Part shown: positions 1 to 64,000 of the stretch, one piece after another | How positions within the stretch are numbered: the first letter of the stretch is position 1 | Layout: each line of letters begins with the position of its first letter | Assembly: GCA_001516025.1 (NCBI GenBank) | Contig: LOEU01000001.1 | Location: 1-64,000, forward strand | DNA length: 64,000 nt | DNA from: a bacterium BRH_c32 | Lineage (GTDB): Bacteria; Bacteroidota; Ignavibacteria; Ignavibacteriales; Melioribacteraceae | Direction of reading: 5' to 3' | Translations under genes and position numbers: made by a program | The notes under the pieces: model-generated | What the model saw: only the letters and a program-made list of their open reading frames with translations | Database searches by the model: none | What the model was told of the DNA's origin: nothing

Positions 1-411
1 CAGGTGAGTGCAGTTGTGAGCAGGTCGGTGCAGCCCGGTGCAAGCCGGTGCGGTTGTGTGCTAAAGGGTGCAAAGGAGTGCGATTGTGTGCGAGCGGGTG
101 CAGATGTGTGCCAATTAGTGCGGTGAAGGGCGAATGGGGGCAGACAAGTGCCGGAAAGTGCGATTGGGTATAATCCGGTGCAGATAAGTGCAGCCGAAGG
201 CAGGTGGAAGCAACAGTGAGCAAGCCGGTGCAAACCTGAGCAGGTGAGTGCAGTTGTGAGCAAGTCGGTGCAGCCCCGAGCAAGCCGGTGCAGATAAGTG
301 CAGCTAAGCGCAAGCCGGTGCGGTTACGTACCAATTAGTGCAGCCTGCAGTAAGCTGGTGCAACAATGAGCAAGTCGGTGCAACCCTGAGCAAGTGAGTG
401 CAAAAAAAAAG
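1..411 (-). repeat. Degenerate decamer array I (GCAC + 6 nt units)
   Basis: About 40 consecutive 10-bp units run from the left edge to the terminator of the next gene. On the plus strand each unit is CA-N5-GTG, so GTGC straddles each junction; on the minus strand it reads GCAC plus six variable bases. By hand count 25 of 40 units end in GTG, and no unit changes the 10-bp phase. Units 1-50 recur nearly unchanged at 241-290, a higher-order duplication 240 bp apart. The array continues beyond the window. It lies just 3' of a minus-strand gene, so read-through RNA would carry the GCAC strand. No coding frame is plausible. Function unknown. Confidence 0.9.
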
Positions 412-432
412 CCCTGCTATAGAATGCAGGGC
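402..432 (-). terminator. Rho-independent terminator of the CBM/T9SS gene
   Basis: A 7-bp perfect stem (411-417 with 426-432) with an 8-nt loop is followed on the minus strand by nine U residues (402-410). It lies about 40 bp after the stop codon of the minus-strand gene. A second short inverted repeat (442-447 with 458-463) lies between stop codon and terminator. Confidence 0.85.
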
Positions 433-474
433 TTGTTCATATAGTGGAGAGGCACCACCACTACATAAAGAGAA

Positions 475-3120
475 TTATTTTATAAGCATCATTTTCTTAA
501 TACTTGTAAAATTTCCGCTTTCTAATTTATAGAAATATACACCAGTTGACAAATTAGAACCATCAAAACTAACTGTATAATTGCCTTTTTCCTGCTGTCT
601 ATTAACTAATTCCATTACTTGTCTGCCGAGTATATCAAATACTTTTAGATTAACGAAACCGGCATTAGCTACTGAATATTTTATAGTAGTAGTAGGATTA
701 AACGGATTAGGATAGTTCTGTGAAAGTGAGTATGTCTCAGGAAGAACTTCTTCTTCAACGCTTGTGATAGCATCCCATTTATCACCAATCCAAGTATAAT
801 ACCAGCGGCTTACATCCTGATATGATAAATCTTGATTATTAGGTGAATAACATAAAATTCCTTCTCTTTCTCCCGAATCATTATCATTAATTGAGAAATC
901 GATTGGAATTCTGAAACCTTCTCTAACCATAATCTGATCGGTTGGAGCAGTAGGGCTATTGCGTTTATTGCCAAGATCTACTAACGGAATTTTTGCTTCA
1001 ATTACATAACCGGCAGGGAATCTTTCTTCCCAATAATAATTAGCTCCCGGAGTTAATAAAGAATCAATATCACCGCTTCCGCCTTCATTCAATAATCTTG
1101 ATTTGGTGAATCTTAAGTGATAATCAGGTTGAGCGCCGCGCATTAAACCGACATGCGAAGGACCATGCCAATTATATAAACCGATAAATAAATCTACTGC
1201 ATCATTCAAATATGATTCTGCTTTTGTGCTTGGCACAACCGCATCATCATTAACATCGAATGCTACATAAAGATAATTACCATCAATAGCTACATAAGCT
1301 TTAGCCGAAAGGTCTGCATCGCCGTCCGATTTTGTATTCGGAGCTAAGAATGCAGTTCCTTTTTCGGAGCTTAATTCTATTGGAATAATTGAACTCCATT
1401 CATCAAGATTGCCATCGGCAGTAAAATTATTTGGAACTGATAAAGAAACAACAGGAACGCCTTTTGCTAAGTTTGTAGTTGAGGCACTGCTCGAAGCTAC
1501 TTCAGAAACGTTACCTGCTTTATCTGTACACGTAATAGCATAATAATAAGTTACGTTTTGATCTGTAACAGGTGCGCGGAGAAGATGATTAACTAATCCT
1601 GTGCCTTCTTCAATTTTTAGTTTAACAACTTCAACACCTTCTGCATCGAGAGATGTAATAGGATTCTTTGAATAATAAACGCTGTATTTTTCGCCTGTCT
1701 CGCCCGGCACATCGTTCCATGTAACAAGGTTTAAGAAGTTACTTGCAATAGCTTCGATACCGGATACTTTTTCAGGAGCCGTAACGTCTGTTTCTCTATA
1801 ACCTGCAGGAATAATAAAATCAATTAATAGAGAACCTTGAGAATAAACTTCGGCACCGGTAGGTCCTTTTGCATCAACGGAGAATTCAAGTTTATATCCG
1901 CCGATTGAAGCTAAATCCATCTTTGTATCAGGATTTCCTTGATCAGGTGGATTAATAAATTCATAATTTACTAAGTCCCATGAAGAAGCTTCATTAAATT
2001 CCAATGGAATTTTTACCATCGTCCAATCAGAAACTGAATCGATATTAACATTGAATAATTGCATCCAACTTTGTCTTACCGAACTTGCATCATCATAAAG
2101 AACGAAACGGAATTGCAATCTGCCTTTTAGTTCATTCGGTACAAGATTTTTAATGGCGCAATAAAGATTGGTATTACCGTCTAACTTAATTGGTGCCGGG
2201 AAAATGTGTTCCATATTAACGTATCCACCCCATGATTGATTAGCATTTACTTTGTAATCAATTTTAAGAGAAGATGCACCTTCAAATACGTCAGTTTTTT
2301 CATCTGAAATAACTAAGCTGGCATTAGGAGTTCCCCAACTCATATTATCAATTTTGTAATAATCAGCTGTGGCGGCAACATTATCAAAATTTTCGATTAC
2401 CGGATATTTTGTTCCTTGAAGTGTTAAGTCATCCCAATAGATTGTACCCGAAGCAATATTTTCAGAAACTACGGGAGCTGTGCATTCGATAGAATAACCG
2501 ACAATTTTATCAAGGTCTAATTCGCCGTTATTACGAGTTCCGCTCCAACCCGGAAGCGAGAAACCTTCTGCGTTTGGTCCTGCGCCATCAAAACCATCGA
2601 TGGTCTTTAACGGAATTATAAGTTCTTTCCAGCCCGGTGTATCATCATAAGGGACTGCAGTTTCAAGATACCAATCTTCGTGATCGGTGTCGGAACCTGA
2701 ATAGTAGGCAGATTCTCCGCCTGCTTCATGCATTTTAAATCTCATGTGGACAGAGCCGTTTTTTGTTGAAGCGACTGTATTATTATACCAGATACTTAAA
2801 TGGTCTGCCATGCTAAAATCATAATACTCACCCTTTTTAGTATCGGCATCAAGCATGTGCTGCATCTGAGCGAAACCGCCCCATGATTCGGTTGTATTAA
2901 CGAACCATTCTACTTTTAGCGATGCACTTCCACCATGTTTTACGTCTGTTGCATCAGTCAATAGCATATAACTTGTTCCGGTGCCCAACCCGTTTAGATT
3001 AGTAGTCGTGGGATGATTAAACATCTCCTTAGCTACTGCATCATCAAACAAGTTTACTTTGAATTGACTATAAGAAATACTGGAAATGAAGAATAACAAC
3101 AGTAAAGCTGATTTTTTCAT
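475..3120 (-). CDS. Secreted carbohydrate-binding protein with T9SS sorting domain
   Basis: The 881-residue protein starts with a signal peptide (about 1-18). Two related beta-sandwich domains follow, about 22-235 and 240-440; both contain a SWGG motif and resemble galactose-binding/CBM modules of the CBM11/CIA30 type. Then come a fibronectin III-like domain (about 447-550) and a CBM9/DOMON-like domain (about 560-770). The last 85 residues are a T9SS type A sorting domain with NYPNPFNPTT and a KKMMLIK end. No catalytic domain is recognisable, so a role in binding surface polysaccharide is inferred. AGGAG precedes the ATG. It appears monocistronic, with its own terminator. Confidence 0.8.
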   Translation of the reverse strand: MKKSALLLLFFISSISYSQFKVNLFDDAVAKEMFNHPTTTNLNGLGTGTSYMLLTDATDVKHGGSASLKVEWFVNTTESWGGFAQMQHMLDADTKKGEYYDFSMADHLSIWYNNTVASTKNGSVHMRFKMHEAGGESAYYSGSDTDHEDWYLETAVPYDDTPGWKELIIPLKTIDGFDGAGPNAEGFSLPGWSGTRNNGELDLDKIVGYSIECTAPVVSENIASGTIYWDDLTLQGTKYPVIENFDNVAATADYYKIDNMSWGTPNASLVISDEKTDVFEGASSLKIDYKVNANQSWGGYVNMEHIFPAPIKLDGNTNLYCAIKNLVPNELKGRLQFRFVLYDDASSVRQSWMQLFNVNIDSVSDWTMVKIPLEFNEASSWDLVNYEFINPPDQGNPDTKMDLASIGGYKLEFSVDAKGPTGAEVYSQGSLLIDFIIPAGYRETDVTAPEKVSGIEAIASNFLNLVTWNDVPGETGEKYSVYYSKNPITSLDAEGVEVVKLKIEEGTGLVNHLLRAPVTDQNVTYYYAITCTDKAGNVSEVASSSASTTNLAKGVPVVSLSVPNNFTADGNLDEWSSIIPIELSSEKGTAFLAPNTKSDGDADLSAKAYVAIDGNYLYVAFDVNDDAVVPSTKAESYLNDAVDLFIGLYNWHGPSHVGLMRGAQPDYHLRFTKSRLLNEGGSGDIDSLLTPGANYYWEERFPAGYVIEAKIPLVDLGNKRNSPTAPTDQIMVREGFRIPIDFSINDNDSGEREGILCYSPNNQDLSYQDVSRWYYTWIGDKWDAITSVEEEVLPETYSLSQNYPNPFNPTTTIKYSVANAGFVNLKVFDILGRQVMELVNRQQEKGNYTVSFDGSNLSTGVYFYKLESGNFTSIKKMMLIK

Positions 3121-3592
3121 CTGATTCTCCTCTTTTGGAAAATATATTTAAGTAAGCCCGGCAATAAGAGTATCAAATAGAGTACCAAAAAGGTCATTCT
3201 TTTTTGACCTAAAAACCGACTATTTATTTTATGTGCATTCTGCAATTATTAAATTAATAACTATGGCATTATTAAATTAATAATTAAAGTGCGTATTGGA
3301 AGTGAAATCTACGGTATTGAATAAATGAAAAAGAATTATTAGTTTAGTACATCGAAAACATTCCAAACTACTTGCAGCCCGGCACTAACGCCGGGTTTTT
3401 TTATTACTTTCGCCCCCTTTATTTTATTAACTCACCCGTCCCGATTTTTATTAACCCAGCAGCCCCCTTTTTTTATTAACCCACCCGGATTGTGGTGGTG
3501 GAAGAAAATATTCTATTTAGCCCATTAAATATTTTATAGCATAAATTACTTTTTTTAATTAATTTAAAATGTCATATTAGTTTAGGAGTAAT
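3121..3592. other. Intergenic region with hairpin, orphan terminator and short direct repeats
   Basis: This 472-bp spacer between divergent genes has no recognisable gene. It holds a 6-bp inverted repeat (3191-3196 with 3205-3210) with T/A runs on both sides, in the leader of the minus-strand gene. A 16-bp AT-rich direct repeat lies around 3245-3285. A plus-strand terminator sits at 3378-3402. A C-rich/T-rich repeat has copies at about 3412-3445 and 3461-3490, each carrying TTATTAAC followed by a CCACCC-like end. Confidence 0.6.
3378..3402 (+). terminator. Orphan plus-strand intrinsic terminator
   Basis: A perfect 6-bp GC stem (3378-3383 with 3390-3395, 6-nt loop) is followed directly by seven T residues on the plus strand. 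No plus-strand gene lies upstream in the window. It may end a small RNA starting in 3210-3377, stop read-through, or be a relic of a lost gene. Confidence 0.65.
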
Positions 3593-3871
3593 ATGGGATT
3601 ATTAGATTTACTTATACTATTAGTTATTGCCGCAATAGCAGGCGGAATAGGGCAGAGTCTTTCGGGTTATTCATGGGGCGGATGTTTTGTCTCGATAATC
3701 CTCGGATTCGTTGGTGCATGGCTCGGACCGATCATTGCCCGCAAGATGGATTTTCCGATGTTCTGGGTTATTCAGATTGGCGATAAATCGTTTCCGATAG
3801 TCTGGTCGATTGTAGGTGCTGCGCTCATATCATTCATTGTAGGACTTCTATTTCGAGGAAGAAGAGATTAA
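3593..3871 (+). CDS. GlsB/YeaQ/YmgE-family small membrane protein
   Basis: The 92-residue protein has three hydrophobic segments (about 3-24, 29-49, 66-87) rich in glycine and ends in a basic FRGRRD tail. This matches the GlsB/YeaQ/YmgE family, named transglycosylase-associated proteins but of unproven function and often stress-linked. The loop around residues 50-64 is longer than in the shortest members. AGGAG lies 6 nt before the ATG. The next gene starts 4 nt after the stop, so the two are probably cotranscribed. Confidence 0.7.
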   Translation: MGLLDLLILLVIAAIAGGIGQSLSGYSWGGCFVSIILGFVGAWLGPIIARKMDFPMFWVIQIGDKSFPIVWSIVGAALISFIVGLLFRGRRD

Positions 3872-3874
3872 TGA

Positions 3875-5941
3875 ATGTCTGCTTCGGATAGAAAAGCGAA
3901 TCGCTTAGCAAAGGAAAAAAGTCCTTATCTCCTTCAACATGCTAATAATCCCGTGGATTGGTTTCCATGGGGGCAAGAAGCATTTGCTAAGGCTAAAGAG
4001 GAGGATAAACCAATATTCCTCTCGATCGGATATTCTACGTGCCACTGGTGTCATGTAATGGAACGCGAATCATTCGAGGACGAAGAAGTAGCCTCGCTTA
4101 TTAATTCGGTTTTTATACCTATAAAAGTCGATAGAGAAGAACGACCCGATATCGATAATATCTATATGTCGATCTGCCAAGCAATGACAGGCGGCGGAGG
4201 CTGGCCCCTAACCGTATTCCTTACTCCCGATAAAAAACCTTTTTTCACGGGCACTTACTTTCCAAAATATTCCAATCACGGACGCATCGGATTAATCGAT
4301 CTAATCAATAACGTTCAATCGGCATGGAAGAACAAAAGAATAGAACTCGAAAAAAGTGCCGACGAAATAACGGGCTATCTCGATAAATCAAATGATATAG
4401 ATCAGAATGTAGTTTTAGATAAAAGAATACTTAAAAAAGCGTACGAATTCTTTGATGAGCGATTTGATAAAATAAACGGCGGATTCGGTTTGCATCCTAA
4501 ATTCCCCTCGCCGCATAATTTAATTTTCTTACTTCGTTATTATCATCTTACGGGCAATAAAAATGCGCTACTGATAGTCGAAAAAACATTAACGGAAATG
4601 AGGAAAGGAGGAATATATGATCAAGTCGGATTTGGATTTCATCGTTATTCCACAGATAACAAATGGCTTCTTCCCCATTTTGAGAAGATGCTCTACGATC
4701 AAGCTCTTATGCTAAATGCCTATACGGAGCTATATCAAATAACGAAGAATGATTTTTATAAAACAACTGCCGAAGAGATAGTAAAATATATAAACCGGGA
4801 AATGACTTCGCCCGAAGGAGGATTTTATTCCGCCGAAGATGCTGATAGTGAGGGAATAGAAGGTAAATATTACGTATGGTCAGAAAAGGAACTTTCTTCC
4901 TTACTCACCGCCGAACAATTGCTTTTCGTTAAAGAGCATTTTAATACTTCTCCCGAAGGCAATTTCCTTGATGAATCTTCGCATCAAAATACGGGAGAGA
5001 ATATATTATTTTTGAAGGAGGAACTATCTCCCGAAGATAGTGAGTTATTTGAACCAATAAGAAAAATTTTATTAGCTCATCGCAAAAAAAGAGTTCATCC
5101 TTTTAAGGATGATAAGATACTTACAGATTGGAATGGGCTTATGATTGCCTCTCTCGCTCGTGCAGGAAGGGCATTTCATAATCAATTTTTTATTTCACTT
5201 GCCGAGCGCAGTGCAAAGTTTATAATTGATAATTTATCGCCCTCGGAGAATAAACTTCTTCACCGTTATCGAGAGGGTCATTCATCATTAGATGCACATA
5301 TAGATGATTATTCTTTTTTTATCTCCGGATTGATTGAACTTTACGAGAGCACATTTAATCCTACTTATCTCGAACGGGCAACAAAATTAATCAATCACGC
5401 AATTTCAGAATTCTGGGATTCCGTACAGGGCGGTTTCTATTTTACGGGTGCTAATTCCGAAATGATTCTCACTCGCACAAAAGAATATTATGACGGAGCT
5501 ATCCCTTCGGGTAATTCAGTTTTTATTACGAATTTCTTATACTTATCTCGAATCACGGGCAATATCGATTATGAGAATAAGGCGAATCAACTTCTTTTCT
5601 CTTTCTCCGGTTCGCTCAATCAAGTACCTTATATCTATTGCAGTTCATTGGCAGGATATATTTTTATCTCGTCTAAGTCTTATGAAATTATAGTAGTCGA
5701 GGCAGACAGTAGCGTTACGGATTTTATTTCTGAATTGAATTCTCTTTACATTCCGAATAAAGTGGTTATAGTTTTAAATGAAAAGAAGAAAGAAAAATTG
5801 ATAAAGCTAGCTCCATACTTAGAGACTTATACTCATAATAAAAATATAAGCAGTGCATATATTTGTCGAAACTTCGTATGCGAACTTCCAATAGAAATAA
5901 ACGGTACAAATTACTCCAAAATCTTCAAGCTGCTGGAATAA
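3875..5941 (+). CDS. DUF255 thioredoxin-domain protein (YyaL/SPATA20 family)
   Basis: The 688-residue protein starts with the family signature: a [14 protein letters not shown] stretch at 16-29, then a thioredoxin-like domain with a CHWC redox motif at 56-59 and the following [10 protein letters not shown] segment. From about residue 190 to the end it is an alpha/alpha toroid like six-hairpin glycosidases and N-acylglucosamine epimerases. Length is normal for the family. Bacterial members have no firmly established reaction; a redox or sugar-related role is guesswork. No signal peptide is present, so it should be cytoplasmic. It ends convergently with the peptidase gene, 123 bp away. Confidence 0.88.
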
Positions 5942-6064
5942 CACTTTTTGAATATCAAATTCCCTACTCTCATAATCGTTTCCTTCTCTACTTATTAAAT
6001 CTGAATTGTTCTCAGATTCCGTTATTTGCATTTCGCTCCGGGCAGATGTGGCACTAGAAGAGAG

Positions 6065-7516
6065 CTATATATTTGCAGCTTCGTATAGTGTTCTGTATGT
6101 TAATCGTGTAATTGCTTCGAATAATTTTGGGTTCAAAGTCTCCACTTTATCGCTGAGCTTATGAAGATGAGCATAGCTATTTGTCGTAACGAAATAAAGC
6201 GTTTTAATTCCATTCCGGTAAAAAGGTTCGGCATCCGCTCCTCCTCCTTTCCATGTATTAGAAGTCATTAACCGATCATTCTTATCATCAATCGATTTAG
6301 CTAAATCCCACATCTCTTTATTATCAATACCGCCGCCGACTTGTATGGAATCACCATAACCGACACAATCCATATTGAACATACTCTTAATATTTTCTTT
6401 CGGGATATTAAGATTATTTGCGAAAAAAGTTGAACCATTAAGACCAAGTTCCTCGCTGGCGAAGAGAACAATTATTATCGAACGCTTCGGTTTATTCTCA
6501 AGTTTACTTAAGGTGCGAGCTATTCCTAAAACTGCAGCAGAGCCGGAAGCATTATCATTAGCTCCGGGGAAATAAATTTCGCCATCCCCCTGCCCTCCTA
6601 CATGATCCAAATGAGCACCAAGAATAATATATTCATTCTTTAGTACCGGGTCCGAACCTTCAATTATCCCGGCTATATTCCATGTCTCAGCTTCTTTTTT
6701 GTATTCTGCTTTTACTTCTACTTCCACCTTATTTAATAGGGCTAAAGAATGTGGTCTTTTCTCCGTATCAATTGCGGATTGCATCATTTTTAATGTTGTC
6801 CCGCTTCCCTCGAATAGATTATCTGCTAAAGGAAGATCAATATGAATCTGGGGCATATCGAGCAATTGCTCACCCTTCCCGTTAATTAAACTTCCAATTG
6901 GAGCTTGTGGATTTTTATCATTAGGAAAAGATACCATTAATACGCCGATAGCACCATGATCTTTAGCTACTTGAGTTTTCTCTCTTGGGTTACCATTATC
7001 GAAAGAAACTTCGCCAATTTTCCACGAAGGATTGTATTTAAATACCAAGACAACTTTTCCCTTAACGTCAATTCCGGCATAATCGTCATATCCTTTATCG
7101 GGTTGCGAAATTCCATAACCTGCAAAAACAACATCTGCTTTGAATTTACCGCTACCCGTAAAACCTCTAAGAACAAAATCATCACCTAATTTATATTCTG
7201 TCCTACTACCTTCGCGAGTGATTATATTAAATACAGCCGGACGTTTTATTTCATTATATTCAACAAATAATTTTTGTTTATAACCATCTTTCATGTATGT
7301 CTTTAAATTCATTTTCTCAAATTCATCTGCAATAAAATTTGAAGCTGTTTCATAACCAACATGCCCGGGCATCCTTCCCTGCAATTCAGGACTCGATAAA
7401 TAAGAAACTGTTTTTAATAATTCGGATGATTTTATTGGACAACTTTGTGCGACAGTGAGCGAAGAGAAAAGATTTATTGTGATAAAAAATACAGATATAA
7501 AATATTTCTTAATCAT
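6065..7516 (-). CDS. Secreted M28 family zinc metallopeptidase
   Basis: The protein has a cleavable signal peptide (IKKYFISVFF to about VAQS) if started at the internal Met used here; a frame 16 codons longer exists but would bury the signal. An M28 aminopeptidase core follows, with a protease-associated (PA) domain inserted at about 120-225. The metal ligands of the family are visible: HLDH near 302-305, NDNASGS near 321-326 and EE near 355-356. It probably releases N-terminal amino acids from peptides outside the cytoplasm. Neither start has a strong Shine-Dalgarno sequence. No obvious partner gene is adjacent. Confidence 0.85.
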   Translation of the reverse strand: MIKKYFISVFFITINLFSSLTVAQSCPIKSSELLKTVSYLSSPELQGRMPGHVGYETASNFIADEFEKMNLKTYMKDGYKQKLFVEYNEIKRPAVFNIITREGSRTEYKLGDDFVLRGFTGSGKFKADVVFAGYGISQPDKGYDDYAGIDVKGKVVLVFKYNPSWKIGEVSFDNGNPREKTQVAKDHGAIGVLMVSFPNDKNPQAPIGSLINGKGEQLLDMPQIHIDLPLADNLFEGSGTTLKMMQSAIDTEKRPHSLALLNKVEVEVKAEYKKEAETWNIAGIIEGSDPVLKNEYIILGAHLDHVGGQGDGEIYFPGANDNASGSAAVLGIARTLSKLENKPKRSIIIVLFASEELGLNGSTFFANNLNIPKENIKSMFNMDCVGYGDSIQVGGGIDNKEMWDLAKSIDDKNDRLMTSNTWKGGGADAEPFYRNGIKTLYFVTTNSYAHLHKLSDKVETLNPKLFEAITRLTYRTLYEAANI

Positions 7517-7614
7517 TATAGATTTTCCGTTTATTGGGGAGGGTAGAGTCATTGAGTATTCCATGTGTCTTGCTAGTAATTGTTTTGTACAAATATATGA
7601 AATATCGCACCTAT

Positions 7615-7643
7615 TTAAAATAAAGAAGCCCCTTTGCAGGGGC
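7615..7643 (-). terminator. Terminator of the giant T9SS gene
   Basis: A 6-bp GC-rich stem (7628-7633 with 7638-7643, TTGC loop on the plus strand) is followed on the minus strand by a U-rich tract (7615-7627). It lies about 30 bp after the stop codon of the giant gene. Confidence 0.75.
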
Positions 7644-7671
7644 CTCGTAATAATATCTAATTAACTTAGAA

Positions 7672-10600
7672 TTATTTTACTAACAACATCTTCTTAACTG
7701 AAACAAAGTTATCAGCTTCGATTCTGTAGATATACATACCGTTTGATAATCTTGAAGCATCAAAATTAACTGTATGGAAACCTGCAGGCATTACTTTATT
7801 AATCAATGTAGATACTTCTTCGCCGAGAACGTTATAGACTCTCATTGTTACATTAGATTCTTTTGGTAATGCAAACTTAATGTTTGTTGTTGGGTTGAAT
7901 GGGTTAGGATAATTTTGCATTAAAGCAAATTCAGTAGGAATTACTTCTTCTTCAACCGAAGTTAAACCAACATTAACGTCAAATGTTGTGCTCATGAAAT
8001 CGCCAGCGCCATCTTTTACTGTAACTGTAACGAAAGCATCACCGATACCAACAGGTGTTACTTTTACTTTACCACTGCTTACAGAAACTTTTGCAACTGT
8101 TTCATTAGAGCTTTGTGCAATATATAAAGCTGTTCCCTGATAATTAGAGAATACGCCTTCTAAGCTAACTTCAACAGGAGCTGTATTTTGAACTAACCAG
8201 AGTTTTGGTAACTGTTTGTCAACTTTGATATTCGATTTCATACCAAGTGTGAAAATAGCACCGCCGGCTCTTAAACCTGCATTAGATGCACGGTTGATTG
8301 TTGTTAATACACCACCATTGATTTCGTTATCGTAATTATCTGGTAAACCTTGTAATAACCATTGGTTGGTAATATCATTTGGTTGACCATGTCTTCTGAT
8401 GATTCTAACTAAGTTAGGATCGCCATAAGATGTATAACCTGTTGCTGTTAATTCTAAATCGAAGAATATTGATGGACCAACAGAAGAAGGAGTGGTTTTA
8501 ATATTCCAATAGAATGGAGCGTAACGACCAACTGCAACGTCTTCTTCAACGCCATTAGCGATTGGAAGAGCGGTGAATCCGGTTGGTGACATATCTTCAT
8601 GTTTAACTACGATTGTAGCTGAAGGTGTGCCAGGAGTACCGAATTGATTGTTGAAAGATACTGCAGCCGGACGATATTTTGTAGCTGATCCAACTGGGAA
8701 TTCTTGTCTTGGGAATGTAGAAGTAGCAAGAACACCTGAATTTACGAATTGTTTACCAACAAAACCATCAACATGAGAAATGTTTGTACCGGTAACGCCT
8801 GCTCTGCTGAATCCTTGAAGAGTTGCAGGAGCTGCACCTTGTAATCCGGCAGGAATATATACGATATGATCACCGGTTTTGAATACACCATTTACGAATG
8901 TGATGAATCCTGATGTTAAGTTACCACCAACTAAAGTAACTGTATTTCCGTTTGTTGCTTTATTGAATTCTAAGTCACCTAATGAAGCACCGGCTTCAGG
9001 AACTGTAACTGTCTGATTATCTGAACCTGCAAATGTAAGAGGACTGAAGAAGTTTGTTACCGGATCAGTTGCTCTTGAGAAATCTGCTGATTCATTTGCA
9101 ATATTTACATTACCTAATGCTTTGAATGTTAAGCCGCCACCAACATTGATATCATTCTTTATGTCTAACAAACCTTCAACTGTAACAGAAGATAATAATG
9201 AAACTGGGAAGTTGAATACATTTGCTGAACGTGTGAATGTTAATGTTTTAGCTGTTAATGGTAATTCTGCACTTGTCCAATAAGCTGCTGTTGGAGCATA
9301 AGTTACATCATGACCAACACCAAATACTACTGAACCTGTACCAATTGTATTTAATGTACCATCAACTACGTTAATTGCAACATTATCTACTAATGTAAGT
9401 TTCTTTGTTGTAGCAACGTCTAAATTACCGGTAGTTAATAATAACTCTTTATTAATTTGGCGTGAATCTGCTAAGTTAGCTGAAGCTGTATTATCTACTT
9501 CTAAAGTGCTAACTAATGTAGCTGTTGCAGGCCATACTGTTGCAGGAACTGCTAAAGCTAAAGCATTCATTAAGTGTAAATTGATTGTAGCAGCATAAAC
9601 AGGAGCTACGTCAAATTTACCATTGACCCAATAAACATCTACCATGTCAGCAACGTTTAATCTTGCAGTTGTAACGGTATGTGCAATTGTTTGTGCAGCA
9701 GCAACGTCAATATAAAGTTTCTTAGTAACTGTTGCATTTGAAGCAGAAGCGAAAGTTGGAGAAACTGCGTCTGCATTTTTACCGAATCGTAAATTAGGAA
9801 TTGAGAAATCTGTACCTTGTGTGAAGGCAGCAGTTCTAATTACTAAGTAACCTGATGTAGCATCATATGTTGGAGCTGGAGCAGGAGCAGCAAGTACTGT
9901 TCTTGTGAAAGTACCGGCAGCTAATACAACCGGAACGCCCGGATCCAAATCTTGAACTGCATTTATTTCAATTTCTCTGCTTGAGAAATCTAATTTACCA
10001 CCATTGTGCAAGAAGTTTCTATAAACTACTAAACCGGTACCTGTACCACCAAGAGTAACATCATTAGAAACTGTAACGTTACCTAAAGTAGGAGCACCTG
10101 TATATGACCAGTTCATTGGAACATTTGCTGTAGCAGGATTTAAAACTAATGTACCAAGTACAAAAGCAAAAGCAGGAGTAACAGCTGCGAATGATGAAGT
10201 TCCTGTCATTGTGAAGTTTTTACCTGTTAAGGTTAAGTTTCTTCCGGTTACGTTATCACCTAAGAAAAATTCACCTTTTGTAAATGTAAAGTCACCGGCG
10301 AAAGTAACATTGAAGTTACCTGCAGCAGGATTAATTTGGAAATCGTCGCCAGCATTTGCTAAGTTAATTTCAACAGGAGCTGAAATTGTAACAGCTGATG
10401 TTGGTGTAGATAGTAAAGTAGGACCAACTCTGAAAGCTAATAAACCAGGACCTTGAACTTTAGCTTTACCATCAATTACAGGAGCTAAACCACGATAAGA
10501 TAAGGTTTTTCCTTCAGCTATATTTACAACGCCATTACCTAAAGCAAAGTTACCAGCTTGTGTTGTATTTGAAGCTAAGTTTAATACGTTAGCAGCATTA

Positions 10601-13600
10601 ACAGTAGTGATGTTAAATAAATGTGTTCCATTTAATGCACCAGCACCGAATGTTGTTGTTAAAGCAGCTGCAGCATTAGCAAAAGTTATGCTACCTGATG
10701 CCTGAGAAACTGTTGCATCAAAATCAGCAGCCAAACCAATATCACCTCTTGAATTATCTGTTCCCAAGAAGTTTGTTACTAATCCTTTAGCACCATTAAT
10801 TACGTTACCTAATGAAGCAACGTTAATGTCAGGTAACCAGCCAGAACCTGTGATTGTAACACCGGCAGTAGCTGCTAATGATAAGTAATTAACTGCAGCT
10901 GTATTAGTAATATCACCATCAAGAATTATTTTATCGCCTTTCATTGTAAGAATTGCGTTTAATACTAATGCTTGACCAGGATATACATTTAAAGTACCGT
11001 TAACTGTTGTAGCAACTGATGCAGTTACAGCACCTTTTGTAGCTACTAATGGAGCTGTACCATCATTTGTTGTAGCAACTGTCAAATTATATAATTTGTT
11101 TGTTGCAACTGGTAATTCTAATGATGTTGCTTTGTCTAATCCAATATAAAGAACGTTTACCATCGATGTGAATGTAGGAGCAACTGCGAATGTACCTGCA
11201 TTTCTAACGATTGTTGGATAATCAACTGTATTATTGAATACTACATTATTTGCTGTAAGAACATTACCTGAAGTTAAGTTGAAAGTCTTTGTGAAATCAC
11301 CAAGACCTGCAGCTGCAGTTACGTTAATTCCTGTTGGAACGTCAACTTCGAAGTTCTGGAATTTTCCTGCACCGCCAAATGTACAAGCAGTTAATGAGTT
11401 TAAGGAGATAAATCCTTGTCCGTTTGTAGCAAATCCGCCATAATTATAGAAGTCGCCTGTTCCTGCATTAGGAGCTAATTGACCACCTATAAATATTGTT
11501 ATATTATCTACTAAAGTATTGCTGTTTGTATTTATTGCAACACCTTTTAATATTCTAAAGTTACCGCCATTGAAAGTAACAGCAGGTGTTAAGTTTGTTG
11601 TGTTATCAACAACCAAAATACCAGGCCATACTGTCTGTGTGGCGTTACCTGAAACTACTTGTGCTGTAATAATTGTTGTAGGTCTAACTAAAAGAACTGT
11701 ATTAGCGTTTGTAGAAAAATCTGTTCTTGTAGCTAAATCACTAAATTGATATGAAAGACCTGTTAATTGAAGAACTCTATCAGCAGCAGCAATTGCTAAT
11801 GGGCTTAAAGTTGATGCTAAAGCAGGACCGGCAACATCAAATTTACCTGCTTTAAACATTGAGTTACCAACTAATACGTCCATGTTTGTTGTAGCAGCAC
11901 CAGTTAAATCAATTTCGCCACCTGTTAATTCAACACCGGCAACTAATTGAATTGTACCTGTACCATTCATTGCAGCAGCCGGATTAACGTAAACTTTACC
12001 ACCGGAAACAATTAATTTTCCGTTGAATGATAAGTTTTCAGCACCAGCACCATTGAAACCAGCGAAGTAAATATTAGAAGATCCTGTGTTTTCAACGTTT
12101 CCTGTGAATGAATAGCTAAGACCTGCTGTAGCAACTGTACCGAACTGAATATGGTCTGCAGCAGATGTTCTTGAGTTAACTACTTTACCTGAAAGTGTTA
12201 CTGTTTCATTAGCGAACACTACATAACCACCGGCAGCACCGGAAGTAGTAAGATTTCCACCAGAGAAACCAGCATTTACGGTAGAAACAGTTTTGAAGTT
12301 ACCATTAACACCATTTGAAGCACTTGAAGAATTCGAAATATCTCCAGCTGCAAATGTACCACCGGCTCTATTTAAAGCTAAAACTGAACCGTTTTCAGTT
12401 AAAGTAACATTTGTAACAGATGCAAAGCTAGTGGTTATACTAACTGTACCAACGCTTAAATTTCCTGTAGTAGAAGCAAAAAGTACTGTTCCTGAATTTG
12501 TAACCGAAGCTGCACCGGCAACTAAACCAGCATCAGCAGCAGCGATCCCAGTATTTGATGTACTGACATTTATACTACCTGTAACTGTAACGTTGCGATT
12601 TGTTGAAGCAAATAAAACTGAACCTGCATTAGAATAAACAGTTTCAGCACCTGAATTATTTCTAGTTGCTGTACCTGAAATTTTAGTTGATACAGTAACA
12701 TTACCATTTACGACAACTATTCTATCACCAAAAGTAACAAGACCTGCATTTGCTACTGTGGCGTTTGTTAAAGCTAAATCAGGATTAACAAGGATGTTAC
12801 CATTTACTGTAACTGTTGTACCACCAGCAGTTATAGCTAAATTGATTTGACCTTTACCTGACTGAGTAATCGAACCTGTAGTTAAGTTAAAACCTACCGG
12901 ATTAACATTAACAAAACCACCTGCTGTATTTGTAACAGAACCAACTGTTGTAGCAGCAGTAGCTCCTGCACCAGAAACAACGATATTACCACCTGCGTTG
13001 TTTGAAAGGTTTCCAGCTGTAGTAACTACTGGGAATGTAACTGCACCAGAGCCATTGTTAGTAACATCTTTAACTGTAACTGCATTAGGAGCTGATACTG
13101 ACGCTGCTCCACTTGCTGTAACATTTAAAATGTCTTGATTTGTGTTTAATGCCAAAGTAGCAGCTCCTGAAGCTGTAGCTGTAATGTTTGGTAAATCGAA
13201 GTTACCATTAACTGTAGCACCACCTGTAAAACCTAAGGTACCATTAGTTACATCAGCACCAACTGTATGAGTAAGAGCACCTACTAAAGTTAATGTAAAT
13301 GTGTTTAAATCTAAACCTGCAGCGGTAACAAGGTTACCATTCATAGTTTTAGATTCATTTAATTTTAGTGCTGTACCAGCACCTACCGTAGTGAGATCAC
13401 CAAAATTAGTTATGTTGCCTGAAGCAGGAAGTTCAAATCCTGTAGTTATAGCAACACCGCCATTATATGTAAAATCAACTACACCTGAATAATTCAACTG
13501 AGAATCAACTTCACCTGCGGTTCTAACTACAGTAGAGCCAACGGTTAAATTATTACCGCCAACTACTTTACCGGCTGTTAAAGCTAAACCGTTATTGAAT

Positions 13601-13980
13601 TTGAAAGGACCACCAAAAGTGGTAGTGTTATTCGGAGCAGCTAAAGTATTGTTAACTACAAAGCTAACAACTGAAGGTGTTCCGCCTGTTGAATTGAATG
13701 TTAATTTTTTGTCAACCAAATTAACGTTTTCGTTATATAGGTTGCCATTTGCATAAGATACAACAATAACGTCTCCGTTAGATGCTGCAGCTATTGCGTT
13801 ATTAATAGTTTGTTTTGGTCCAACACCACCGCCTTGAGCAGTAGCTGACAAACCGTTGTAGCCGTCTAAGCCGTTGATTACGTCAACATAATACGTAACC
13901 TGACCAAACGTCATCGAACTAAATACTAGTGTAAAGAACACTACTAGCGTACTTAGCTTGAATAGGTTTTTGTAATTCAT
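7672..13980 (-). CDS. Giant (about 2100 aa) beta-helix surface protein with T9SS sorting domain
   Basis: The chosen start gives 2102 residues; AAGGAGT lies just upstream, whereas the in-frame ATG 39 nt earlier has no such site. A signal peptide (NYKNLFKLSTL to about TFGQ) is followed by a YYVD...GYNGLS segment and IxNAIAAA, typical of pectate-lyase-like right-handed beta-helices. About 1700 residues of Ala/Thr/Val/Asn/Gly-rich beta repeats follow. A BIG2-like domain lies near the C terminus, then a T9SS sorting domain with NYPNPFNPTT and KKMLLVK. No catalytic motif is recognisable, so an adhesin or surface-layer role is inferred. It is preceded by a long structured leader and followed by its own terminator. 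Confidence 0.8.
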   Translation of the reverse strand: MNYKNLFKLSTLVVFFTLVFSSMTFGQVTYYVDVINGLDGYNGLSATAQGGGVGPKQTINNAIAAASNGDVIVVSYANGNLYNENVNLVDKKLTFNSTGGTPSVVSFVVNNTLAAPNNTTTFGGPFKFNNGLALTAGKVVGGNNLTVGSTVVRTAGEVDSQLNYSGVVDFTYNGGVAITTGFELPASGNITNFGDLTTVGAGTALKLNESKTMNGNLVTAAGLDLNTFTLTLVGALTHTVGADVTNGTLGFTGGATVNGNFDLPNITATASGAATLALNTNQDILNVTASGAASVSAPNAVTVKDVTNNGSGAVTFPVVTTAGNLSNNAGGNIVVSGAGATAATTVGSVTNTAGGFVNVNPVGFNLTTGSITQSGKGQINLAITAGGTTVTVNGNILVNPDLALTNATVANAGLVTFGDRIVVVNGNVTVSTKISGTATRNNSGAETVYSNAGSVLFASTNRNVTVTGSINVSTSNTGIAAADAGLVAGAASVTNSGTVLFASTTGNLSVGTVSITTSFASVTNVTLTENGSVLALNRAGGTFAAGDISNSSSASNGVNGNFKTVSTVNAGFSGGNLTTSGAAGGYVVFANETVTLSGKVVNSRTSAADHIQFGTVATAGLSYSFTGNVENTGSSNIYFAGFNGAGAENLSFNGKLIVSGGKVYVNPAAAMNGTGTIQLVAGVELTGGEIDLTGAATTNMDVLVGNSMFKAGKFDVAGPALASTLSPLAIAAADRVLQLTGLSYQFSDLATRTDFSTNANTVLLVRPTTIITAQVVSGNATQTVWPGILVVDNTTNLTPAVTFNGGNFRILKGVAINTNSNTLVDNITIFIGGQLAPNAGTGDFYNYGGFATNGQGFISLNSLTACTFGGAGKFQNFEVDVPTGINVTAAAGLGDFTKTFNLTSGNVLTANNVVFNNTVDYPTIVRNAGTFAVAPTFTSMVNVLYIGLDKATSLELPVATNKLYNLTVATTNDGTAPLVATKGAVTASVATTVNGTLNVYPGQALVLNAILTMKGDKIILDGDITNTAAVNYLSLAATAGVTITGSGWLPDINVASLGNVINGAKGLVTNFLGTDNSRGDIGLAADFDATVSQASGSITFANAAAALTTTFGAGALNGTHLFNITTVNAANVLNLASNTTQAGNFALGNGVVNIAEGKTLSYRGLAPVIDGKAKVQGPGLLAFRVGPTLLSTPTSAVTISAPVEINLANAGDDFQINPAAGNFNVTFAGDFTFTKGEFFLGDNVTGRNLTLTGKNFTMTGTSSFAAVTPAFAFVLGTLVLNPATANVPMNWSYTGAPTLGNVTVSNDVTLGGTGTGLVVYRNFLHNGGKLDFSSREIEINAVQDLDPGVPVVLAAGTFTRTVLAAPAPAPTYDATSGYLVIRTAAFTQGTDFSIPNLRFGKNADAVSPTFASASNATVTKKLYIDVAAAQTIAHTVTTARLNVADMVDVYWVNGKFDVAPVYAATINLHLMNALALAVPATVWPATATLVSTLEVDNTASANLADSRQINKELLLTTGNLDVATTKKLTLVDNVAINVVDGTLNTIGTGSVVFGVGHDVTYAPTAAYWTSAELPLTAKTLTFTRSANVFNFPVSLLSSVTVEGLLDIKNDINVGGGLTFKALGNVNIANESADFSRATDPVTNFFSPLTFAGSDNQTVTVPEAGASLGDLEFNKATNGNTVTLVGGNLTSGFITFVNGVFKTGDHIVYIPAGLQGAAPATLQGFSRAGVTGTNISHVDGFVGKQFVNSGVLATSTFPRQEFPVGSATKYRPAAVSFNNQFGTPGTPSATIVVKHEDMSPTGFTALPIANGVEEDVAVGRYAPFYWNIKTTPSSVGPSIFFDLELTATGYTSYGDPNLVRIIRRHGQPNDITNQWLLQGLPDNYDNEINGGVLTTINRASNAGLRAGGAIFTLGMKSNIKVDKQLPKLWLVQNTAPVEVSLEGVFSNYQGTALYIAQSSNETVAKVSVSSGKVKVTPVGIGDAFVTVTVKDGAGDFMSTTFDVNVGLTSVEEEVIPTEFALMQNYPNPFNPTTNIKFALPKESNVTMRVYNVLGEEVSTLINKVMPAGFHTVNFDASRLSNGMYIYRIEADNFVSVKKMLLVK

Positions 13981-14029
13981 ATGGATATTACTCCTTGTTG
14001 ATTTGTAAAAAGTTATCATATTGTTTAAA

Positions 14030-14165
14030 ATGCATAAAAATCCAACGTCACCCTCCGTCCTTAAGGTGGCAGGATTTTGCGCATAGTATTCCTCCTAAAT
14101 TTTTGTGAACAATACTGTTACTTTTCCTCCGTCCGATTTTACATCTTTGGTTTGCACCTCACAAA
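14030..14165 (-). ncRNA. Candidate structured leader RNA with two related hairpin domains
   Basis: Read on the minus strand, two domains are each closed by a perfect 7-bp stem: 14159-14165 with 14102-14108, and 14072-14078 with 14037-14043. The second extends outward through a further 4-bp pair (14081-14084 with 14031-14034). Each contains the same nonamer GGACGGAGG (14126-14134 and 14052-14060) in its 3' half, and each has a GCAAA near its 5' side. The layout suggests a tandem cis-regulatory aptamer or protein-binding leader. Partial resemblance to the c-di-GMP-I (GEMM) riboswitch was considered, but the known consensus does not fit clearly. Class unknown. Confidence 0.45.
14061..14084 (-). 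CDS. Seven-codon upstream reading frame (possible leader peptide)
   Basis: Within the leader of the giant gene, AGGAGG (14091-14096) lies 6 nt before an ATG that opens the frame MRKILPP and a TAA stop. The spacing is ideal for initiation. The frame covers the 5' strand of the second hairpin, and its stop codon directly precedes the shared nonamer, so ribosomes here would alter folding. It may instead be a chance start codon next to a purine-rich RNA element. Confidence 0.35.
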   Translation of the reverse strand: MRKILPP

Positions 14166-14245
14166 GAATCCTGAAGATGATATCCGGAAACGTTTAAAAT
14201 CCTCCAAAATTAAACTTTCTTAGATATCGGGACTTCTTTGCTAAC

Positions 14246-14276
14246 CAAAATTATAAATATCTTTATTCGTTGTCAA
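14246..14276 (-). promoter_or_regulatory. Bacteroidota-type promoter of the giant T9SS gene
   Basis: On the minus strand TTGACA (14271-14276) is followed, 20 nt after its TTG, by TAATTTTG (14246-14253). This matches the Bacteroidota -33 TTTG/-7 TAnnTTTG pattern. Transcription should start near 14239, giving a leader of about 260 nt before the ATG at 13980. The remaining bases of this spacer, up to 14404, are AT-rich with nothing else recognised. Confidence 0.6.
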
Positions 14277-14404
14277 TAAAAATCTTTATTTTAAATCCGA
14301 TTTTATTCTTTTCTTTAAATCAGCCTAGCTAACTCGTTTATTTACAACAAACTAACTTTTCCGATTTTTATAAAATAATAAAATATTTATTAATAAAAGT
14401 GATA

Positions 14405-15064
14405 TTACTCACCCGTTACAATCTCATCAGCCAAATTAATAAAAATTCCGTGTCCTACAATTCCCGCTCTCTCATTAAGTATAGAGGCGAGTTTTGCCGC
14501 ATTTTCCAAAATTCCAAATTTGCAATCCAATATAACATTCTTTTCATCAGTAATAAAATGACCGCCGTCATAATTTAATCTTTTTGTTACGAATGCACCA
14601 AGCGATTCTAAAAATTTTCTTTCCGCCTCTTCTGCAAATTGTAAAACTTCTACGGGCACAAAAAATTTCTCACCTAATTTTTTTGATCTTTTATTCGGAT
14701 CAATAACTATTATAACGCGTCTGCTTGCCTGCGCAATAATTTTTTCTCTAAGGAGAGCACCACCGCCCCCTTTAATTAAATTCATCTCTTCATCTACTTC
14801 ATCCGCACCATCGATCGTTATATCAATCACGGGATATTTATTTAACGTAACTACGGGAATGCCTAATTCTATTGCTCTTTCTTCGGTTTGCTTTGATGTA
14901 GGAATTCCAACTATATCTTTTAGTTTTCCTTCTTCAATTAATTTTGCAATTTTTTCTAAAGCATATTTGACTGTGCTTCCCGTTCCTAGTCCTACGATCA
15001 TTCCGGACTTTATATAATCAACTGCTTTTTCCGCTGCACGTTTTTTCTGTTCTTCGAGTGTCAA
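14405..15064 (-). CDS. rpiA: Ribose-5-phosphate isomerase A
   Basis: The 219-residue enzyme interconverts ribose 5-phosphate and ribulose 5-phosphate in the pentose phosphate pathway. The phosphate-binding GLGTGSTVKYAL motif is near residues 25-36, DGADEVDEEMNLIKGGGGALLREK follows near 85-108, and a conserved Lys/Asp-rich segment comes after; the length is normal for RpiA. The start overlaps the stop of the upstream miaB gene by 4 nt, so translation is probably coupled. Confidence 0.95.
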   Translation of the reverse strand: MTLEEQKKRAAEKAVDYIKSGMIVGLGTGSTVKYALEKIAKLIEEGKLKDIVGIPTSKQTEERAIELGIPVVTLNKYPVIDITIDGADEVDEEMNLIKGGGGALLREKIIAQASRRVIIVIDPNKRSKKLGEKFFVPVEVLQFAEEAERKFLESLGAFVTKRLNYDGGHFITDEKNVILDCKFGILENAAKLASILNERAGIVGHGIFINLADEIVTGE

Positions 15065-16368
15065 ATCAAATCTCCAAATAATGTTCCGCTTGTTGCTCTA
15101 TTGATTTTTACTTTTAGGTAATCGCCGATTTTTATTCCGTGCAGTTTAGGAATAATAACTATTTTATTTGTGTCAGTTCTCCCCGCTAAAAATTCATTGG
15201 ATTTTTTACTGTCCCCTTCGATAAGAATTTTTTCTACGTTTCCGATCATCTCTTGATTTATTTCAAAAGAAATTTTCTGCTGCAGATCGATTATCTCGCT
15301 TAGTCTTTTCGATTTAGTTTCTTCGTCAATATCATCTTCCATATTGAATGCTTTAGTTCCTTCACGCGGAGAATACTTAAACATATAAGCTCCGTCATAA
15401 CGCACTTTCATCATTACGTCAAGTGTGGCGATGTGGTCTTCGTAAGTTTCGGTCGAGAATCCGGAAATAATATCGGTAGAGAAACTAACTCCCGGAATTA
15501 TTTTCCGCGCCTTATCGATTAGCTCATAATAATGCTCAATCGTATATGTTCTATTCATCAGTTCTAAAATTCTATTAGAACCCGACTGCACAGGAAGATG
15601 AATATAATTACAAAGATTATCGTTCTCGGCAATAGTATAAAGTAGTTTATCCGACATATCCTGCGGATGAGAAGTGGAGAAACGAAAACGAATATCTCTA
15701 TCTACTGCGGCACAAGCTGCGAGAAGATCGGCAAAATCTTTTCCATTATCATTATACGAATTTACATTCTGCCCCAAAAGCGTTACGTCCTTAAATCCTC
15801 TTTCAGAGAGAAGTTTTATTTCGGGGATGATCGATTCTAGCGAGCGGCTTCTTTCTCTTCCTCGAGTAAACGGAACTACACAATACGTACAGAACTTATC
15901 GCATCCTCTCATAACAGAAAGCCACGCTGAAAGTCCCTCTTCTCTAAAAGGGATTATATCATCATAAGTTTCGGTGCGCGAAAGTTTTACTCCGATCCCC
16001 TTTTCGCCGGCAAATGCCCCATCGAGAAATTCGGGGAGTCTGCGGTATTCATCGGGACCTACGACAAGATCCACCATCTTCTTATCTTCGATCAAGTTTT
16101 TTCTCAACCTCTCCGCCATACATCCGAGGATACCGATCACGGCGGATTGCTTCCCCTCTTTATATTTTTTGAGGTTACCGAGTCTTCCATAAATTCGTTG
16201 CTCGGCATTGTCTCTGATACTGCACGTATTTAATAAGATTACGTTTGCCTCTGTAATCTCATTCGTTAAGCTATATCCCTTATTCTGTAAAATGCCCATC
16301 ACCAATTCCGTATCGGCAAGGTTCATTTGACATCCATAAGTTTCTATATAAACATTACTTTTATTCAT
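15061..16368 (-). CDS. miaB: tRNA-2-methylthio-N6-dimethylallyladenosine synthase
   Basis: The 435-residue radical SAM methylthiotransferase adds the 2-methylthio group to N6-isopentenyladenosine 37 of tRNA. The N-terminal UPF0004 domain has cluster cysteines in YGCQMN (13-18), LNTCSIR and LGCMAE. The radical SAM motif is CDKFCTYC near 155-162, within the MiaB-typical VVPFTRGRERSR segment, and a TRAM domain ends the protein. Length and motifs separate it from the RimO paralogue elsewhere in the window. It overlaps rpiA by 4 nt downstream, and a 40-aa membrane protein gene lies 64 bp upstream on the same strand. Confidence 0.95.
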   Translation of the reverse strand: MNKSNVYIETYGCQMNLADTELVMGILQNKGYSLTNEITEANVILLNTCSIRDNAEQRIYGRLGNLKKYKEGKQSAVIGILGCMAERLRKNLIEDKKMVDLVVGPDEYRRLPEFLDGAFAGEKGIGVKLSRTETYDDIIPFREEGLSAWLSVMRGCDKFCTYCVVPFTRGRERSRSLESIIPEIKLLSERGFKDVTLLGQNVNSYNDNGKDFADLLAACAAVDRDIRFRFSTSHPQDMSDKLLYTIAENDNLCNYIHLPVQSGSNRILELMNRTYTIEHYYELIDKARKIIPGVSFSTDIISGFSTETYEDHIATLDVMMKVRYDGAYMFKYSPREGTKAFNMEDDIDEETKSKRLSEIIDLQQKISFEINQEMIGNVEKILIEGDSKKSNEFLAGRTDTNKIVIIPKLHGIKIGDYLKVKINRATSGTLFGDLI

Positions 16369-16432
16369 CTGCTGCTTTCTATCTTTGATTGATGCTGCTT
16401 TTAATTACTGCTTTTATCGGCTCGAAAAAAAA

Positions 16433-16555
16433 TCACCCCATATTTAATAAGAAATACATCACTACATTTATTACTATGAGAATTATTGTATAGGTAATAA
16501 TAGAAAATATGATTCTCTTTCTTCTTTCGACCTGCTTGAAATCAATATCTCCCAT
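16433..16555 (-). CDS. Small (40 aa) single-pass membrane protein, hypothetical
   Basis: A complete 41-codon frame lies in the miaB/SPOR-gene spacer. AAGGA is 9 nt before the ATG. The product has a polar start (MGDIDFKQ), a basic cluster VERRKR at 9-14, and one long hydrophobic helix from about 15 to 38. Positive charges before the helix suggest an N-in, single-pass inner membrane protein. It is cooriented with miaB and could share its transcript. No family was recognised. The remaining 16556-16692 is AT-rich promoter-like sequence for the divergent operon. Confidence 0.55.
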   Translation of the reverse strand: MGDIDFKQVERRKRIIFSIITYTIILIVINVVMYFLLNMG

Positions 16556-16692
16556 TCGGTCAATCCTTTTTATCTCTTCAAAGATAATAAAATATTATCC
16601 TGCCTCACAATATATTAGTATAGTATTTCTATATATTGCTATAAATCACTATATTAATAGATGATTAAAAAACTAAAACTGAATACTATTTA

Positions 16693-17760
16693 ATGATTAG
16701 ACATTTATCGATAATTGTGATTCTATTTTGCCTTCCTCTTTTGGCGCAAGAAAGAGATATCGTTCCCGCATTAAAACTTATTGAACGGGGAGATATAGAA
16801 GCAGCTAACTCAATATTGCAAAGTTACAAAACTGATTTTCCCGACGATCCTTCGGTGATGTTTTTGGATGGAGTGCTTACTAAAGATGGAAATGCTGCAG
16901 TAAAGATTTATGCTACCGTAGCACAGAGATTTCCTAATAGTAAATATGCCGATGCCGCATTATATAGAATATTTTCTTATTACTATTCTATCGGCTATTA
17001 CGAAAGAGCCAAAGGATATATAGATAAGCTAAAGAATGATTATCCAAATTCTCCTTATATAAAGATGGGCGATAGAGATATACCCGATAGCGAATCGCTC
17101 GCTCTTGCTCAAGCTTCCGAACAAAACAAACCGGAGGTGGGAGACCTGCTTAAAACCTCTTCGGGGAATGCTTCAGGGAACTCCGGCGGGAATGCTGATA
17201 CCAAATCCGCAGCTTCAGTGGAGCTTCTAAAAAAGAGCAGCTCCGCACTAGAAAAATTAGCTTCCTCTAATTCTAATGCCGATGAGAAGACAAATACGAA
17301 AACTGATACTAAACCGAATGTAAGGACGAACGAGAAACCGGCAGTAAAAACTTCTCCGAAGAATCCTGCTAATGCTACCGGCAACGCTAATCCTGCTTCT
17401 CCTTCTAATTCCGCTACTAGTCTGCCTCCGGGTAGTGCTCCTGATTCGGCTCCTACTATTCCACCGATTACTCAAGAAGCAAAGAAGGAAGTCTTTCAAC
17501 CGAATCTTAATGATGCCGCAAATGCTAATTTTACTATTCAAGCCGGCGCATTCTTAAATGAGGATAACGCCAAGAAACTCTCCGAAAGATTTAAGAAAGA
17601 TGGTTACTATTCAAAACTCGGAGTAAAGAACGTAGGCGGCGCGGATTTTAATATCGTCTATATCGGAAGATTTAAAACAGAAGAAGACGGAAAACTGATT
17701 TTAGATTACCTTAAAGATAATCATAGAATTTACGGAAGAATTATTCCAATAGAAGAATAA
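16693..17760 (+). CDS. TPR and SPOR domain envelope protein
   Basis: The 355-residue protein has a signal peptide (1-18), TPR-like helical repeats at about 25-125 with an ALYRIFSYYYSIGYYERAKG segment typical of YbgF/BamD-type repeats, and an Asn/Ser/Pro/Lys-rich linker (about 150-265). A C-terminal SPOR domain (278-352) begins FTIQAGAF. SPOR domains bind denuded peptidoglycan glycan strands, so a periplasmic cell-wall role is inferred. It opens an envelope operon; the next gene begins 1 nt after its stop. Confidence 0.8.
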   Translation: MIRHLSIIVILFCLPLLAQERDIVPALKLIERGDIEAANSILQSYKTDFPDDPSVMFLDGVLTKDGNAAVKIYATVAQRFPNSKYADAALYRIFSYYYSIGYYERAKGYIDKLKNDYPNSPYIKMGDRDIPDSESLALAQASEQNKPEVGDLLKTSSGNASGNSGGNADTKSAASVELLKKSSSALEKLASSNSNADEKTNTKTDTKPNVRTNEKPAVKTSPKNPANATGNANPASPSNSATSLPPGSAPDSAPTIPPITQEAKKEVFQPNLNDAANANFTIQAGAFLNEDNAKKLSERFKKDGYYSKLGVKNVGGADFNIVYIGRFKTEEDGKLILDYLKDNHRIYGRIIPIEE

Positions 17761-17761
17761 A

Positions 17762-18871
17762 ATGACCGTATCCGAATTTCAAAAAAAATTTAATATCGCA
17801 GGAAAATCCAAAGAGATTAAAGACCTCGTGGATATTGCTATGCAGGTCGCTCAGTCCGATATATCGGTACTGCTAACGGGGGAGAGCGGAACGGGTAAAG
17901 AAGTTTTTGCCCGCGCTATTCATGGCTCGAGCAATAGAAGCAATAAAGAATTAGTGAGTGTTAATTGCGGTGCTATCCCCGAATCACTTTTGGAGAGCGA
18001 ACTCTTCGGTCATAAAAAAGGTTCTTATACCGGAGCGCATGAAGACCGCAAAGGGTACTTCGAAATAGCAGATGGGGGCACTCTTTTCTTAGATGAAATA
18101 GGAGAGCTTCCGCTTACTACACAAGTGAAACTCCTTCGAGTGCTCGAGACAAAAGAATTTATGAGGATCGGCAGCGAAACTCTTACTAAAGTTGACGTAA
18201 GAATTATTGCCGCTACAAATAAAGACCTTCAAAGAGAAGTAGATGCAAGAAGATTCCGAAGCGATCTTTATTTCCGCCTCAAAGCTGTTACTCTTACTAT
18301 TCCGCCGCTAAGAGAGAGAAGAGAAGATATAACGGAGCTGATCTATCTCTTCCTTAATAATTATTCTAAGAATAATAAAATTACGCCGCCCGAAATTACT
18401 GATGATGGAATAGATGTGCTATATAATTATTCATTCCCGGGCAACGTAAGAGAATTAAAAAATATTATCGAGACCGCAGTGGCATTATCCCGCACGGGCA
18501 AGCTCGATAAATATTCTTTTATTCCCCACTTCACAAAGTTTGAAAATCCCGAGGATCGCAACCTCCCGATATTTCTTCAGAAGCCCTCTGAATCGATCGA
18601 TCGCGAACTTATCTTTAGAGCTCTGCTCGAGATCAAAAAAGATTTATTAGATTTAAAATCACTAGCCGAAAAAAATAATTCGGAATATCCTTCTTATCAT
18701 AATTTCAATTCGCAGGATGCTAATGAAATTATTCCGTTGGAAACTTTAGAAAAACAAGCTATTATAAATGCTCTTAATTTTACAAAAAATAATAAACGTA
18801 AAGCGGCTAAATTACTTAAAATTAATGAGCGCACCCTTTACCGAAAAATTAAAGACTATGATCTATCTTAA
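17762..18871 (+). CDS. Sigma-54 dependent activator, AAA+ and Fis HTH, no sensor domain
   Basis: The 369-residue protein begins almost directly with the AAA+ domain: Walker A GESGTGKE (40-47), Walker B LFLDEIGE (108-115), arginine-finger region PPLRERRED. It ends in a Fis-type helix-turn-helix (about 340-369). There is no receiver, GAF or PAS domain, so it resembles PspF and must be controlled by level or by a partner. The sigma-54 contact loop reads GSYTGA (87-92) instead of GAFTGA. It lies between the SPOR gene and lptE, an order I recall as common near miaB in Bacteroidota. Confidence 0.88.
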   Translation: MTVSEFQKKFNIAGKSKEIKDLVDIAMQVAQSDISVLLTGESGTGKEVFARAIHGSSNRSNKELVSVNCGAIPESLLESELFGHKKGSYTGAHEDRKGYFEIADGGTLFLDEIGELPLTTQVKLLRVLETKEFMRIGSETLTKVDVRIIAATNKDLQREVDARRFRSDLYFRLKAVTLTIPPLRERREDITELIYLFLNNYSKNNKITPPEITDDGIDVLYNYSFPGNVRELKNIIETAVALSRTGKLDKYSFIPHFTKFENPEDRNLPIFLQKPSESIDRELIFRALLEIKKDLLDLKSLAEKNNSEYPSYHNFNSQDANEIIPLETLEKQAIINALNFTKNNKRKAAKLLKINERTLYRKIKDYDLS

Positions 18872-19361
18872 ATATATATTTTTATTGGCTGTGGCACTCG
18901 GGATCACCGCATGCAGCTATTCGTTTACGGGCGCATCCGTGCCTTCGCACCTTAAGACTATCGCCATTCCCGTATTCAAGGACCAAAGCGGATCGGGCGA
19001 AGCCGAGATGAGCGATCTCTTTACCCGCAAGACAATCCAAAAATTCGTAGAAGATAATACGCTTAGAGTTACCGATAGAAATAATGCCGATGCTATTATT
19101 GATTGCACTATCCTCTCCTTGAACGATGCGCCTGCGATAGTTTCCGGAAACGAAACCGTTACACAAAGAAGACTTACAATTAATGTAAAAGTTATATATA
19201 GAGATATGGTAAAAAAGGTTGTAATTTTCGACCGTTCTTTTTCTAATTATGGAGATTATCCTGTCGGAGGCGATATCACTTCGGTGCGGCGTAAAGCATT
19301 CGAAGATGCCATCGATAAAATAAGCGAAGATATTCTCCTCGGTGTCGTCTCTAATTGGTAA
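18858..19361 (+). CDS. lptE: LptE family LPS-assembly lipoprotein
   Basis: From this start the product has 167 residues: a lipoprotein signal (YLKYIFLLAVALGITAC, acylated Cys about 18), then an LptE-like fold with the family's TIAIPVFKDQSG and late GDYPVGGDIT segments. LptE plugs LptD, the outer-membrane LPS translocon. The start overlaps the preceding gene by 14 nt. A longer frame upstream has no lipoprotein signal at its start, so the internal ATG is preferred. Bacteroidota-type LptE is very divergent from E. coli, and the name rests on family pattern plus the miaB/sigma-54 neighbourhood. Confidence 0.75.
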   Translation: MIYLKYIFLLAVALGITACSYSFTGASVPSHLKTIAIPVFKDQSGSGEAEMSDLFTRKTIQKFVEDNTLRVTDRNNADAIIDCTILSLNDAPAIVSGNETVTQRRLTINVKVIYRDMVKKVVIFDRSFSNYGDYPVGGDITSVRRKAFEDAIDKISEDILLGVVSNW

Positions 19362-19398
19362 TCAATAAAAAGTTTTTTTATAAGGTTAAATAAATATC

Positions 19399-20865
19399 AT
19401 GGTTTTTGATCAAATAATTTTAAGCATTTATATCTTCTCGATGATCGTTCTCTTTACTTTCGGTAGTCATGGCTTCATTATGGTTTTCTATCATTGGAAG
19501 TATATAAAAAATCATCCCAAAAATAATCCCGATTATGAATTTAAAGATATCGTTACGATTCAGCTACCGATGTATAACGAAATGGACGTATCGGAAAGAT
19601 TAATTAATGCAGTATGCGAATTTGATTATCCTAAAGAACTATTAGAGATTCAGGTGCTAGATGATTCCACCGATGCTACGGTCGATCACGTTGCCGAAGT
19701 GGTAAAAAGAAAACAGGCAGAAGGTTTCGATATCAAGCACGTCCATCGCACCAATAGATCGGGCTATAAAGCCGGTGCCCTAAAGGAAGGGCTCGAAGTT
19801 GCCAAAGGTAAATATGTCGGAATTTTCGATGCCGATTTTATTCCGCCGAAAGATTTCCTTAGAACCACTCTTCCTTATTTTAAGGATGATAATATCGGAC
19901 TCGTTCAATCGCGTTGGGAACACATGAATGAGGACTATTCAATCCTTACACGCATTCAAGCGCTCGCTCTCGATGGTCATTTCGTTATCGAGCAGACCGT
20001 TCGCAATAGAGCCGGGTTCTTTATTAATTTTAATGGCACGGGCGGTGTGTGGCGTAAAGACTGTATCGAAGATGCGGGCAATTGGCATTCCGATACTCTC
20101 ACCGAAGACCTCGATCTTAGCTACCGTGCTCAGCTTAAAGGTTGGAAGTTTGTTTATCTGCGCGATTATACTACTCCGGCTGAACTCCCTGCCGAAATGA
20201 ATGCTCTTAAGGCACAGCAATTCCGCTGGACTAAAGGTGCTATCGAAACAGGTAAGAAAATTCTTCCATTAGTTTGGAAGTCGGACGTGCCGCTTAGAAT
20301 AAAATTGCAATCAACTTTCCATTTGACTAATAATATCGTTTTCCCATTTATTCTTCTTGCAGGAATACTGAACGTTCCGCTTGTATTTATTAAGAATGCC
20401 GGACCGTATTGGACTTTCTTTAATTTTATGGCTGTATTCGTTGTGGCATTCGTTAGCTCATTTACATTTTATTTCTATTCGCAAAGAGACGTGTATGAAG
20501 ATTGGCGCAGAAAGATTGCTCTCTTCCCTCTTTTTATGGCGGGCAGTATGGGGCTTTCGCTTAATAATACACGTGCAGTAGTTGAAGGTCTGCGAGGCAA
20601 TAAAAGTGAATTTGTGAGGACTCCGAAATTCAAAGTGCAGGATAAAGGTGATACAACAAAAAAATCTACTTACGGAAAAAATATAAAAGTAGATCGCTCC
20701 GCATATGTAGAGATGATACTTGCCGTCTATTGTTTTATCGGCGTCATCGCTTCAATTTATTTTATGGAGTTCGGTTCGATTCCATTTCAGTTAATGTTTT
20801 TTGTCGGTTTTTTTAGTATTAGTTTTCTATCATTTAAGCAAGCAGCCCAAAGCAAGAAAGCGTGA
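19399..20865 (+). CDS. Membrane glycosyltransferase family 2 (cellulose-synthase-like)
   Basis: The 488-residue integral membrane enzyme has one N-terminal helix (about 8-30), a cytoplasmic GT-A domain and four to five C-terminal helices. The processive GT2 signature is complete: LDDSTD, FDADF, TEDLDLSYR and QFRWTKGA (the QxxRW motif). It probably polymerises or transfers a beta-linked sugar from a nucleotide donor, as in glucomannan/cellulose synthases or glycolipid transferases. The substrate cannot be read from sequence. The next gene starts inside its stop codon region (GTGA overlap). Confidence 0.85.
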   Translation: MVFDQIILSIYIFSMIVLFTFGSHGFIMVFYHWKYIKNHPKNNPDYEFKDIVTIQLPMYNEMDVSERLINAVCEFDYPKELLEIQVLDDSTDATVDHVAEVVKRKQAEGFDIKHVHRTNRSGYKAGALKEGLEVAKGKYVGIFDADFIPPKDFLRTTLPYFKDDNIGLVQSRWEHMNEDYSILTRIQALALDGHFVIEQTVRNRAGFFINFNGTGGVWRKDCIEDAGNWHSDTLTEDLDLSYRAQLKGWKFVYLRDYTTPAELPAEMNALKAQQFRWTKGAIETGKKILPLVWKSDVPLRIKLQSTFHLTNNIVFPFILLAGILNVPLVFIKNAGPYWTFFNFMAVFVVAFVSSFTFYFYSQRDVYEDWRRKIALFPLFMAGSMGLSLNNTRAVVEGLRGNKSEFVRTPKFKVQDKGDTTKKSTYGKNIKVDRSAYVEMILAVYCFIGVIASIYFMEFGSIPFQLMFFVGFFSISFLSFKQAAQSKKA

Positions 20866-21497
20866 ACTTTAATACTAAAGATATCGCAATAGATAAAGTA
20901 AAATTAATTTTTGAATACAAAAATTCATCGCCGCTATTTTGCTGCGCCGCTGCTTATGAAGTCGACTCGGGCAATTACTTAAAAGCTATCGAGCTGCTAG
21001 AGGCGGGAATAAAAAATTTCCCTCATTACGCCACTGCATATCTTGTTTATTCTATTGCTCTTGCTAATACGGGCAACGTATTTAAGGCGAAGGACAATGC
21101 CGCAAAAGGTGCGCGACTTCTCGGCTCGGAAAAAGTGTTGGAATATTATAATAATGCGATCGATTCTATAATTAAATCCGCTCCAAAACAGCCCAAGGTA
21201 AAAGGACCGAAATTCGTAGATGAATTCGAGATCGATAATAATCTCGATGAATTAGCCAGCCGCCTTAGTAATGCTAAAATAAAATATTCCGATGATAGAG
21301 ATATCTCTACCAATGGAGATTATTCCGATTCCTATTCGGCAAGCGGCATCTATTCCGAAACGCTTGCAGAAATTTTCTTCGCTCAAAAAAATTATCCCGA
21401 ATCAATCAATCACTACAAAAAATTAATTGAGCAGAAACCTCAAAATGCCGAAAAATATTTCGCACGCATTAATGAAATTAAAAGCCATATTTTATAA
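20862..21497 (+). CDS. Tetratricopeptide repeat protein
   Basis: The 211-residue protein uses a GTG start overlapping the GT2 stop by 4 nt. It has TPR-like helices near 25-85 (LKAIELLEAGIKNFPHYATAYLVYSIALANTG) and near 165-205 (LAEIFFAQKNYPESINHYKKLIEQKPQN), joined by a charged Asp/Ser-rich linker. No signal peptide is present, so it is likely a cytoplasmic scaffold. Translational coupling to the glycosyltransferase suggests a partner role in the same glycan pathway. It overlaps the following GT9 gene by 1 nt. Confidence 0.7.
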   Translation: MNFNTKDIAIDKVKLIFEYKNSSPLFCCAAAYEVDSGNYLKAIELLEAGIKNFPHYATAYLVYSIALANTGNVFKAKDNAAKGARLLGSEKVLEYYNNAIDSIIKSAPKQPKVKGPKFVDEFEIDNNLDELASRLSNAKIKYSDDRDISTNGDYSDSYSASGIYSETLAEIFFAQKNYPESINHYKKLIEQKPQNAEKYFARINEIKSHIL

Positions 21498-22471
21498 TGT
21501 CCGCATTAAATATATTAATAACTCGAACTGATAGAATAGGCGATCTCGTTTTAACTCTTCCTCTTGCTTCGATTATTAAAAAACATCTCCCCGATTCCAA
21601 AATTGCTTTCTTAGTAAACGGATATACTCGTGCGCTCGCCGAGAATTGCTCTTCGATCGATGAAGTGATTATCTTTAACAGCGATAAAAAAAAACTTACC
21701 CTCTCGAAAAAGTTTGACGTAGTGATATGCGCATATCCCACATTCGATTTAGCGCGTCTCTTATTTCAATCTCGCATTCCGATGCGTATCGGCACGGGTT
21801 ACCGTTGGTATTCATTCTTATTCAATAAAAAAGTTTATGAACATCGGAAGTATGGATTGAAGAACGAGCTTGAATATAACTCAGGATTGCTTGCTCCGCT
21901 TGGAATCGCCGAGACCCCAACTTATCAAAACGTATCATTTAATCTACAACCCGACCTAAATAGTAAACAGATTATCGATGAATATTTTATTTCAGAAGGG
22001 ATCGATTCCTCCAAGAAAATCGTGATTATACACCCCGGTAGCGGTGGAAGCGCATCTGATCTCCCAAAATCGCACCTTAAAGAATTGCTCAACTTATTGG
22101 CACATAATTTGGATATTGAGATATTGATCACAGGTTCACCCGCTGAAAAGGAACTTGCATCTTATTTTGTTGTAAAAAATAACGTACATAACGCAGCGGG
22201 TCTTTTTGACCTTAGTTCTTTAATAGCACTGATTGATAGAGCTTCTTTGATGATAGCTAATTCTACTGGGCCGATCCATATTGCAGCAGCACTCGGAAAA
22301 TTCATCGTCGGATTCTATCCAAAAGCACAAGCCACATCCCCTATCCGTTGGGGTCCTTATACCGATCGGAAACTTATCTTCACTCCTAATGGCGTTTGCT
22401 TAGACTGTATGGAGACTATCGATATTCACCAAGTATTTGAGGAGATTAATTCCAAATGGGAAAATATATAA
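21497..22471 (+). CDS. Glycosyltransferase family 9 (heptosyltransferase-like)
   Basis: The 324-residue protein opens with ILITRTDRIGDLVLTLPL, the start typical of WaaC/WaaF/RfaF-type ADP-heptose:LPS heptosyltransferases. It carries the second-domain signatures IHPGSGGSASDLP (near 176) and IANSTGPIHIAAALG (near 254). The family moves heptose or a related sugar onto lipid A core or glycans on the inner leaflet. Its place beside lptE fits LPS core synthesis. The next gene overlaps it by 16 nt. Confidence 0.85.
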   Translation: MSALNILITRTDRIGDLVLTLPLASIIKKHLPDSKIAFLVNGYTRALAENCSSIDEVIIFNSDKKKLTLSKKFDVVICAYPTFDLARLLFQSRIPMRIGTGYRWYSFLFNKKVYEHRKYGLKNELEYNSGLLAPLGIAETPTYQNVSFNLQPDLNSKQIIDEYFISEGIDSSKKIVIIHPGSGGSASDLPKSHLKELLNLLAHNLDIEILITGSPAEKELASYFVVKNNVHNAAGLFDLSSLIALIDRASLMIANSTGPIHIAAALGKFIVGFYPKAQATSPIRWGPYTDRKLIFTPNGVCLDCMETIDIHQVFEEINSKWENI

Positions 22472-23226
22472 ATAAAATTTTTATCGTATTGGCACTTGTT
22501 CCGCTAATGATTTCGGCACAGAAAACTGATTTTAGAACGATCGAAAACGATGCATTCAAAGTCGGTGAAAAACTTACATTCGAAGTGAAGTATGGCTTCG
22601 TTACCGCCGGTATCGCCGAAATGGCAATTCCAAGAATGACTAAACTTTCCGGTCGTGATGTTTATAACATTACTTTCACGGTTAATTCTATTTCCGGATT
22701 CGATCCTTTGTATAAAGTTCGCGATCGATATGAAACGTATCTTGATAAAGAGGGACTTTTCCCTTGGAGATTCGAGCAGCATATTCGCGAGGGTGGATTC
22801 TCTCGTGATTTCTCTGCCTATTTCGATCATAGAAAAGGTAAAGCAAAAACTTCCGAAGGCACTTATGATATTCCACTTTATGTTAATGATATAATTTCTG
22901 CTTTCTATCTTGCACGTACTTTTAATTTCGAGAAGATGAAACCGGGAGAAGTTTTTAAATTACAGAATTTTTATAAAGATAAAGTTTATCCGCTCGATGT
23001 AGTTTATAGAGGGAAAGAGAAAATAGAAGTGGCGGCGGGAACTTATAACTGCATAATCGTAGAGCCGCTTATCGTAGAGGGCGGATTATTCAAAAGCGAA
23101 GGCAATATACTTGTATGGTTGAGCGATGATGATAATAGGATACCCGTGAAAGTGCAAACGAAAATAATTATCGGATCGATAGATGCCGAACTAATCAAAG
23201 CCGAAGGCTTAGCAAATAAGAAATAG
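22456..23226 (+). CDS. DUF3108 domain periplasmic protein
   Basis: The 256-residue protein has a signal peptide (1-21). The rest is a DUF3108 domain, recognised by FKVGEKLTFEVKYGFVTAGIAEM near 36-58, the DPLYKVRDRYETY segment and the late SEGNILVWLSDD. Function is not established; the fold resembles lipid-binding periplasmic proteins. It starts inside the GT9 gene and closes the operon. A 7-bp GC stem (23251-23257 with 23264-23270) follows but has no T-tract, so terminator status is uncertain. Confidence 0.8.
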   Translation: MGKYINKIFIVLALVPLMISAQKTDFRTIENDAFKVGEKLTFEVKYGFVTAGIAEMAIPRMTKLSGRDVYNITFTVNSISGFDPLYKVRDRYETYLDKEGLFPWRFEQHIREGGFSRDFSAYFDHRKGKAKTSEGTYDIPLYVNDIISAFYLARTFNFEKMKPGEVFKLQNFYKDKVYPLDVVYRGKEKIEVAAGTYNCIIVEPLIVEGGLFKSEGNILVWLSDDDNRIPVKVQTKIIIGSIDAELIKAEGLANKK

Positions 23227-23250
23227 AGATTATACGGTTATACTTTAGCT

Positions 23251-23422
23251 CCGAGGCATCCCCGCCTCGGATATGCTAATAAGAAAATAATGATTATCAA
23301 GTGTAACACGGAATCATAGCATTCATACCTTATCGGACTCGCTAATAGAAAATAATGATTATCGAGTATAAAATGGACTCATAGCATTCAAACCTTAACG
23401 GACTCGCTAATAGGAAATATTG
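23251..23422 (+). repeat. Hairpin and 66-bp tandem repeat after the envelope operon
   Basis: A perfect 7-bp hairpin lies at 23251-23270. It is followed by a tandem repeat: copy 1 at 23275-23340 (66 bp), copy 2 at 23341-23405 (65 bp, a few mismatches) and a 17-bp partial third copy at 23406-23422. Each copy begins GCTAATA and ends CGGACTC. This block leads directly into decamer array II and has no plausible coding frame. Confidence 0.8.
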
Positions 23423-23430
23423 TAATGGGT

Positions 23431-24340
23431 GCACCGAATCGCACCCTGCTGCACTTATCCGCGCTAGACTTCTCTCATCTGCACCCTGTTGCACTCATTA
23501 GAATTAACTCGCACTTAGCTGCACTTATTTGCATTAACTTGCACTAAACATTGAAATTCTGCACTGCTCCGCACCCGATTGCATTATTTTGCACCAAGTG
23601 GCAATTCACTGCATTCATCTGCACCAAGTTGCATTCATTAGAATTTATCTGCACTAACTCGCAACTTTCTGCATTAAATTTCCCTCGATTGCACTATTCT
23701 GAAATCTTTAGCACAAAACGCACCCACTTGCACCCTTCTGCATTATACTGTCCTTGATTGCACCGCTTTGCAATATACTGCACTTAACTTGCACTCACTC
23801 GATTTTTATTGCACCAACTTGCACTTAATCGCACTCTATTGAACTTTTCCGAATTTTATTGCACTAACTGGCTCTTATCAGCACTTTTCCGCACTACTCG
23901 GCTTTCTTCGGCATTTTCTCGCTTCCGATAGTACCTACTTCCATTTTCTAGCACTCGATAGCACTTTTCCGCACTGCTTGGCATTCTCTTGCACTGAATA
24001 GTTTTTTCCGGCACATAGTTGCACTATCTTGTTTTATATGGCACTCGGTAGTGCCTAGTTTCACCGCTCTGCACTTGATTGCAATAAACCTCACTACCTT
24101 GCACTTGCTAGCATATTATTGCTCTTACCTGCACCAAACAAAACATTTCCGCACTTATCCGCACCACTCTGCACTTTATCGCACCCACTCGCACCTTTCC
24201 GCACTCGATTGCAATAAACCGCACTGCTTTGCACTTGCTAGCACATTATTGCCCTTACCTGCACCAGACTAAACAATTCCGCATTCACTCGCTCCCTTCT
24301 GTACCGATCATGAATCTTATGTACTTGATGACACTTCGCC
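23431..24340 (+). repeat. Degenerate decamer array II (about 91 GCAC units)
   Basis: Units of GCAC plus six variable bases repeat every 10 bp for about 910 bp. By hand count 46 of about 91 units keep GCAC, and most others keep GCA, GC or a one-base variant. Phase slips only once: a 9-bp unit at about 23711 is corrected by an 11-bp unit at about 23780. A block of about nine units (24071-24160) is repeated at 24201-24290, 130 bp later. Pyrimidine-rich ends such as TTCC, CTT and ATT recur. Stop codons occur in all frames. Function unknown. Confidence 0.93.
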
Positions 24341-24569
24341 TCGGAGTAGGGTAAGATATCTTGAGTTTTTTTCCAAAAAGAGATTAACTAAACGAATCGA
24401 TTTACTTCTTGACTCTATCGATTCGAACCAAAAAGCAGAGGGATAAAAAATATTGCTCAATTAAAGGAGAGACTCTTCGAAAGAATAAGCAGTGCTGAAA
24501 ATAATTAATTTTATTAGAAAAGAGATCTGCTCCATTCATCAAATCGATTAAAATGCTTAAAGAGAATAT
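24341..24569. other. Non-repetitive spacer between array II and the nucleotidyltransferase gene
   Basis: About 230 bp without the decamer pattern follow the end of array II. A 45-codon minus-strand frame exists but has no ribosome binding site and unconvincing composition. No terminator with a clear T-tract was seen for the minus-strand gene that ends at 24570. Confidence 0.5.
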
Positions 24570-25181
24570 CTACCCATTTATTGTTCCTTTTATTGATTTG
24601 CCGGAGATAAGCTTCCCTTCTAATACAATACTATTAATTGGAGACATATTATGCTTTGCTCTTTTCTTAAATTCTCTTGAGGTGATGTAAAAAGGAGCGA
24701 ATGTTACTCCATATTCATCATAAAGATAATCCCTCAATCTCGAAACTATTTCTTCAATTCTTTTTTTATCTGAATTGTAAACTATACAAATATCCAAATC
24801 ACTTTGTGCAGTCTCTTCATTTCGCGCTGTGCTGCCAAAAAGTAATATGCTTTCGGTGGTTTTTGAAAGTTCTTTTTTAATTTTATTAAATAGTGTTTTT
24901 GTAAACTCGATTTCAGTTTCAAATATTGGTTTAATAATTTGATTATATAGAAAATGCTTTCTATTGAGAATAAAATAGTGGGACTTCCCCACGAATTCTC
25001 TTTTAACAATTTTTAGAGCTTCGAGCTTAGATAAAGCGTTATGCGCTGATTGTGGAGTAACGTTCGCAAATCTTGCAATTTCTCTGCCCGAAACTCCCAC
25101 ATTTCTTTTAGCTAATTCTCTCAGTACTGAAATTGAAGAAGGTGCAGAAAACAATTCATTTATTACTTTGTTTATTATCAT
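24570..25181 (-). CDS. HTH-nucleotidyltransferase (MNT-like) fusion protein
   Basis: From the ATG chosen here the product has 203 residues; a TTG six codons upstream is possible but lies inside the operator. An N-terminal winged helix (about 10-70, with GVSGREIARFANVTPQSAHNAL) is joined to a polymerase-beta-type nucleotidyltransferase domain with GSTARNEETAQSDLDI (about 116-131), the GSx10-DxD core. Such proteins occur as minimal nucleotidyltransferases in MNT/HEPN modules or as self-regulating enzymes. No HEPN gene is adjacent. It sits alone between two decamer arrays. Confidence 0.75.
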   Translation of the reverse strand: MIINKVINELFSAPSSISVLRELAKRNVGVSGREIARFANVTPQSAHNALSKLEALKIVKREFVGKSHYFILNRKHFLYNQIIKPIFETEIEFTKTLFNKIKKELSKTTESILLFGSTARNEETAQSDLDICIVYNSDKKRIEEIVSRLRDYLYDEYGVTFAPFYITSREFKKRAKHNMSPINSIVLEGKLISGKSIKGTING

Positions 25182-25193
25182 TTGCTTTTTCTT

Positions 25194-25232
25194 TGTCAAT
25201 ATTTATTGACATGTGTCCATTATTATTGACAC
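25194..25232 (-). promoter_or_regulatory. Paired palindromic operator upstream of the HTH-nucleotidyltransferase
   Basis: Two inverted repeats lie head to tail just upstream of the ATG at 25181: TGTCAAT-N4-ATTGACA (25194-25211) and GTGTC-N10-GACAC (25213-25232). Both arms share TGTC/GACA half-sites. An AT-rich promoter-like stretch (25232-25255) lies upstream. The gene's own winged helix is the obvious candidate binder, suggesting autorepression. Confidence 0.6.
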
Positions 25233-25288
25233 AAATATAATATAATATATTTTAAATCAAACTCAATACTAATTTTGTTTAACTCTCA

Positions 25289-25568
25289 GCATTTTCTCGC
25301 ACTGGACTGAACTCTGCTGCACCACTTGGCATTATTTTGCACCAATCCGCACCACCCTGCACTATATTGCCCTCATTCGCACTCACCCGCACGTTATCGC
25401 ACTAAGATGCACCAATCCGTACCATCTTGCACTATATTGCCCTCATTCGCACCCACCCGCACGTTATCGCACTAAGATGCATCAACCCGCACCGCCCAGT
25501 ACGTTATCACACTAAGCTGCACCATTCCGCACCGCACCGCACTTACTCATACTCCATCACCCACCCGC
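25289..25568 (+). repeat. Degenerate decamer array III with 70-bp super-repeat
   Basis: About 28 units of GCAC plus six bases in strict 10-bp phase. Seven units (25339-25408) are repeated almost exactly at 25409-25478, and a third partial copy follows at 25479-25518 lacking three units. This array is the most regular of the three, which implies recent expansion by 70-bp steps. It lies between the operator of the nucleotidyltransferase gene and the ARPP-1 pseudogene. Confidence 0.92.
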
Positions 25569-25619
25569 TCTCCCTCCAAGAGTATCATTTAATGATACTT
25601 CCCTTTACTCTCCCTCTTC

Positions 25620-26279
25620 AAATCTTTCGATTAATAATTATCCAAGGAGAAAAAACTGGTAACCAGAATTTTATCCGTGCAGTCGTATGACCACTTATCC
25701 GTAGTCCAATTCTCCACTTCCGATTATGTTGCTCCGGCGATGCTTCGAGTCCAAAAAAATTCTGACGTTTATAACAGTCTAAAAAATTCAGTCGGGTATT
25801 ATGCCGATCAGAGTATCGTGTGGCATAAAGTCCATGAAAGCATTCACAAATTCGGTATTCATTCCGAAACGGGAGACCTCGGCAGCATTTAAAAAAGAAA
25901 AGACGAAGAGATTAAATCTATCTCCTCTCACTTTAATTACGATGAAAAAGCCAACGGTCTGGCTCTCTTTAAGAATAATAAGCTCCTTAATATGGATATC
26001 TTTAATGGCTCGCAAGTATATCAGGATTATTTCCCTAAATTAATTAATGCTGCCGCAATCGATTTCCTTTATGATAAAAAAACCGATATAAAAATTGATG
26101 AGAGCGAACTAAAATATCGAACTCTCGAAACTCTCGATATGATCGATGAACTCGAGAAAAATAAATTCAAGGGTGCGGGCTTGGGCGAAGAAGAACTTTT
26201 TGAAAATAATCTCGTAACCGGTTTCAGACTAAATTACGAAGGTAAACTAATCCATCAAACAGTGATGAATAAAAATTAG
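25620..26279 (+). pseudogene. Decayed ARPP-1 (DUF6569) domain protein
   Basis: Two fragments of one protein family are visible. About 25620-25680, in one frame, encodes IIIQGEKTGNQNFI, like the N terminus of ARPP-1 proteins. The C-terminal half lies in another frame from 25677 to 26279 (YVAPAMLRVQ..., W...V, NGLALF, MDIF, RLNYEGKLIHQTV). That half is itself cut by an in-frame TAA at 25890-25892. The middle of the domain, including the usual G-x-KQNR region, is missing. An internal deletion plus a nonsense change makes function unlikely. The family assignment is from memory of its pattern. Confidence 0.6.
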
Positions 26280-26286
26280 TAGAGAC

Positions 26287-27741
26287 TTAATGTGAAAAGA
26301 TATTCTTTATCTGTTCGATATTCTTTTTATTGACGAGCACTAGCACCGTGTCGCCTGTTTCTAATACTGTCTCCCCTATCGGGATGATGCTCGCTTCATC
26401 CCGCCAGATAAGTATAATCCTGCTATCATGCGGAAAATCAAGTTCCACTATCTGTCTCCCTTTCATATCTGAGTTATATGGTATTATAAATTCCAATAGA
26501 TCCGTATCAAGGCTCGTAGTTGCATTAAATTCTATCGGAAGCTCCGGCTTCTTTTTTTCTTCCTGACTTAATTTCAATAATTTAGCCACCGGATTAATCG
26601 TCCATCCTTGCAAGACAGTGGAAAGGACAACAATAAAAAAAACTACATCAAAAATAATATCTGCTTTTTGTATCCCGGCAAGAAGTGGAAATGTTGCTAA
26701 AATAATCGGTACCGCTGCCCTTAATCCGACCCACGAAATAAATATTTTCTCCTTCCAATTATATTTGAATGGAATGAGAGCTATAAAAACACTAATCGGA
26801 CGGGCAACAAACATTAATGCCGCTCCAATTATCAATCCAATACTCATTACTTCAATTAAGCTCGATGGATAAACTAATAACCCGAGAGTTAAAAACATCG
26901 CTATCTGTCCGAGGACAGCCAATCCATCAAAAAATCTGATAGAACTTTTTTTGTGAATGAAAGTAGAGTTACCAATTACTATTCCGCCGATATATAAAGC
27001 TAAAAATCCGCTTCCTCCAATTAATGTAGTAAGAGAATAGAGAGTTATACATACGGCTATCGAAAAAACAGGATAGATCCCTTCATATGCAAATTTGAGT
27101 CGATTGACTGAATAGATCATTGCCTTACCTATAATCAATCCGGTTGCCGCCCCAATACTCATTTGCATAAAGAACATGCCTATTATCGATAAGTACGATT
27201 TTTCCGGCATCAAGATTAATTCTAATGTGCTTATCGTTAGGAAAATCGCCATTGGATCATTACTTCCTGATTCCAATTCGAGGAGTGGCTTAATGTTGCC
27301 TTTCAAACCGATCCGCCGCTGTCTTAATATTGAAAATACTGCCGATGCATCAGTAGATGAAATTATTGCTCCAATCAAAAAACTCCATAGGAACGAAACG
27401 TCTAAGATAAAATGAATAATAACGCCAACAATTAATGCGGTTAGAAATACTCCTAAGGTAGCAAGTGTTAATGAAGGGAGAATAGCTTTTTTGCCTGTTG
27501 ACCAATTAGTTTCTAATCCGCCTGAGAACAAAATAAATACGAGAGCTATAGTTCCAATCGATTGAGCGAGTGCGGGATCATCAAAATAAATATTTCCGAT
27601 ACCTTCCGAACCCGCCAACATCCCAACCCCAAGGAAGAGCAATAGAGTGGGAACTCCGATATTATCTAATATTTTAGCAAGTATTATACTTGTTAATAAT
27701 AGTATTCCGATTATCAGCAACAGATAGTCTAAAGAGAGCAT
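26287..27741 (-). CDS. Potassium/proton antiporter (CPA1, NhaP2/CvrA type)
   Basis: The 484-residue protein has about 12 membrane helices (1-400) of the Na+/H+ exchanger fold, with STDASAVFSILR near residue 129 and the ELESGSNDPMAIFL motif near 153-166 holding the ion-binding Asp. A cytoplasmic TrkA-C (RCK C-terminal) domain covers about 405-484. This arrangement is that of K+/H+ antiporters that export cations in exchange for protons. It ends 7 bp after the pseudogene stop, convergently. Confidence 0.87.
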   Translation of the reverse strand: MLSLDYLLLIIGILLLTSIILAKILDNIGVPTLLLFLGVGMLAGSEGIGNIYFDDPALAQSIGTIALVFILFSGGLETNWSTGKKAILPSLTLATLGVFLTALIVGVIIHFILDVSFLWSFLIGAIISSTDASAVFSILRQRRIGLKGNIKPLLELESGSNDPMAIFLTISTLELILMPEKSYLSIIGMFFMQMSIGAATGLIIGKAMIYSVNRLKFAYEGIYPVFSIAVCITLYSLTTLIGGSGFLALYIGGIVIGNSTFIHKKSSIRFFDGLAVLGQIAMFLTLGLLVYPSSLIEVMSIGLIIGAALMFVARPISVFIALIPFKYNWKEKIFISWVGLRAAVPIILATFPLLAGIQKADIIFDVVFFIVVLSTVLQGWTINPVAKLLKLSQEEKKKPELPIEFNATTSLDTDLLEFIIPYNSDMKGRQIVELDFPHDSRIILIWRDEASIIPIGETVLETGDTVLVLVNKKNIEQIKNIFSH

Positions 27742-27801
27742 TTAGTATTCTTGATTAAAGTTATAGAAATATACAAAATCCGCCTTTCATATAAAATTAA
27801 A

Positions 27802-29286
27802 CTATATCCTTAATTTCTTCATCTTGCTTTGGAGTGTAGTCGGTTTCATTTTAAGCAAAGCTGCCGCTCCATCACTTCCATATATTTTTCGGTCAGTCAA
27901 TTCCAATGCTTTTAGTATTATTTTTTTCGTTTCTTCTTCAAATGAATTTATTGAGTCCACTCCGGTATTTATTAGTTTTCGATTATCATTCTTTTCAAAT
28001 ACCAAATGAATTGGTTTTATAAATCCATCCTTGGCAAGTATTGCACCTCTTTCAAGTGTATTCTGAAGTTCTCTAACGTTTCCGCTCCAATTATTCCCTT
28101 CTAATACTTTTATCGCTTCATCAGATAAGAACAATCTTTTATTGAATTTATTTGAAAGCTTCGCTAAAAAATAATTTGATAATAAAAAAATATCTTCCTT
28201 TCTTTCTCTTAACGGTGGGAGAGTAATCGGGAATACATTCAAGCGATAAAATAAATCTTCTCTGAATTTTTTCTCTTTAACTTTTTCTTCTAGATTAATA
28301 TTTGTAGCCGCAATAATTCTCACCTCTGCATGATAAGTTTTTTCGCTTCCGAGCCTCTCGAATGTTCCCTCCTGAATTGCTCTTAATAGTTTTGGTTGAA
28401 TCTCATAAGGGAGGTCTCCCACTTCATCCAATAAAAGAGTGCCTCCATCGGCAAGTTCAAATCTCCCTCTTCTTGAAGTTGCCGCTCCCGTAAACGCTCC
28501 CTTCTCATGTCCAAAGAGTTCGCTTTCGGCTAAGTTATAATTAAGAGCAGAACAGTTTAATGCAATAAATGGTTTTTTTGATAAATTGGAAAGTGTATGA
28601 ATCGCTTTAGCCGCCTGTTCTTTTCCTGTGCCCGTTTCACCTAAAATGAGTACGTGTGAATTTGTAGGTGCAACTAATTTAATTTTATCTATCACCTGCA
28701 TCCATGGATAGGATTTGCCTACTAATCCATCAATTGTGTTTCCGATATCAGTGAGCAAAGAAGTGCGCTCATAAAGGAGAGTTTCTTTTTCATTTGCTAA
28801 ATTTTCGTTTTCGATAGTCTGCAGTAATGCTAAGGAAATCAGTTTAGAAAGTGTCTGAGCAATACTTACTCGCTGAGGAGAAAAGATATCGCATTGTCTA
28901 TGGTCTAAAGTCATTAATCCGAGAATTTTATTATTAATTTTTAATGGAGCCAACATGCATGAATGCCCCATGGGCAGATCAAGAACTTCTTCATAAGTAT
29001 CATGATGATTTTCATCTGCCGTTTCCTCCACTAATTTCACTTCACCGAGACGCAGCACTTCTTGGAGATCGGGACGATTTGCTAATCCAATTTGATATTT
29101 TTCAATTTCCCTATTCACGAGCGGACCCTTAGCATATCGCACTTTAAGCCGATTATCTGCTTCCCTGCTTAATATTACGGCAAGTTCATAAGGGATAATT
29201 TCGTTGATTGCCTCAAGAACAATATCCATTGTTCTTTTAGGTGTTAATCTAAAATTCGTTTCATCAAAAGAACGATTATTTTCCAT
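27802..29286 (-). CDS. GAF-domain sigma-54 dependent transcriptional activator
   Basis: From the ATG used here the protein has 494 residues. It carries a GAF sensor domain (about 15-160), an AAA+ domain (about 185-420) with Walker A GETGTGKE, an intact GAFTGA loop and the [10 protein letters not shown] Walker B, and a Fis-type HTH at the C terminus. The layout is that of FhlA/NorR-like one-component activators. A longer frame to 29400 would translate the divergent promoter region, so it was rejected. The GAF ligand is unknown. It is divergent from dps, with inverted repeats between them. Confidence 0.85.
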
Positions 29287-29311
29287 AATTTCCACCGATA
29301 TTAAGTTTATA

Positions 29312-29404
29312 ACGATATTTAGGTGTAATATATAACGAAATATCGTAATTATATCAAGACCTTTTTGTTTATCATCACCTAAGTTGTTGTAATGTAACAA
29401 CTTA
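29312..29404. promoter_or_regulatory. Two inverted repeats between the sigma-54 activator and dps
   Basis: The first repeat has perfect 9-bp arms ACGATATTT/AAATATCGT (29312-29320 with 29338-29346). The second has perfect 9-bp arms TAAGTTGTT/AACAACTTA around a 7-nt spacer (29380-29388 with 29396-29404). They are the best candidate activator or repressor sites in this 186-bp divergent spacer. Confidence 0.6.
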
Positions 29405-29419
29405 GCTAGTATTATTATT

Positions 29420-29436
29420 CTGGTACACTCTTTGTA
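29420..29436 (+). promoter_or_regulatory. Sigma-54-like promoter upstream of dps
   Basis: The sequence TGGTACACTCTTTGTAT has the GG-N10-GT spacing of a -24/-12 element (consensus TGGCAC-N5-TTGC), with C replaced by T at the -12 GC. Transcription would start near 29447, about 26 nt before the dps ATG. The nearby inverted repeats would be upstream activating sites. Confidence 0.45.
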
Positions 29437-29472
29437 TATCTATTAGTAAACATAATTAAAAGGAGAGTCAAT

Positions 29473-29943
29473 ATGAAAACTCAATTAAAATCAGAAGTAA
29501 AAAACGAAATCGCTGAATTATTAAAACCAATTTTAGCAGATGAGCAGGTTTTATACGTAAAAGTTAGAAATTACCATTGGAACATTACAGGCAGCCAATT
29601 CTTTGCACTTCACGTAAAATACGAGGAATTATATACCGAATTAGCTTTGGATGTAGATGAAATTGCAGAGAAAATCCGTGCGCTGGGTGTTTTCGCACCC
29701 GGCTCAATGAGCGAATTTCTTAAACTTTCAGGGATAACAGAAGAAAAAGAAAATAACTATCCCGATCAATATCAGATGACCGAAAACATTGCAAAAGATT
29801 ATGAATTTTTGACCATTCGAATTAAAGATGCGGGTTCTAAAGTGCAGGAACTTGGCGATGAAGTTACTGCCGGACAGCTTTACTCTTTAGCTGAAAAATA
29901 TGATAAACATGTATGGATGCTTAAATCTATGGTACAGAAATAA
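29473..29943 (+). CDS. dps: Dps ferritin-like DNA protection protein
   Basis: The 156-residue protein has the Dps four-helix fold with the ferroxidase signature NYHWNITGSQFFALHVKYEELY (His and Asp/Glu ligands) and DVDEIAEKIRALG. Dps dodecamers oxidise and store iron using hydrogen peroxide and shield DNA in starvation. AAGGAG precedes the ATG. The N terminus is Lys-rich (KTQLKSEVK), which may aid DNA contact. It is a single gene with a terminator shared with the converging HTCS gene. Confidence 0.93.
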   Translation: MKTQLKSEVKNEIAELLKPILADEQVLYVKVRNYHWNITGSQFFALHVKYEELYTELALDVDEIAEKIRALGVFAPGSMSEFLKLSGITEEKENNYPDQYQMTENIAKDYEFLTIRIKDAGSKVQELGDEVTAGQLYSLAEKYDKHVWMLKSMVQK

Positions 29944-29973
29944 CAAAAAAAGTTAATAGATTTTCGGAATTAT

Positions 29974-30007
29974 AAAAACCGCCATCATATTAAATGTGGC
30001 GGTTTTT
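29974..30007. terminator. Bidirectional terminator between dps and the HTCS gene
   Basis: Perfect 11-bp arms (29974-29984 with 29997-30007) form a stem with an A-run on one side and a T-run on the other, so it serves both converging transcripts. The last bases overlap the 3' end of the HTCS coding sequence. Confidence 0.88.
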
Positions 30008-33000
30008 ATTTAATAAACTCAGAGGGATTTTTACCGAATTGTTCGGTAAAACATTTAGAGAAATAAGAAATACTATTAAACCCGGTCTCAAAAGCAGTTT
30101 CCGAAACGTTTTTCCCATCCTCGGTAATTAATTTTAATGCTTTCTGCAATCTGAAATGGCGAACGAACTCATTCGGCGATTTATTTAATAGGGCGCTCAT
30201 CTTTCTTCTTAAGGTTGATGAACTATATCCTAAATCATCTCCCAATTTTACGACATCATATTCCGGATCGGAATATTTTTTTTCTAACATCTCTACAATT
30301 CTTGTTATCAATTCCTTGTCAAGTTTTGTAAGCCCTTTATAATCAGGTATATGAGTAAACTCTTTATCATTTATATCGGCTAAAAGTTTTTTCTGAAGTT
30401 TTTCTCTTAATGCTATAAGGTTTTTAATTCTAGCAATAAGTTCTATCGAATTAAATGGTTTTACAAGATAATCGTCTGCTCCAATTTCTAATCCTTCTAT
30501 CTTATTTTCAATTGCTGCTTTTGCCGTTAATAGTATTACGGGGATATGACTTGTAATCGGATCAGATTTAATTTCTTTACAAAGCTGATAACCGTCCTTG
30601 ATTGGCATCATTACGTCACTAATAATAAGATCAGGAATTTTTTCCATTGCCTCTTTTATTCCCTTTTCTCCATCGACCGCCTCAAGAATATTAAATTGAA
30701 GAGATAATACTTCTATAATATATTCTTTCATATCAGCATTATCTTCTACTAACAAAACGACCGGTTTATTTTCGTAATCAATTTTATTGTCGATTACTTT
30801 AGCATCATTATCGATAGTAGAAACAAAAAATTCATTACCTGATTCCCATTCATCAATAATTTCATATTCGATATAGAATGAATCTGCAATAGGGATTGAA
30901 ACAATAAATACCGTCCCGGAGTAGGAAGATGATGTTAATTCAATTTTACCTTTATGAATTTCCACAAGTTCTTTAGTAAGAGCGAGACCTATTCCGCTAC
31001 CTTCATGTTCACGTATTTTGCTTGAGTCAACTTGATAGAATCGATTAAATATATGCTCCCTATTCTCCTCTTTTATTCCTATCCCTGTGTCAGTTACCTT
31101 GATTCTAATTTTTTCGTTGTCTGTTAATAATTCACAAGTTACTTTCCCACCTTTTGGAGTAAACTTTATCGCATTTGAAATAAGGTTATTAATAATCTTT
31201 TGAATTTTATCGGGGTCAAAACAAAAAATTAGTGATTCAATATCGGAGGTAACTTTATATTCAATCTCCCTTACCATTGCAAGTGAATCAAATGATGCAG
31301 CCACACCTTTGAAAAATGGGACAAAATCTTTTTTAACTATTGAAAGTTTCATGCTGCCTGATTCCAATTTGGATAAGTCTAATAACTGATTAATCAATTG
31401 GAGCAGTCGCTTAGAATTTCTTTGAATCATCTCTAAAGTTTGTTTGGTTCTATAATCAGAGGTTCTTAAAATCAATTTTTCCACCGGCTCCAATATTAAG
31501 GTTAGCGGAGTTCTAAACTCATGCGATATATTTGCAAAGAAATTAGATTTAATTCTGTCGGTTTCTTTTAATTTATCTGCTTCGAGCTTCTGAATTCTTA
31601 AATCGTTTTTTAGTCTGATTTTATTTAATTCAAATCGGCGTGCCAATAAATATAGAGCAATGAATATAACACCATAAATCATATAAGACCACCAAGTTCG
31701 ATACCATGGCGGATTAATTATTAATGCTAATTTAAGTGGTTTTTTATTCCACTCACCATTACTAAATCCTATCACTTGAAAGGTATATTCGCCCGGATCA
31801 AGATTAGTATATGTAACCTCGTTCTTATTTCCCGCATCGATCCATTCTTTATCAAACCCCTCCATTTTATATTTATATCTGTTTTCGGAAGAATTCTTGA
31901 AATTAAGCATTGAATAGACAATCGTAAAAACATTCTGTTCGTAATCGAACTCTATTTTATTGGAATAGGTATATAGTTTTCCGCTCTCATTTCTCTTATT
32001 AAAAATTTTTATTTCGCTTAATCGGACTTCAGAAAGATTTTGATCGATCATAATTTCATAGGGATTAAAAAAGATAATTCCATTATTGCTCCCTATAAAT
32101 ATTTCTCTCTTATCCGAAATGGTAGAAGAATTTCTGAAATAATTATTACTTGGCAGCCCATCATTTTTAGTGAAATTAATAAATCGTTTATTTTTTTTAT
32201 CAAATAAGGTTAGACCTTTTTCAGTGCCTAACCATAACTTTCCATTATCCAAACAGATAATTGAATTTATTTTATTTGAAGGAAGCCCATCATCAATTGT
32301 ATATTTTGCGAATTTTTCCGTATTTGGATTAAAGTATTTTAATCCTTCTATAAGAGAACCAAGCCAAATAATTCCATCATTATCCTCTCCAATAGTCCAA
32401 TATTGATTACTAATCGGGAACTTTTCGTTATAATCTTTATAATATTTCCACTGAGTTGAATTTTTATCAAAACTAAATAATCCCCACCATGTAAGAACCC
32501 ATAATTTATCTTTACCGTAAGGCAGGATACCGGTTATCGATGGATATGGAATTACAAAATCGTAAGGAGGATCCACTTTGTAATGCTCTTCGATACCCGA
32601 GTCGTTATTATATTTAATTAAAATATCTCCTATGCCATACCAAAGAATTTCTTCTTCGTCTTCAATTATTGAATAAACAGCGGTATTTTGAATGTTTTTA
32701 AACTTATTTTCTATTTTTTTGAAACTGTTGTTTCTTGGATCGAATCTTATAATCCCGTCTCCGGAACCAAGCCATAAATCCCCTTTGCTACCATGGAATA
32801 TTTTATTAATATGATTCGAAGCATTATTTAATTTATCTTTTCCCGTAAAACGGAAGTTGCTTAAAGAAGAATTTGATTTAGTGAATAAATAGAGTCCTTT
32901 ACCATTCGTCCCCATCCATATATTTCCGTTTGATTGGGTAAGTATAGATGAAATTGAGCCAAGTGTATTAAAATTCTTATCGCTTGTTTTTGAAAAAAGT

Positions 33001-34508
33001 GAATGAAAATCAGGATTATTTTTTCTTACTATTTTTATCCCTTCGTGAGCTGTCGGAATCCAAAGTGCACCTTCTTTATCTTTCAATAAACTTAATAAAG
33101 CATTCAATTCAAAATCAGAATCGTTCCCCTTCCCAAAACTTAATGACGATAATTCTTTTGTCTTAGTATCTAAGCTAAAAATTCCATTCTTAGCCGAAAA
33201 AAGCCATAACTTTCCCTTTTCAAATTCAATAGCAGTTTGCCATTTATAAGGCAGTTTTGTATTTAGCTTAGCAGGTTTTATTTGAAGTGTATTCTCATCA
33301 ATTATAATAATTGCACCATTATACGTGAGTGCAATTATCTCTTTTTCTAATCTGTTTTCCCAAAGAAATTCTATTGAATTATTGTTCTTAAATTCCGAGC
33401 TTAATTCGGAAGGAATAATATTATCGAATTTATCCGATTTTTTATCGAATCTGCTAATTCCATTGGAAGTGGCAAACCATAAATAACCATCTGAAAATTC
33501 AAATATTCTGTTTACTTCAGAGGAAGCAAGTCCATTACGAACTATTTTATTATCTATTTGTCCTTGGATATTTCCTTCTTCGGAGATTGGAAAATCGAGT
33601 ACTTGTATTCCCCAGAAATCAGGATAATCCGGTGGCGATAAATTCCATGAATCAAATGAATGGTCTTCATCTGCTATATAATTTAATTTGTACTGTCCCG
33701 GTTCTAATTCTATTATATCGTAACAAATCCTATTTTTATCGCTGCCTCCTGCAATTTTACTTTTTAACGATTCCATTTTCCAGATAATTTTACCGGCAGA
33801 ATTTGTAATAGCGCCATAATCAAAAAGTTCTCCGTTTGCTATTTCTCCTTCTGAAACAACTAGTACTTTTTTCTTCTCTTTGATGATGAAAGATTTTGAA
33901 ATTTTCGCTTTGTCTTTTACTCTTATTGCCTCAGATATTATCTTATTTTGCTCTCTTAGAGAAAGAATTGTATTAATTAATTCGGGATTATATGTAGATC
34001 CGCCGGCAAAGTAATTTCTGAAATTATCTTTCTCGTAATTATAACTAGAAAGTGCGAATGGAGAAGCAATCCATAAATCATTATTCTTATCTATAAAAAT
34101 ATCATCAACAACAATATGCGGGAAACTCTTTTCATCATTAAAAATTATATTATATCGCTTGAAAATTCCGGTGGATGGGTCTAATTTATTTAGTCCCCCT
34201 CCCACAGTACCAATCCAGATATAACCTTGTGAATCTTCAATAATTTTAATTACATAATTGTTTGATAGAGAATTGGGGTCTGATGATTTTTCCCTATAAT
34301 TAATAAAATTAATCCCATCATATCTTTGCAGTCCCGAATTGCTACCAATCCAGATAAATCCGCGGCTATCCTGATATACACAATTAACAGTATTATTAAT
34401 TAAACCATCTTCTGTGGTAATTTGGTTTATTTTATAATTGCTCTGCGAAAAGACGATTCCAGAAAGCAAAAAGATCAACGATATGGATACTATTATAGAT
34501 CGTAACAT
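30006..34508 (-). CDS. Hybrid two-component sensor/regulator (HTCS) with AraC output
   Basis: The 1500-residue one-protein signalling system has a signal peptide (1-21), a periplasmic two-propeller region of regulator-propeller repeats (about 28-780), a Y_Y_Y domain (about 790-860) and a membrane helix (near 945). A HisKA domain with FFANISHEFRTPL, an HATPase domain (NLISNAIKFTP, DTGIGI, GSGIGLAL), a receiver with LIISDVMMPIKDGYQL and an AraC-type HTH end follow. In Bacteroidota such proteins sense glycan fragments and activate polysaccharide loci. No such locus is adjacent. An extra domain of about 150 residues (about 172-325) interrupts the first propeller. Confidence 0.9.
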   Translation of the reverse strand: MLRSIIVSISLIFLLSGIVFSQSNYKINQITTEDGLINNTVNCVYQDSRGFIWIGSNSGLQRYDGINFINYREKSSDPNSLSNNYVIKIIEDSQGYIWIGTVGGGLNKLDPSTGIFKRYNIIFNDEKSFPHIVVDDIFIDKNNDLWIASPFALSSYNYEKDNFRNYFAGGSTYNPELINTILSLREQNKIISEAIRVKDKAKISKSFIIKEKKKVLVVSEGEIANGELFDYGAITNSAGKIIWKMESLKSKIAGGSDKNRICYDIIELEPGQYKLNYIADEDHSFDSWNLSPPDYPDFWGIQVLDFPISEEGNIQGQIDNKIVRNGLASSEVNRIFEFSDGYLWFATSNGISRFDKKSDKFDNIIPSELSSEFKNNNSIEFLWENRLEKEIIALTYNGAIIIIDENTLQIKPAKLNTKLPYKWQTAIEFEKGKLWLFSAKNGIFSLDTKTKELSSLSFGKGNDSDFELNALLSLLKDKEGALWIPTAHEGIKIVRKNNPDFHSLFSKTSDKNFNTLGSISSILTQSNGNIWMGTNGKGLYLFTKSNSSLSNFRFTGKDKLNNASNHINKIFHGSKGDLWLGSGDGIIRFDPRNNSFKKIENKFKNIQNTAVYSIIEDEEEILWYGIGDILIKYNNDSGIEEHYKVDPPYDFVIPYPSITGILPYGKDKLWVLTWWGLFSFDKNSTQWKYYKDYNEKFPISNQYWTIGEDNDGIIWLGSLIEGLKYFNPNTEKFAKYTIDDGLPSNKINSIICLDNGKLWLGTEKGLTLFDKKNKRFINFTKNDGLPSNNYFRNSSTISDKREIFIGSNNGIIFFNPYEIMIDQNLSEVRLSEIKIFNKRNESGKLYTYSNKIEFDYEQNVFTIVYSMLNFKNSSENRYKYKMEGFDKEWIDAGNKNEVTYTNLDPGEYTFQVIGFSNGEWNKKPLKLALIINPPWYRTWWSYMIYGVIFIALYLLARRFELNKIRLKNDLRIQKLEADKLKETDRIKSNFFANISHEFRTPLTLILEPVEKLILRTSDYRTKQTLEMIQRNSKRLLQLINQLLDLSKLESGSMKLSIVKKDFVPFFKGVAASFDSLAMVREIEYKVTSDIESLIFCFDPDKIQKIINNLISNAIKFTPKGGKVTCELLTDNEKIRIKVTDTGIGIKEENREHIFNRFYQVDSSKIREHEGSGIGLALTKELVEIHKGKIELTSSSYSGTVFIVSIPIADSFYIEYEIIDEWESGNEFFVSTIDNDAKVIDNKIDYENKPVVLLVEDNADMKEYIIEVLSLQFNILEAVDGEKGIKEAMEKIPDLIISDVMMPIKDGYQLCKEIKSDPITSHIPVILLTAKAAIENKIEGLEIGADDYLVKPFNSIELIARIKNLIALREKLQKKLLADINDKEFTHIPDYKGLTKLDKELITRIVEMLEKKYSDPEYDVVKLGDDLGYSSSTLRRKMSALLNKSPNEFVRHFRLQKALKLITEDGKNVSETAFETGFNSISYFSKCFTEQFGKNPSEFIK

Positions 34509-34673
34509 AATTTCCGGTATTGAGACTCACCAAATTAATAAAGATTATTATTTATTACTATTTTCTATTAATTTAATTATAAATTGATTATATCTATGAC
34601 CTACTTATTTTTTTTTAGCAGAATAATTTTATTATACTTAGATTGATTGTCTTATTAAAATAAAAGGAGCAAT

Positions 34674-35720
34674 ATGATACCAACAAAAGGATATGCAGCT
34701 AAATCTGCAACAACACCATTAGAACCTTGGACTTTTGAGCGAAGAGAAGTAGGACCAAAGGATATACATATAAAAATACTTTATTGCGGTGTCTGCCATT
34801 CAGATATCCATTTCGCACGCAGCGAATGGTTCCCAACTAATTATCCGTTAGTACCGGGTCATGAAATTGTAGGTAAAGTATTAGAAGTTGGCAATGACGT
34901 TACAAAATATGCTGTTGGCGATACAGTCGGAGTCGGTTGTCTCGTTGATTCGTGCCATACATGTCCAAGCTGCGAGGGCGGACAAGAACAATTTTGCGCC
35001 GAAGGTATGATTGGAACTTATGGCTCCCAAGAAAGAGGCAAAGAGACTTTCACTCAAGGTGGTTATTCAGATCAAATCGTAGTTGATGAACATTTTGTTT
35101 TACGCATCCCCGAGAATCTTCCTTTAGATAAAGTTGCTCCGCTTTTATGTGCCGGAATTACAACATATTCACCTATTATGAAATGGAGAATTGGAGAAGG
35201 GGATAAAGTGGCGGTTCTAGGTCTCGGCGGTTTAGGCCATATGGCTGTAAAGATTGCTTCTTCTCTCGGTGCCGAAGTAACAATGCTAAGTACATCACCT
35301 GAAAAAGAGAAGGATGCTAAAAAATTAGGTGCAGCAAATTTTGTTCTTACTACGGACGAAGAACAATTTAAAAAATTTACAGGTTATTTTAATTTTATTA
35401 TTAACACTGTTTCTGCACAGCATGATTACAATAAATATATGCAGCTTCTTGGTGTAAATGGTGTTATGGTTTGTCTTGGAGTTCCTCCCGTTCCAACACC
35501 CGTTCATGCAATGAGTCTTGTAATGGGTAATAAAACCATACAAGGTTCATTAATTGGCGGGTTAGAAGAAACTCAAGAGATGCTCGATTATTGCGGTCTT
35601 AATAATATCACTGCCGATGTAGAAATTATTCCAATCGATAAAATAAACGAGGCATTTGATAAAACCATTGCAGGAGATGTTCATTATCGTTTTGTAATTG
35701 ATATGGCAACTTTGAAATAA
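34674..35720 (+). CDS. Zinc-dependent alcohol dehydrogenase (YahK/CAD type)
   Basis: The 348-residue medium-chain dehydrogenase keeps the catalytic zinc ligands in CGVCHSD (Cys41) and GHE (His63), and the structural zinc cysteines C94, C97, C100 and C108. A GLGGLGHMAVK nucleotide-binding loop lies near 180. The pattern matches the cinnamyl-alcohol/YahK subgroup, normally NADPH-dependent aldehyde reductases of broad range. AGGAG lies upstream of the ATG. It has its own promoter region, divergent from the HTCS gene. Confidence 0.88.
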   Translation: MIPTKGYAAKSATTPLEPWTFERREVGPKDIHIKILYCGVCHSDIHFARSEWFPTNYPLVPGHEIVGKVLEVGNDVTKYAVGDTVGVGCLVDSCHTCPSCEGGQEQFCAEGMIGTYGSQERGKETFTQGGYSDQIVVDEHFVLRIPENLPLDKVAPLLCAGITTYSPIMKWRIGEGDKVAVLGLGGLGHMAVKIASSLGAEVTMLSTSPEKEKDAKKLGAANFVLTTDEEQFKKFTGYFNFIINTVSAQHDYNKYMQLLGVNGVMVCLGVPPVPTPVHAMSLVMGNKTIQGSLIGGLEETQEMLDYCGLNNITADVEIIPIDKINEAFDKTIAGDVHYRFVIDMATLK

Positions 35721-35732
35721 TTAATTATAGAG

Positions 35733-36548
35733 ATGAATGAAATGAGTAAAAATTATTTTTTATTTTCTTTCGTGGTTTTATTATTAGCTTCTTTTGCAGC
35801 CTGCGGGCAAAACCGAGAAGCAAAGATCGATTATCATACTAAAACTTTCAAAAATCTATACGAAGCTGATAGTATGCGTTCAGTGGATTTTAATATTGAA
35901 ATATTAGTTTTAGATAATGTTCCTGCTCCTGCGGCAAAAGATTCGATTAATAAATATCTAAATCAAATTTATAATGCCCCAATCACAGGCGAATATACAG
36001 TAAATAGCGTAGAAGAATTATATGATTCTACCTTAAGTGATTTCAAACGAGAACTCCCCGGCTCAATTGAAATGGGTTATCCGTTTAATGTAGCTCTTGA
36101 TAGAAAAATTAATGTGGTCTTAAATGAGAATAATCTTTTTACATTTTCCGTAATTCAATATCAATATACCGGCGGTGCTCACGGTATGACTTATCTTATT
36201 AATTATAATTTCGATGCAACATCAGGTAAGCAAATTACTTTGGACCAATTATTTAATTCGGGCTACAAAGAATCCTTGAGGCAGCGTGCAGAGAAATTTT
36301 TTAGATCGAAAAATAATTTAGAACTAAATGACAATTTGGACGATGCAGGATTCTGGTTTGAGAATAATAGATTCGCATTAAACGACAATTTTCTAATCGA
36401 AAAAGATTCATTTTCATTCATATATAATCAATATGAAATTGCTCCTTATGCATTCGGCCAATTTGAAATCAAGATTCCTTATAGTGATATAAAAAATATT
36501 ATCAATAAAGATGGAGCTCTGAAATTCGTCTTTGAAAAACAAAAATAA
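35733..36548 (+). CDS. Lipoprotein with DUF4163/DUF3298 domains (RsiV-like)
   Basis: The 271-residue protein has a lipoprotein signal with lipobox SFAAC (Cys about 24). A DUF4163-like region is followed by DUF3298, marked by QYQYTGGAHGMTYLINYNFD near 139-158 and the late EIAPYAFGQFEIKIPY. RsiV and related proteins bind lysozyme, but no sigma factor is adjacent, so the job here is unknown. It follows the dehydrogenase by 12 bp and overlaps the next gene by 17 nt. Confidence 0.75.
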   Translation: MNEMSKNYFLFSFVVLLLASFAACGQNREAKIDYHTKTFKNLYEADSMRSVDFNIEILVLDNVPAPAAKDSINKYLNQIYNAPITGEYTVNSVEELYDSTLSDFKRELPGSIEMGYPFNVALDRKINVVLNENNLFTFSVIQYQYTGGAHGMTYLINYNFDATSGKQITLDQLFNSGYKESLRQRAEKFFRSKNNLELNDNLDDAGFWFENNRFALNDNFLIEKDSFSFIYNQYEIAPYAFGQFEIKIPYSDIKNIINKDGALKFVFEKQK

Positions 36549-37332
36549 CCACGAGTTTTCATTTACTCCTATCGGATATATTAAATCAGATTTTAAGCAT
36601 CGGTACGAGACTCCCCGTCAGGGGATTCTCGCCGGTGATTCTATCTCTTATATCAATTTAGAAATGGGTAATAATTTCCAACAGGCAATTAAAGAACTAG
36701 AAGGATTCGATAGAATCTGGGTTATATATGTATTTCACTTAAATGAAAACTGGAAAACAATGGTCAATCCGCCACGCCATTTGGATAAGAAAGTTGGAGT
36801 ATTTGCTTCTCGCTCCCCTCATCGCCCTAACCCTATCGGAATAAGCTGTGTGAAACTTGAAAAGATAAACGGACTGAAAATATTCATAAGTGAATCGGAT
36901 ATATTAGACGGCTCTCCGGTGCTGGATATCAAACCATATCTCCCCTATTCCGATTCATTTCCAGATTCTTCAACGGGTTGGGTTAGAACTGACATTGGTG
37001 AGAAATATGAAGTGGATTTTTCTGCAAGTGCCGCAGAAGCATGCGATTGGTTAGAGAAAAATGCCGAAATAAAACTTAAGAATTTCGCTCGACTTCAATT
37101 GGAATTTAAACCCGATGATAATTCACGCAAACGAGTTACTAAATTAGGTGATGAATTTGAGTTAGCTTACAGGACTTGGCGAATAGATTATTCAGTGGAT
37201 AAAACTAATTCGATAGTTACCGTTAGTCGAATCCGCAGTGGATATACTTTAGAAGAACTCTCCTCCCCGGAAAATAAATACGAAGACAAAGAGCTACATA
37301 GAAAGTTCAATAATGATAAATTACATTTTTGA
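36532..37332 (+). CDS. trmO: TsaA/TrmO-type tRNA (t6A37) methyltransferase
   Basis: The 266-residue protein carries the TsaA/YaeB beta-barrel: FTPIGYIKSDF at 10-20, GFDRIWVIYVFH, then ASRSPHRPNPIGISCVKLEKI, the key SAM-site motif, and DILDGSPVLDIKPYLPY. TrmO makes m6t6A at position 37 of tRNAs reading ANN codons. A C-terminal region of about 110 residues is present as in longer members. The start is a TTG overlapping the previous stop by 17 nt; no better start keeps the domain whole. Confidence 0.85.
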   Translation: MKNKNNHEFSFTPIGYIKSDFKHRYETPRQGILAGDSISYINLEMGNNFQQAIKELEGFDRIWVIYVFHLNENWKTMVNPPRHLDKKVGVFASRSPHRPNPIGISCVKLEKINGLKIFISESDILDGSPVLDIKPYLPYSDSFPDSSTGWVRTDIGEKYEVDFSASAAEACDWLEKNAEIKLKNFARLQLEFKPDDNSRKRVTKLGDEFELAYRTWRIDYSVDKTNSIVTVSRIRSGYTLEELSSPENKYEDKELHRKFNNDKLHF

Positions 37333-37634
37333 TATTGAATTAAAGAGATATAAGCTTTTTCAATATTACTTCTCCCCTAATAAATCTTTTCGAATTCACA
37401 TTGTAAATTCATCATATATACTTTTTGCCATTTTCTATACATGATAGACTTATCATATATACATTTTCGCATTTTCTATACATGAGAGATCTCTCAATCC
37501 AAGTATTTGGATAATTAAAAAAGTATTGTTGGAATAAACCTCCAACTATGGCGTTTTTACAAATTTGCATATTTAGGAAATTTGAAATTATATTACTCTG
37601 AATAAAATTCATTAATAAGATAAGGGGTGTTAAA
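37333..37634. repeat. Intergenic region with 41-bp tandem repeat and palindromes
   Basis: A 34-bp element (37411-37444) is repeated at 37452-37485 with four or so mismatches, a 41-bp period; each copy runs from ATCATATATA to CTATACATGA. It runs into a perfect 14-bp palindrome (37483-37496). A 6-bp inverted repeat (37528-37533 with 37541-37546) follows. These may be operators for the VOC gene at 37635. No gene is credible here. Confidence 0.65.
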
Positions 37635-38063
37635 ATGAAGTCGATAAATCCATATTTAAACTTTCCGGGAAATACAGAAGAAGCATTTAACTTTTATAAA
37701 AAAATCTTTGGTGGTGATTTTATAGGAGATATTTTCCGTTTTAGAGATACACCCGAGGCAGAAAAAATGAGCGGCGAGGATAAAGAAAAAATTATGCACA
37801 TTGCTTTAAAAATGGGTAAATCGAATATGCTTATGGCAACAGATGCTTTAGAATCAATGGGGTTCAATGTTTCCTTCGGTAATAACTTTTATATCTCAAT
37901 AGATGCCGATAGCATATCAGAAGCAGACCAACTTTTTAAAGATCTTGCTGATGGTGGAAAGATTTTGGTGGAAATCGGACATCAATTTTGGGCTGATTAT
38001 TTTGGTTCTCTTGAAGATAAATTTAGCGTTAGATGGATGATTAATTTTTCTGAGAATTCATAA
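37635..38063 (+). CDS. VOC family (PhnB/YjdN-like) protein
   Basis: The 142-residue protein opens with INPYLNFPGNTEEAFNFYKKIFGG, the start of PhnB-like glyoxalase/VOC proteins, and ends with FSVRWMINF, also family-typical. VOC folds include metal enzymes and drug-binding resistance proteins; PhnB-type members have no settled function. AAGGGGTG precedes the ATG. The repeat-rich upstream spacer may be its regulatory region. Confidence 0.8.
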   Translation: MKSINPYLNFPGNTEEAFNFYKKIFGGDFIGDIFRFRDTPEAEKMSGEDKEKIMHIALKMGKSNMLMATDALESMGFNVSFGNNFYISIDADSISEADQLFKDLADGGKILVEIGHQFWADYFGSLEDKFSVRWMINFSENS

Positions 38064-38179
38064 TATATCCAAACTTTTATGAAATTTTGTATCATTTTGA
38101 CGGAAAGTGATTAGATATTGGGCAAACAATAATTAATAAAAATATCTAAAATGTAAATTAATAATCTAAAGAGGATTAA

Positions 38180-38788
38180 ATGAGAAAAATAATAGTTATA
38201 GAGTTTATATCATTAGATGGAGTAATACAAGCACCGGGAGGACCAGAGGAAGATAAATCGAGCAACTTTAGGTATGGCGGTTGGACTGCTCCCTATTTTT
38301 ACGAAGCTGCAGAAGAAGCCGGTGAATTTATGCAAAAAAATATGGAGGCGACAGATCTTCTTTTGGGAAAAGAAACATATAAGGTTTTTGCTGAATATTG
38401 GCCCAAACATTCTGACGAGTGGCCCGGAATCAATGATGTAACAAAATATTTTGTTTCCGATAATCCAATGGAACTTACGTGGGTAAATTCAGAGCAGATT
38501 AAGGGAGATGTTTTAGCACGCATCAAAGAACTTAAAACCGGGACCGGAACTATAATAAAAGTGATAGGCAGTAGTAAACTAGCACAGACACTTTTAAAAA
38601 ATGATCTGGTTGATGAGCTATGGCTTATGATTTTTCCAATCACACTCGGAACCGGGAAGCGTTTGTTCGGAGAAGGTACTATTCCTGCAGCTTTCACATT
38701 GATAGAAAGTTTGGTTACGTCAAATGGTGTATTGTTTGCTAATTACAAACGTTCCGGAATGGTTAAGACAGGAACGGTTGGAGCTTAA
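38180..38788 (+). CDS. Dihydrofolate reductase family (RibD C-terminal) protein
   Basis: The 202-residue protein starts RKIIVIEFISLDGVIQAPGGPEED and contains LLLGKETYKVFAEYWP and LVDELWLMIFPITLGTGKRLF, all diagnostic of the YyaP/YwjB RibD-C group. These have a DHFR fold and probably reduce a pterin- or flavin-related substrate, but few are characterised. It is cooriented with the VOC gene 116 bp upstream, a common pairing of small adaptive enzymes. Confidence 0.83.
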   Translation: MRKIIVIEFISLDGVIQAPGGPEEDKSSNFRYGGWTAPYFYEAAEEAGEFMQKNMEATDLLLGKETYKVFAEYWPKHSDEWPGINDVTKYFVSDNPMELTWVNSEQIKGDVLARIKELKTGTGTIIKVIGSSKLAQTLLKNDLVDELWLMIFPITLGTGKRLFGEGTIPAAFTLIESLVTSNGVLFANYKRSGMVKTGTVGA

Positions 38789-38918
38789 TAAAAAATAAAA
38801 TGAAAAGAGAGTTTAAAGTACATAAGGGATTATAAATCGCTGATTTTTATTTCTTATTCATTTTTATTGACCTTTTTCTTTGTTATTTTTATTTCATTAT
38901 TAACTAATTACTCTTTAT

Positions 38919-39953
38919 ATGCCAGAAGATGATTTAAAGGAAGAAAATACCGAATCGAGACAGGAATCTAATAGTGCTCAAGGGACAAATCCTCAATTTG
39001 AACATAATAATGCTGACTCTGAAACCGAAGATGAGTCTAATCCTGAATCCGATCCTGATCCGGAACCATTAAAATCAACCATTAACCCCGTGTATGCCGC
39101 ATTCTTTGGTCTCTTTGCTGTCTTTATTCTTTATCAATTTGGCGGAGCAGTTCTCACTCTTCTTATTTTTGGAGCTGATTTCCAAAAAGCGGACGTTAAC
39201 GCCACACGATTATTAACAATGGGCGGTCAAATTCTTTTTATTCTCCTTCCCGCTCTCCTATTCACAAAATATTTTTATAATGATGTAACTCGTGTCTTGA
39301 GAGCTTTTATTCCTCACTGGAAAGAAGTAGCTGTTTTTACATTAGGGCTATTTATTCTCACTCCCCTCCTCCAAGACGTAATCTATATTCAGAATTATCT
39401 TTTTGATCTGAGCGCAAAGAATGTAGAATTTATTAGACAACTCAAAGAGATGTTCGACCAATTAGATAAAATGGTGGAAGGTGCTTATGGAAATCTGCTC
39501 AATGCTAATAACGCCTTTGAAACAATCTTAATTATTGCCGTTGTAGCCGTTACGCCTGCAATCTGCGAAGAAGTTTTCTTCAGAGGTTTTGTCCTCACGA
39601 GTTTCAATCAAAAATTTAAACCTTTTTTCAGTGCGCTTATTACAGCATTCTTTTTCGCTATCTATCATTTTAATCCTTACGGTTCATTAGCTTTAATACT
39701 TCTCGGATTATATTTCGGATTTGCTGCATATACATCAAATTCTATAATTGTCCCGATGCTTCTCCACTTCTTAAATAATTTTTTGGCTATTCTTGCCTAT
39801 TTCTTATTGGGCAGTGATGAACTATTGAATTCAAAACTACCGGAAAATGAAGCCATTGCACCCCATTTTATAAGTCTTTTCTTTTTGACGGTAATCTTCT
39901 TTATTTTTATTTATCTTTTAAAGAAGAACTACCATAAGTTCGCAACTAAATAA
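38919..39953 (+). CDS. CPBP family intramembrane metalloprotease
   Basis: The 344-residue protein has an acidic, disordered N terminus (1-50), about eight membrane helices, and the three CPBP/CAAX-protease motifs: EEVFFRGF near 215-222, FFAIYHF near 247-253 and LLHFLNN near 286-292. Rce1-like enzymes cleave within the membrane; some bacterial members process bacteriocins or regulate signalling. It opens a long plus-strand gene run, with the next gene 12 bp on. Confidence 0.85.
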   Translation: MPEDDLKEENTESRQESNSAQGTNPQFEHNNADSETEDESNPESDPDPEPLKSTINPVYAAFFGLFAVFILYQFGGAVLTLLIFGADFQKADVNATRLLTMGGQILFILLPALLFTKYFYNDVTRVLRAFIPHWKEVAVFTLGLFILTPLLQDVIYIQNYLFDLSAKNVEFIRQLKEMFDQLDKMVEGAYGNLLNANNAFETILIIAVVAVTPAICEEVFFRGFVLTSFNQKFKPFFSALITAFFFAIYHFNPYGSLALILLGLYFGFAAYTSNSIIVPMLLHFLNNFLAILAYFLLGSDELLNSKLPENEAIAPHFISLFFLTVIFFIFIYLLKKNYHKFATK

Positions 39954-39964
39954 TAGGAGGTTAT

Positions 39965-40312
39965 ATGATCTGCCCTAATTGTGAATCTGAGTACATAGAT
40001 GGAATAACTACGTGTGCTGATTGCAGCATCGAGCTTATTCCGGTGGAAGAATTTAAAGGTAACTTGGTAACACCTTCGGATTGGGTTATTGCATATACTT
40101 CCATGGACCCTATCGAAGTGGACATGCTAAAAGCTAATCTTGAAGGTGGTGAGATCGAATGTCTGATTCTCTCGCAAAAGGATAGCAGCTATAACATTTC
40201 TAACGCCAATTTTTCATTAGTAAAATTATTAGTGAAAAAATCGGACGCTAAAACTGCTATGGCTATTATAAATGATATAAATGACCGAGCCGAAGAGGAT
40301 GAAGAAGGATAA
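39965..40312 (+). CDS. DUF2007 signal-transducing protein with N-terminal zinc ribbon
   Basis: The 115-residue protein begins with a zinc ribbon, CPNC at 3-6 and CADC at 17-20, followed by a DUF2007 domain (about 37-108) with VIAYTSMDPIEVDMLKANLEGGEIECLI. DUF2007 is a PII-like fold of unproven function. GGAGG precedes the ATG. The stop codon abuts the cdsA start, so coupling to phospholipid synthesis is likely. Confidence 0.75.
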   Translation: MICPNCESEYIDGITTCADCSIELIPVEEFKGNLVTPSDWVIAYTSMDPIEVDMLKANLEGGEIECLILSQKDSSYNISNANFSLVKLLVKKSDAKTAMAIINDINDRAEEDEEG

Positions 40313-41137
40313 ATGAAATTTAATAATTTATCAGTTAGAATTGCCGTTGCCCTTATCGGTATCCCGGCTTTAATTGCGCTGAGCATAACGGGACGAATTG
40401 CTTTTCTTTCATTCATTCTTGGTATTGGAATTGTCGCATTATACGAGTTTCATGTAATGGTAAAGTCTAAGGGTCATTCAGCCAATTTGCTCTTAAGCGG
40501 ATTGGCATTGATCTTATTGATCATAAATGCTTATTCTGAATTTGTCAGTTTCGAGATCTTAATTACAATCTTTATTCCCTTGATTTTATTTTATGAACTT
40601 TTTAGGAATAAAAACTCAGCTATTCAAAATGTTGGTTCTACTTTAATAGGTATTTTTTATATAGGACTTTTTTCTGCTTCACTTATAAAGATTCGCGAAT
40701 TTTATAGTTATTCTGGAGCGTTATACGAACAGGGCGGATTTTTAATAATTAGTATATTGGTTACAATTTGGGTTTGTGATTCAGCGGCATATTTTTTTGG
40801 GATTGCATTTGGTAAGAAAAAACTTTTTCCGAGAGTAAGTCCAAATAAAAGTTGGGAAGGTGCTATCGCCGGTTTTGCTTTTTCTATTCTATCTATGATA
40901 GTTCTACGTTCTTTTTTAATCGATTTTCTACAATGGATTGATGTTCTTGCTGTTGGTATTATAATCGGTTCTATTGGTCAGGCGGGGGATTTAATTGAAA
41001 GTCTTTTTAAGCGTGATGCCGGCGTAAAAGATTCCTCTTCAATTCTTCCGGGACATGGCGGAGTATTTGATCGCTTCGATTCTCTCCTTTATTCTGCTCC
41101 TGTTATCTATCTCTATCTTCATTTTTTTGTAAAATAA
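40313..41137 (+). CDS. cdsA: Phosphatidate cytidylyltransferase
   Basis: The 274-residue integral membrane enzyme makes CDP-diacylglycerol from phosphatidate and CTP, the entry point to phospholipids. It carries the full CdsA signature near its C terminus: SPNKSWEGAIAG, then SLFKRDAGVKD and PGHGGVFDRFDS. About seven to eight helices are visible. Length is normal. It starts directly at the stop of the DUF2007 gene. Confidence 0.94.
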   Translation: MKFNNLSVRIAVALIGIPALIALSITGRIAFLSFILGIGIVALYEFHVMVKSKGHSANLLLSGLALILLIINAYSEFVSFEILITIFIPLILFYELFRNKNSAIQNVGSTLIGIFYIGLFSASLIKIREFYSYSGALYEQGGFLIISILVTIWVCDSAAYFFGIAFGKKKLFPRVSPNKSWEGAIAGFAFSILSMIVLRSFLIDFLQWIDVLAVGIIIGSIGQAGDLIESLFKRDAGVKDSSSILPGHGGVFDRFDSLLYSAPVIYLYLHFFVK

Positions 41138-41165
41138 TATTTGTTTGAAAGGATTTTAAGCAATA

Positions 41166-42503
41166 ATGCCTAAGAAAGAAAAAATTTCTATAATTACACT
41201 TGGCTGCTCCAAAAATACAGTCGATTCCGAGCGTTTAATGAATCAGCTAAAATTGAATAATTTTTCATTAGTGGATGATTCAAATGATGCTGATTCCGTG
41301 ATAATTAATACATGCGGATTTATTGATGCTGCCAAAGAAGAATCAATTAATACAATTCTTGAAGCTATCGAGCTTAAGAAAAGCGGAAAGTTTAAAAAAG
41401 TGGTTGTAGCCGGTTGTCTCTCCGAACGTTACAAAGATGAATTACTCAAAGAGATTCCTGATGTGGACGCATTCTTCGGCACCGAAAAATATGAAGAGAT
41501 ATTAAAGGAATTTGGTGCAGACCTAAAATATGAACTTCTTGGCGAAAGATCGCTTACTACACCAAAACATTTTGCATATCTAAAAATTTCAGAGGGTTGC
41601 GATAATCCATGCTCGTTTTGCGCAATTCCTTTAATGCGCGGACTTCATAAATCTGTTCCGATGGAAGACTTACTTAAAGAAGTAAAATTCCTTGCCGATA
41701 AAGGTGTCAAAGAGATCAATATAATCGGGCAAGATACGACTGATTACGGCAAAGAGACTAATAATAGGAATGCTGCCGAGCTTATACGTAAGATTACGGA
41801 AGTCGCCGGTATCGAATGGGTTCGTTTATTATATGCTTATCCTTCTCATTTCCCTGATGATCTAATTGATGAAATCGCCAATAATCCAAAAGTCTGCAAA
41901 TATGTTGATATGCCTTTGCAGCATATTTCGGATAAAGTATTGAAATCGATGAGAAGAGGAATAACAAAAAGAAGGACTATCGAGCTTTTAGAGGAACTCA
42001 AAAAGAGAGTTCCGGGTATAACACTTAGAACTACTTTTATCGTCGGTTATCCTGCAGAGACAGAAACTGAATTTCATGAGCTCTGCGAATTTGTAAAAGA
42101 GATGGAATTTGATAGAGTCGGTGTATTTAATTATTCTGTCGAAGAAAATACTCCGAGCTTTATCCTTGGAGATCCCGTTCCAGATGAAGTCAAAGAAGAA
42201 AGAAAATCGCTTCTAATGGAGATTCAAAAAGAGATATCCACAAAGAAGAACGAAAGACTAATTGGTACAACTACGAGAGTAATAATCGATGGCAAAGAGG
42301 GAGATTTTTATATCGGAAGAACCGAGAGAGATGCTCCTGAAGTCGATGGCGAGGTATTAATTAATGCAGAATATAATACCCTGAAAGTAGGGAATTTTTA
42401 TGACATTGAAATTGATGACAGCAATGAGTATGATTTATTTGGTAATTTGGCAAAAAAGCCAAAAAATAGAAAATCGGAAAAAGGGGAAACCCCAAAAGGG
42501 TAA
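41166..42503 (+). CDS. rimO: Ribosomal protein S12 methylthiotransferase
   Basis: The 445-residue radical SAM enzyme methylthiolates the conserved Asp of ribosomal protein S12. N-terminal cluster cysteines sit in LGCSKN (13-18), NTCGF and AGCLSERY; the radical SAM motif is CDNPCSFC near 147-154, followed by AIPLMRG, which marks RimO rather than MiaB. A TRAM domain ends the protein. It follows cdsA by 28 bp and precedes the GWxTD gene by 11 bp. Confidence 0.94.
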   Translation: MPKKEKISIITLGCSKNTVDSERLMNQLKLNNFSLVDDSNDADSVIINTCGFIDAAKEESINTILEAIELKKSGKFKKVVVAGCLSERYKDELLKEIPDVDAFFGTEKYEEILKEFGADLKYELLGERSLTTPKHFAYLKISEGCDNPCSFCAIPLMRGLHKSVPMEDLLKEVKFLADKGVKEINIIGQDTTDYGKETNNRNAAELIRKITEVAGIEWVRLLYAYPSHFPDDLIDEIANNPKVCKYVDMPLQHISDKVLKSMRRGITKRRTIELLEELKKRVPGITLRTTFIVGYPAETETEFHELCEFVKEMEFDRVGVFNYSVEENTPSFILGDPVPDEVKEERKSLLMEIQKEISTKKNERLIGTTTRVIIDGKEGDFYIGRTERDAPEVDGEVLINAEYNTLKVGNFYDIEIDDSNEYDLFGNLAKKPKNRKSEKGETPKG

Positions 42504-42514
42504 AAGGTGATATT

Positions 42515-43795
42515 ATGAAAACTATCTTACTATTATTAGCAATTCTATTGATCGGTTCGTCTCTTAATGCACAAGTGGAATATTCTTCTAATTCACAATT
42601 TTCGAAATCCGCACCCATATTCTCAATTGATGCAGCATCATATAAAAGCAGCAAGGAAGGGAAAACAAGAGTTGATTTTTTTATACAAGTGCCTTATGCA
42701 AATATCCAATTTGTAAAAAAGGGGAGCGAATTTCTTGCTTCATACAGTATCACTCTTACATTCTATGCGGAAGATAAATCACGAATAATGTTTGAAAGTA
42801 TTTGGAAAGAGAAACTTTCAGCAGGGAGTTTTGAGGAAACCAATTCAGGCGATAATTTTAATATCAGTTATAAATTTTTTGATCTTACTCCGGGTAAGTA
42901 TAATCTTAAATGTACAGTGGAAGATTCCGATTCGAGAAAAAGCAGCAGCCGCGAATTTCCGCTTAATATAAGAGAAATAGCTGATTCATTAGATCTAAGC
43001 GACCTATTATTGGTAACCGATGTAATTAAAGATTCACTTGGAGAATCGATTGTTCCGAATGTAGCGCGTATGGTTACAAATAAAACCACCGAGCTTTCGG
43101 TTTATTTAGAAATTTATTCTGATAAGAATCAACTCGCTTACATTGATTTTACTATGAAAGATATTAAGAACGGAAAAAATTTCAATCAACTTAGTCCGCA
43201 GGAATTAAAAAAAGGAATTAATAAAGTAATTCATACATTTACTAAAACTGATTTTGTAGTGAGCGATTATTCGATCATAGCGCTACTTAAAGACAGTGAA
43301 TGGAAAGAGATTAAAAGGACAGAAAAAACATTTATCTCAAAGATTTTCGGTGTGCCTAGCGGGATTGCCGATCTTGATAAAGCGATCGATCAAATGTTAT
43401 ATATTGCTTCACCCGAACAATTAGATGACATCAAGGACTCGAAAGATTATGATGAAAAATTGAATCGATTCTTAGCTTTTTGGGAATCAAAAAAACCGAA
43501 TCAGAACTCGCAAGAGAATCCGGTAATGTATGAGTACTATCGAAGAATCGATTATGCCACCAAAACTTTCAAAGGTCTAGGCGAAGGATGGCGCTCCGAT
43601 ATGGGTATGATCTATGTTACATTCGGACCTCCGAATAATGTTGATCGTCATCCGATTGATGCATATTCCAAACCGTATGAAGTATGGGAATATTATGATA
43701 TAAATAGATCATTCGTATTTTCCGATAATACCGGATTCGGGAACTACCGCTTAGTAAATCCCGATTTCAGCCGTTGGCCCGGTTACAGATATTAG
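42515..43795 (+). CDS. GWxTD domain secreted protein
   Basis: The 426-residue protein has a signal peptide (1-19), an Ig-like beta-rich central region, and a C-terminal GWxTD domain. The motif reads GWRSDMG near 371-377, with Ser in place of Thr, followed by IYVTFGPPNNVDRHP and YEVWEYYD, as in the family. GWxTD proteins are widespread in Bacteroidota, Acidobacteriota and relatives; function unknown. The envelope context suggests a periplasmic role. Confidence 0.8.
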   Translation: MKTILLLLAILLIGSSLNAQVEYSSNSQFSKSAPIFSIDAASYKSSKEGKTRVDFFIQVPYANIQFVKKGSEFLASYSITLTFYAEDKSRIMFESIWKEKLSAGSFEETNSGDNFNISYKFFDLTPGKYNLKCTVEDSDSRKSSSREFPLNIREIADSLDLSDLLLVTDVIKDSLGESIVPNVARMVTNKTTELSVYLEIYSDKNQLAYIDFTMKDIKNGKNFNQLSPQELKKGINKVIHTFTKTDFVVSDYSIIALLKDSEWKEIKRTEKTFISKIFGVPSGIADLDKAIDQMLYIASPEQLDDIKDSKDYDEKLNRFLAFWESKKPNQNSQENPVMYEYYRRIDYATKTFKGLGEGWRSDMGMIYVTFGPPNNVDRHPIDAYSKPYEVWEYYDINRSFVFSDNTGFGNYRLVNPDFSRWPGYRY

Positions 43796-43873
43796 ATGTA
43801 AAAAATGATTCGCGGCATCGATAACTAAAGCCGGCGAATCGAAATCGGTTATAGATATTAAAGGTAAAATATG
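43782..43873 (+). repeat. Short direct repeat and hairpin between GWxTD and kinase genes
   Basis: A 26-bp element at 43782-43807, covering the 3' end of the GWxTD gene, recurs with a few mismatches at 43848-43873, just at the kinase ATG. Between them is an imperfect 10-bp inverted repeat with one bulge (43807-43816 with 43830-43840). There is no T-tract, so it is not a typical terminator. Confidence 0.55.
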
Positions 43874-44839
43874 GTACTGACAGTTACTCTCAACCCATTA
43901 TTAGAGCATCGTCTTTATTTTAAAGACGTTAAGAACAAAACAGTAAATAGGAGTTACAGAGAATCATTCTCCGCCGGTGGTAAAGGCATTAATGTAAGCA
44001 GGCAGTTAAATAAGATTAATATTAAGAATCAAGCTGCCACTTTTATTGGTGGAAATAATGGTAAATCCTTCCGCTCCATACTTGCCTCCGAGGGAATCGA
44101 AATCATTCCCGTCTCTTCAAAGTACGATTTGAGAAATGCTTCTCTTATTATTAATGAATCTGAAAATTCAATTACTACTTTTTTCTCTCCTGATAAACAG
44201 ATCCCCGAAGATGAAAGCGCCGACTTGATGAATAAACTCGATAAGATGATACAGAACTGTTCGACAGTAGTTTTCTCAGGCAGTTCTCCTTCTCAATATA
44301 CCGATATAATTTTTTCTTACGGAATTGAATTAGCAAACAAATATGATAAAATCTCGATATTGGATACGTATGGAACACCGCTTTCAAAATCAATAGAAGC
44401 TTCTCCTACAATTACACATAACACAAAACAGGAGATTGAAAATTCGCTTAACATCTCTCTATCTGATGAAGCCGAAATTAGAGATTATCTAAATACACTT
44501 TATAAAAAAGGGATAAAATTAGCATTTATTACAGATAGCAGTAATACTGTTTATGCTTCAAAATTCGATTTCCATTATAAATGTAAGCCTCCTGAAGTTT
44601 CAGTCCTTGATGCCACCGGAAGCGGTGATTCATTTACAGCAGGATTAGCTTATGGGATGGAACACTCGCTCGTATTCGAAGAATTCTTCAAACTCTCCAT
44701 TGCTCTCGCATCAGCCAATGCTTCTAAATGGGAAACAAGTGCAGTTACCTTAGAAGATGCGGAGAAATTGCTTCCACTTATTACAATTGAACCGATCGGT
44801 AAAAAAATGAAAATTTTAGATGATTCCCCGACTATTTAA
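43871..44839 (+). CDS. PfkB-family hexose kinase (1-phosphofructokinase-like)
   Basis: The 322-residue kinase has PfkB signature 1 (SAGGKGINVSRQLNKI, near 36-51) and signature 2 with the catalytic Asp (DATGSGDSFTAGLAYGM, near 247-263). The opening VLTVTLNPLLEHRLYF is that of 1-phosphofructokinase/tagatose-6-phosphate kinases. The exact sugar phosphate is uncertain. It overlaps the following porin gene by 20 nt. Confidence 0.83.
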   Translation: MVLTVTLNPLLEHRLYFKDVKNKTVNRSYRESFSAGGKGINVSRQLNKINIKNQAATFIGGNNGKSFRSILASEGIEIIPVSSKYDLRNASLIINESENSITTFFSPDKQIPEDESADLMNKLDKMIQNCSTVVFSGSSPSQYTDIIFSYGIELANKYDKISILDTYGTPLSKSIEASPTITHNTKQEIENSLNISLSDEAEIRDYLNTLYKKGIKLAFITDSSNTVYASKFDFHYKCKPPEVSVLDATGSGDSFTAGLAYGMEHSLVFEEFFKLSIALASANASKWETSAVTLEDAEKLLPLITIEPIGKKMKILDDSPTI

Positions 44840-46325
44840 ATATTTTTCCCTCTTATTTCTCTTTTCATCTTTAATATATTCTCAGAATCAATCACCTTTA
44901 ATTATTAAGAATATTTTTTTTAATTTTACTTCCGGCGATTCGTTAATTTTGACTCGCTATTTCAATGAATTAAAGGGTGATGAATTAATAGAAGAAAACA
45001 TTAATTACACAATTAATAAGATATTGGATTACTACGAGGAGAATGGATACCCATTTGCCGAAATAAAGATTACTGATGCTTTTATCAGCTACGACTCTTT
45101 AGATTCCGAATATTCAGCTAATATTACATTTAGCATTATCCCTGATCAACTTAGTAAAATAAATAATATCAGGATTACGGGAAACGATAAAACAAAACCG
45201 TATGTAATATTGAGAGCGTTGCGATTAAACTCCGGAGAAGAATATTCCCAAAAACGAATTAATGAAATTCCGAAGCGATTAAATCGGCTTAGGATTTTCG
45301 AGCCTGTCGAATTACCAATTTATTATTTAGACCCCGATTCAAATGGAATTCTTGAAATAAAAGTAAAAGAGAAGGTTACAAATAATTTCGATGGTATAAT
45401 CGGATATGTACCTTCTCAGAGCGATAACCAAAAAGGATATTTCACAGGATTCGTAAATATCGGACTCCGCAATTTATTCGGCACCGGCAGAGATGCTTTC
45501 TTTAAATGGCAGCAGGAAGAGAGGAACTCTCAAGAGCTGCAAATGAAATATCTCGAACCGTGGTTATTTGGTTTCCCTTTTAATGCCGGTATTGAACTTT
45601 TTCAAAGAAAACAAGATTCCACCTACGTCCAACGTTTCTTAAAAGCTGATCTGGAATATCTTGCCACAGAAGATATATCCGCAGGAATTAATTTTTCTAC
45701 TCAATCCACTATCCCATCTGTCCGAGTAAATAAAATTTTTACTCTGTTCAATTCATCCGAATTAACAACGGGAGCATTTTTAAAGATTGATACACGAGAT
45801 GATTTTTATTCGCCAAGAGAAGGATTTTATCTTTATAATTCTTATAAAATTTCTTCAAAAAAAATAAATGGTCCGACTGGAAATATCACTCCCGAAATAA
45901 AAACAAAATTATATTTGCAGAGGATAGAAATCGATCTGCTCCTTTATTATGAATTATTCAATAATAATGTAGCTTCCTTAGGACTTCACGCAAAGGAATT
46001 AAAAGGCGATTCATTTGAAATCAGTGATCTTTATCCTCTTGGCGGAACAAATTCGCTTCGCGGATATAGAGAGAGACAGTTCCTCGGCACTCGCATCTTT
46101 TGGTCGAATCTCGAATATCGATTATTAATTGAAGGACGTTCTTACGTTTTTGCTTTTTTTGATACGGGATATTTTCTTTATAATAGTTCCGGCTTTTATA
46201 CCGGTTATGGAATCGGTATAAATGTGGAAACGGGTCTTGGTGTCCTTACGGTTAATTATGCTCTTTCAAAAGGAGATAGTTTTAGTAACGGTAAAATTCA
46301 TTTTGGTATTCTAAGCGAGTTTTAA
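44820..46325 (+). CDS. BamA/TamA family outer membrane protein
   Basis: The 501-residue protein has a signal peptide (1-22), about two POTRA-like domains (about 26-190) and a 16-stranded Omp85-type barrel. The barrel has the conserved GGTNSLRGYRERQFLGT segment near 404-420. It is shorter than BamA (five POTRAs), so it resembles TamA or a surface-antigen D15 relative that inserts or exports outer membrane proteins. The start overlaps the kinase gene; the stop overlaps rnhB by 1 nt. Confidence 0.82.
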   Translation: MIPRLFKYFSLLFLFSSLIYSQNQSPLIIKNIFFNFTSGDSLILTRYFNELKGDELIEENINYTINKILDYYEENGYPFAEIKITDAFISYDSLDSEYSANITFSIIPDQLSKINNIRITGNDKTKPYVILRALRLNSGEEYSQKRINEIPKRLNRLRIFEPVELPIYYLDPDSNGILEIKVKEKVTNNFDGIIGYVPSQSDNQKGYFTGFVNIGLRNLFGTGRDAFFKWQQEERNSQELQMKYLEPWLFGFPFNAGIELFQRKQDSTYVQRFLKADLEYLATEDISAGINFSTQSTIPSVRVNKIFTLFNSSELTTGAFLKIDTRDDFYSPREGFYLYNSYKISSKKINGPTGNITPEIKTKLYLQRIEIDLLLYYELFNNNVASLGLHAKELKGDSFEISDLYPLGGTNSLRGYRERQFLGTRIFWSNLEYRLLIEGRSYVFAFFDTGYFLYNSSGFYTGYGIGINVETGLGVLTVNYALSKGDSFSNGKIHFGILSEF

Positions 46326-46930
46326 TGGAAAACAAAATTTGTGATAATAGTTTTTTATCTAATGAAATAAGGATAATTGCCGGTGTGGATGAAGCGGGAC
46401 GCGGACCTCTTTCAGGTCCTGTTGTAGCTGCTGCCGTTATTTTTGATAATTCCGTTTTCATTGAAGGTATAATGGACTCGAAAAAAATTATCGAAACTAA
46501 AAGAGAATTGCTTTACGATAAGATAATCTCAAATTCATTATGCTATGGAATCGGTATAATTGATAATATCGAGATAGATGAAATTAATATTTTGCAAGCA
46601 TCATTAAAGGCAATGAAGATTGCAGTTTCAAAATTAGAGATTATCCCCGACCTCGTATTAATCGATGGTAATAAATCGTTCATTACTCATTTGAATGTAA
46701 AAACAATTATAAAGGGTGATGATAAATCGTTTTCAATTGCAGCCGCATCAATTTTGGCTAAAGTTACGAGAGATAGAATCGTCCGCAATCATGCATTACT
46801 TCATCCTGATTATAAATGGGAGAAGAATAAAGGTTATGCTACAAAAGAACATATCAGCGCAATAAAAAAATGCGGTGTAACCGATTTACATCGGATGACT
46901 TTCCTTTCGAGGATTCTAGATGAAAATTAA
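46325..46930 (+). CDS. rnhB: Ribonuclease HII
   Basis: The 201-residue enzyme cleaves RNA in RNA/DNA hybrids and removes misinserted ribonucleotides. Catalytic residues are in AGVDEAGRGPLSGPV (the DEAGRG motif), LIDGNK and the KVTRDRI segment. Size is standard for type II. It overlaps the porin gene by 1 nt and the yraN gene by 11 nt, so the three are cotranscribed. Confidence 0.95.
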   Translation: MENKICDNSFLSNEIRIIAGVDEAGRGPLSGPVVAAAVIFDNSVFIEGIMDSKKIIETKRELLYDKIISNSLCYGIGIIDNIEIDEINILQASLKAMKIAVSKLEIIPDLVLIDGNKSFITHLNVKTIIKGDDKSFSIAAASILAKVTRDRIVRNHALLHPDYKWEKNKGYATKEHISAIKKCGVTDLHRMTFLSRILDEN

Positions 46931-47276
46931 CAATAAATATTTTGGAACGAGCGGCGAAAAACTCGCCGCAGATTATCTGCAAAAAAAAGGTTATGAAATT
47001 ATTAAACTAAATTACCGATTCCATCATGGTGAGATAGATTTAATAGCGAAGGAAAAAGAAGTACTGGTTTTCGTAGAAGTAAAAACACGCTTATCGGATA
47101 AATTTGGAGCCCCCGTTAATGCAATCTCGCGAAGTAAAATAAATCAGATACGCAAAATCGCCGATGCTTATCTAGCGGTAAATAAAATAAAAGATACCGA
47201 TTGTAGAATAGATTTTATCGGTATCTTATATAAAAACGGTATTCCAGAAATTGAGCATTTAGAAAATATCGGTTAA
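46920..47276 (+). CDS. yraN: YraN family (UPF0102) nuclease-fold protein
   Basis: The 118-residue protein has the UPF0102 pattern GEKLAADYLQKKGYEIIKLNYR, then HGEIDLIAKEKEVLVFVEVKTR, with the Asp and ExK residues of a restriction-endonuclease-like fold. Members are Holliday-junction-resolvase-like, but activity is unproven. The rnhB-yraN pairing is common across bacteria. Its stop codon directly abuts that of the convergent lolA-like gene. Confidence 0.9.
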   Translation: MKINNKYFGTSGEKLAADYLQKKGYEIIKLNYRFHHGEIDLIAKEKEVLVFVEVKTRLSDKFGAPVNAISRSKINQIRKIADAYLAVNKIKDTDCRIDFIGILYKNGIPEIEHLENIG

Positions 47277-47996
47277 TTATTTTTTCTTTTTATCTTCTTT
47301 TTTGGGTTCATCTTTAAATATACTGTCAGGAAGCCCTTTATTGACTTCGTAGTCAGAATAAGAAATTGTAACGGCTCCTTTCATCTCTTGCGGTACTCTA
47401 CTTCTATTTTCATCATCATCCTTCTTATCCTGCTGCATCGGATTCATTGGCATTGACATTTCTCCAAAATTAAAATAAAATTTAGCCGTCTCCGGCATCG
47501 GATGTGTTTGACCGGCAGAATAATTTAATTCAATTTTTATTGTGCCTGCCTTCTTCCCGATAGTTTCTATTTTTCTAATTAGCGATTGTCCGGTATCCAC
47601 CCATAATGTTGTCATTATTATCTCGGACGAATCTGAATTTGGAATTATCTTTATCACATCCGTTGTGTAATTTCCATATTTTTCTTGACGTATATAAAGC
47701 GTATTGAAATCTCCTTCGAGCAATTGCATAGGAGAAAAATTTATCCCCTGCTTCGGAAGCATCGCAAATCCTTTCGATTCCATCTTCATTTTATTCGGTT
47801 TTTTAAAATAGATTGTCGCTTTATTATCCGGCATCTTTATGAAATCAAAATCGATTTTTATATTTACGTAACATTTATAATCATTAATTTTTTCAAACTT
47901 CTTTTTAACTTCAGAAAGAATTTTATCAGCATTATTATTCTGAGCATTTAATACAAAAGTTATAGCAAAGAATAGAATAAATATTTTTTTCATCAT
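47277..47996 (-). CDS. LolA-like outer-membrane lipoprotein carrier family protein
   Basis: The 239-residue protein has a signal peptide (1-18) and a LolA/LolB-type fold with KPNKMKMESKGFAMLPKQGI near 65-84. It has a C-terminal Met/Lys/Asp-rich region ending KKEDKKKK. LolA carries lipoproteins across the periplasm; members in this phylum are loosely conserved and may have other cargo. It is the last gene of a minus-strand run behind an ABC exporter, 9 bp away. Confidence 0.7.
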   Translation of the reverse strand: MMKKIFILFFAITFVLNAQNNNADKILSEVKKKFEKINDYKCYVNIKIDFDFIKMPDNKATIYFKKPNKMKMESKGFAMLPKQGINFSPMQLLEGDFNTLYIRQEKYGNYTTDVIKIIPNSDSSEIIMTTLWVDTGQSLIRKIETIGKKAGTIKIELNYSAGQTHPMPETAKFYFNFGEMSMPMNPMQQDKKDDDENRSRVPQEMKGAVTISYSDYEVNKGLPDSIFKDEPKKEDKKKK

Positions 47997-48005
47997 TACC
48001 TCGTC

Positions 48006-48842
48006 CTAAGAAAGAATATCTTTTTTAATAAAAATATAAGTAGTCAATCCATATAATCCGAATATATGGAGGAGGAGAACTCCGGCATCTCTAAGAATAT
48101 CAGTAAATTCGAGAGGATCCGTAAAGAACCCGTTCCAACCTCCCATATAAGAAGTAAAATAAAATTTACGTGCTTCGTGAAGTGCGTCAATCGGAATAAC
48201 CGATAGTATCAAAAGAATAATTATTAAAGCCATAGTGCCCATAATCGGACCGATAGCATTTTCAACCATTGAAGAGAAGAAAAAAGAAACAGCCAAAATG
48301 GTGGTCATACTTATAAAAGCAAAACCATAAGCACTTAAGAATCTCCATAAAACATCATCTGCGGCAAAAATTATTAATTTCCCTTTAATAGTAATAAGTT
48401 CGCCTGTACCAAATATTAATAGACTACCAACTACACTAACAAGAAATAAAAAAGCTAAAAGAAGAAAAACATATATTGCCCCAGCGAGGAATTTTCCCGT
48501 TACAAGAGTAAAGCGAGATACAGGCCGTGTAAGAAGCATTCGATAAGTCCCCGAGGTTGCCTCTCCGGCTAATAAATCTCCTCCCACAAGTACAATCAAA
48601 AACGGTATATGAATATAGAGAGCTTGTAAAATGATATAGCCAATTAAATACCCATTAAATAGATTCCCCGACATAAAGAAGGAATCTTGAAGTCCTCGTG
48701 TAACATGATTTACGTACCCCGAGCCTTCATAATAAAGTGCTATTTGAACGATCGGAGCTAAAACACCGATTGCGATAAATCCGATATACGTTCTCCATTT
48801 CCTGAAAATCTTTTGCAGTTCCACATAAATTATAGTTGTCAT
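48006..48842 (-). CDS. ABC-2 type transporter permease
   Basis: The 278-residue protein has six membrane helices and the ABC-2 permease pattern, with LAGEATSGTYRMLLTRPVSR near 90-109, typical of NosY/YhaP-like exporters. It pairs with the ATPase that overlaps it by 4 nt. The substrate is unknown. The run also contains a LolA-like and an AmpG-like gene, so an envelope role is plausible but not proven. Confidence 0.85.
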   Translation of the reverse strand: MTTIIYVELQKIFRKWRTYIGFIAIGVLAPIVQIALYYEGSGYVNHVTRGLQDSFFMSGNLFNGYLIGYIILQALYIHIPFLIVLVGGDLLAGEATSGTYRMLLTRPVSRFTLVTGKFLAGAIYVFLLLAFLFLVSVVGSLLIFGTGELITIKGKLIIFAADDVLWRFLSAYGFAFISMTTILAVSFFFSSMVENAIGPIMGTMALIIILLILSVIPIDALHEARKFYFTSYMGGWNGFFTDPLEFTDILRDAGVLLLHIFGLYGLTTYIFIKKDILS

Positions 48843-49768
48843 TTGCTTACCCCCTCTGTAATTTTCAGGAAGAAATCTTCGAGCGATCTTACAGGCACTA
48901 AAGAATTCACTTTTATATCATTCGTAACGAGATGTTTATTTAAGTCGGCAACTTCCTTTGTGGGCAGCTCAAAAAGAAGATCGTTCTTTTCGATATGTTT
49001 TAAATTATTCTGCCAACCGGTAAGATCAATTATCGATTTGGCTTTTTCGGTATCATCCACAGATACGGTTACTTGCATCGTATCGGATTTTAAGAGTTCT
49101 TCTACGGTACCTTCTACGAGTGTAGTTCCCTTATTTATAATAATCATTCGTGTGGCAATGATCTCTACTTCCCTAAGAATATGCGACGAGAGAAAAACTG
49201 TTTTCCCTTTTTCGATACTTAGATGGCGAATAAGATCGCGTATTTCTTTCATCCCCTGAGGATCTAATCCTGTTGTTGGTTCATCAAGAATAATTAATTC
49301 AGGATCGTGCAAAAGTGCCTGTGCAATTCCGAGCCGCTGCTTCATTCCGTGCGAAAATGTTTTTACCTTGCTATTGTATCTTTTTGCAAGACCAACAAGC
49401 TCCAGCATCTCCATGATTTTTTTCTTAGATGTATCAGCTCCCGAAATTCTTGCAAGAATTTCGAGATTTCTGTAAGCAGATAAATAAAGATAAAAATCGG
49501 GTTTCTCTACTATTGCTCCGATTCTTCTAAGTATATCTTTTCGGTACTGAATTAATGGCTTTCCAAATATTCTTATATCGCCGTAATTCGGTTTTATCAA
49601 AGAAAGAAGCATTCTGATTGTAGTGCTCTTCCCTGCTCCATTTGGTCCCAGAAATCCAAATACATCACCTTTATAGACATTCAGATCAAGATTATTGACT
49701 GCGGTAAGGTTTTTGAATTTTTTAGTGAGACTTCTAACTTCAATTATTTTTTCAGAATCCAATAGCAC
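48839..49768 (-). CDS. ABC transporter ATP-binding protein
   Basis: The 309-residue ATPase has Walker A GPNGAGKST (38-46), signature KTFSHGMKQRLGIAQAL (one residue off LSGGQ), Walker B LIILDEPTTGLDP and an H-loop in FLSSHILREVE. A C-terminal extension of about 80 residues is typical of the DrrA/CcmA-like group that pairs with ABC-2 permeases. The stop overlaps the permease start by 4 nt. Confidence 0.9.
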   Translation of the reverse strand: MLLDSEKIIEVRSLTKKFKNLTAVNNLDLNVYKGDVFGFLGPNGAGKSTTIRMLLSLIKPNYGDIRIFGKPLIQYRKDILRRIGAIVEKPDFYLYLSAYRNLEILARISGADTSKKKIMEMLELVGLAKRYNSKVKTFSHGMKQRLGIAQALLHDPELIILDEPTTGLDPQGMKEIRDLIRHLSIEKGKTVFLSSHILREVEIIATRMIIINKGTTLVEGTVEELLKSDTMQVTVSVDDTEKAKSIIDLTGWQNNLKHIEKNDLLFELPTKEVADLNKHLVTNDIKVNSLVPVRSLEDFFLKITEGVSK

Positions 49769-49795
49769 TCCTTTTGTTATAACGTTTAGACGAAC

Positions 49796-51076
49796 TTAAA
49801 CCGAAGATGTTTTCTTTTTCATTCCAAAATTTGGATCAAGAGGAATAAATTTGGCGACAAAGAAAGATGGAATAGTGGCAAGCATTATATAAACAAAAAA
49901 TGATTGATAACCCAAAACTTCTTCAATCATACCGGAGAACATGCCGGGTATCATCATTCCTAAAGCCATAAAACCTGTTGCGATAGCATAGTGTGAAGTC
50001 TTAAATTCTCCTTCGGAAATATGAATCATATATAATACATAAGCAGTGAAACCAAATCCATAACCAAATTGTTCCACGGCCACGCACGCATTGATTATCC
50101 AAAAACTCTCCGGCTGTACAAGCGATAAATAAACATAAACTGAATTTGGAATATTAATGGCAACGAGCATCCACCAGATCCAATATTTCAATCCCTTTAC
50201 CGATGCGGCAAATCCGCCAAGTAATCCACCTAGAACAAGTGAAATAATTCCGACTGTTCCATAAATAAATCCCACTTCCGAAGTCGTGAGCCCAAGTCCT
50301 CCAAGCTCCCTTGCATCAAGCATGAAGGGTGCTGCCATCTTTACCAATTGTGCTTCTGCAAATCGGAAGAATAATAAGAATCCTAATATCCAACCGATTT
50401 TTTTCTTTATAAAAAATTTTGAAAATGAAGCTAGGAATTCCTTTGCGGCATTTGTTTCTCTAAGCTCCGTTACTGAATGATCGCTATCGGGTATGGGAAG
50501 CATAAACCAATGATACAATGAAAACAGTACAAACAGCGCCGCAATTACGAAGAATGTAAAAGTCCACGCAAAAGTAATAGATTTCGTTACCTCCCAATAT
50601 CCCGCCAACATTATTAAAAATCCCTGTCCTGCAATCATAGCCATTCGATAGAACGTACTTCTGATCCCCACAAAAAATGCCTGTTTGCTTTCATCTAAAG
50701 CAAGCATATAAAATCCGTCTGCCGCAATATCATGTGTTGCGGAACTAAATGCCATAAGCCAAAAGAATAGTAGAGTGTATTGGAAAAAACTTGACATAGG
50801 GATCGTAAGAGCAACACCGCCCATACCCGCACCAATAACCAATTGCATTATTACAATCCACTTCCGCTTGGTCTTAAAAAGATCAACTACCGGACTCCAT
50901 AATGGTTTAATAACCCACGGCAGATATAGCCAACTTGTATAAAGTGCTATATCACTATTTGATATTCCCATTCTTTTATACATAATTACAGAGACACTCA
51001 TTATTACCACATAAGGGAGCCCTTCGGCAAAATAGAGCGAAGGAATCCAGCTCCATGCATTTCTTTTCTTATTCAT
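49796..51076 (-). CDS. AmpG-like MFS transporter
   Basis: The 426-residue protein has 12 predicted helices and the AmpG/PAT opening SLYFAEGLPYVVIMSVSVIMYK, followed by PWVIKPLWSPVVDL, the first-loop motif of AmpG muropeptide permeases. AmpG imports GlcNAc-anhydroMurNAc peptides for cell-wall recycling. It is upstream of the ABC exporter genes and 66 bp downstream of a GlcNAc kinase-like gene, which supports a recycling role. A broader PAT-family substrate is not excluded. Confidence 0.75.
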   Translation of the reverse strand: MNKKRNAWSWIPSLYFAEGLPYVVIMSVSVIMYKRMGISNSDIALYTSWLYLPWVIKPLWSPVVDLFKTKRKWIVIMQLVIGAGMGGVALTIPMSSFFQYTLLFFWLMAFSSATHDIAADGFYMLALDESKQAFFVGIRSTFYRMAMIAGQGFLIMLAGYWEVTKSITFAWTFTFFVIAALFVLFSLYHWFMLPIPDSDHSVTELRETNAAKEFLASFSKFFIKKKIGWILGFLLFFRFAEAQLVKMAAPFMLDARELGGLGLTTSEVGFIYGTVGIISLVLGGLLGGFAASVKGLKYWIWWMLVAINIPNSVYVYLSLVQPESFWIINACVAVEQFGYGFGFTAYVLYMIHISEGEFKTSHYAIATGFMALGMMIPGMFSGMIEEVLGYQSFFVYIMLATIPSFFVAKFIPLDPNFGMKKKTSSV

Positions 51077-51142
51077 TTATTTTTCGCTTGATTATACATA
51101 TCGATGAAAATTTACGGCTGGCATTTTTCTTAATCATTAGTA

Positions 51143-52072
51143 TTATACTCGACCATTCATAATTGCTTTTTGTGCTATTATTAAAGCTCCATATTCAGGT
51201 TTATTTATCGGCTCAATCACTTGAATTGAGGTAAATGATTCGTTGAGTTTCTTTTTGATTAATTCCTTATAGAAATTATGGTTCTCGATTAAACCGCCTA
51301 ATAATGCAATTTTAAAATCATCTTTATTAATTTTTTTAGAAACAGCATATACCTGGTTTACTAATTCGGTAATTTCATCATTAATCAAGTTTAAACAAAC
51401 TTCATCGCCATCGGAGGCACAATTAATTACCTCAATACCTATATCTGCATATTCTGGTGAGCCTTTATAAACATGATTAATTAATTGATGAATATCGCTT
51501 AGATTAAATTTATTTTTAATAACTGAAGTTAGTTTTGTACTAATTTTTTGACCGTCTAGCTCTTTAGAAACTAAAGTTAATCCTTTAAGTCCGAGCGAAT
51601 AACCACTCCCCTCATCGCCCAAAATTTTTCCGAGACCGCCGCTCCTAAAATGCTCACCCGATTTATCCTTAGCAAAAACAATAGAGCCCGTGCCGCAAAT
51701 TACAATTACGCCGGCTTCGCCATCTAACGAACCCTCTAGTGCTGCCTCGGCATCTGTTACTACATTCATCTCTTCTACTGCTATAATATTCTTTAATTTA
51801 TCTTTTACGCGGTATCCAAATTCAAATGCATCGTTTTTTCTCCCTGCGCCGGCGGTTGCTATTACAACCGAAACCAATTTTGAATTTATTACATCTACGA
51901 GACTGAACGATTTTCTGATTACATCTACTGCATTCTCGACTGCTTTATCCATACCGATAGCCATAAAATTTGTAGGTCCCCCCGCACTCGAAGAGATAAT
52001 ATTCATCCCCTTATCGCTCAATAAGCATTTTGTTTTGCTCCCCCCGCCGTCTATTCCTATTAATAAATCCAT
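51143..52072 (-). CDS. BadF/BadG ATPase family, probable N-acetylglucosamine kinase
   Basis: The 309-residue sugar-kinase/ASKHA protein starts LLIGIDGGGSKTKCLLSD with the phosphate-1 loop, then AGGPTNF, VVTDAEAALEGSL with the catalytic Asp, GVIVICGTGSIV and LGDEGSGYSLG. This pattern is that of the GlcNAc-kinase-like branch of BadF/BadG proteins. Placement first in a run with an AmpG-like importer suggests it phosphorylates amino sugars freed from peptidoglycan. Confidence 0.8.
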   Translation of the reverse strand: MDLLIGIDGGGSKTKCLLSDKGMNIISSSAGGPTNFMAIGMDKAVENAVDVIRKSFSLVDVINSKLVSVVIATAGAGRKNDAFEFGYRVKDKLKNIIAVEEMNVVTDAEAALEGSLDGEAGVIVICGTGSIVFAKDKSGEHFRSGGLGKILGDEGSGYSLGLKGLTLVSKELDGQKISTKLTSVIKNKFNLSDIHQLINHVYKGSPEYADIGIEVINCASDGDEVCLNLINDEITELVNQVYAVSKKINKDDFKIALLGGLIENHNFYKELIKKKLNESFTSIQVIEPINKPEYGALIIAQKAIMNGRV

Positions 52073-52214
52073 CTTTACCCAGAAAATTTTAATATAATTT
52101 TTTAATATACTTAAATAGTTTTAAGATATAAAGATTGTTTACCGGCATTTGATTAAAGTATTTTTATCATTACTTTTGTAATCACATAACTTTTCATTGA
52201 TTAGAGAGGCTAAA

Positions 52215-52655
52215 ATGAAAAATCGTTTATATAAATTATTCTTACTACTACCTTTAATACTTGCAGTTACATTTTCAGGTTGTAGCAAAGATGACAATCC
52301 CACAGAACCAAGCACCAAAGATAAATTAATTGGCGTTTGGACATTAACAAAAGTAACAGTAAAATTTTCCGGCACTCCCATAGTTCTAACTCCCGAGCAG
52401 GCAGGTGTTTCAGGTTCTCTTAATTTGAAGAGCGACAACACTTTTATTTTCAATTATACAAGTTCAGACGGCAGTCAGACTGGGATGGGAACATATTCTT
52501 TCACTGATACACAAATTACTCTAAAAGATAACGTTTCAGGAGAAACTACTCTTATGCCTTATAAATTCACGGCTAATAATAAAGTAGAAGTGGAACAAGA
52601 AATGGATTATCAAGGTATGACTCTTCCGGCAACTATTGAATTCACTAAACAATAA
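52215..52655 (+). CDS. Lipocalin-like lipoprotein
   Basis: From the ATG used here, preceded by an AGAGAGG Shine-Dalgarno sequence, the protein has 146 residues; a TTG 18 nt upstream is less likely. A lipoprotein signal with lipobox TFSGC (Cys about 22) is followed by KLIGVWTLTKVTVKFS and a short beta-barrel with LKSDNTFIFNY and GTYSFTDTQITL, resembling lipocalin-like domains common in Bacteroidota. Ligand unknown. The mlaE-like gene starts 4 bp downstream. Confidence 0.7.
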   Translation: MKNRLYKLFLLLPLILAVTFSGCSKDDNPTEPSTKDKLIGVWTLTKVTVKFSGTPIVLTPEQAGVSGSLNLKSDNTFIFNYTSSDGSQTGMGTYSFTDTQITLKDNVSGETTLMPYKFTANNKVEVEQEMDYQGMTLPATIEFTKQ

Positions 52656-52659
52656 TCTT

Positions 52660-53466
52660 ATGAATTTACCAACACTTATAGAGGGAAGGAAATTATCGTT
52701 TAAAGACTCAATTTATAATTTTCTTTTAAATATTGGCGGATTAACAATCTTTAATTTTGAGTTTATGAAACAAGCTTTTAAACCTCCTTACGAAATTGCT
52801 GAAATTAGAAAGCATATGGACGAATTGGGAGTCAAAACCTTCCCTATTGTTAGTGTAATGGGACTAATAATCGGTGTGGTTTTGACAATGCAAAGCCAAC
52901 CAACACTTCAAAGATTTGGAGCTACCGATTTTCTTCCTAGTATGGTTTCGCTTTCGGTTGTAAGGGAATTAGGACCCGTTCTAACGGCATTAATTTTTGC
53001 CGGTAGAGTAAGCTCGGGTATCGGTGCTGAACTCGGTTCTATGCGTGTTACAGAGCAAATTGATGCAATGGAAGTTTCTGCCGTTAATCCATTCAAATTC
53101 CTTGTTGTTACACGAGTTTTCGCAACAACGATGATTCTCCCTATCCTCACTATGTATGTTATTATAATAGCTATCTTCGGCGGTTATATTGCAGTTATCA
53201 TCACCGAGAATATGACATTTGAATATTACAAGTCGTCAGTTGTAAGTGCAATTCAGTTTGGGGATTTAATTCCGGGCATAGCAAAAACTTTCGTCTTTGG
53301 ATATATTGTCGGGCTTGTTGGTGCTTATAAAGGATATACTACTATCGGCGGAACCGAAGGTGTGGGGAGAGCATCAACTACTGCCGTTGTCATGGCTTCT
53401 CTTTTAATTCTTATTTTTGATGTGGTTTTAGTTAAACTGTCTTTGTGGTTATGGCCGACTCTCTAA
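52660..53466 (+). CDS. mlaE: MlaE family lipid ABC transporter permease
   Basis: From the ATG used here the protein has 268 residues; a TTG 24 nt upstream is possible but would overlap the lipoprotein gene. It has the MlaE/TGD1 permease pattern: GLIIGVVLTMQSQPTLQRFGA, LGPVLTALIFAGRVSSGIGAELGSMRVTEQIDAMEV and a late GYTTIGGTEGVGRASTTAVV. MlaFEDB moves phospholipids between inner and outer membrane. The ATPase gene overlaps its 3' end. Confidence 0.9.
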   Translation: MNLPTLIEGRKLSFKDSIYNFLLNIGGLTIFNFEFMKQAFKPPYEIAEIRKHMDELGVKTFPIVSVMGLIIGVVLTMQSQPTLQRFGATDFLPSMVSLSVVRELGPVLTALIFAGRVSSGIGAELGSMRVTEQIDAMEVSAVNPFKFLVVTRVFATTMILPILTMYVIIIAIFGGYIAVIITENMTFEYYKSSVVSAIQFGDLIPGIAKTFVFGYIVGLVGAYKGYTTIGGTEGVGRASTTAVVMASLLILIFDVVLVKLSLWLWPTL

Positions 53467-54200
53467 TAGTCCAAATATCAAATCTTAGCAAGAGCTTCGG
53501 CTCTTTTACTGTTCTCGATGATATAAGCATTAATATCGAGCGCGGTGATAATCTTGTTGTTTTTGGAAGAAGCGGTTCCGGTAAAAGTGTTCTTCTTAAA
53601 TGCACTGTCGGACTTTTAAAACCCGATATCGGCACAGTAAAAATTAATGACAAAGCAATAAATAAAATTACGTTGAAGGAACTAAACGAAGTCCGTAAAG
53701 AGATCGGATTTCTATTTCAAGGTGCTGCTCTTTATGATTCAATGTCTGTAAGGGAAAATCTTCAATTTCCCTTAAAACGTCATTTCGATATGACTCAAAA
53801 AGAGTTGGATGATAAAACGATCTCTACACTTGAATTAGTATCCTTAGCCGATGCAGTTGATAAAATGCCTTCTGAACTTTCTGGAGGTATGAGGAAAAGA
53901 ATTGGTCTTGCTCGTTCAATTATCACCGATCCTAAACTTATGCTTTATGATGAACCGACAACAGGACTCGATCCAATATCATCTAAAGAGATAAGCGAAC
54001 TTATAATGAATCTTCAAAAGAAATTGAGTATGACTTCCATAGTTGTAACGCATGACTTAATATGCGCAAAAATTATAGCTGATAGAGTAATATTTTTAAG
54101 AGATGGACATATTGCGCATGAAGGAAAAATTGATGAACTTACAGAATCATCAGATCCATTCTTGAAAAACTTTTTTAGTCAAGAAATAATTAATGAATAG
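53451..54200 (+). CDS. mlaF: MlaF family ABC transporter ATPase
   Basis: The 249-residue ATPase has Walker A FGRSGSGKSVL, signature SELSGGMRKRIGLARSI, Walker B LMLYDEPTTGLDP and an H-loop in VVTHD, the MlaF/Ttg2A pattern. The ATG at 53451 is preferred over a GTG two codons upstream. It overlaps mlaE by 16 nt and precedes the MCE gene by 11 bp. Confidence 0.9.
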   Translation: MADSLIVQISNLSKSFGSFTVLDDISINIERGDNLVVFGRSGSGKSVLLKCTVGLLKPDIGTVKINDKAINKITLKELNEVRKEIGFLFQGAALYDSMSVRENLQFPLKRHFDMTQKELDDKTISTLELVSLADAVDKMPSELSGGMRKRIGLARSIITDPKLMLYDEPTTGLDPISSKEISELIMNLQKKLSMTSIVVTHDLICAKIIADRVIFLRDGHIAHEGKIDELTESSDPFLKNFFSQEIINE

Positions 54201-54211
54201 CCGGAGTAAAA

Positions 54212-55246
54212 ATGTTTAAACAATTAGAAGGTGCCCGCCTTGGTATTTTTATCTTTATTGGCACTATTCTTTTAGTAGTCTCGATCTTCCTTATTGGAAG
54301 TAAAGAATCTTTATTTGTCTCAACGATAAAAATTAAAACTTATTTTGAGGCAATAGAAGGACTAAAAGCAGGTGCCCCTGTTCGTTTAAGCGGCTATGAT
54401 ATTGGTAATGTATCTTCTATTGAATTATCGGATGATAATTCAGGAAGAGTGCTTGTAGTTTTAGACATTCAAGATGATATGCGTCATTTAATTCGTCTTG
54501 ATAGTGAAGCTGCGGTAGAAACTGAAGGCATTGTGGGTAGAAAACTTGTTACAATTACTCCCGGTTCACCAAATCTTGATATAGTCCAAGATTATGGATT
54601 CATAAAAGCTAAATCACCTCTTAATATATCGGCGGTTATTGATGAAGCAAAACAAACTTTGGGCTATCTAAAAGTTATTGCAGAAGATTTCTCTGAAATG
54701 ACAGCAAAGGTTAATAGAGGCGAAGGTACATTAGGCAAATTAATTAATGATGATCAGCTCTATAATGCGACAGTTTCTATCACTAAGACAGCTGATAAAT
54801 CACTCGATAGTTTGACAACTAAATTCAGCGAAATTAGTGATTATATAGTTAGCTTTGGAGAAAACCTTAAGAGTATAATTAAGAATGCAGACGAAACAAT
54901 GATAAGCGTTAAGAATATCGTTACATCCATTGAAAATGGTGAAGGTGTGGCTGGCGCATTGCTTAAAGATGAAAGGATGACAGATTCGGTAAAATCTATG
55001 ATTACAAATTTTACGCGTACAGCTAAGAATGTCGATATTGCCACCGTTAAATTAGCGGAAAATATGGAAGCGCTTAAACATAACTGGTTATTTAAGAGCT
55101 ATTTTGAAGAGCGTGGGTATTGGGATGTAAGTGAATATCAGAAAGAGTTAGATGCTAAGCTTCAAGAAATACAAACTCAAAAATTAATTCTCGATAGTAA
55201 AATAGATGAAATGAAGGAACTTCAGAAGAAGTTAGATAATAGATAG
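54212..55246 (+). CDS. mlaD: MlaD family MCE lipid-binding protein
   Basis: The 344-residue protein has one N-terminal membrane helix (about 8-30), an MCE domain (about 38-118, with [24 protein letters not shown]) and a long helical/coiled-coil tail to the C terminus. The tail makes it longer than E. coli MlaD (183 aa), which suggests a needle-like or bridging form. It is the periplasmic lipid-binding part of the Mla system and is followed 6 bp later by uvrA. Confidence 0.88.
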
Positions 55247-55252
55247 AATAAA

Positions 55253-58003
55253 ATGCCAGATAAAATTATTGTTAAAGGCGCAAGGCAGCACAATCTTAAA
55301 AATATAGATTTAGAAATACCACGCGGTAAGTTATCAGTTTTTACCGGTGTAAGTGGTTCAGGAAAGTCTTCGCTAGTCTTTGATACCATATATGCAGAAG
55401 GTCAAAGACGTTATGTAGAAAGTCTTTCATCATATGCGCGTCAATTCCTCGAAAGAATGAATAAACCCGATGTGGATTTCATATTTGGGATATCTCCCGC
55501 TGTGGCTATTGAACAGAAAACCGGCGCACGAAATCCACGTTCCACAGTTGGTACTTCAACAGAAATTTATGATTACCTCCGATTGCTCTTTGCGCGGATA
55601 GGTAAAACTTATTGTTTTAATTGCGGCAATGTAGTTAAGAGCGATACTACAGGAACAGTATCAGAATGGCTCGAAGATCAATCTGAAGATGACCGTTTTT
55701 ATTTAGCATTCCCGCTCCATCCTCACGATGGAAGGAAAGTAAAAGATGAAATCGATCTTTTAATTAAAAGAGGTTTCTTTCGCATCTTTTATAAAGATAA
55801 TTATATAGACCTAAATGATTCGAAAGAAATTCCAAAGACTAAAGATGATTTATTTGTAATAGTCGATCGTTTCAAAATTCAAAAAGGCAAAGTAAGAGAG
55901 AAACTCGCCGATTCTATTGAAGTAAGTTTTAAAGAAGGCGAAGGACGACTCACAATAATTAATGCCGATACGAGCGAGAAGAAACAATTTAATAAATTTT
56001 ATGAATGTTGCGGTATACGTTACGAAGAACCGGAACCAAGATTTTTCTCATTCAATAATCCGTTCGGTGCTTGTCCGGTTTGTCAAGGATTCGGAAAGAC
56101 ATCCGGTTTCGATATCGATTTAATTGTTCCAAATCCAAATTTAACAATTGCAGATGGAGCAATTGCCCCATGGCGTTCCGTTAAGTTCTCAAAATATCAG
56201 AGAGACCTAATCCAAAAAGGAAAAGGGAAAATTAATTTCAATATTCCTTTTAGAAATCTCCCTAAAGAACAACTTGATCTTTTGCTTGAGGGGTTTGATG
56301 GATTCCCCGGAATAAATGGATTCTTTGAAATTCTGGAAAAGAAAAATTATAAGATGCATATTCGTATTTTGATGGCTCGATATCGTGGTTATTCCACTTG
56401 CTCTGCCTGCAAAGGATCTCGATTAAGAAGAGAAGCACTTCAAGTAAAAATCGCATTCAAATCGATTCACGATTTAGTGTGTATGCCGATCGATAAGGCA
56501 TTGATTTTTTTCAAGACCTTAGAGTTAGGTAAAACTGAGCTTGCAATAGCACAGCAAATTTATGATGAATTAGTCAAACGATTTACATTTCTTAATGAAG
56601 TAGGACTTGGTTACCTTACCCTTGATCGCCTTAGCAATACTCTTTCGGGCGGGGAGACACAAAGAATAAATCTTGCTACTTCACTTGGCTCTGCATTGAT
56701 GGGTACTCTTTATGTATTGGATGAACCGAGTATCGGTCTCCATCCGCGTGACAATACACGATTAATAAAGATTCTAAAGTCGTTGCGTGATCTTGGTAAT
56801 ACTGTGCTTGTTGTCGAACACGATCCCGAGATGATGCACGAAGCTGATTTGATTTATGATATGGGTCCTAGAGCCGGAGTTCACGGAGGTGAAATAATTG
56901 CTTCCGGCACTTATGAGGAAATTATAAATAATGATAAATCATTAACAGGTAAATATTTATCAGGGAAACTTTCAATTCCACTACCGGAAGAAAGAAACAC
57001 ATCTAAGACAAATACAATTAAAATTATCGGTGCCCGCGAAAATAACCTCAAAGATATTGATGTTGAAGTGCCATTAAAAAAACTTGTCGTTATTACAGGT
57101 GTAAGTGGATCAGGTAAGAGTACATTAGTTCACGATGTTCTATATGGCGGAGTTGCTAAAACATTAGGAGAAAATCCTGATAAGATTGGTAAATACGAAA
57201 GTATCGATGGAGTGCGTGGTATTGATTTTGTTGAGATCGTTGATCAATCACCAATCGGTAAATCGCCCCGCTCTAATCCCATCAGTTATGTAAAAGGTTT
57301 TGAGCATATAAGAGAGCTATTTGCTTCTACTCCTCAATCTCGCTCAAGAGGTTATAAACCCGGGTATTTTTCATTCAACGTTCCCGGAGGAAGATGCGAA
57401 ACTTGTTCAGGAGATGGATTCGTCAAAATCGAAATGCAATTCCTTGCCGATCTATTTCTTGAATGCGAAGACTGTAAAGGAACACGTTTTAAAAAAGAAG
57501 TAAGGGATGTAACCTATAAAGGGAAAAATATTGTTGACGTATTAAATATGACAGTTGATGAAGCAGTGCCATTCTTTGCTCATAGTCCTAAGATAAGTAA
57601 GAGTATCACTGTGCTTGCGGATGTGGGACTCGGCTATATAAAATTAGGGCAGCCTTCAAATACACTTTCCGGTGGAGAAGCTCAGCGTATTAAATTGGCT
57701 TATAATCTTTCTACTCAAAGGAAAAATAAACATACCCTTTTTATTTTTGATGAACCTACTACCGGACTTCATTTTGACGATATTAAAAAACTTCTGAATT
57801 GTTTTAATATGTTAATCAGTTCCGGTAATTCTGTAATTATAATAGAGCATAATATGGATATAATAAAATGTGCCGATCATGTCATTGATCTGGGTCCCGA
57901 AGCAGGCGATAAGGGGGGAGAAATTGTAGCCACAGGCACACCCGAAGAGATTGCTAAAAATCCCGATTCGCATACAGGAAGATTTTTGAAAAATTATCTT
58001 TGA
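55253..58003 (+). CDS. uvrA: Excinuclease ABC subunit A
   Basis: The 916-residue protein is the damage-recognition ATPase of nucleotide excision repair. Two ABC modules are visible: Walker [12 protein letters not shown] near 32 with [20 protein letters not shown], and [11 protein letters not shown] in the second half. Zinc motifs are [14 protein letters not shown] and CETCSGDG...CEDC, and the signature LSGGE occurs twice. Length is close to the usual 940. It begins 6 bp after mlaD, so it may be cotranscribed with the lipid transporter. Confidence 0.96.
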
Positions 58004-58063
58004 GTACATTTCGATGTAAAATGAATTTGAAATGTTCTCTTTTATTTTTTATTTGGAGTAATT

Positions 58064-58534
58064 ATGCCTAAGTATTGGTTAATTAAGTCTGAGCCTGATG
58101 TTTTTTCTATCGATGACCTTTCTAATGCCGAAAAGAAAACTACATATTGGGATGGAGTAAGAAATTATCTGGCTCGCAATTATATGAGAGACGAGATGAA
58201 AATCGGAGATAAAGTTTTATACTATCATTCTAATTGTGATCCGATGGGTGTAGCAGGTGTCTGCGAAGTTGTAAAAGAATCATATCCTGATTTTTCTGCA
58301 TTCGATCCGAAAGACACTCATTACGATCCTAAAAGTAAAAAGGATAATCCTACTTGGTATATGATTGATGTCAAGTTCGTAGAAAAATTTAAAAATATTG
58401 TTCAGCTATCAGATATAAAAAATAATCCTAAACTCTCCGAAATGAAACTTATTCAAAGAGGAAACCGTTTATCTGTTATGCCGATTACAAAAACGGAATT
58501 TGATGAGATACATAAAATGGGCAAGAATAGTTAA
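58064..58534 (+). CDS. EVE domain protein (thymocyte nuclear protein 1-like)
   Basis: The 156-residue protein begins KYWLIKSEPDVFSIDDLSN and continues with WDGVRNYLARNYM, DKVLYYHSN and a PTWYMIDVKF segment, the EVE/PUA-like signature. EVE domains have an aromatic cage that binds modified bases such as 5-methylcytosine derivatives. Bacterial members are often near repair or restriction genes, and here it lies between uvrA and a photolyase. GGAG precedes the ATG. Confidence 0.88.
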   Translation: MPKYWLIKSEPDVFSIDDLSNAEKKTTYWDGVRNYLARNYMRDEMKIGDKVLYYHSNCDPMGVAGVCEVVKESYPDFSAFDPKDTHYDPKSKKDNPTWYMIDVKFVEKFKNIVQLSDIKNNPKLSEMKLIQRGNRLSVMPITKTEFDEIHKMGKNS

Positions 58535-58625
58535 TGATATTCTTCTAAAAAGAAAAGGGCTCTAAAATAAATTCAAATTAATGAATAGTTTTTCTGCTTA
58601 ATTAATCTTCTAATAGAGTTATGAT

Positions 58626-59990
58626 ATGAATAATAAACGAGTCCGACTTCTTCAAGATGGTGAAAGTAAAAGCGGTCCGGTTTTATATTGGATTCAGCGC
58701 GACCAAAGATCTGATGATAATTGGGCATTATTTTTTGCTCAAGAAAAAGCACTTGAGACAAACTCCCCTTTAATAGTAGCCTTTAATTTAGTCTCTGATT
58801 TTCTGGAAGCCACCATACGTCAATACGATTTCATGTTAAAAGGTCTTCAAGAATTAGAAAACAAACTTTCAAAAAAAAATATTTCCTTCAAAATTTTATT
58901 GGGGAGACCGGAAACTAATCTCCCCAAATTTATTGAAGATAATAATTGTTCAATATTAGTTTCCGATTTTAATCCATTAAGGATAGCACGTATCTGGAAA
59001 AAAGATGTTGCAAAAAATATTTCTATCCCTTTCTATGAAGTTGACGCACATAATATCGTACCCTGTTTATTAGCTTCGCAGAAAGTAGAATATGGAGCAT
59101 ATACCATTCGCCCTAAGATTAATCGATTGCTTCCTGAATTTTTGGAACCGTTCCCTGCGCTAAAAAAGATGCCTGAATGCGAAATTTCTTTGGAAAATGA
59201 CTGGATTAATATCTTCGCATCACTAAAAATTAATAGAGATGTATCGGAAGTAGAATGGATTAAACCCGGCGAAGATAATGCATCTCAAGCTCTTACCGAT
59301 TTCTTGAATCATAAACTTAAAAACTATGCCTCGGACAGGAACGATCCGAATAAAGAAGCTACTTCAAATTTATCTCCTTATATACATTTCGGACAGATTT
59401 CCGCTCAAAGAATAGCACTGGAAACAGAACCCTTCATTGAATATCCGGAATCTCAAAAGTCTTTTTTAGAAGAGCTAATTATACGAAGAGAGCTTTCGGA
59501 TAATTTCTGTTATTATAATAAGAATTATGATTCTGTGGATGGATTTCCTGATTGGGCAAAAAAATCTATTAACGAACATCAAAACGATCCCCGAGAATTT
59601 ATCTATTCGCTCGAACAATTTGAAAAAGGAGAGACGCACGATCCTCTCTGGAATGCAGCCCAAATCGAGATGGTTAATCTAGGAACAATGAATGGCTTTA
59701 TGAGAATGTATTGGGCAAAGAAAATTTTGGAATGGACTCCTTCAAATGAAGAGGCGATGAAGATTACAATTTATCTCAATGATAAATATCAGTTAGATGG
59801 GCGCGATCCAAATGGATATACAGGTATTGCATGGTCAATCGGAGGTGTTCATGATCGTGCATGGTTCGATAGACCCCTTTTCGGTAAAATCCGTTATATG
59901 AACTATAACGGGTGCAAATCCAAATTTGATGTGAAGAAATATCAGAATAAATTCAACTTCGACAAATTTCGTGATAGAAAATATTTTTAA
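58626..59990 (+). CDS. phr: Class II CPD photolyase
   Basis: The 454-residue flavoprotein repairs cyclobutane pyrimidine dimers with light. The N terminus has GPVLYWIQRDQRSDDNWAL, the class II start, and the FAD domain has SNLSPYIHFGQISAQR and ELSDNFCYYN. The C terminus has DPNGYTGIAWSIGGVHDRAW and GKIRYM, both typical of class II rather than class I. No signal or fusion is present. Start support is moderate because no strong Shine-Dalgarno sequence is visible. Confidence 0.9.
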   Translation: MNNKRVRLLQDGESKSGPVLYWIQRDQRSDDNWALFFAQEKALETNSPLIVAFNLVSDFLEATIRQYDFMLKGLQELENKLSKKNISFKILLGRPETNLPKFIEDNNCSILVSDFNPLRIARIWKKDVAKNISIPFYEVDAHNIVPCLLASQKVEYGAYTIRPKINRLLPEFLEPFPALKKMPECEISLENDWINIFASLKINRDVSEVEWIKPGEDNASQALTDFLNHKLKNYASDRNDPNKEATSNLSPYIHFGQISAQRIALETEPFIEYPESQKSFLEELIIRRELSDNFCYYNKNYDSVDGFPDWAKKSINEHQNDPREFIYSLEQFEKGETHDPLWNAAQIEMVNLGTMNGFMRMYWAKKILEWTPSNEEAMKITIYLNDKYQLDGRDPNGYTGIAWSIGGVHDRAWFDRPLFGKIRYMNYNGCKSKFDVKKYQNKFNFDKFRDRKYF

Positions 59991-60008
59991 CTCCCCATGC
60001 CGTTTATT

Positions 60009-60044
60009 TAAAAAAAAGGGAATGAGGAAATTATCCCCATTCCC
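60009..60044 (-). terminator. Terminator of the aminotransferase-pckA operon
   Basis: A 7-bp stem (60018-60024 with 60038-60044), with possible extra GG/CC pairs inside, is followed on the minus strand by eight or nine U residues (60009-60017). It lies just after the pckA stop and faces the convergent photolyase gene. Confidence 0.8.
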
Positions 60045-60063
60045 ATCGGAAGGAATAACAGTA

Positions 60064-61728
60064 TTATTTCTTTTTCTGAGATGACATCCGTTTTGGACCG
60101 GCAGCAATCACCTCTTCGGAACAACCTTTTTCAAACAACTTAAAATTCTCTACAAATCGTGCAGCTAAGGCATCATACTTTTTCCAATACTCATCTTTAT
60201 TGCCCCACGAGCTTGAAGGATCTAATACATCTTCAGGTACTTCCGGACAAGTAAGCGGTACATCAAAACCGAATAACTTATCTTTCCTATATTTTACCTT
60301 ATCAAGCTTACCTTCTAATGCTGCATTAAGAAGATTACGTGTATGACGGATACTAATTCTCTTTCCTACTCCGAATCTTCCGCCTACCCAGCCTGTATTT
60401 ACTAACCAACATTGAGCTTTTGTTTTTAACATTCTCTGCTTTAACATCTCCGAATAATCGAACGGATGACGAACCATAAACGGACCGCCGAAACATGCAC
60501 TGAACGTAAGCTGAGGTTCTATTCCGAGTCCTATTTCCGTTCCTGCAATCTTTGATGTATATCCGCTAATAAAATGATACTGAGCCTGTTCCGGATTCAA
60601 TCTGGAAATTGGAGGAAGTGTCCCCGTTGCATCGCAAGTTAAGAAAATGATATTCTTAGGATGTGTTCTTACATATCCATTCGGAGCAATATTTGGAATA
60701 AATTCAAGTGGATAAGAAGCACGAGTATTTTCAGTTAATGAATCATCATCTAAATCAATTCTGCGTGTAATTGGATCAAAAACTACATTTTCTAATATTG
60801 TCCCGAATCTTTTTGTAGTTTCATAAATCTGCGGTTCATGTTCAGCAGAAAGACGAATAACTTTTGCATAACAACCGCCTTCAAAATTAAATACTCCTTG
60901 AGAACTCCAACCATGTTCGTCATCGCCAATTAAACGTCTCTTAGGATCTGCGGAAAGAGTAGTCTTGCCGGTGCCGCTTAATCCAAAAAACAATGCTACT
61001 TCTCCATTATCACCCACATTCGCGGAGCAATGCATCGGAAGTACATCTTGATAGGTAAGAAGGAAATTAAGTACAGTAAAAACTGATTTCTTAATCTCTC
61101 CGCCATATAATGTATTTGCAATTATTGCAGTACGCTGTTCAAAATTTAGAATTATAGCCGTATCTGTTCTTGTGCTATCGGTAATTGGGTCAACTTTAAA
61201 TCCGGGCATACAAATAACAGTAAATTCTGGAATTAAGTTTTTTAATTCATCTTTATCATCAGTAGTAATAAACATATTTCGAACGAATAATGAATGCCAA
61301 GCTTTTTCTGTAATAATTCTTACGGGCATTCTATAATCGGGATCGGCACCGGCATAAACATCCTGAACGAAAACTTCTTCGCCTTGAAGCCATGCCTGAA
61401 GACGTCCCATTAATTGGCTCCATTTTTCATGAGCATAAGGACGGTTGTAATTGCCCCACCAGATATCTTTAGAATTAGATTCTTCCATAACTATAAATTT
61501 ATCCGCAGCGGCTCTTGCTGTATGCTTACCTGTATTAACTACAATAGCACCATGCTTAGAAAGTTTTGCCTCGTTCCTAAAAATTATCTCTTCATATAAT
61601 GGTTCATCAGCAAGATTCCAATATATTCTATCGAGATTCGTAAGTCCCTGATTTTTCAATCGGAAATCGGATGCAAGCTCCATCGCCTGCTTTGATGCGG
61701 GAGTTTGAAAATCTAAATATTTACTCAT
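60064..61728 (-). CDS. pckA: Phosphoenolpyruvate carboxykinase (ATP)
   Basis: From the ATG used here the protein has 554 residues. It converts oxaloacetate and ATP to phosphoenolpyruvate and CO2 in gluconeogenesis, or the reverse anaplerotically. The kinase-1a P-loop GLSGTGKTTLSADPKRRLIGDDEHGW and NFEGGCYAK with the metal-site residues are intact, as are RTDTAIIL and RVSYPLE-like segments. The ATG overlaps the aminotransferase stop as ATGA; a longer frame starts two codons upstream. Confidence 0.95.
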   Translation of the reverse strand: MSKYLDFQTPASKQAMELASDFRLKNQGLTNLDRIYWNLADEPLYEEIIFRNEAKLSKHGAIVVNTGKHTARAAADKFIVMEESNSKDIWWGNYNRPYAHEKWSQLMGRLQAWLQGEEVFVQDVYAGADPDYRMPVRIITEKAWHSLFVRNMFITTDDKDELKNLIPEFTVICMPGFKVDPITDSTRTDTAIILNFEQRTAIIANTLYGGEIKKSVFTVLNFLLTYQDVLPMHCSANVGDNGEVALFFGLSGTGKTTLSADPKRRLIGDDEHGWSSQGVFNFEGGCYAKVIRLSAEHEPQIYETTKRFGTILENVVFDPITRRIDLDDDSLTENTRASYPLEFIPNIAPNGYVRTHPKNIIFLTCDATGTLPPISRLNPEQAQYHFISGYTSKIAGTEIGLGIEPQLTFSACFGGPFMVRHPFDYSEMLKQRMLKTKAQCWLVNTGWVGGRFGVGKRISIRHTRNLLNAALEGKLDKVKYRKDKLFGFDVPLTCPEVPEDVLDPSSSWGNKDEYWKKYDALAARFVENFKLFEKGCSEEVIAAGPKRMSSQKKK

Positions 61729-62942
61729 GACCAATCCCTCACTAACTTGCGGTCTCCGATATATAATTCATTCGGAGAATTGGGATCGAGGGCCCATTTC
61801 ATTCGCTCTATTCCTTCGGTCATATCTTTAATCGTTCCGCAGAAACTGATCCTTAAATATCCTTCCATACCAAATTCTTTTCCGGGAACAGTTAGTACCA
61901 TTACTTTATCAATCAAGAATTGAGATAATTTAGTAGAGTCTTTTTCATAAGCACTAAAATCAGCAAAACAATAAAATGTTCCGTCCGGTTTTGTTACCTT
62001 CACTCCGTTAAAAGAACTAAGCAAATCGATTAAGATATTTCGATTATTTTCTAATGTTACGCGAAGTGATTCGACTGAAGATTGAATTCCATTAAGAGCA
62101 CCAACTGCCGCTTTCTGTAAAAGTACCGATGGACCTGATGTTTGATGCCCTTGAATATTAGCCATTGCTTCGATTACTTTTTTATTACCTACTGCCCAGC
62201 CTATTCTAAAACCGGTCATTGCATACTGCTTCGATACACCATTAATAACGATTATCTTTGAATTTTCCACCGATAACTTTGTGAAATCATAACAGCTAAA
62301 GGGTTTTTTACCATCAAAAACTAAGCGATGATAAATATCATCCATAATTAAATAAAGGTCTTTCTTTTCGCAAAATTCAACAACTTCCGCAATAAACTCT
62401 TTCGAGTACATTGCCCCGGATGGATTATTAGGAGAATTGATTATAACTGCTTTGGTATAAGAACCAACTCTCATTTCGATATCTTTTAAGCGAGGATAAA
62501 ACGTTCCGTCTTCTGCAGGTGCAGGGACAGGAATCCCACCACATAACTTAATCATATCGGGATAGCTCACCCAATAAGGAACCGGGTAAATCACCTCTTC
62601 TTGTGGATTGAGTATCGCCTGCAGTGCTACCATTAATGCTTGCTTGGCACCGCTCGATGCTATAATATTTTCGGGATTAACTTTTCTGTGATAATATTCT
62701 TCAGTATATCGTATGATCGATTTCTTTAAATCCGGTATTCCGTCTGCCGGAGCGTATCTTACTTCGCCTGTGTTAATTGAATTTACTGCTGCTAATAGAG
62801 CATCCATAGGAGCTCTGCTTTTGGGTTCGCCGCCTCCGAGATGAATTACAGGATCACCTTTCTCTCTTAAAATTGCTGCTTTTTCGTTTAGTGCTAAGGT
62901 GGGAGATGCTTTGATTGAACGTGCTATTTGACTTAGACTCAT
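61725..62942 (-). CDS. PLP-dependent aspartate/aromatic aminotransferase
   Basis: The 405-residue class I aminotransferase has GGGEPKSRAP near 36-45, the ASSGAKQAL phosphate-loop segment, INSPNNPSGAMYS and the PLP lysine in INGVSKQYAMTGFRIGW near 233-249. Such AspC-type enzymes interconvert aspartate and oxaloacetate. The 4-nt coupling to pckA fits that: one makes oxaloacetate, the next consumes it. The precise substrate is not certain. Confidence 0.9.
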   Translation of the reverse strand: MSLSQIARSIKASPTLALNEKAAILREKGDPVIHLGGGEPKSRAPMDALLAAVNSINTGEVRYAPADGIPDLKKSIIRYTEEYYHRKVNPENIIASSGAKQALMVALQAILNPQEEVIYPVPYWVSYPDMIKLCGGIPVPAPAEDGTFYPRLKDIEMRVGSYTKAVIINSPNNPSGAMYSKEFIAEVVEFCEKKDLYLIMDDIYHRLVFDGKKPFSCYDFTKLSVENSKIIVINGVSKQYAMTGFRIGWAVGNKKVIEAMANIQGHQTSGPSVLLQKAAVGALNGIQSSVESLRVTLENNRNILIDLLSSFNGVKVTKPDGTFYCFADFSAYEKDSTKLSQFLIDKVMVLTVPGKEFGMEGYLRISFCGTIKDMTEGIERMKWALDPNSPNELYIGDRKLVRDWS

Positions 62943-63042
62943 ATAACTTCCTTATCCAATATTAAAGAATCTTGATATCTCAAAATATCTCTTATCAAAT
63001 ACTTTAGCAAGTTAAATCAATCTCTTTATTTGCCTTTTGGAC

Positions 63043-63072
63043 AAAAAAAAGCCGATGTTTTTCATCGGCTTT
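63043..63072 (-). terminator. Terminator of the split-Soret cytochrome gene
   Basis: A 10-bp stem (63048-63057 with 63063-63072, 5-nt loop) is followed on the minus strand by a U tract (63043-63050). It lies about 20 bp after the stop codon. Confidence 0.88.
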
Positions 63073-63093
63073 CATTTCACTGCATTGTATCTA

Positions 63094-64000
63094 TTACTTA
63101 ACGAGGTTCATCTTCTTTGTCTGCTGATAACTGCCTGCTGTCATTCTTGCGAAATAAATTCCGCTTGCTACTTTATTTCCGCTCATATTTGTTCCGTTCC
63201 ATTCCAAACTATATGAACCTGCTGATAAATTCTCATTATTAACCAATCTTTTAATTTCATTACCATTGATATCATAAACAATAAGAGCTACATTTTCAGT
63301 TCTTGGTAAAGAGAATGATATTTTGGTTGAAGGATTAAATGGATTAGGATAATTCTGGCTCAATTCAAAATCGCTTCCCATTGGTGAATCTTCGCGAATT
63401 ACTTCAGTTGTTGAATGTGGGTCGCCATGACACTGCTGGCAATCCATATTTGAATTTACATTATATAATAAGTTAGAACCGTGGCATCCCATACAAGCTT
63501 TTGTTCCTGCTGTTGTAGTGAATGTCGATACAAATGTTGAAGCATAATGTGCATTTAATATTTCGACCACTTTAGCTGCGCAGTCGCCTGTTACTCTAGC
63601 GCATCTTTCTTTTCTTTCAAGATCGGAGAACTTTTTCTTAGCATTATTACACCAGTCTGAAACAGATACGTGGCATAATGTACTTCCGCAAATATTCTGA
63701 GGCAAAGCAGCATCATATTTATGCTCTAAGAAATTGCCTGCAACTGCTGTTTGATTTGAAGCATCAGTAGGAAGTTTATTAGAAGCGTACCATCCCCAAA
63801 GTTCATTAATTAATTTACCTGAATCAGCTTTGGAAACTGCTAAACTTATAAGAGCCGCGCCACCATTGATAGCACCGCAAAGTGTTCCCCATCCATTTCC
63901 GCCGCCTCTTCCAAAAAGCATTACTTCGATAGGTAAGGATGTCCAAGGTTCACCTACTTTTTCTCTTAAAGCTTCTACTACACCACCAAAAGCACCTGCA
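63094..64000 (-). CDS. Split-Soret cytochrome c family protein with T9SS sorting domain (5' partial)
   Basis: The reading frame is open to the right edge, so the N terminus lies outside; 26 further codons precede the first internal Met. The visible part carries the C_GCAxxG_C_C pattern: WGTLCGAINGGAALISLA, CGSTLCHVSVSDWC and ERKERCARVTGDCA. Two heme c sites, CMGCH and CQQCH, follow. The last 85 residues are a T9SS sorting domain with NYPNPFNPST and KKMNLVK. Split-Soret proteins bind heme c in a stacked pair and are usually periplasmic in sulfate reducers. Here the sorting tag suggests surface exposure. Confidence 0.82.
   Translation of the reverse strand, partial: AGAFGGVVEALREKVGEPWTSLPIEVMLFGRGGGNGWGTLCGAINGGAALISLAVSKADSGKLINELWGWYASNKLPTDASNQTAVAGNFLEHKYDAALPQNICGSTLCHVSVSDWCNNAKKKFSDLERKERCARVTGDCAAKVVEILNAHYASTFVSTFTTTAGTKACMGCHGSNLLYNVNSNMDCQQCHGDPHSTTEVIREDSPMGSDFELSQNYPNPFNPSTKISFSLPRTENVALIVYDINGNEIKRLVNNENLSAGSYSLEWNGTNMSGNKVASGIYFARMTAGSYQQTKKMNLVK

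Follow-up and report, generated by a model that had tools for sequence, protein, structure and literature searches.

Why should an intergenic region of the bacterium BRH_c32 (Ignavibacteria; Melioribacteraceae) carry some 90 consecutive decamers built on the core GCAC? The window analyzed here is a stretch of 64,000 nucleotides (contig LOEU01000001.1, positions 1 to 64,000 of the forward strand) from a genome of 3.49 Mb in 43 contigs; the features are listed in Table 1, where the array in question is denoted array II. A sequence-only reading of the window had described about 91 GCAC units at a 10-bp pitch, half of them retaining the core, with one slip compensated about 70 bp downstream. Direct reading and counting of the sequence bore out this description: positions 23431-24330 hold 90 decamers on the + strand, exact GCAC is present in 46 of the 90 units and at least three of the four core letters in 72, and the phase lost at a 9-bp unit (GCACAAAAC) is regained at an 11-bp unit (GCACTTAACTT) ~70 bp away. 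Toward the right, the edge of the array is soft, the last four units (24301-24340) being strongly degraded.

The per-column measurement proposed in the same reading was performed with the slip taken into account, and yielded information contents of 1.38, 1.04, 1.10, 0.83, 0.81, 0.11, 0.18, 0.12, 0.91 and 0.27 bits for columns 0-9 of array II. Pyrimidines predominate in column 4 and occupy column 8 in 89 of the 90 units (T or C, ~59:40 in an ungapped count); columns 5-7 and 9 show almost no constraint (0.1-0.3 bits). Because columns 4 and 8 are conserved in addition to the core, the consensus is GCACYNNNYN rather than GCAC. A degenerate six-unit pattern, with three or fewer mismatches allowed, gave 101 matches genome-wide (3.49 Mb) and none for the reversed control, and, among the matches listed, all were within the GCAC decamer arrays; four exact GCAC at 10-bp spacing were found 12 times in the genome, all within arrays (0 in the control). 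The GCAC decamer pattern is far above chance.

Table 1. Decamer arrays and associated features. Positions without a contig prefix are those of the window; for arrays, the strand is the one that carries GCAC.
Feature	Position	Strand	Basis
Array I, cut by the contig end	1..401	-	
DUF3108 gene, upstream neighbor of array II	22456..23226	+	
Hairpin arms TCCGAGGC/GCCTCGGA, preceding array II	23250-23271		
65-bp tandem repeat, 2.2 copies, immediately left of array II	23275..23419	+	
Array II, decamers GCACYNNNYN, n=90, intergenic	23431..24340	+	read and counted
9-bp unit in array II, phase -1	23711..23719	+	read and counted
11-bp unit in array II, phase back	23780..23790	+	read and counted
Eight-unit block, paralogous to 24201-24280	24071..24150	+	
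Eight-unit block, second copy	24201..24280	+	
One hairpin arm, recurring at the right end of array II	24338-24345		
MarR-like HTH and nucleotidyltransferase domain gene, between arrays II and III	24570..25199	-	
Array III, 27 decamers, 70-bp internal duplication	25289..25558	+	
Short frame-broken stretch resembling a decayed coding region, after array III	25640-25900		
Compact prophage-like element	C19:24200-32700 (L300:4257-12627)		
Profile R1 match outside arrays, 20.6 bits	C19:24950-24984		
Profile R1 match outside arrays, 18.0 bits	C19:28973-29005		
Second capsid operon: protease, major capsid, cement-like, small peptidase	C31:31603-35098 (L424:11603-15098)		
Longer run of CAC-rich decamers preceding a gene, ~19 units when counted loosely	viral contig L365:6850-7170		

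Arrays in the genome and the origin of their units

This genome contains four arrays, ranging from about 10 to 90 units and all intergenic, with ~185 units altogether. Array I contains an assembly break: contig C31 also ends in it, with an overlap of 38 bp, and its full length is probably ~575 bp, with its end ~70 bp short of where aspartokinase starts on C31. The fourth array, of ~11 units, is located on contig C36. Arrays I and II and the one on C36 each lie, as read on their GCAC strand, behind a gene of the same orientation; array III and the clusters on contig C19 (see below) are placed differently relative to transcription.

As judged by the ORFs and Pfam domains of the neighbors, the chromosomal arrays adjoin ordinary genes, not a phage promoter or a packaging operon. 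Orthologs of the DUF3108 protein are present in 67 of the 76 family genomes, and neither an array nor a 10-bp periodicity was found beside them at the 29 loci fetched with flanks. Arrays II and III, with GCAC on the same strand, enclose exactly the HTH and nucleotidyltransferase gene, possibly an insertion into one array. No array with the same core was detected in 58 relatives and none in 390 other genomes of the class at E below 1e-5; in a sample of the phylum, eight genomes besides this one had matches, mostly perfect or microsatellite repeats. Among the genomes searched, the arrays are confined to this one.

The arrays grew by duplication of multi-unit blocks. Apart from the paralogous eight-unit blocks of array II and the 70-bp block duplicated inside array III, array I shares an 18-unit block with the end of contig C31. 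Recent random slippage, which the sequence-only reading had set against its own interpretation, was ruled out as the origin because adjacent units are no more alike at the free columns than random units: in array II, neighbors match at 25% of these positions vs 31% expected, and in arrays I and III the lag-1 match shows no excess. When all paralogous blocks were pooled, core differences amounted to 13/208 vs 25/156 in columns 5-7 (p=0.003); on stricter block sets, p was 0.06-0.30, with the three best blocks alone not significant. Purifying selection on the core is thus suggested by the column pattern, the paralogs being no proof of it.

The main rival to a functional explanation is that the arrays are a functionless degenerate decamer satellite, that is, a short seed expanded by blocks in one lineage and then decayed, in the manner of other short tandem repeats between bacterial genes. 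This scenario, which we consider rather unlikely, is consistent with the lineage-specific and intergenic occurrence of the arrays, with the break in the assembly of array I, and with the block duplications of 70 to 180 bp, through which tandem units did arise. Hundreds of GCAC decamers in three Acidobacteria MAGs also speak for it. However, if decay were uniform, columns 5-7 could not be near random with columns 0-4 and 8 still at 0.8-1.4 bits, nor could column 8 be a pyrimidine in all units but one; the decay has a column preference, adjacent units show no extra similarity, and the clusters on contig C19 would be left unexplained. For part of the array, a functionless origin is possible.

The Acidobacteria MAGs (SJ725, SJ750 and RIFCSPLOWO2_12_FULL_66_21; L054, L084, L092 and L141) contain 184-465 GCAC decamer matches each, at many places; their free columns vary little, whereas the arrays described here combine a variable middle with strict columns. 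These decamers look satellite-like, so a GCAC decamer alone is no proof of an operator. Their form is GCACCYNYCA, and the same MAGs harbor GCAC-core arrays at ~13- and 15-bp pitch, with 7-bp repeats of the GGGATCA type nearby. The short tandemly repeated repetitive sequences of cyanobacteria, which consist of degenerate 7-bp units in tandem and are intergenic, resemble the arrays described here in these respects, but differ from them in unit length (10 bp here) and in that the arrays show column-specific conservation and have operator-like partners.

Helical geometry and transcription

The sequence-only reading had placed all the cores on nearly the same face of the DNA and, on this basis, had proposed a polymerizing protein. 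At a pitch of 10.0 bp vs 10.4-10.5 bp per turn, each core is rotated by 14-17 degrees relative to the preceding one, with a full turn every 21-26 units, so that a face is common to a few neighbors only and the array winds around the helix ~4 times. An alternation of 10 and 11 bp, which a demand for one face would favor, was not seen. The same-face basis of the proposal is therefore lost, but a cooperative or polymerizing binder is still the best class of explanation, helped by the operator-like clusters on contig C19. A rigid step of 10 bp suits a protein lattice winding round the DNA or, alternatively, duplication of a 10-bp unit.

Such a lattice could belong to a centromere-like or nucleoid-organizing array, in which a ribbon-helix-helix or similar protein would cover the decamers with a superhelical filament, in the manner of ParR on plasmid parC. 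The operators of ParR include 10-bp direct repeats (PMC5016525), and the rigid 10.0-bp pitch would impose a superhelical path; the cooperative lattice proposed here is another likeness to ParR-parC and ribbon-helix-helix centromeres. We nevertheless consider this explanation very unlikely. No partition genes flanking the arrays were found among the window ORFs and the Pfam domains of the neighbors and, unlike parC, the arrays occupy four separate places on the chromosome and lack a partition operon or a motor gene. They are also absent from the relatives searched, whereas chromosome organization should be conserved.

A long RNA of repeated short elements had been suggested as well; it could act as a sponge for a protein or an sRNA, or as an extended Rho-loading site. 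The strand that carries GCAC is poor in G and rich in pyrimidines, and three of the arrays follow a gene on the same strand, as such an RNA would have it. However, array II folds no better than its shuffles on either strand (z 0.35 and -0.28), has no match in Rfam and contains no long open frame, and the position relative to transcription is different for array III and the C19 clusters, which makes this explanation highly improbable. A coding function was rejected, with stops in all six frames and a longest open run of 107 codons; no tRNA or tmRNA was found. A sigma-54 -24/-12 element was rejected by reasoning, because its GC-to-GC distance must be 11 bp and the pitch here is 10.

Decamer clusters in prophage-like elements and phages

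Outside the arrays, profile R1, which was built from them, detected two clusters located 4 kb apart on contig C19, so these clusters were found with an array-trained profile. The next best score across the whole 67-kb contig, with no filters, is 9.8 bits. In 78 other genomes of the family, the best scores are 18.4 and 17.7 bits, both in coding genes and rejected as chance matches, and 18.1 bits, in a perfect satellite. By a rough estimate (~1e-6), a single genome is not expected to contain two such places within 4 kb by chance. A three-unit match at C4:180422, inside a coding gene and at chance level, was discarded.

The clusters belong to a compact prophage-like element that encodes an S24/CI-like repressor, a Xis/Cox-like HTH protein, a replication initiator and a DnaC-like loader, along with portal, large terminase, head protease, major capsid and cement proteins. 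No gene for a tail was recognized in this element, which may represent either a prophage in decay or a satellite that forms capsids. One cluster (GCACTAAGTT GCACTATCTT GCAATTAGTC GCAT) is located between the divergent repressor and HTH genes, and the other (GCATTTCTTT GCACTCCCTT GCACTTATAA) between the divergent terminase and protease-capsid (head) operons. Both are short (3-4 units), with the GCAC strand directed at a gene start 75-90 bp away, and the candidate DNA-binding proteins of the element are HTH_17 (C19:25000-25197) and S24. These operator-like clusters support a cooperatively binding protein on the arrays.

A related second capsid operon, without an adjacent terminase or portal, is present on contig C31; in this sister element, GCA decamers (TACAAAATTC GCAAAACTTC GCATAAATAT) occur at the same distance (122 bp) before the protease gene, although their low profile score makes this parallel a weaker one. 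Relatives of the C19 element were identified in viral contigs, most of them with a capsid protein 55-67% identical; no decamer clusters were found in the 16 that could be checked, where palindrome-like sequences are present instead.

When viral contigs were scanned for GCAC decamers, many degenerate intergenic clusters of 4-7 units were found. The preceding gene encodes the phrog_36 regulator, with similarity to sigma region 4 and DUF1492, in 6 of 28 cases; of 28 perfect decamer repeats, none adjoins such a gene. Two of the six (L167 and L377) look related. The genes that follow the phrog_36-linked clusters include those for the small and large terminase subunits, HNH and portal, and the clusters in L347, L397, L184, L188 and L160 reach up to a -10-like hexamer. 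The column-8 pyrimidine of the phage arrays is partly built into the search pattern, and without it the other matches are mostly CA-type microsatellites. A composite pattern of decamers with fixed promoter spacing found nothing in the viral contigs, and no DNA similarity was detected in named phages. Degenerate GCAC decamers mark the junction between a sigma-like late regulator and terminase in several phages, and thus provide a sequence handle for late-gene switches.

The presence of phage GCAC arrays next to terminase genes, together with the ability of small terminases to bind repeats, would fit pac-like packaging starts that are read by a small terminase and whose chromosomal copies would let the element package host DNA. 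This explanation seems scarcely probable to us: in several phages, the arrays lie just upstream of the -10-like hexamer, as an operator of an activator would, and the C19 element also has a cluster at the repressor-HTH region, far from the packaging genes.

Late-gene activators provide a closer parallel. In phage TP901-1, the activator Alt binds to four imperfect direct repeats located between -76 and -32, and Ltr of phi13 depends on a region of four repeats from -107 to -42 (PMC13123087); the phage GCAC clusters have the same layout, with repeats up to the promoter element. Like the Alt, Ltr and ArpU-phrog_36 operators, which are direct repeats at about one helical turn upstream of a phage promoter, the arrays have a pitch of this length, and the C19 clusters consist of 3-4 units beside capsid genes. 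In contrast, natural late-activator operators comprise ~4 units vs 90 in array II, and all four chromosomal arrays lie outside the prophage, with no obvious phage promoter following. No cognate sigma-region-4-like activator was found beside the arrays, and the C19 element carries HTH_17 and S24 proteins instead. A comparison of phrog_36 with the genome itself yielded partial region-4-type matches only, and 14 of 14 control genomes matched likewise, as expected for an ordinary sigma region 4.

Possible functions of the arrays

The explanation that we tentatively favor, short of calling it probable, is that the decamer is the operator unit of a cooperative regulator, multiplied into chromosomal arrays that titrate this regulator or seed a filament of it. 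GCACYNNNYN would be a direct-repeat binding site occupying 10 bp per protein, with one decamer for each protomer or dimer, and the regulator would cooperate along adjacent decamers. Three or four units would suffice to switch a promoter, so that the C19 clusters would be control elements of two divergent regulatory regions. On the chromosome, the decamer would have been multiplied by duplication of blocks of ~7-18 units, with the core kept and the free columns drifting, and the ~185 array units would load the regulator in bulk, either as a sink that titrates it away from the operators or as an assembly platform and filament seed. We infer that a single protein reads clusters and arrays, that its binding is cooperative, that titration maintains the arrays, and that the arrays confer a benefit. 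The HTH_17 and S24 proteins of the C19 element are the first candidates for this regulator.

Two known systems are close to this scheme. Excisionase and Cox proteins are small HTH proteins that read direct repeats at microfilament sites, and the Xis/Cox-like HTH gene of the C19 element is directly beside one of the clusters; natural sites of this kind have few units, in contrast to the long arrays described here. The datA locus titrates DnaA. The idea of a chromosomal site cluster that lowers the level of free regulator is the same, whereas the site and the protein differ, the regulator here being probably of the phage type.

Alternatively, the arrays could be a passive, DNA-only form of interference, in which ~185 phage-type operators would sequester the regulator of prophage-like elements, whether infecting or resident, and thereby keep their capsid and packaging genes off. 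We consider this variant distinctly unlikely. If the titration or filament explanation, or this variant, is true, the ~185 chromosomal units would represent either a regulator that coats long tracts of DNA or a decoy that controls phages without a protein of its own.

Follow-up and report, generated by a model that had tools for sequence, protein, structure and literature searches.

Whole-unit block duplication in decamer arrays of the BRH_c32 genome, and a possible protein-binding role for their unit

How does a short tandem repeat lengthen while its units stay in phase, and what keeps the unit itself alike from one copy to the next? Both questions are raised by array III, which lies in the first 64 kb of contig C1 (64,000 nucleotides, 36% G+C, hereafter the window) of the BRH_c32 draft genome (3.49 Mb).

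Block duplication within the arrays

Array III is read in a 10-mer register that starts at 25288/25289, and contains the following elements.

25288..25547, + strand: array III, 26 in-register decamers YYGCACYNNN, with degenerate units on to about 25568
25339..25408, + strand: 70-bp block, copy 1, 7 units
25409..25478, + strand: 70-bp block, copy 2
25479..25518, + strand: third, shortened copy, 4 units resembling units 1, 5, 6 and 7 of the block

The sequence-only reading had described array III as growing by 70-bp blocks. We compared the copies and found that copies 1 and 2 of the seven-unit block are identical at 66/70 positions, the 4 differences all being C/T. The third copy does lack three units, as had been noted, and its 40 bp agree with units 1, 5, 6 and 7 of block 2 at 32/40 positions (80%). 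What stands is therefore one 70-bp event and a 40-bp derivative; a 70-bp rule does not stand, the step sizes being 70 bp in array III, 130 bp in array II and 240/150 bp in array I. Directly adjoining array III, at 25638-26279, is an ARPP-1-family gene fragment with an in-frame stop, a pseudogene.

Three further arrays were considered together with array III.

1..402, - strand: array I (window part), which goes on in contig C31 (last 205 bases of L033)
23430..24309, + strand: array II, 88 decamers, including one 9-base and one 11-base unit
24062..24174, + strand: array II duplicated block, copy 1 (partner 24192-24304, lag 130, no indel)
24192..24304, + strand: array II duplicated block, copy 2 (partner 24062-24174)
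24570..25199, - strand: gene between arrays II and III, MarR-like HTH plus nucleotidyltransferase, best PADLOC match PDC-M05A (a candidate defence model)
Contig C36: array IV, about 12 units

The block copies that had been reported 130 bp apart in array II and 240 bp apart in array I were both recovered. In array II, 8 units match at 88% with an ungapped extension of about 113 bp, and in array I the lag of 240 holds across 20 units at 89%, with additional block matches at lags 390 and 150. Much of the partner block for lag 240 sits on contig C31. Because the C31 end (G000:C31, L033 15108-15313) shares 38 exact bases with window positions 1-38, array I is cut by the assembly; judged from these ends, contigs C31 and C1 probably join inside the array, which would then hold about 56 units in all.

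To assess the blocks, the unit order of arrays I, II and III was shuffled 200 times and the best block score was compared. The observed score exceeded the shuffled maximum in array III (1.8 vs 0.8), array II (1.4 vs 0.7) and array I (3.9 vs 0.9), and nested block duplications were present in all three. When the duplicated blocks were aligned locally with gaps allowed (204, 113 and 72 bp), no indel appeared. The earlier statement that all spacings are multiples of 10 is correct for every block lag, but array II has a 9-base unit near 23709 and an 11-base unit near 23779; the two cancel, so that the phase is shifted by one base over about 70 bp. Immediately before array II, at 23275-23419, is a different tandem repeat with a 65-bp unit (2.2 copies, 88% matches). 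The block copies are in register and indel-free, which partly supports the proposed phase-preserving expansion in whole units, although growth is not distinguished from loss. Recombination between decamers, as had been suggested, leaves the positional constraint inside the unit unexplained. These results support multi-unit block duplication in whole units. Whole-unit steps are what any tandem array gives, and duplication is an ordinary mode of growth; the unusual part is a constrained GCAC core once per helix turn, together with its echo in a prophage.

A constrained decamer at four loci of one genome

Across the arrays the unit is YYGCACYNNN, with a constrained core and a near-random NNN. Mean information in three arrays was about 1.2-1.4 bits at positions 2-5 vs about 0.15-0.2 at positions 7-9. 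Position 10 was C or T in 140/140 ten-base units of arrays I and II, and A in 3/27 units of array III. Successive GCAC spacings of at most 16 bases were exactly 10 in 48/52 cases, and lag-10 identity placed the head-to-tail units above chance in all arrays. Coding repeats were ruled out, as the arrays contained no ORF of at least 100 aa, and an Rfam search of the arrays gave no match.

We then compared the unit with a neutral expectation. In a simple simulation (homogeneous array, uniform substitution plus block duplication, 150 runs), the four best positions never exceeded 0.80 bits once the spacer had decayed, against an observed 1.17 bits in array II. Judged by the information contrast and by comparison with the simulation, the arrays lack the even decay across the unit that a purely neutral array should show. 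Among 46 duplicated unit pairs there were 57 substitutions and 0 indels, and the change rate was modestly lower at core sites than at spacer sites (0.087 vs 0.174, p=0.026). The positional contrast and the indel-free duplicates thus suggest a constraint on core and pitch, whether from selection or from the way in which units are synthesised.

A whole-genome pattern search located the four arrays that share this unit, on C1, C31/C1 and C36, and no further long array of the decamer YYGCACYNNN; about 0.56 Mb of the same genome held no period-10 array of any other unit. Arrays II and IV are each flanked by the 3' ends of a pair of converging genes; for array IV the pair consists of an ArsC-family gene and one with a carbon-nitrogen-hydrolase domain. 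No match to the arrays was found in 78 other genomes of the family, nor any array at 29 relatives' loci beside the DUF3108 gene, where the glycosyltransferase-DUF3108 pair was kept in most cases. Conservation of the arrays in relatives was rejected on these grounds. Among 395 genomes of the phylum, only that of BRH_c32 carried such an array; in G247 the matches formed one GC-rich cluster.

An exact scan of public genomes returned at least 118 GCAC stretches, many of them simple pentamer or exact decamer repeats, and viral matches numbered 48 for the GCAC core vs 79 and 38 for control cores. The GCAC decamer was accordingly rejected as a widespread special motif. A query biased towards GCAC also picked out three Acidobacteria MAGs (SJ725, SJ750 and RIFCSPLOWO2_12_FULL_66_21), each of which has GCAC decamer arrays of other types at several loci.

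SJ725/SJ750: L058, L075, L109, L129, L135, L147, L164 and others
RIFCSPLOWO2_12_FULL_66_21: L098, L123, L165

These resemble the BRH_c32 arrays in their mostly 10-bp pitch, genome-specific unit and many loci, whereas the pitch in SJ725 and SJ750 is looser (9, 11, 13 and 15 also occur). Their units (CAGCACCYNT, YCGCACCYGY) are specific to each genome, and some arrays apparently lie within reading frames. Because control cores gave comparable viral counts, the GCAC common to such distant arrays is not evidence of kinship.

Decamer sites in a prophage

Short versions of the array occur in a prophage on contig C19, whose genes include an S24 repressor, an HTH_17 protein, a DnaC-like loader, a Mu-type portal, a terminase and a capsid protein.

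L034 10979-11008 (G000:C19 about 28978-29007): 3-unit site, overlapping the terminase start in the divergent terL/late region
L034 about 6951-6986 (G000:C19 about 24950-24985): 4-unit site, between the S24 repressor and HTH_17 genes

In the whole-genome search, the 3-unit site was the only exact 3-unit match outside the four arrays; its score of 28.1 was not equalled in 60 Mb of second-order Markov sequence. The 4-unit site scored 24.5, for which 0.06 occurrences per genome are expected under the same kind of model. Chance is an unlikely reason for two such sites in one prophage, one at each of its divergent promoter regions. In both, the sense strand reads GTGCA, and the site either overlaps a start codon or lies just upstream of one.

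The HTH_17 protein (65 aa, L034 7001-7198) gave weak but significant matches to excisionase-type families and to PHROG 66 (excisionase and transcriptional regulator), and a PDB sequence search with it returned nothing significant. Its gene adjoins one of the prophage sites, and among the profiled neighbours of arrays I-IV no wHTH/excisionase gene was seen. The S24 repressor was considered as the binder and set aside, its promoter region having a separate palindrome, ATATAAG...CTTATAT, read by eye. Homologous prophages in related genomes lacked decamers in the terL promoter. The rep/HTH modules of G057 and G067, with an HTH 45-46% identical, also lacked them, and the decamers were not conserved with the HTH module. 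No relatives of the repressor or the HTH protein were found among viral contigs.

Proposed binding-site arrays and their rivals

We tentatively favor, at somewhat less than an even chance, the reading that a polymerising HTH protein binds these lineage-specific arrays of sites and that ordinary block duplication has enlarged them; the binding is what we infer. The arrays would be non-coding direct repeats of protein-binding type, offering one GCAC-core site per helical turn, and slippage or unequal recombination would enlarge them by multi-unit blocks. Core and pitch would be held because subunits of the protein line up head-to-tail on the DNA, one to each decamer, as those of phage excisionases (RDFs) or BldC do, and the first candidate is the prophage HTH_17 protein. 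The long host arrays might serve as a sponge for the phage protein or as a local nucleoprotein structure. This reading is the best supported because the decamer pitch fits RDF/BldC sites and HTH_17 matches excisionase families. RDFs bind cooperatively and head-to-tail to direct repeats spaced by one helix turn (PMC7498355; PMC11963761), as does the MerR-like BldC (PMC5859096), and the present units are likewise direct repeats with that spacing. The likeness to RDF (Xis/Cox/Apl/RdfS) and BldC arrays, drawn from sequence, extends to degenerate repeats and to small prophage versions that adjoin an excisionase-like HTH_17 gene. It breaks down in number and place: there are tens of sites here vs 2-7, and arrays II and IV are not at promoters. 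The Apl cluster has 5-7 sites, while the arrays here reach 88, far longer than the RDF clusters described in the literature consulted. Several observations weigh against the binding reading, namely that the HTH_17 gene is on another contig, away from the long arrays; that related prophages and rep/HTH modules of family genomes are without decamers at corresponding places; that two arrays sit between converging 3' ends; and that core and spacer differ only modestly in rate among recent duplicates.

The main rival, close behind, is a functionless minisatellite of the STRR kind (short tandemly repeated repetitive sequences of cyanobacteria), grown by slippage and unequal recombination, in which GCAC has survived through chance, through preferential copying of intact units or because it was present in the founding units. 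We regard it as a real possibility, if a doubtful one. It stands close behind because the binder is hypothetical, the arrays are unique to the lineage among the genomes searched and two of them lie between converging genes. The nested block duplications, the intergenic position with its adjoining ARPP-1 pseudogene, the absence from the 78 family genomes and from the 29 relatives' loci downstream of DUF3108, and the other decamer arrays at many loci in unrelated bacteria (the Acidobacteria MAGs SJ725, SJ750 and 66_21) all suit this explanation. As in minisatellites, the head-to-tail non-coding units exceed chance and recur at several loci of the genome, and nested whole-unit block duplications and a contig break within an array are shared with bacterial minisatellites and VNTR loci. 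Uneven positional conservation and the near-absence of indels set the present arrays apart from such loci: the positional contrast does not arise from simple neutral decay, many indels would be expected, and the prophage promoter sites are left unexplained. TAACTGA heptamer arrays have been described in cyanobacteria, Beggiatoaceae and Bacteroidetes (PMC4679880). The arrays here are similar to these and to STRR in being short direct repeats in intergenic tandem arrays, at several loci per genome and with a patchy taxonomic spread, but differ in having a unit of 10 rather than 7, constraint at 5-7/10 positions and long multi-unit block duplications.

Other explanations appear less probable. A copying process might itself write a fixed core and random spacers, for example by short templated or reverse-transcribed addition, so that synthesis rather than selection would shape the unit. 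The near-random spacer and nearly exact pitch of arrays I-III fit this idea, yet no reverse transcriptase or similar gene was among the profiled neighbours, and recent duplicates copy their spacers too, the core changing less; we consider it unlikely. Somewhat less likely still is a role at the RNA level, in which GTGCA, the complementary repeat, would bind a translational regulator in the 5' leaders of two prophage mRNAs. The start-codon position and sense-strand GTGCA of both prophage sites favor this, and a precedent has been suggested for TAACTGA repeats (PMC4679880). Against it, arrays II and IV are downstream of genes, array I takes the other orientation with respect to the genes beside it, RNA binding does not need a 10-base pitch and Rfam offered no match. 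Phased flexible TGCA steps giving intrinsically curved or wrappable DNA are very improbable: the exact 10-bp pitch is as expected, but a roll/twist model showed no excess of net bend over dinucleotide shuffles in arrays II and III and an excess of about 1.3 SD in array I, and intrinsic curvature was rejected for want of a clear excess.

A more specific form of the binding-array reading, which we think improbable, is that the host chromosome carries decoys: the roughly 180 sites in four arrays would soak up an excisionase-like phage protein whose true operators are the 3-4-unit sites on C19, and block duplication would tune the dose by lengthening the arrays. Should protein binding be what fixes core and pitch, a DNA-polymerising HTH protein would have here natural site arrays of unusual length, with a link to a prophage. 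The arrays would then provide a simple test of whether operator sponges are maintained on bacterial chromosomes.
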